Below are positions 1 through 14,786 of a DNA stretch of 14,786 nucleotides, in pieces; within the stretch, counting starts at the first letter, position 1; each line of letters begins with the position of its first letter. The notes under the pieces were generated by a model, which had not been told where the DNA came from, made no database searches, and saw only the letters and a program-made list of their open reading frames with translations. Source of the DNA: Elusimicrobiota bacterium (lineage in GTDB: Bacteria; Elusimicrobiota; Elusimicrobia; UBA1565; UBA9628); NCBI GenBank assembly GCA_028871595.1, contig JAGWMT010000057.1:1-14786 (forward strand). The letters run 5' to 3'. A program made the position numbers and the translations under genes.

Positions 1-1146
<1,146 letters not shown>

Positions 1147-1147
1147 C

Positions 1148-1765
1148 ATGCGCCGATTCGCGTTCCTCTTGACCATCGCCGTCTTATCGGCCTGCGGCGG
1201 CCCGGAGGTCGGCTACCGCCCCGCCGCCCAACTGCTTCCCAGCAATATCCAAAAGCTCTCGCTGCGCCCGGTCGTCAACAAGACCCAGCAGTTCGGCCTG
1301 GAGGACAAGCTCCTGCTGGCGGTGCGCGATGAGTTCCTGCGCGACGCCCGCTACCCCCTGGTGCCCGAGGCCGAGTCCAACGGCATCGTCTGGATCACGA
1401 TCACGCGCTACATCCTGACGCCGCTCCAGTACGACGCCACCTTGGCGCCCACGAACTACAAGCTGCGCATCCTGGTGGACGTGCGCATGGTGGACCGGAG
1501 CACGAACACGGCGCTGTGGGACGAGAAGAACCTGGAAGGCTCGCTGACCTTCCCCGCCTCGACCCTGCAGGGCGGGCTCACCGAGGAGCAGGCGCGCGAG
1601 CAGATCTGGAGCATCCTGGCGCCGATGATCGTCAAGCGCGTCATCGACGGCTTCGGAGCGGTGACCGGCACGTCGGAGCGGCGCATCACCGGCGACGCGC
1701 CCTCCACCGCCCCGTCGGCCCAGCCCGGCACGCCGCTGACGCCCGTGGTGCCGGCGCCCTACTGA
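1148..1765 (+). CDS. lptE: LPS-assembly lipoprotein, LptE-like
   Basis: Protein of 205 residues with a lipoprotein signal: a basic start (MRRF), a hydrophobic stretch and the lipobox LSAC with Cys16 as the predicted acylated residue. LptE is an outer-membrane lipoprotein that plugs the LptD barrel and helps insert lipopolysaccharide. Residues 35-170 have the expected feel of the family: a KLSLRPVVNKT strand, a helix with VRDEFLRDARYPLV, then alternating strands and a second helix near 145-168. The C-terminal 30 residues are Pro/Ala/Thr-rich and probably disordered. Overall sequence similarity within LptE is always weak, so much of the weight rests on the position between leuS and holA, where lptE (rlpB) lies in enterobacteria. 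The ATG lies one base after the leuS stop, with only a weak GGTGGTG upstream, suggesting translational coupling. An unrelated small lipoprotein is the main alternative. Confidence 0.8.
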   Translation: MRRFAFLLTIAVLSACGGPEVGYRPAAQLLPSNIQKLSLRPVVNKTQQFGLEDKLLLAVRDEFLRDARYPLVPEAESNGIVWITITRYILTPLQYDATLAPTNYKLRILVDVRMVDRSTNTALWDEKNLEGSLTFPASTLQGGLTEEQAREQIWSILAPMIVKRVIDGFGAVTGTSERRITGDAPSTAPSAQPGTPLTPVVPAPY

Positions 1766-1770
1766 CCGCG

Positions 1771-2799
1771 ATGGAGCTGCGCGCCGCCGATCTGCTGAAG
1801 GAGTGGCGGTCCGGGAAGTTCCGGCCGGTCTACTACCTCTTCGGCGAGGAAGCCGCGGCGAAATCCGACGCCGTCCGGACGCTCAAGGAACTGTTCAAGG
1901 CCGACGACTTCAACCTGTTCGAGTTCTCCGGAGACCCCAACTCGGAAGCCTCCGCCGTCGTCTCCGAGGCCATGACCTTGCCCGTCTTCGCCGAACGCCG
2001 CCTGGTGATCGTGCGCAGCCCGAAGCTCCCCGCGGAGGCCCGGGCGGCCTTCGCCGAGTACCTGAAGTCCCCGTCCCCTTCCACCACTCTGGTGCTGCTC
2101 AGCGACGAACGCCGCCCCGACAAGAAGGACGCGCTGGCCGCCGCCGCCGCCGCCGCGGGCGCCTTGGGCCTGTTCGCGCCGCTGGGTCCCGAGGAGGCCG
2201 CCGAACGCCTGATCGCCGAAGCCAAGAAGGCGGGGAAGACCTTGGCGCCCGCCGCCGCCGAAGCGGTGGTGGCGGAGGCCGGCACCGACTGGGGCATCCT
2301 GAGCGGCGAGTTGGAGAAGCTGCTCCTCTTCGTCGGCGCGGCGGCCGACATCGGCCCCGATGCCGCCCTGCTCAGCCTGGGCTACCGGAAATCCGCCGAC
2401 CCCTGGGCCTTCGAGCGGCTGATCCAGGCCCGCGACCTCAAGGCCTGCCTGGGCCAGCTGTCCGAGCTGTTCGCCGACGGCAAGCCCGACGAGGTGGTGT
2501 TCCGCTCGCTGGCCCAGATCCGAGGCGCCTTCCTCAAACAACTTAAGGCAAAGCGTATGCTCAAGGCCGGATTGGCGCCCAGGGACATCGAGCAGAAGCT
2601 GCGCATCTTCTACGACAACGGCTTCTTTGCCCGCGCCCAGCGCGTGACCGAGGACCGACTGCGCCGCGACCTGCGCCTGTGCCTGGAGGTCGAGACCGAC
2701 CTCAAGTCCAAGACCTGGCTGGATTCCAAGCTGGAACTGGAGCGGCTGGTCGTGGGACTGTGCACGCCGACGTCCCGCGCCCCCGCGTCCGCCGCCTAA
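1771..2799 (+). CDS. holA: DNA polymerase III, delta subunit
   Basis: Protein of 342 residues, the usual length of the family. Delta is the clamp-loader subunit that opens the sliding clamp at the replication fork. The N-terminal part carries the typical RPVYYLFGEE block (residues 18-27), where YYL-G-E is the family signature, then the FNLFEFSGD strand, the LPVFAERRLVIVRS block and a TTLVLLSDE strand, as in the degenerate AAA+ fold that lacks a working Walker A. The rest is helical, with DPWAFERLIQARD at about 210-222 leading into the collar domain. A run of alanines near 124-131 is encoded by GCC repeats. The ATG is five bases after the lptE stop with no clear Shine-Dalgarno, so translation is probably coupled. 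The frame is open much further upstream, but that part is antisense-like and overlaps lptE. The gene ends four bases before a convergent gene. Confidence 0.93.
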   Translation: MELRAADLLKEWRSGKFRPVYYLFGEEAAAKSDAVRTLKELFKADDFNLFEFSGDPNSEASAVVSEAMTLPVFAERRLVIVRSPKLPAEARAAFAEYLKSPSPSTTLVLLSDERRPDKKDALAAAAAAAGALGLFAPLGPEEAAERLIAEAKKAGKTLAPAAAEAVVAEAGTDWGILSGELEKLLLFVGAAADIGPDAALLSLGYRKSADPWAFERLIQARDLKACLGQLSELFADGKPDEVVFRSLAQIRGAFLKQLKAKRMLKAGLAPRDIEQKLRIFYDNGFFARAQRVTEDRLRRDLRLCLEVETDLKSKTWLDSKLELERLVVGLCTPTSRAPASAA

Positions 2800-2803
2800 A
2801 GAG

Positions 2804-3328
2804 CTACCAGTTCGCGACGCAGTCCAGGTCGCCTTCCCAATCCACCTGGCCGCGGGTCTCGATGCGCGCGTGGCCCTTCACGGCGCGGCTGGTCTCGCCG
2901 GCGGTGGCCTTGAGCAGGCTGACGGCGTCGAAGGTGAACCAGTAGTCCTGCGTGTCGCAGCTCCAGGCGTCGAAATGCCATAGGCCGTCGCCCCGCAGGC
3001 CGGAGCCGAGGTAGTCGTTGAGGCCCGAGGCGGTGTCGTCGCTCGGCTGCTTCACGTAGCGCCGGCCGTCGAGATGGGTGTAGAACTTCAGATGACTGGG
3101 AAGGCCCGCGGCCTTCGGCGCGTTGTCGCAGACGATGGTGGCCGCGTACTCCTTGGGCGCGCCCTGCGCGGCGAAGGCGGGCGCGGACGCGGCGGCGGAC
3201 TTGCGGGCGGCGGCCAGCCCGCGGGCCACGGCGGCGGACGCGTCGCCGACCTGATCCTCGAAGGTCTGAGCGGAGGCGGCGAAGGCGGACAAGAGAAGAA
3301 CGGCGGCGACGAGAAGGGGTCTGTTCAT
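2804..3328 (-). CDS. Exported protein of unknown function, 174 aa
   Basis: I do not recognise the family. The protein begins with a clear signal peptide (MNRPLLVAAVLLLSAFAASA, cleavage likely before Gln21), so it is probably periplasmic or secreted. An Ala-rich helical stretch (about 22-56) is followed by a compact domain at 60-174 with strands such as EYAATIVCDN, LKFYTHLDGRRYV and DYWFTFDAVSLL. Three cysteines remain in the mature form (67, 124, 170), so one disulfide is possible. The domain has some feel of small secreted inhibitors or binding proteins, but this is not enough for a function. The start is ATG, with no Shine-Dalgarno but a -10-like TACCAT six bases upstream. The gene lies between rpsT and the convergent holA, with only four bases between the two stop codons. 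Confidence 0.75.
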   Translation of the reverse strand: MNRPLLVAAVLLLSAFAASAQTFEDQVGDASAAVARGLAAARKSAAASAPAFAAQGAPKEYAATIVCDNAPKAAGLPSHLKFYTHLDGRRYVKQPSDDTASGLNDYLGSGLRGDGLWHFDAWSCDTQDYWFTFDAVSLLKATAGETSRAVKGHARIETRGQVDWEGDLDCVANW

Positions 3329-3334
3329 GCCCCG

Positions 3335-3343
3335 ATGGTATCA
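3335..3343 (-). promoter_or_regulatory. Extended -10 promoter for the 174-aa exported protein gene
   Basis: On the minus strand the string TGA-TACCAT ends six bases before the ATG at 3328. TACCAT matches the -10 consensus at four of six positions, including T1, A2 and T6, and the TG one base upstream makes it an extended -10. No good -35 is seen at 16-18 bp. A transcript starting at the normal distance would begin at or next to the start codon. Confidence 0.45.
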
Positions 3344-3371
3344 CACCCCGCGCCGCCGCAAATGAGGCAAA

Positions 3372-3399
3372 GGACCCGGCCGTCCGGGGCCGGAGGTCC
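3372..3399 (-). other. GC-rich inverted repeat between rpsT and the 174-aa gene
   Basis: GGACC-CGGCC pairs with GGCCG-(GA)-GGTCC around a six-base loop: ten base pairs with a two-base bulge. On the minus strand it is followed only by TTTGCC, so it would be a weak terminator at best. It may act as a second stop behind the better rpsT terminator, or shape the upstream region of the next gene. Confidence 0.4.
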
Positions 3400-3405
3400 C
3401 GGGGC

Positions 3406-3441
3406 AAAACGAAGCGCCCGCCCCCGGTGAGGGACGGGCGC
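3406..3441 (-). terminator. Rho-independent terminator of rpsT
   Basis: Read on the minus strand, a hairpin starts about 22 bases after the rpsT stop. The outer stem is GCGCCCG/CGGGCGC (3414-3420 with 3435-3441); after one mismatch three more G-C pairs close a six-base loop (3425-3430). It is followed directly by TTCGTTTT, a fair U-tract. The position and polarity fit rpsT as a single-gene transcript. Confidence 0.75.
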
Positions 3442-3463
3442 GCGTTGACGGGCGCGGAAAGTC

Positions 3464-3751
3464 TTACTTCGCGGCGACGAGCTTTCGGGCGGCGATCGCC
3501 AGGCGCGATTTCTTGCGCGCGGCGGCCTTCCAATGGATCGTGCCGGACTTCGCGGCCTTGTCCAGCGCGGAGGAGGCCTTCGCGGTGAACTCGGCGATCT
3601 GCTTGACGTCCTTGGCCTTCGCCGCGTCGACGACGGCGCGGACGGCGGCGCGGACGCCCCTCTTGATCCGGTGGTTGTGGAGAGCGTGCTTGATGGACTG
3701 ACGCTGGGCCTTGAGGGCCGATTTGTGACGGGTCTGCTTCTTCTTAGCCAT
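3464..3751 (-). CDS. rpsT: 30S ribosomal protein S20
   Basis: Protein of 95 residues, very basic (start MAKKKQTRHKSALKAQRQS), made of the long helices expected of S20, which binds the 5' domain of 16S rRNA in the small subunit. The family signatures are visible: the basic N-terminus, HNHRIKRGVRAAVRAVVDAA in the first half, and GTIHWKAAARKKSRLA near the end, corresponding to the conserved G-IHKN-AARKKSRL block. It is a single-gene unit with a strong promoter (3760-3789) and a terminator (3406-3441). The region just upstream of the ATG has no Shine-Dalgarno, and the -10 ends eight bases before the ATG, so the mRNA is predicted to be leaderless or nearly so. Location close to holA is also known from Bacillus, where holA (yqeN) and rpsT are neighbours on opposite strands. 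Confidence 0.96.
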   Translation of the reverse strand: MAKKKQTRHKSALKAQRQSIKHALHNHRIKRGVRAAVRAVVDAAKAKDVKQIAEFTAKASSALDKAAKSGTIHWKAAARKKSRLAIAARKLVAAK

Positions 3752-3759
3752 AGTGGGCC

Positions 3760-3789
3760 ATTATCGCTTTTCGGCGGGGCCTCCGTCAA
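3760..3789 (-). promoter_or_regulatory. Sigma-70-type promoter of rpsT, predicted leaderless
   Basis: Minus-strand -35 TTGACG (3784-3789, five of six matches), an 18-bp spacer and -10 GATAAT (3760-3765, five of six). Only eight bases (3752-3759) separate the -10 from the ATG. There is no room for a Shine-Dalgarno downstream of a normally placed start site. It lies in the 50-bp gap behind the beta-barrel gene. Confidence 0.75.
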
Positions 3790-3801
3790 TCGGGGCCAAG
3801 G

Positions 3802-4581
3802 TCAGCGCAGGCGCGCCACGACGGTGAAGCCCGGAACCCAGGAGCGGTAGACGGTCCGGTAGCCCCGGCCGGGATTGGCGGTCCGGAAGGCGGCCGAGGT
3901 GCTCCAGACCTCTTCGCGGAGGGCCACCTGCGGGCCCAAAGACAGCCACGGCTTCGCGTGCCACAGGGCGGCCAGGTACCACCATTGCTCATAGATGTTG
4001 GTCTCGCCGAAATTGAGCGGGATCCAGGTCTCGTAGCGGAGGCTGGCCGTGGCCAGAGGGGTCAGTCCGTCCATCCAGAACCAGTCCAGCTCGGGAGAGG
4101 CCAGCAAGGTGTTCTGGGAATTGGAGAAGTTGCGCTCCCAGCGCAGCTTGAGCATGCCGACCCAATGCCCCCCCAATTCCAGGCGCGGGGACGCGTCCAG
4201 GACCAGCACGCTCTCGGGCCGGCCGGTGGTGTCGCGCCACGACCAGGCGCCGGCCGTATTTTTGGTCCAGTCGTCGTCGTGGCGCGCGCCGTACTGAAGG
4301 CGGTAGAACGCGCCGATCTTCAGATGGCGCTCGACGCGCGCGTAGGTCCCGGCCATGCCCTCGCGATAAAGCCGTTGACCTTCATACTGCCAGCGTTGGG
4401 TGGTCTCGGCCAGCGGCTGGAAGATCCCGGTGCGCTCCATGAGGCGTTCGGACAGCTCGTATTCAACCGGGCGGCCGCCGGGGGATTGAGGGATGGCGGG
4501 CGCGGCCCAGGCGGACCCGGTACACGCGAGGGCCAGGGCCGCGGCCAGGCGTCCGCCGCGCTCAGTGATAATCTTGATCAA
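3802..4581 (-). CDS. Probable outer-membrane beta-barrel protein, 259 aa
   Basis: No family recognised with confidence. The protein has a signal peptide (residues 1-26, cleavage after SAWA) and then many Trp/Tyr-rich alternating segments typical of outer-membrane strands: RHLKIGAFYRLQYG, HWVGMLKLRWERNF, ELDWFWMD, LATASLRYETWIPL, YEQWWYLAALWH. The final strand ends in FTVVARLR. About eight to ten strands can be guessed, so a small barrel is likely; it resembles the loosely defined DUF2490 type of barrel but I cannot confirm this. The start codon is TTG at 4581; no ATG or GTG is available before the signal peptide. It overlaps the end of the upstream fecR-type gene by 20 bases, so the two are almost certainly co-transcribed and translationally coupled. 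The partner suggests a role at the cell envelope. Confidence 0.75.
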   Translation of the reverse strand: MIKIITERGGRLAAALALACTGSAWAAPAIPQSPGGRPVEYELSERLMERTGIFQPLAETTQRWQYEGQRLYREGMAGTYARVERHLKIGAFYRLQYGARHDDDWTKNTAGAWSWRDTTGRPESVLVLDASPRLELGGHWVGMLKLRWERNFSNSQNTLLASPELDWFWMDGLTPLATASLRYETWIPLNFGETNIYEQWWYLAALWHAKPWLSLGPQVALREEVWSTSAAFRTANPGRGYRTVYRSWVPGFTVVARLR

Positions 4582-5251
4582 GCAGATCCGCGTAGGCCCC
4601 GTCGAGATCGGTCTTGTCCTCGACCGCGCCGGCGGCCGGGTCCATGTTCCAGTTGAGGGCCTTGGTCCAGTTGTAGGCCTGGGGCTTGGTGGTGTCCAAG
4701 CCCGACTTGATCAGCACGCCCTTGCCCGCGGGGACCCGCACGCCTTTCGTCGACGCCGTGGTGGTGACCTCCACGGCGCCTTCGTTCACGCACACCCACA
4801 GGTCGCGCGCCTTGCCGTGCGCGCGGCCGTACGCCGTGAAGAACCGCGTCCCGCGGACCGCGGCCACCGCCGACGGGGTGCTGACGTGGAACTGCGCTCC
4901 CGGTGCTTGTTTGGCCACCTTCGCGAACACGCTTCCGAAGGACAAAAAAATGTCGGTCACCGGCGAGCGCGGCGCCGGGAACTTCAGCACCATCCGCCCC
5001 GATTCGCGCAGCTTGAGCCGCGACCCGTCGGCCAACTCCACCACCGCGGTGCCCTTGTCGCCGGTCGTCACCGCGTCGCCCTCGTTCAGCGGCTCGCCGG
5101 CCTCCCCCGGGTGGACGCGCCCTTGGGACTCGACGGTCACCGTCCCCCGCGCGAACGCCAGCTTGGCGCCCGGAACGGCCTTGGGCTTGGCGGAGGCCGG
5201 GGCGGAGCACAGGAGCGCCGCGGCCGCGAGAAGACGGAAAGTGCGGTTCAT
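4562..5251 (-). CDS. FecR-domain periplasmic protein, 229 aa
   Basis: The protein has a signal peptide (residues 1-21, ending ASA) and no other membrane helix, so it is predicted periplasmic. Residues 30-180 form a FecR domain: the GDAVTTGDKGTAVVELADGSRLKLRESGRMVL block at about 58-89 and the FHVSTPSAVAAVRGTRFF block at 121-138 are the two classic motifs. In the original FecR, this domain sits in an inner-membrane regulator of a sigma factor; free periplasmic FecR-domain proteins like this one have no assigned mechanism, and no sigma factor gene is nearby. A longer frame opens upstream to 5476, but the signal peptide fixes the start at ATG 5251. The remainder (180-229) is unlike FecR and ends DQDYH. 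It overlaps the downstream barrel gene by 20 bases and is divergent from uvrC. Confidence 0.88.
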   Translation of the reverse strand: MNRTFRLLAAAALLCSAPASAKPKAVPGAKLAFARGTVTVESQGRVHPGEAGEPLNEGDAVTTGDKGTAVVELADGSRLKLRESGRMVLKFPAPRSPVTDIFLSFGSVFAKVAKQAPGAQFHVSTPSAVAAVRGTRFFTAYGRAHGKARDLWVCVNEGAVEVTTTASTKGVRVPAGKGVLIKSGLDTTKPQAYNWTKALNWNMDPAAGAVEDKTDLDGAYADLLDQDYH

Positions 5252-5257
5252 CCCGGG

Positions 5258-5286
5258 AGTGTAATAGGTGAAATCCGGTCTGTCCA
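5258..5286 (-). promoter_or_regulatory. Sigma-70-type promoter of the FecR-domain gene, predicted leaderless
   Basis: Minus-strand -35 TGGACA (5281-5286, five of six matches), a 17-bp spacer and -10 TACACT (5258-5263, four of six with T1, A2 and T6 kept). The -10 ends six bases before the ATG at 5251; those bases are CCCGGG on the minus strand, with no Shine-Dalgarno. It shares the 72-bp divergent gap with the uvrC promoter. Confidence 0.6.
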
Positions 5287-5307
5287 GGTGCGCCCCAGCG
5301 CGCCCGA

Positions 5308-5317
5308 AGGCTATACT
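5308..5317 (+). promoter_or_regulatory. -10 element of uvrC with AGGC preceding it, predicted leaderless
   Basis: TATACT (5312-5317) matches the -10 consensus at five of six positions and ends six bases before the GTG at 5324. No convincing -35 is present 16-19 bp upstream. The bases AGGC directly precede the hexamer, as they do before the -10 of the gene at 14074. GAAGG upstream of the GTG is 13 bases away and would lie upstream of the transcript start, so it is not a plausible Shine-Dalgarno. Confidence 0.55.
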
Positions 5318-5323
5318 GTAACC

Positions 5324-6658
5324 GTGAGCGAACCGCCCGCCCCCGACGAGACGCCGGCCAAGCCCCTGGACCGGCGTCACCTCCCGCACAAGACCGGCGT
5401 GTACATCATGCGCGACGCGGGCGGCGAGATCCTGTACATCGGCAAGGCCCTCGACCTGGCCAAGCGGGTGGCGCAATACTTCAACCCCAACAAAGAAGAC
5501 GCCAAGAACCAGGCCCTGGCGCCGCTGATCCGCGCCATCGACTACATCCTGTGCCAGTCGGAGCGGGAAGCCCTCCTGCTGGAACGAAGGCTGATCAACG
5601 AGAACCAGCCGTTCTTCAACGTGATGTGGAAGGACGGTAAAACCTATCCGTACCTGAAGCTGTCCATGGGCGAGGACTTTCCGAGATTATTCACCACCCG
5701 CCGCAAAGTTCGTGACGGCGGATTGTATTTCGGACCGTACCCGCGCGTCGCTCCGGTGAAAGGCCTGCTTCGTTATCTCTGGAAACAGCATATGTTCCCC
5801 CTTCGACCTTGCCGCTGGGATTTCTCCGTCGCAAAACCCCTGGATCCACGCAAGATCAAGGCGTGTCTGTATTACCACACGAAAGAATGTCCCGCTCCGT
5901 GCGCGGGCCGCATTTCCAAGAACGATTACCGGTCCATCGCCGACCGCGCCGCCCTTTTCTTCAAAGGCAAGTACGGGGACCTCAAGCGCCAATTCGAAAG
6001 CGATATGAAGTCCGCGTCGGCCGCCCTGGAGTACGAGCGCGCCGCGCAATTGCGGGACAACATGCTGGCCCTCGGCCTCATGGGCGAGCGCGTGCGCGTA
6101 CGAGCGGTGGAGGCCGACGGCGTGGGCGGCCACCTGGCGGCGACCCAGTCCGTCACCGATCTGCAGAAGGCGCTGAACCTGCCCGCCCCGCCCGTCCACG
6201 TCGAGTGCTTCGACATCTCGCACTTCCAGGGCCACCAGACCGTGGCCTCCATGGTGTGCTTCATGGGCGGGCGCCCGCACCGCGACCACTACCGCAAATT
6301 CAAGATCCGCGACGTGGCGGGCATCGACGACTTCAAGTCCATGCACGAGGTCGTGTACCGCCGCTACAAGCGCCTGCAGACCGAGAAGGCGCGCCTGCCC
6401 GACCTCATCCTGATCGACGGCGGCAAAGGCCAGCTGGGCGCCGCCCAGGCCGCGCTGGCGGAACTCAAGGTCAAGGTCCCGCTGGCGTCCCTGGCCAAGC
6501 GCATCGAGGAAGTGTTCATGCCCGGCCGCGCCGAGTCCATCGTCCTGCCCATCGGCGGCCCGGCGTTGAGCCTGCTCCAGCGCCTGCGCGACGAGGCCCA
6601 TCGCTTCGGCATCACCTATCACCGCTCCCTGCGCGACAAACATCTCTTCGAGGCCTAG
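5324..6658 (+). CDS. uvrC: UvrC excinuclease subunit, shortened form (444 aa)
   Basis: UvrC makes both incisions in nucleotide excision repair. The GIY-YIG nuclease (about 23-105) is intact: TGVYIM, LYIGKA, Arg48 and the EREALLLE helix. Four cysteines (163, 181, 189, 193; RPC...ACLYYHTKECPAPC) match the four UvrC cysteines reported to hold an iron-sulfur cluster, with a longer gap between the first two than in E. coli. The UVR motif that contacts UvrB is at about 225-260 (ALEYERAAQLRD). The RNase H-like nuclease keeps its expected acidic and histidine residues: Asp297 in ECFDIS, Asp335/336 in GIDDFKSMH, Asp365 in LILIDGGKGQL and His426 in DEAHRF. Missing are roughly 110 residues between UVR and ECFDIS and the whole C-terminal helix-hairpin-helix domain; typical UvrC is about 600 residues. 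The start is GTG, chosen from the -10 six bases upstream and homology beginning at residue 17; the frame is open far upstream without meaning. Confidence 0.95.
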   Translation: MSEPPAPDETPAKPLDRRHLPHKTGVYIMRDAGGEILYIGKALDLAKRVAQYFNPNKEDAKNQALAPLIRAIDYILCQSEREALLLERRLINENQPFFNVMWKDGKTYPYLKLSMGEDFPRLFTTRRKVRDGGLYFGPYPRVAPVKGLLRYLWKQHMFPLRPCRWDFSVAKPLDPRKIKACLYYHTKECPAPCAGRISKNDYRSIADRAALFFKGKYGDLKRQFESDMKSASAALEYERAAQLRDNMLALGLMGERVRVRAVEADGVGGHLAATQSVTDLQKALNLPAPPVHVECFDISHFQGHQTVASMVCFMGGRPHRDHYRKFKIRDVAGIDDFKSMHEVVYRRYKRLQTEKARLPDLILIDGGKGQLGAAQAALAELKVKVPLASLAKRIEEVFMPGRAESIVLPIGGPALSLLQRLRDEAHRFGITYHRSLRDKHLFEA

Positions 6659-6659
6659 C

Positions 6660-7082
6660 ATGAGCGACCGCTTCCGCTGCCCCAACTGCTTCCAAGTCTT
6701 CCCGAAGGATGAGTCCACCTTGATGCTCTCCTCCGGCGCCGCCGTCTCCGGCGAGGGCGTTCAATGGAGCGGCGACCTGGAAAAGGACCTCCCCCGGATC
6801 AAGCGCGTCGTCTACTGCGGAAGCTGCCGCGGCGCCGTCGACTATCACGCGCTCCTGCGCGGCCGCCTGGACGCCCGCGGCTTGGACCTGTGGGGCCAGT
6901 GGGCGTTTCCCGTCGTCGCCCTGGCGCTCAGCTTCGGAGCCGGCTGGGCCTGGTGGACGTCGGCTTTGGGCGGCGTGGCGGCCGCCGTCGCCGCCTGCGT
7001 GGCGCTGTCGCGCGTGGAGCGCTACCGGGTCCAGCGCTGGCGCCTCAAGGATGAGGGAACAAAACCCGTCCCTCATTCGTAA
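6660..7082 (+). CDS. Small zinc-ribbon membrane protein, 140 aa
   Basis: Family not recognised. The N-terminal 60 residues carry two cysteine pairs, CPNC at 7-10 and CGSC at 53-56, which would form a zinc ribbon. The 42 residues between them (DESTLMLSSG... DLPRIKRVVY) are more than in a simple rubredoxin knuckle. Two hydrophobic segments follow, about 79-99 (WGQWAFPVVALALSFGAGWAW) and 102-117, so the protein is probably anchored in the inner membrane by a hairpin with both ends in the cytoplasm. The last 20 residues are basic. The ATG is one base after the uvrC stop, with GAGG six bases upstream, so it is translated from the uvrC transcript. A function in repair cannot be inferred from this alone. 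Domains of this kind often appear in small proteins of unclear role. Confidence 0.78.
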   Translation: MSDRFRCPNCFQVFPKDESTLMLSSGAAVSGEGVQWSGDLEKDLPRIKRVVYCGSCRGAVDYHALLRGRLDARGLDLWGQWAFPVVALALSFGAGWAWWTSALGGVAAAVAACVALSRVERYRVQRWRLKDEGTKPVPHS

Positions 7083-7089
7083 GGATAGG

Positions 7090-7449
7090 GTGGAAACGCT
7101 CGTCGAATTCTCCGACCCCCTCCGCGCGGCCCCGGTCTACGGAGAAAAGGCTCCCGCCGAGTTCGCCTCGTGGCCGGCGCATGAATGCCTGCGCCGTCTT
7201 CGGCTGAGTTTCGGCTTGAACCGGAAGCAGCTCGCGGCCAAGGCCGGCGTTTCGGCGTCGTTGGTCGGGCGCGCCGAGAAAGGTGCGGATATCCGTCTGA
7301 GCACCTTACGCCGGCTCTATGCGGCGCTGGACTGCCGCCTGGTCGCCCTGCCCGTGGGCGGGCTCTACGAATTGGACCGGCGACAGGCGCAGCTTGACGA
7401 CGAATGGATCACTTGGAAGCGGGCGAACGCGCGCTACTTTAAGTCCTGA
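7090..7449 (+). CDS. XRE-family helix-turn-helix protein, 119 aa
   Basis: DNA-binding protein with one Cro/C1-type HTH at about residues 31-88: ECLRRLRLSFGLNRKQLAAKAGVS, then ASLVGRAEKGADIRLSTLRRLYAALDCRLVALPV. This is the usual five-helix form, and the ending (STLRRLYAALDCRL) resembles HipB- and antitoxin-like members. The C-terminal 30 residues (ELDRRQAQLDDEWITWKR) are charged and helical, and no toxin partner lies beside it. I prefer the GTG at 7090, which has AAGGA four bases upstream; an ATG at 7051 in the same frame would give 132 residues but overlaps the previous gene by 32 bases, has no Shine-Dalgarno and adds codons unlike the rest. Probably the last gene of the uvrC operon. Its target is unknown; autoregulation is possible. 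Confidence 0.8.
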   Translation: METLVEFSDPLRAAPVYGEKAPAEFASWPAHECLRRLRLSFGLNRKQLAAKAGVSASLVGRAEKGADIRLSTLRRLYAALDCRLVALPVGGLYELDRRQAQLDDEWITWKRANARYFKS

Positions 7450-7488
7450 TTGCGTTTCCGCTCATTCCGCTCGCTCCAGAGCAAGTCG

Positions 7489-7519
7489 CGGGGCCCCGGG
7501 CGATCGCCGCGGGGCCCCG
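7489..7519. terminator. Strong GC hairpin between two convergent genes, possible two-way terminator
   Basis: CGGGGCCCC (7489-7497) pairs with GGGGCCCCG (7511-7519), nine base pairs. The loop itself contains the palindrome GGCGATCGCC (7499-7508). It lies in the 89-base gap between the stop of the XRE gene (plus) and the stop of pilC (minus). There is no good U-tract on either side, so termination would be Rho-dependent or need help; the placement is what argues for a terminator. Confidence 0.5.
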
Positions 7520-7538
7520 ACGTCCTCTCCGGTCGAAT

Positions 7539-8771
7539 TTATCCCTGTTTTCCGGCCAGTTCGCCCAGGCCGAACATCGGCATGAACATGGCGACGACGA
7601 TGGTGCCGATGATGATGCCCATGACGACGATGACGATAGGCTCGATCAAGGAGGTCAGGCCCTTCACCGCCGTGTCCACTTCCTGGTCGTAGAAATCGGC
7701 GATCTTGGAGAGCATGATGTCCAGCGCGCCGGTTTCCTCGCCGACGGAGATCATCGAGGTCACCATGTTCGGGAAGATGCCCGACTTCTTGAGCGGGTCG
7801 GACAGATGGCCGCCCTCGCGGATGGACTCGCGCGTGAGCAGGACGGCGTCGGCGATGACCACGTTGCCGGCGGTCTGCGCCACCGTCTCCAGCGCCTGCA
7901 TGATGGGCACGCCGGACTTGATCAAGGTGCCCAAGGTGCGCGTGAAGCGCGCGACGGCGACCTTCTTCAGGATGATGCCGAAAATCGGCGCCTTCAACGT
8001 GTAGGCGTCCACGATCTTCTGACCCTTGGGCGTCTTGTAAAACACCTGGAAGCCTTTGTACGCCGCGAAGGGGAACGAAACGATCAGGTACCAAAACTGC
8101 TTCATCGTGTCGGAGATGTTAATCAGGATCTGCGTCGGCAGCGGCAGCTCCGCGCCGAAGCTGGAGAAGATGTTCTTGAAGGTCGGAATCACGAAAATCA
8201 TCAGGAAGACGGTGACGCAGGCGCAGATGGACAGAACGATGGCCGGGTACATCATCGCCGACTTCACCTTCGCCTTCAACTGCTCGGAGCTCTCCATGTA
8301 GACCGTCAGGCGCTCCAGGATGGTGTCCAGGATGCCGCCCAGCTCGCCGGCCTTGACCATCGAGGTGTACAGGTCGGGGAAGGCGTCGGGATGCTTCTTC
8401 AGCGCGTCGGAGATGGAAAGGCCGGACTCGATGTCGGATTTCACCGCGCCCAGCACTTCTTTGAAGGCGGGATTCTCGGCCTGGGTCTCCAAAATCCCCA
8501 GGCTTTGCACGATGGGGACGCCCGCGCTGACCAAGGTCGAGAGCTGGCGGGAGAACAGGACCAGGTCCTTCGAGGTCACGTGGCCCTTCTGGGTCTTCGC
8601 GATGAGGGCCTTGATCTTGTCGACGAAGCCTTCGGTCTTTTCCTTGATCTCCAGCACCACGTACTTCTGGCCGCGGAGCTTTTCCACCGCGCTCTTCTGC
8701 TCGTCGGCGTCGATGACGCCCGCCATCACCAGACCGGCCGACGTTTTCGCCTTGTAGCTGAAAGCGGGCAT
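7539..8771 (-). CDS. pilC: Type IV pilus inner-membrane platform protein PilC
   Basis: Protein of 410 residues, normal length for the PilC/GspF family. It sits in the inner membrane and couples the cytoplasmic motors to the growing pilus. The N-terminus AFSYKAKTSAG-VMAGVIDADE is the family start. Two homologous T2SSF domains follow, at about 70-198 and 275-398: FSRQLSTLVSAGVPIVQSLGILE in the first is matched by FTRTLGTLIKSGVPIMQALETVA in the second. Membrane helices are seen at about 177-198, 222-240 and 375-398. GELGGILD and GEETGALD are the paired short motifs of the two halves. The ATG is nine bases downstream of the pilT stop, and a good GGAGAG overlaps that stop, so it is translated from the pilBTC transcript. 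The end of the operon is the hairpin at 7489-7519. General secretion GspF is the alternative, but the pilT neighbour favours the pilus. Confidence 0.94.
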   Translation of the reverse strand: MPAFSYKAKTSAGLVMAGVIDADEQKSAVEKLRGQKYVVLEIKEKTEGFVDKIKALIAKTQKGHVTSKDLVLFSRQLSTLVSAGVPIVQSLGILETQAENPAFKEVLGAVKSDIESGLSISDALKKHPDAFPDLYTSMVKAGELGGILDTILERLTVYMESSEQLKAKVKSAMMYPAIVLSICACVTVFLMIFVIPTFKNIFSSFGAELPLPTQILINISDTMKQFWYLIVSFPFAAYKGFQVFYKTPKGQKIVDAYTLKAPIFGIILKKVAVARFTRTLGTLIKSGVPIMQALETVAQTAGNVVIADAVLLTRESIREGGHLSDPLKKSGIFPNMVTSMISVGEETGALDIMLSKIADFYDQEVDTAVKGLTSLIEPIVIVVMGIIIGTIVVAMFMPMFGLGELAGKQG

Positions 8772-8780
8772 AATCTCTCC

Positions 8781-9866
8781 TTAGTGCGGGGCCTGCTGGG
8801 CCGGCATCTGCCGCTGCATCAGCCGGCGCAGGTCCTCCGGATCCAGCGAGTGCGCCATCGCTTCCTGGAAGGTGATCTTCTGCTTGAAATAGAGGTCGGC
8901 GAGGCCCTGATTCATGGTCTGCATGCCGGCCTTCGCGCCCGTCTGGATGGCGACCTGGATCTGTTCGACCTTCTGCTCGCGGATCAGGTTCCGGATGGCC
9001 GAGTTGACCACCAAGGTCTCGACCGCGAGCACGCGCCCGGCGCCGGACGAGTGGACCAGCAGCTGCTGGCAGAGCACCGCCTGGAGCACGAACGAGAGCT
9101 GAACCCGGACCTGGTCCAGCTGATGGTTCGGGAACACGTCGATGATGCGGTTGATGGTCTGCGCGCAGTCCGTCGTGTGCAGAGTCGCCAGGACCAAGTG
9201 GCCGGTCTCGGCGATATTGAGCGCCGCCTGGATCGTCTCCAGGTCGCGCAGCTCCCCGATCAGGATCACGTTCGGGTCCTGGCGCAGGACGTGGCGCAGC
9301 GCCGCGCCGAAAGTCTCCGTGTCCTGCCCCACCTCGCGCTGGTTGACGATGGACTTCTTATGCGTGTGCACGAACTCGATCGGGTCCTCGACGGTCATGA
9401 TGTGCGCGGCCCGGGTCTCGTTGACGAAATCGATCATGCTGGCGATGGTGGTGGATTTCCCGGAGCCCGTCGGCCCCGTCACCAGCACCAAGCCCTTGGG
9501 AAGCTTCATGATGTCCAGGATGGAGCGCGGCAGGCCGATCTCGTCGAAGGTCTTGAACGAATTCGGAATGGCGCGCACCGCGGCCCCCACGTAGCCGGTC
9601 TGGCGGTAGACGTTCATGCGCACGCGTCCGATCCCGCGCAGATTGAAGGCCAGGTCCAGCTCGCTGGCGGCCTCGAAGCGCTGCCGCTGCTGGTCGTTGA
9701 GCAAAGAGTAGATCAACGCCTGGGAGGTCTCGGAATCCAATTTTTCAAAGGGCGTCGGCACCAGGGATCCGTCGATGCGCAGGATCGGCGGCGCGCCGAC
9801 CGTGAGGTGAAGGTCGGAGGCGCCGCGCTCGTGCATGAGCAGGAACAGTTCTCCCATCGATACCAT
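8781..9866 (-). CDS. pilT: Type IV pilus retraction ATPase PilT
   Basis: Protein of 361 residues. PilT is the hexameric ATPase that depolymerises pili and powers twitching. The N-terminal PAS-like part begins with ASDLHLTVGAPPILRIDG. Walker A is GPTGSGKST (131-139), the Asp box VEDPIEFVH (159-167), Walker B VILIGELRD (200-208) and the His box TLHTTDCAQTINRIIDVFP (228-246). The AIRNLIRE motif that is specific to PilT and needed for retraction is at 290-297, which separates it from PilB and PilU-like relatives. It lies 22 bases after pilB with AGGAG seven bases before the ATG; a second in-frame ATG three codons later is less well placed. Pili here can therefore probably be retracted. The pilin, prepilin peptidase and secretin genes are not in this window. 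Confidence 0.96.
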   Translation of the reverse strand: MVSMGELFLLMHERGASDLHLTVGAPPILRIDGSLVPTPFEKLDSETSQALIYSLLNDQQRQRFEAASELDLAFNLRGIGRVRMNVYRQTGYVGAAVRAIPNSFKTFDEIGLPRSILDIMKLPKGLVLVTGPTGSGKSTTIASMIDFVNETRAAHIMTVEDPIEFVHTHKKSIVNQREVGQDTETFGAALRHVLRQDPNVILIGELRDLETIQAALNIAETGHLVLATLHTTDCAQTINRIIDVFPNHQLDQVRVQLSFVLQAVLCQQLLVHSSGAGRVLAVETLVVNSAIRNLIREQKVEQIQVAIQTGAKAGMQTMNQGLADLYFKQKITFQEAMAHSLDPEDLRRLMQRQMPAQQAPH

Positions 9867-9888
9867 GTCTTCTCTCCTCGAAATCCGG

Positions 9889-11667
9889 TCAGACGTCGCC
9901 GTCCGCCTGCGTCACGCGCATCATTTCCTCGACGGTCGTCGCCCCGGAGAGGATCTTGCGGATGGCGCACATCCGCAAGGTCAGCATGCCCTGCTTCATG
10001 GACTGGGTCTTGATCATCTTGGCCGACGCCCGGTCCAGGACCAGTTGGCGGATCGCGTCGGTCATCTCCATGACCTCGTAAAGCCCTTGGCGGCCGCGGT
10101 AGCCCGTGGTGGCGCAGTTCTCGCAGCCCTTGCCTTTGTACAGGACGACCTTGCCGCCGTCGGTGACCTGGAGCTGCGCCTCCGGCACGCCCAGTTTGAG
10201 CAGCCAGTCCTTCTCCACCTCGTACGGCTCCTTGCACTTCGGGCAGATGCCGCGCACGAGGCGCTGGGCCTCGACCATCAGCATGGCCGCGCTGATCAGA
10301 AAGGGCTCCACGCCCATCATGCCCAGGCGGGTGATCGTTTGGGACGTGTCGTTGGTATGCAGGGTGGAGAAGACCAGATGGCCGGTCAGCGCCGCGTTGA
10401 TGGCGATGGTCGCGGTTTCCTGGTCGCGGATCTCGCCGACCATGATCACGTCGGGGTCCTGGCGCAGGAACGAGCGCAGGGCCGCGGCGAAAGTCAGGCC
10501 GACCTGGTTATGAATCTGGACTTGATTGATGCCCTTGAGCTGGTACTCGACGGGGTCCTCGGCGGTGATGATGTTCGTGTCCGGCGTGTTCAAATTGGCC
10601 AGCGCGGAGTAGAGCGTCGTCGACTTCCCGGAACCCGTCGGCCCCGTGACGAGGTTCACGCCGTACGGCGCTTCCATGGCCTTCTTGAACACGGCCATGG
10701 CCTCCGGCTCGAAGCCCAACTGGGTCATGTTGACCTTCAGACCCGATGAGTCCAGGATGCGCATGACGATCTTCTCGCCGGGAGCGCAGGGCAGGACCGA
10801 CACGCGCATGTCGATCTCCTTGCCCTCGATCTTGAGCTTCAGGCGCCCGTCCTGCGGAATGCGCTTCTCCGCGATGTTCAGGTTCGACATGATCTTGATG
10901 CGCGCGCAGATCGCGTTGTGGAATTTCTTCGGGGGACTGGGCTGCTCATGGAGAACGCCGTCGATCCGGTACCGGATGCGGAGCTCCTTCTGGTAGGGCT
11001 CGATGTGGATGTCGGAGGCCCGGGACTTCACCGCGCCGGCCATGATCAGGTTCACCATCTTGATCACGGGCGCTTCCTCGGCGTCCCGCTCCAGCGCGGC
11101 CTCGCTCTCCTGCGCGGACTTCTCCTCGACGTGCTCGATCTCGTCGGCCGCCGCCTCGTCCACCGCCGACTGCTTGACGATGTCCTCGAGCGCCTCCTGG
11201 GACGTGGCCTGCTTGTAGTACTTCTCGTGCGCGGCGGAAATCTCGCTTTCGGAGGCCAGGCAGCCGATCACGTCGCAGCCGGTGAGCATCTTGAGATCGT
11301 CGAGGACCATCACGTCCAGGGGGTCGGCGATGGCGACGGTCAGGCGGTCCTTCGTCTTATTGAACGGCATCAGCATCTTCTGGCGCGCGATGGCCTCGGG
11401 CACGGCGGCGACGGCGTCTTCGGAGATGTCGCCGATATCGGCCAGGGAAACGAAGGAAATTCCCGTTTTTTCCGCCAGAAATTGAAGAAGCTTGTCCTCG
11501 GCCAGGAAGCCCTTGTCGATCAGCAAGGTGCCCAGCTTGTCCCCTCCGCTTTTCTGGGCGTCGAGAGCCTCCTTCAATTGTTCCGAGGAAATCAGCGTTT
11601 CCTCGACCAGAAGGTCGGCCAGGCGCCGGGAAAGCCCCAGCGAAATGGAATGCTGCGCGTTCGCCAT
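9889..11667 (-). CDS. pilB: Type IV pilus extension ATPase PilB
   Basis: Protein of 592 residues of the GspE/PilB family, the ATPase that assembles pili. Two N-terminal segments (about 10-65 and 66-155) form the MshEN/T2SSE-N region. An acidic linker (160-200, many Glu) follows, then the catalytic core: ASDIHIEPY (217-225), Walker A GPTGSGKST (342-350), the Asp box AEDPVEY (369-375), Walker B DVIMVGEIRD (406-415) and the His box TLHTNDTSQTITRL (435-448). A zinc site of CPKC (475-478) and CENC (515-518) is typical for PilB and GspE. The gene starts at ATG with no Shine-Dalgarno and its own TTGACA promoter just upstream. It is followed by pilT and pilC. Type II secretion GspE is the main alternative, made less likely by pilT. 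Confidence 0.95.
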   Translation of the reverse strand: MANAQHSISLGLSRRLADLLVEETLISSEQLKEALDAQKSGGDKLGTLLIDKGFLAEDKLLQFLAEKTGISFVSLADIGDISEDAVAAVPEAIARQKMLMPFNKTKDRLTVAIADPLDVMVLDDLKMLTGCDVIGCLASESEISAAHEKYYKQATSQEALEDIVKQSAVDEAAADEIEHVEEKSAQESEAALERDAEEAPVIKMVNLIMAGAVKSRASDIHIEPYQKELRIRYRIDGVLHEQPSPPKKFHNAICARIKIMSNLNIAEKRIPQDGRLKLKIEGKEIDMRVSVLPCAPGEKIVMRILDSSGLKVNMTQLGFEPEAMAVFKKAMEAPYGVNLVTGPTGSGKSTTLYSALANLNTPDTNIITAEDPVEYQLKGINQVQIHNQVGLTFAAALRSFLRQDPDVIMVGEIRDQETATIAINAALTGHLVFSTLHTNDTSQTITRLGMMGVEPFLISAAMLMVEAQRLVRGICPKCKEPYEVEKDWLLKLGVPEAQLQVTDGGKVVLYKGKGCENCATTGYRGRQGLYEVMEMTDAIRQLVLDRASAKMIKTQSMKQGMLTLRMCAIRKILSGATTVEEMMRVTQADGDV

Positions 11668-11675
11668 GCTAGGTA

Positions 11676-11704
11676 AGGTTAGGGTCCGCGCCGGACTTTG
11701 TCAA
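11676..11704 (-). promoter_or_regulatory. Promoter of pilBTC, predicted leaderless
   Basis: Minus-strand -35 TTGACA (11699-11704, perfect), a 17-bp spacer and -10 TAACCT (11676-11681; T1, A2 and T6 match). Eight bases separate it from the pilB ATG and contain no Shine-Dalgarno. Upstream is an AT-rich patch (11714-11738) that could act as an UP element; it also contains AGGCTATCTT (11714-11723), an alternative -10 that would give a leader of about 40 bases. The GYF-domain gene ends just upstream, so read-through could add to transcription. Confidence 0.62.
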
Positions 11705-11747
11705 GGCCGACGCAAGATAGCCTATATTAATAAGAAGTGAACGTCCG

Positions 11748-14012
11748 TCAGAGCCCGGAATTGACGGTGTCGGACCGGAAGGCCCCGTCGTCCTCCGCCG
11801 GGGGACGCAGCTCGCCCTCGCTCGGCAGGGGCAGGAGCGGCACCTCCTTCGGGGTCTCGGGCTCGACGCGGCGTTTGGCGGCGCGCTTGACGGCCTTGGC
11901 GCGGGCGGGCTTCTTCTTGGCCTTGGCCTTGGCTTTCGCTTTCGGCTTCTCCTCGGAGGCGGGTGGACCGCCGGCCAGCATGCGCTTGCCGTCCAGGTTC
12001 TTGCCGATGACGAAGCCTCGGTCCATATCGGCCTCGAAGAGATAGTGCACCTCGGTCCCGCCCGGAGCCGACGGCGTGAAGCGATACTCCACCAGGTAGG
12101 TTTTATCCGACGTCTCGCTGGCGCTCCACGACTCCTTGCCGGCGCCCGGGCTGGCGGAGTAGGAATACTGCAGCCAGGACGCCACGGTGCCGCGCCCGCC
12201 GTCCAGCGGAAAATCCTTGACCATCGCCACGGCCGCGTCCAGCTTGGATTCCGGCGCCGCCTGCGGGGTTTCATTGGGCGCGGGAGCGGGCGCGGCGGCC
12301 GGCAACTGGCGCGGCTTGACCATCGGCGGAGCCGGTGTTTCCTCGACGGGAGCGTAACCCACGCCCGAACGGCCGTCGTCGAGCGCGGCCATCTGCTTCA
12401 GGTCCTTCGGGTGGCGCAGCGACAGGAAGCCGATGACGCCCATCACCACGACCAGGACCGCGCCGGCGACGGCGAATATCTTATTGTTGCGCGGCGGGCG
12501 CTTGGGCGCCGGAGCGGTCTCCGGAGCCGGCTTGGCCAGGCGCGCCATGACCTCCTGGGTGGATGGAGCGGACATCTGCGAGGCGGTGTTCGGCGGCGCG
12601 TCGCCTCCACCCGCTCCGGAGAAGCTGGGCATCGGCTGGGGCTCGGGCGAGAAGGACGGCGGCGCGCCGAAGCTCAAGGTGGCGGGCGGCGCGGGCATGG
12701 GCGTGGCCGGCGCCGATGACGGCTCGAACGGGGAAACGGAAGCGGCCGGCAGGGCGAACGCCGGATCCGTCGAGGGCGCGGTCAGGGGCTGCGGCTTGCT
12801 CGGCGCCGGGGCCAAGTTCACGGGCGCGGCCGCGGGCGCGCCCCAGTCGAAGGGAGCGGGGGACGGGGCGCCGGGAGGCGCTTCGGCCGCCGGAGGAGCC
12901 GCGACGGCCGGCGGCGCGGCGATCTTCAATTCGACGGGAGCCGGAACGGCGGCCGGCGGAGGAGGAACGACCGCTTCCGGAACCGGCGCGGCGGCCGGAG
13001 TCTCGACGGAGCCGGCCGCCGGCGCGTCCTCGGGCCCGACGACGCGGAACGCCTTGATCGTCGGCGCGACCTTGAACTGCTTGCGCTCGAACGTCGACTT
13101 CTTCGGCGCGGGCTCGGGAGTGGCGGGCTCGGGAGCGGCGGGCTCCGGAAGGCTCAGTTCCAGCGCGGCGCCGGCGAAGGACGGCCGCTCCGGTGGCTCG
13201 GGAGCCGGAGGAACGGGGGCGTCCGGCGCCGGAACCTCGGGGGCGGGAGGGGCGGGAGGGGCGGGAGGCGCGGCCGGGAAAGCGGGGACTCCGTCCACGG
13301 GAGCGAAGCTGGGAAACGCGCCGCCGGGCGCGACGCTGGACCAATCCACGGCGGACGCCTCCGCGGGGGCCGGGATCGGAGCGGGCGCGGCAGCCGGAGG
13401 CGCGGAGGCCTGCGGCGCGACCGGCGGCGGCGGGGGATGAGCGATCGCCGCGATGATGTCCTTGGCGAGAGCATCCCGGTCCAATTCGGCCGCCTGCGGC
13501 GGGTGGCCGCGCAGTTGCAGCTCCTTTTCGACCAGGCGATGGACCAGGTTCGTGTGGCCGGCTTCCAACTCGGTCACGCGCTGGTAGAGCATCTCCAGCT
13601 GCAGGCTGAGCTCCGACACCTGCTCCTTGGCCTTGCGGAGCTCGGTTTCGTTGGCGGGCGGGCGCGGGGTCAGAAGATCGCCGAAAGTCTTCTTCATGTC
13701 CGCGTCCTGGAACAGGTCCTCGGCCGCCCCCGGGAACTCGTCGTCGCCGATCAAGCCCGCGGCGTCGATCTGCAGCTTGTCGAGCAGTCCGTACGTCGAG
13801 CCGAATTCATCGCCCGCCCAGGAAGGTCCCAAGGCCGAGGCCAGCCCGGAGAATTCCGCGACGTCCCCGGCCGGGCGCCATTCGCCCTCCCCGGCCCCCG
13901 CGGTGTCTCCCGCGCTGACCAAGGTGGACGCGTCCAAGCCCGGAAGCCCCGCGACCGCGTCCTTGTCGAACGGGCCGAGGATCCGGGAGTCTTTGTAGAC
14001 CCAATACTTCAC
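11748..14012 (-). CDS. GYF-domain, coiled-coil, proline-rich trans-membrane protein, 754 aa
   Basis: No family recognised for the whole protein. Residues 1-54 look like a bacterial GYF_2 domain: YWVYKDSRILGPF near the start and LVSAGD...EWRPAGDV at its end. A short acidic stretch follows, then a coiled coil (about 121-167, ELRKAKEQVSELSLQLEML). Residues 193-508 are a long Pro/Ala-rich linker, interrupted by a basic island at about 305-325. One membrane helix is at 512-532, preceded by KRPPRNNK, so by the positive-inside rule the N-terminus is cytoplasmic and the C-terminus periplasmic. After a short Pro-rich link, a folded domain at about 588-680 (LQYSYSASPG, TYLVEYRFTP, EVHYLFEADM) is followed by a Lys/Ala/Arg tail at 690-715. 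The start is GTG. Directly upstream of pilB on the same strand, it may link a cytoplasmic partner with the pilus machine. Only the layout, not sequence, recalls the Myxococcus motility protein GltJ. Confidence 0.82.
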   Translation of the reverse strand: MKYWVYKDSRILGPFDKDAVAGLPGLDASTLVSAGDTAGAGEGEWRPAGDVAEFSGLASALGPSWAGDEFGSTYGLLDKLQIDAAGLIGDDEFPGAAEDLFQDADMKKTFGDLLTPRPPANETELRKAKEQVSELSLQLEMLYQRVTELEAGHTNLVHRLVEKELQLRGHPPQAAELDRDALAKDIIAAIAHPPPPPVAPQASAPPAAAPAPIPAPAEASAVDWSSVAPGGAFPSFAPVDGVPAFPAAPPAPPAPPAPEVPAPDAPVPPAPEPPERPSFAGAALELSLPEPAAPEPATPEPAPKKSTFERKQFKVAPTIKAFRVVGPEDAPAAGSVETPAAAPVPEAVVPPPPAAVPAPVELKIAAPPAVAAPPAAEAPPGAPSPAPFDWGAPAAAPVNLAPAPSKPQPLTAPSTDPAFALPAASVSPFEPSSAPATPMPAPPATLSFGAPPSFSPEPQPMPSFSGAGGGDAPPNTASQMSAPSTQEVMARLAKPAPETAPAPKRPPRNNKIFAVAGAVLVVVMGVIGFLSLRHPKDLKQMAALDDGRSGVGYAPVEETPAPPMVKPRQLPAAAPAPAPNETPQAAPESKLDAAVAMVKDFPLDGGRGTVASWLQYSYSASPGAGKESWSASETSDKTYLVEYRFTPSAPGGTEVHYLFEADMDRGFVIGKNLDGKRMLAGGPPASEEKPKAKAKAKAKKKPARAKAVKRAAKRRVEPETPKEVPLLPLPSEGELRPPAEDDGAFRSDTVNSGL
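13241..13267. repeat. Three exact 9-bp tandem repeats in the proline-rich linker
   Basis: The 9-mer GGGCGGGAG occurs three times in a row on the plus strand and encodes a Pro-Pro-Ala repeat on the minus strand. Together with the preceding G-run at 13239 it makes at least four runs of three or more G separated by one base, a G-quadruplex-type sequence on the template strand of the gene. A looser 15-bp repeat encoding PEPA(T/A) lies nearby at about 13107-13149. Confidence 0.8.
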
Positions 14013-14019
14013 TGCCGCC

Positions 14020-14048
14020 AGGATACCCCCGCGCTGTTACGTTTTCAA
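14020..14048 (-). promoter_or_regulatory. Promoter of the GYF-domain gene, predicted leaderless
   Basis: Minus-strand -35 TTGAAA (14043-14048, five of six matches), a 17-bp spacer and -10 TATCCT (14020-14025, four of six). Seven bases (14013-14019) separate it from the GTG start, without a Shine-Dalgarno. It lies back to back with the promoter of the gene at 14074 within a 61-bp gap. Confidence 0.62.
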
Positions 14049-14057
14049 GGCGGAAAT

Positions 14058-14067
14058 AGGCTAAATT
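14058..14067 (+). promoter_or_regulatory. Possible -10 element of the MBL-fold gene
   Basis: TAAATT (14062-14067) matches the -10 consensus at four of six positions and ends six bases before the GTG at 14074. It is preceded by AGGC (14058-14061), as at the uvrC promoter. No clear -35 is seen. The overlapping TAGGCT at 14057-14062 is an alternative that would leave a leader of a few bases. Confidence 0.42.
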
Positions 14068-14073
14068 AAAGGC

Positions 14074-14786
14074 GTGCTGATCCGCCCCTTCTATCTGTCC
14101 TGCCTGGCCCACGCGTCTTATCTGTTGGCCGACGAGCGCACGAAGACGGCCGTGGTCGTCGATCCGCAGCGCGACGTGGACGCTTACTTGGAGGAAGCCC
14201 GGACGCTGGGCGTCGACATCCGCCACGTCATGCTGACGCATTTCCACGCCGATTTCGTGGCGGGCCATCTGGAACTGCGCGACCGGCGCGGCGCGAACAT
14301 CTACCTGGGCGCGAAGGCCGAAGCCGACTACGCCTTCACCCCCCTCGCCGACGGCATGCGCCTGGAGTGGGGCTCGCTGGGCATCGGCGTGCTGGAAACG
14401 CCGGGACACACGCCCGAGGGCGTGACGCTTCTGGTCTACGACTTAGACGCCGACCGGGAGAATCCCAAGGCCGCCTTGACCGGCGACACCCTCTTCATCG
14501 GCGACGTCGGGCGCCCCGACCTGATGGCGTCCGCCGGGTTCAACGCCGCCCAATTGGGCGGAATGCTCTACCAGTCCCTGACGACGAAACTGATGACCCT
14601 TCCCGATTCGACCCTCGTCTATCCCGCTCACGGCGCGGGGTCCATGTGCGGCAAGGCGCTCTCGAGCGAACGGGTCTCCACCATCGGCGAGCAAAAGAAA
14701 TACAACTACGCCTTGAAGGCTCGCGACCGGGAGGAGTTCCTGCGCCTGGTGACCGCGGATCAAACCGAGGCGCCCGCCTACTTCGC
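14074..14786 (+). CDS. MBL-fold persulfide dioxygenase-type protein, N-terminal part (3' end outside window)
   Basis: The first 237 residues of a metallo-beta-lactamase-fold hydrolase. Metal ligands are visible: the THFHAD motif (His56, His58, Asp60), His112 in TPGHT, Asp138 in GDTLFIGDVGRPDL and His186 in YPAHGAGSMCGK. The THFHADFVAGHLEL form, the GDVGRPDL block and the HGAGS-CGK...STIGEQK block are typical of the group that includes ETHE1-like persulfide dioxygenases fused to rhodanese domains, which oxidise glutathione or other persulfides to sulfite. The coding frame is still open at the window end, so rhodanese domains may follow but cannot be seen. In the first motif the residue after Asp60 is Phe rather than His, a form I recall as common in this subgroup. 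The GTG start is supported by the family-like N-terminus (IRPFYLSCLAHASYLL) and a -10 six bases upstream. Confidence 0.88.
   Translation, partial: MLIRPFYLSCLAHASYLLADERTKTAVVVDPQRDVDAYLEEARTLGVDIRHVMLTHFHADFVAGHLELRDRRGANIYLGAKAEADYAFTPLADGMRLEWGSLGIGVLETPGHTPEGVTLLVYDLDADRENPKAALTGDTLFIGDVGRPDLMASAGFNAAQLGGMLYQSLTTKLMTLPDSTLVYPAHGAGSMCGKALSSERVSTIGEQKKYNYALKARDREEFLRLVTADQTEAPAYF

Follow-up and report, generated by a model that had tools for sequence, protein, structure and literature searches.

Leaderless genes are already known in bacteria. In the available part of a 2011 survey (Zheng et al., PMC3160421), they are given for 207 of 953 bacterial genomes, with averages of 39% in Deinococcus-Thermus, 27% in Aquificae, 19% in Actinobacteria and 13% in Acidobacteria. 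The leaderless class of GeneMarkS-2 holds 21.6% of the bacterial species in a representative set, with up to 40% of transcripts (PMC9581028, in the portion drawn on here). The excerpts used of PMC3160421 and PMC12340547 describe TANNNT as the experimentally established -10 element of leaderless genes in Deinococcus radiodurans, and those of PMC3898074 describe mapped starts in Mycobacterium tuberculosis with C at -1, a purine at +1 and T at +2. Full-text literature searches returned no report of leaderless genes in Elusimicrobiota or Endomicrobi, and a literature search, judged by the titles of the four papers it listed, gave no Elusimicrobi transcription-start map. The word Elusimicrobi is absent from the main text of the 2011 survey (PMC3160421) and from that of PMC9581028, and the original GeneMarkS-2 publication may already class an Elusimicrobium genome. 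In the portions available, PMC10783764 names Elusimicrobiota in an anti-Shine-Dalgarno (anti-SD) table and PMC7448276 has an M. tuberculosis chaperone as its subject. The arrangement described below is a strong and real sequence feature of this known kind, and the searches gave no earlier description of it from this lineage.

The window, which is the whole 14,786-nucleotide stretch of DNA that was analysed, has a GC content of 66% and comes from an uncultured member of the Elusimicrobiota. Sixteen loci match its PilB at 76-92% identity; 15 of these belong to Elusimicrobia/Elusimicrobiota, the complete chromosome CP096137.1 included. Pfam matches agree with the identities of rpsT, FecR, UvrC and the MBL-fold protein, and place T2SSE and MshEN in PilB, T2SSE in PilT and T2SSF in PilC. 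The reading frame is the basis for the names and starts of the 174-aa and GYF-type genes, neither of which had a Pfam match; the latter is also backed by relatives. The window's uvrC (5324-6658, plus strand) encodes a protein of 444 aa with GIY-YIG, UVR and UvrC RNase H domains and no helix-hairpin-helix match in Pfam. The UvrC of E. coli is longer, at about 610 aa.

A sequence-only reading of the window had placed a -10-like hexamer 6, 8, 6, 6, 8, 7 and 6 bases before the start codons of its seven unit-heading genes, six of them fitting TAnnnT and one being GATAAT, and all seven were found exactly so. On the minus strand they are TACCAT of the 174-aa gene (3335-3340; start codon 3326-3328; spacer 6), which has an extended -10 TGA in front, GATAAT of rpsT (3760-3765; start codon 3749-3751; spacer 8), whose position is conserved in 14 relatives, TACACT of fecR (5258-5263; start codon 5249-5251; spacer 6), TAACCT of pilB (11676-11681; start codon 11665-11667; spacer 8) and TATCCT of the GYF-type gene (14020-14025; GTG start 14010-14012; spacer 7). 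On the plus strand, TATACT (5312-5317) precedes the GTG start of uvrC at 5324 and TAAATT (14062-14067) that of the MBL-fold gene at 14074, each with a spacer of 6. The four -35 elements named in the same reading are likewise present, all on the minus strand: TTGACG 18 bp from the -10 of rpsT (3784-3789), and TGGACA, TTGACA and TTGAAA 17 bp from those of fecR (5281-5286), pilB (11699-11704) and the GYF-type gene (14043-14048). The reported lack of a Shine-Dalgarno (SD) sequence also held, as none of the seven genes has GGAG, GAGG or AGGA in the last 20 bases upstream. SD-like sites do precede the operon-internal genes, as had been claimed, and provide the contrast: GAGGAGAG before pilT (9872-9879, minus strand), AAGGAGAG before pilC (8775-8782, minus strand) and GAGG before the zinc-ribbon gene.

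Two pairs of these genes are divergent, fecR/uvrC (5252-5323) and GYF/MBL (14013-14073), with two start-codon-abutting promoters within 72 and 61 bases, respectively; in the GYF/MBL pair the -35 regions would overlap. In one pilT locus (L008), the region about 15-60 bases before the gene holds a long inverted repeat (tcagacctcccgttgttgcg ... cgcaacaacgggaggtctga) that is absent from the other pilT loci compared.

The sequence-only reading had predicted a genome-wide TAnnnT peak at -12 to -14. This was examined in 1.6 Mb (42%) of the complete relative CP096137.1, whose PilB is 86% identical to that of the window. A purpose-built coding-composition model, which used start-codon frequencies and no upstream motif, called 1,474 genes; a gene counted as a unit head if its neighbour was divergent or lay at least 80 bases off on the same strand, and as internal if the gap was less than 30 bases. 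TAnnnT stood at spacer 6 in 101 of 682 unit-heading genes and at spacer 7 in 38 of 682. The background further upstream was 0.51%, or about 3.5 genes per position, and the binomial tail for the spacer-6 count is about 1e-110. Internal genes had the hexamer at these spacers in 17 and 13 of 672 cases, so that over this 42% of the genome the predicted peak is present and concentrated in unit heads. SD words occurred in 37% of internal vs 15% of divergent genes, the frequency in the latter being that of the background (0.149 vs 0.152). By the same procedure no TAnnnT peak was obtained in E. coli K-12 (200 kb) or in a C. necator megaplasmid (100 kb). Two intended positive controls, 200 kb of D. deserti plasmid 3 and 50 kb of Thermus pTT27, failed as such, with little or no peak; plasmids carry few and unusual genes, and the two are counted as uninformative, not as support.

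These data bear directly on whether AT-rich hexamers were simply picked by eye near starts, with a free choice of alignment. The window offers only seven genes for such a pattern, and GATAAT falls outside TAnnnT. However, among 20,000 dinucleotide shuffles of the upstream regions scored at spacers 6-8, none had TAnnnT in more than 3 of the 7 genes, and among 3,000 scored in any 3-base offset window none had it in more than 4, compared with the 6 observed. The earlier judgement that chance was unlikely is borne out, and with the tail in the relative chance is already refuted; we regard its probability as practically nil. The features that mark TANNNT-type leaderless genes, a genome-wide peak, restriction to first genes and no SD, occur together in the window and the relative. 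C immediately precedes the start codon in 108 of 141 spacer-6 genes vs 565 of 1,219 others (p = 5e-12; motif-free starts), as would be expected if transcription began on the A or G of that codon. In its -10 TANNNT, its tolerance of GTG starts and its C at -1, the arrangement resembles that of M. tuberculosis as set out in the available part of PMC3898074.

Comparison of orthologues shows how closely the hexamer follows the start codon. In rpsT, a -10-like hexamer lies 7-9 bases from the ATG in the window and 14 relatives, and TTGACG lies 18 bp upstream of it in 12 of the 14; in one relative (L013) the distance is 20 bp and in another (L016) the element is absent. In pilB, TTGACA and TAACCT or TAATCT are kept in 15 of 16 relatives with spacers of 8-10, and L013 has TACTCT at 12 (read by eye), from which the pilB leader may be a few bases long. 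For uvrC, the comparison used the 9 of 17 loci that matched a GIY-YIG motif search, the other 8 being dropped because the pattern was unmatched. The start codon of these lies 9-20 codons before the GIY-YIG motif, and TAnnnT is at spacer 6 in eight loci and at 7 in one. The uvrC box moves with the start codon, by up to 11 codons, and this would be hard to explain unless the distance matters. The arrangement has changed at some loci: the MBL orthologue of L013 has lost it, has an SD-like site and looks leadered, and the fecR orthologue of L010 has TGGAAT as its hexamer.

The same alignments address the possibility that the -10 boxes are real and the true start codons lie further downstream, in which case the leaders would be ordinary and the starts mis-assigned. 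Several starts are indeed uncertain, and alternative in-frame starts exist. Against this, when the window start is projected onto the relatives, a start codon stands at the corresponding aligned position in 14 of 14 for rpsT and 14 of 16 for pilB, the uvrC boxes track the start codon, and the spacer peak is only 1-2 bases wide with start calls made free of any motif. We consider such mis-assignment very improbable. That rpsT and uvrC have promoters abutting their coding sequences is well supported by the orthologue comparison.

A signal model, in which start choice and two signal matrices were fitted jointly, was used to describe the elements in CP096137.1, genes being called leaderless-type at a posterior >0.5. 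The fitted -10 matrix is TATAAT-like (T.90 A.93 T.46 A.61 A.60 T.98; 8.2 bits), with a spacer of 6 in 52% and of 7 in 24%; started from the same seed, the fits for E. coli and the D. deserti and C. necator plasmids fall to 3-4 bits. Among 300 confident leaderless-type genes, TGn stands directly before the hexamer in 89 and G at the middle position in 191, a TTGACA-like -35 (at least 4 of 6 matches) occurs at 16-18 bp in 67 compared with 20 at control spacings, and the start codons are ATG in 242, GTG in 51 and TTG in 7. A -10 TANNNT about 12 bases before the start codon is shared with Deinococcus-Thermus, as given in the excerpts available of PMC3160421 and PMC12340547. In the portion used of PMC3898074, M. 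tuberculosis has no conserved -35, a point of resemblance to the weak one seen here, but TGN is found in 7% of its TANNNT promoters, compared with the 89 of 300 genes with TGn in the relative. Judged by sequence alone, the box has the properties of a sigma-70-type promoter -10 element, with TGn, a -35 at 17 bp and the conserved -35/-10 spacing of rpsT.

The same anatomy argues against TAnnnT being an AT-rich translation enhancer, or unstructured patch, in a longer leader with no promoter function. Low structure near starts has been suggested to aid SD-less translation (PMC5397173, in the part available), but a patch of this kind would not account for the fixed register, for a final T of 98% in the matrix, or for the TGn, the -35 at 17 bp and the concentration in unit heads; nor would it explain why TTGACG is kept at 18 bp in the rpsT relatives and TTGACA in those of pilB. 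This explanation is exceedingly improbable.

The reading we prefer is that sigma-70-type promoters, often with an extended -10 (TGn), abut the coding sequence, so that RNA polymerase would start on, or a few bases from, the A or G of the start codon and the mRNA would be leaderless or nearly so. Recruitment of such mRNAs would depend on the start codon at their 5' end and on initiator tRNA, not on an SD, and downstream genes of the same operon would more often use an ordinary SD, the anti-SD of the ribosome being intact. The transcription start is placed by the known distance between a -10 and its start point, and the translation route by analogy with leaderless systems that have been studied. 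The leaderless reading first made from the window is supported by position, composition, operon restriction and conservation of promoter elements, with 5' ends placed from sequence only. We hold it to be very probable that abutting promoters of this type give leaderless or near-leaderless mRNAs at unit heads, with downstream genes more often SD-led.

The abutting promoters could also be active alongside distal promoters of many of the same genes, the leaderless share being minor or conditional in vivo. There is precedent in the 47 M. tuberculosis genes with an additional transcription start site (PMC3898074, in the available part), and additional TAnnnT sites occur 30-51 bases in front of pilB and the GYF and MBL genes. 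However, no SD word precedes the seven genes, so a leadered mRNA would miss the usual site, and the distal GYF and MBL sites fall within their shared divergent region; those of pilB lie outside it and remain candidates. Mixed use on this scale seems unlikely, and abutting promoters acting as the main source of leaderless mRNAs are preferred.

How general the arrangement is depends on the class of gene. The model classed 356 of 1,469 genes in CP096137.1 as leaderless-type. Among divergent genes the count is 197 of 342, among genes with a 25-80-base gap 62 of 131 and among internal genes 45 of 656; these fractions are rough, since several called starts are visibly wrong, and lean high, since the three control sets also gave a spurious leaderless class (13-40% of first genes, with degenerate motifs). 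The original suggestion that leaderless mRNAs are the default is a fair, though model-based, description of divergent heads, with 147 leaderless-type among the 206 of the 342 that were confident (both proteins at least 100 aa, gap <400), but not of every head, given 52 of 340 same-strand heads at least 80 bases from their neighbour. In other members of the phylum, sampled at 200 kb each, the model gave a clear result in a genome of the same clade (G002; 20 of 38 divergent genes leaderless-type, 6.5 bits) and 3-4 bits in four more (G118, G042, G015 and G053), which reflects weaker leaderless use or less power.

The further proposal, that leaderless initiation is the default for housekeeping genes, was not borne out. 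Seventy-six E. coli query proteins were compared with the 42% of CP096137.1; 30 were classed, 45 had no match that reached the threshold and one had a match but no called gene. By the model, only one of eight core unit heads is leaderless-type (def, CAAAAT), infC, infB, tuf, groES, accB and secA being SD-type and accC neither, and the called starts of infC, infB, accB, accC and secA look wrong. Six core genes with gaps of 25-80 bases comprise one leaderless-type (rpsO), three SD and two neither, and 16 internal core genes comprise one, 13 and two, respectively. When all in-frame starts of 14 core genes were re-checked, TAnnnT abutted a start only in rpsO (TAACAT, spacer 9), SD words were found for groES, rplA, rplK and, at a doubtful start, infB, and the other nine had neither signal; tuf was among these, yet has AAGGAG at its model-called start. 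Core genes may prefer SD leaders, and the sample, though small, counts against the wider housekeeping claim. According to the available part of PMC3898074, none of the ribosomal protein genes of M. tuberculosis is leaderless, whereas here rpsT and rpsO are leaderless-type.

Searches made with no gene caller extend the observation across the phylum. In eight genomes of the clade, TGNTANNAT-N6/7-ATG had 520 matches vs 79 for the same pattern at N16/17; the corresponding counts were 61 vs 62 in five Acidobacteriota and 0 and 0 in three plasmid records. One of the Acidobacteriota (G129, the genome of L020) had the extended -10 and ATG at 6-7 bases 9 times vs 2 for the decoy, small numbers that are nevertheless unlike the other four pooled. 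In 119 genomes of the phylum, TTGACA-N17/18-TANNNT-N6/7-ATG had 764 matches vs 313 for the N16/17 decoy. The pattern was more frequent than its decoy in 89 genomes, equal in 12 and less frequent in 18, and 24 of the 119 singly reach an uncorrected p<0.05. A genome of 38% GC (G110), which is outside the range of the gene caller and model, had 20 vs 2.

The rpsT gene shows that the mode of initiation differs within the phylum. It is leaderless-type in 20 of 70 Elusimicrobiota genomes, SD-led in 46, and has both signals in two and neither in two, a ratio of 20:46 that is no census because the 70, drawn from 115 genomes with a match, were partly the 30 best-scoring and partly 40 chosen by hand (L178-L207 and L210-L249). 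In many of the SD-led genes, GGAGG or a similar word stands between the start codon and TAnnnT sites located 20-44 bases upstream. Since both states occur within the phylum, rpsT has changed its state at least once, in one direction or the other. In E. coli, rpsT is autoregulated in translation. A switch in the initiation mode of rpsT may alter its control.

The ribosome of the clade appears equipped for both modes. Of eight clade genomes, two have a full-length 16S match, two a partial one and four none, and both full-length genes (G001 and G003) carry an intact anti-SD, GGATCACCTCCTTTC. Loss of the 16S anti-SD, considered as a basis for SD-less translation, is therefore rejected for these genomes. 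Of 119 genomes of the phylum, 112 have a bS21 gene; no bS21 match was found in the Thermus composti, Deinobacterium chartae and Corynebacterium glutamicum controls, in all three of which S20 was found. The common TGn and the retention of bS21 distinguish the present system from Deinococcus-Thermus, as represented by the Thermus and Deinobacterium control genomes without a bS21 match. The idea that leaderless use tracks loss of bS21 or of the anti-SD was not borne out, both being retained here, and their retention indicates that SD and leaderless modes coexist. We incline slightly to the view that leaderless initiation is the main mode for unit heads in this clade, including some ribosomal protein genes, with the anti-SD and bS21 kept, and that core genes such as rpsT have switched mode within the phylum.

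The rule allows promoter positions to be predicted at many unit heads in a phylum that is largely uncultured, and start calls in Elusimicrobiota genomes may be misplaced by gene finders that look for an SD. Retention of the anti-SD and bS21 bears on what leaderless translation requires of the ribosome, and the rpsT mosaic opens the switch in initiation mode to comparative testing. If the view of the clade given above is true, this phylum would be added to those with leaderless mRNA as a main route of initiation, and would form a natural series for how and why the initiation mode flips.
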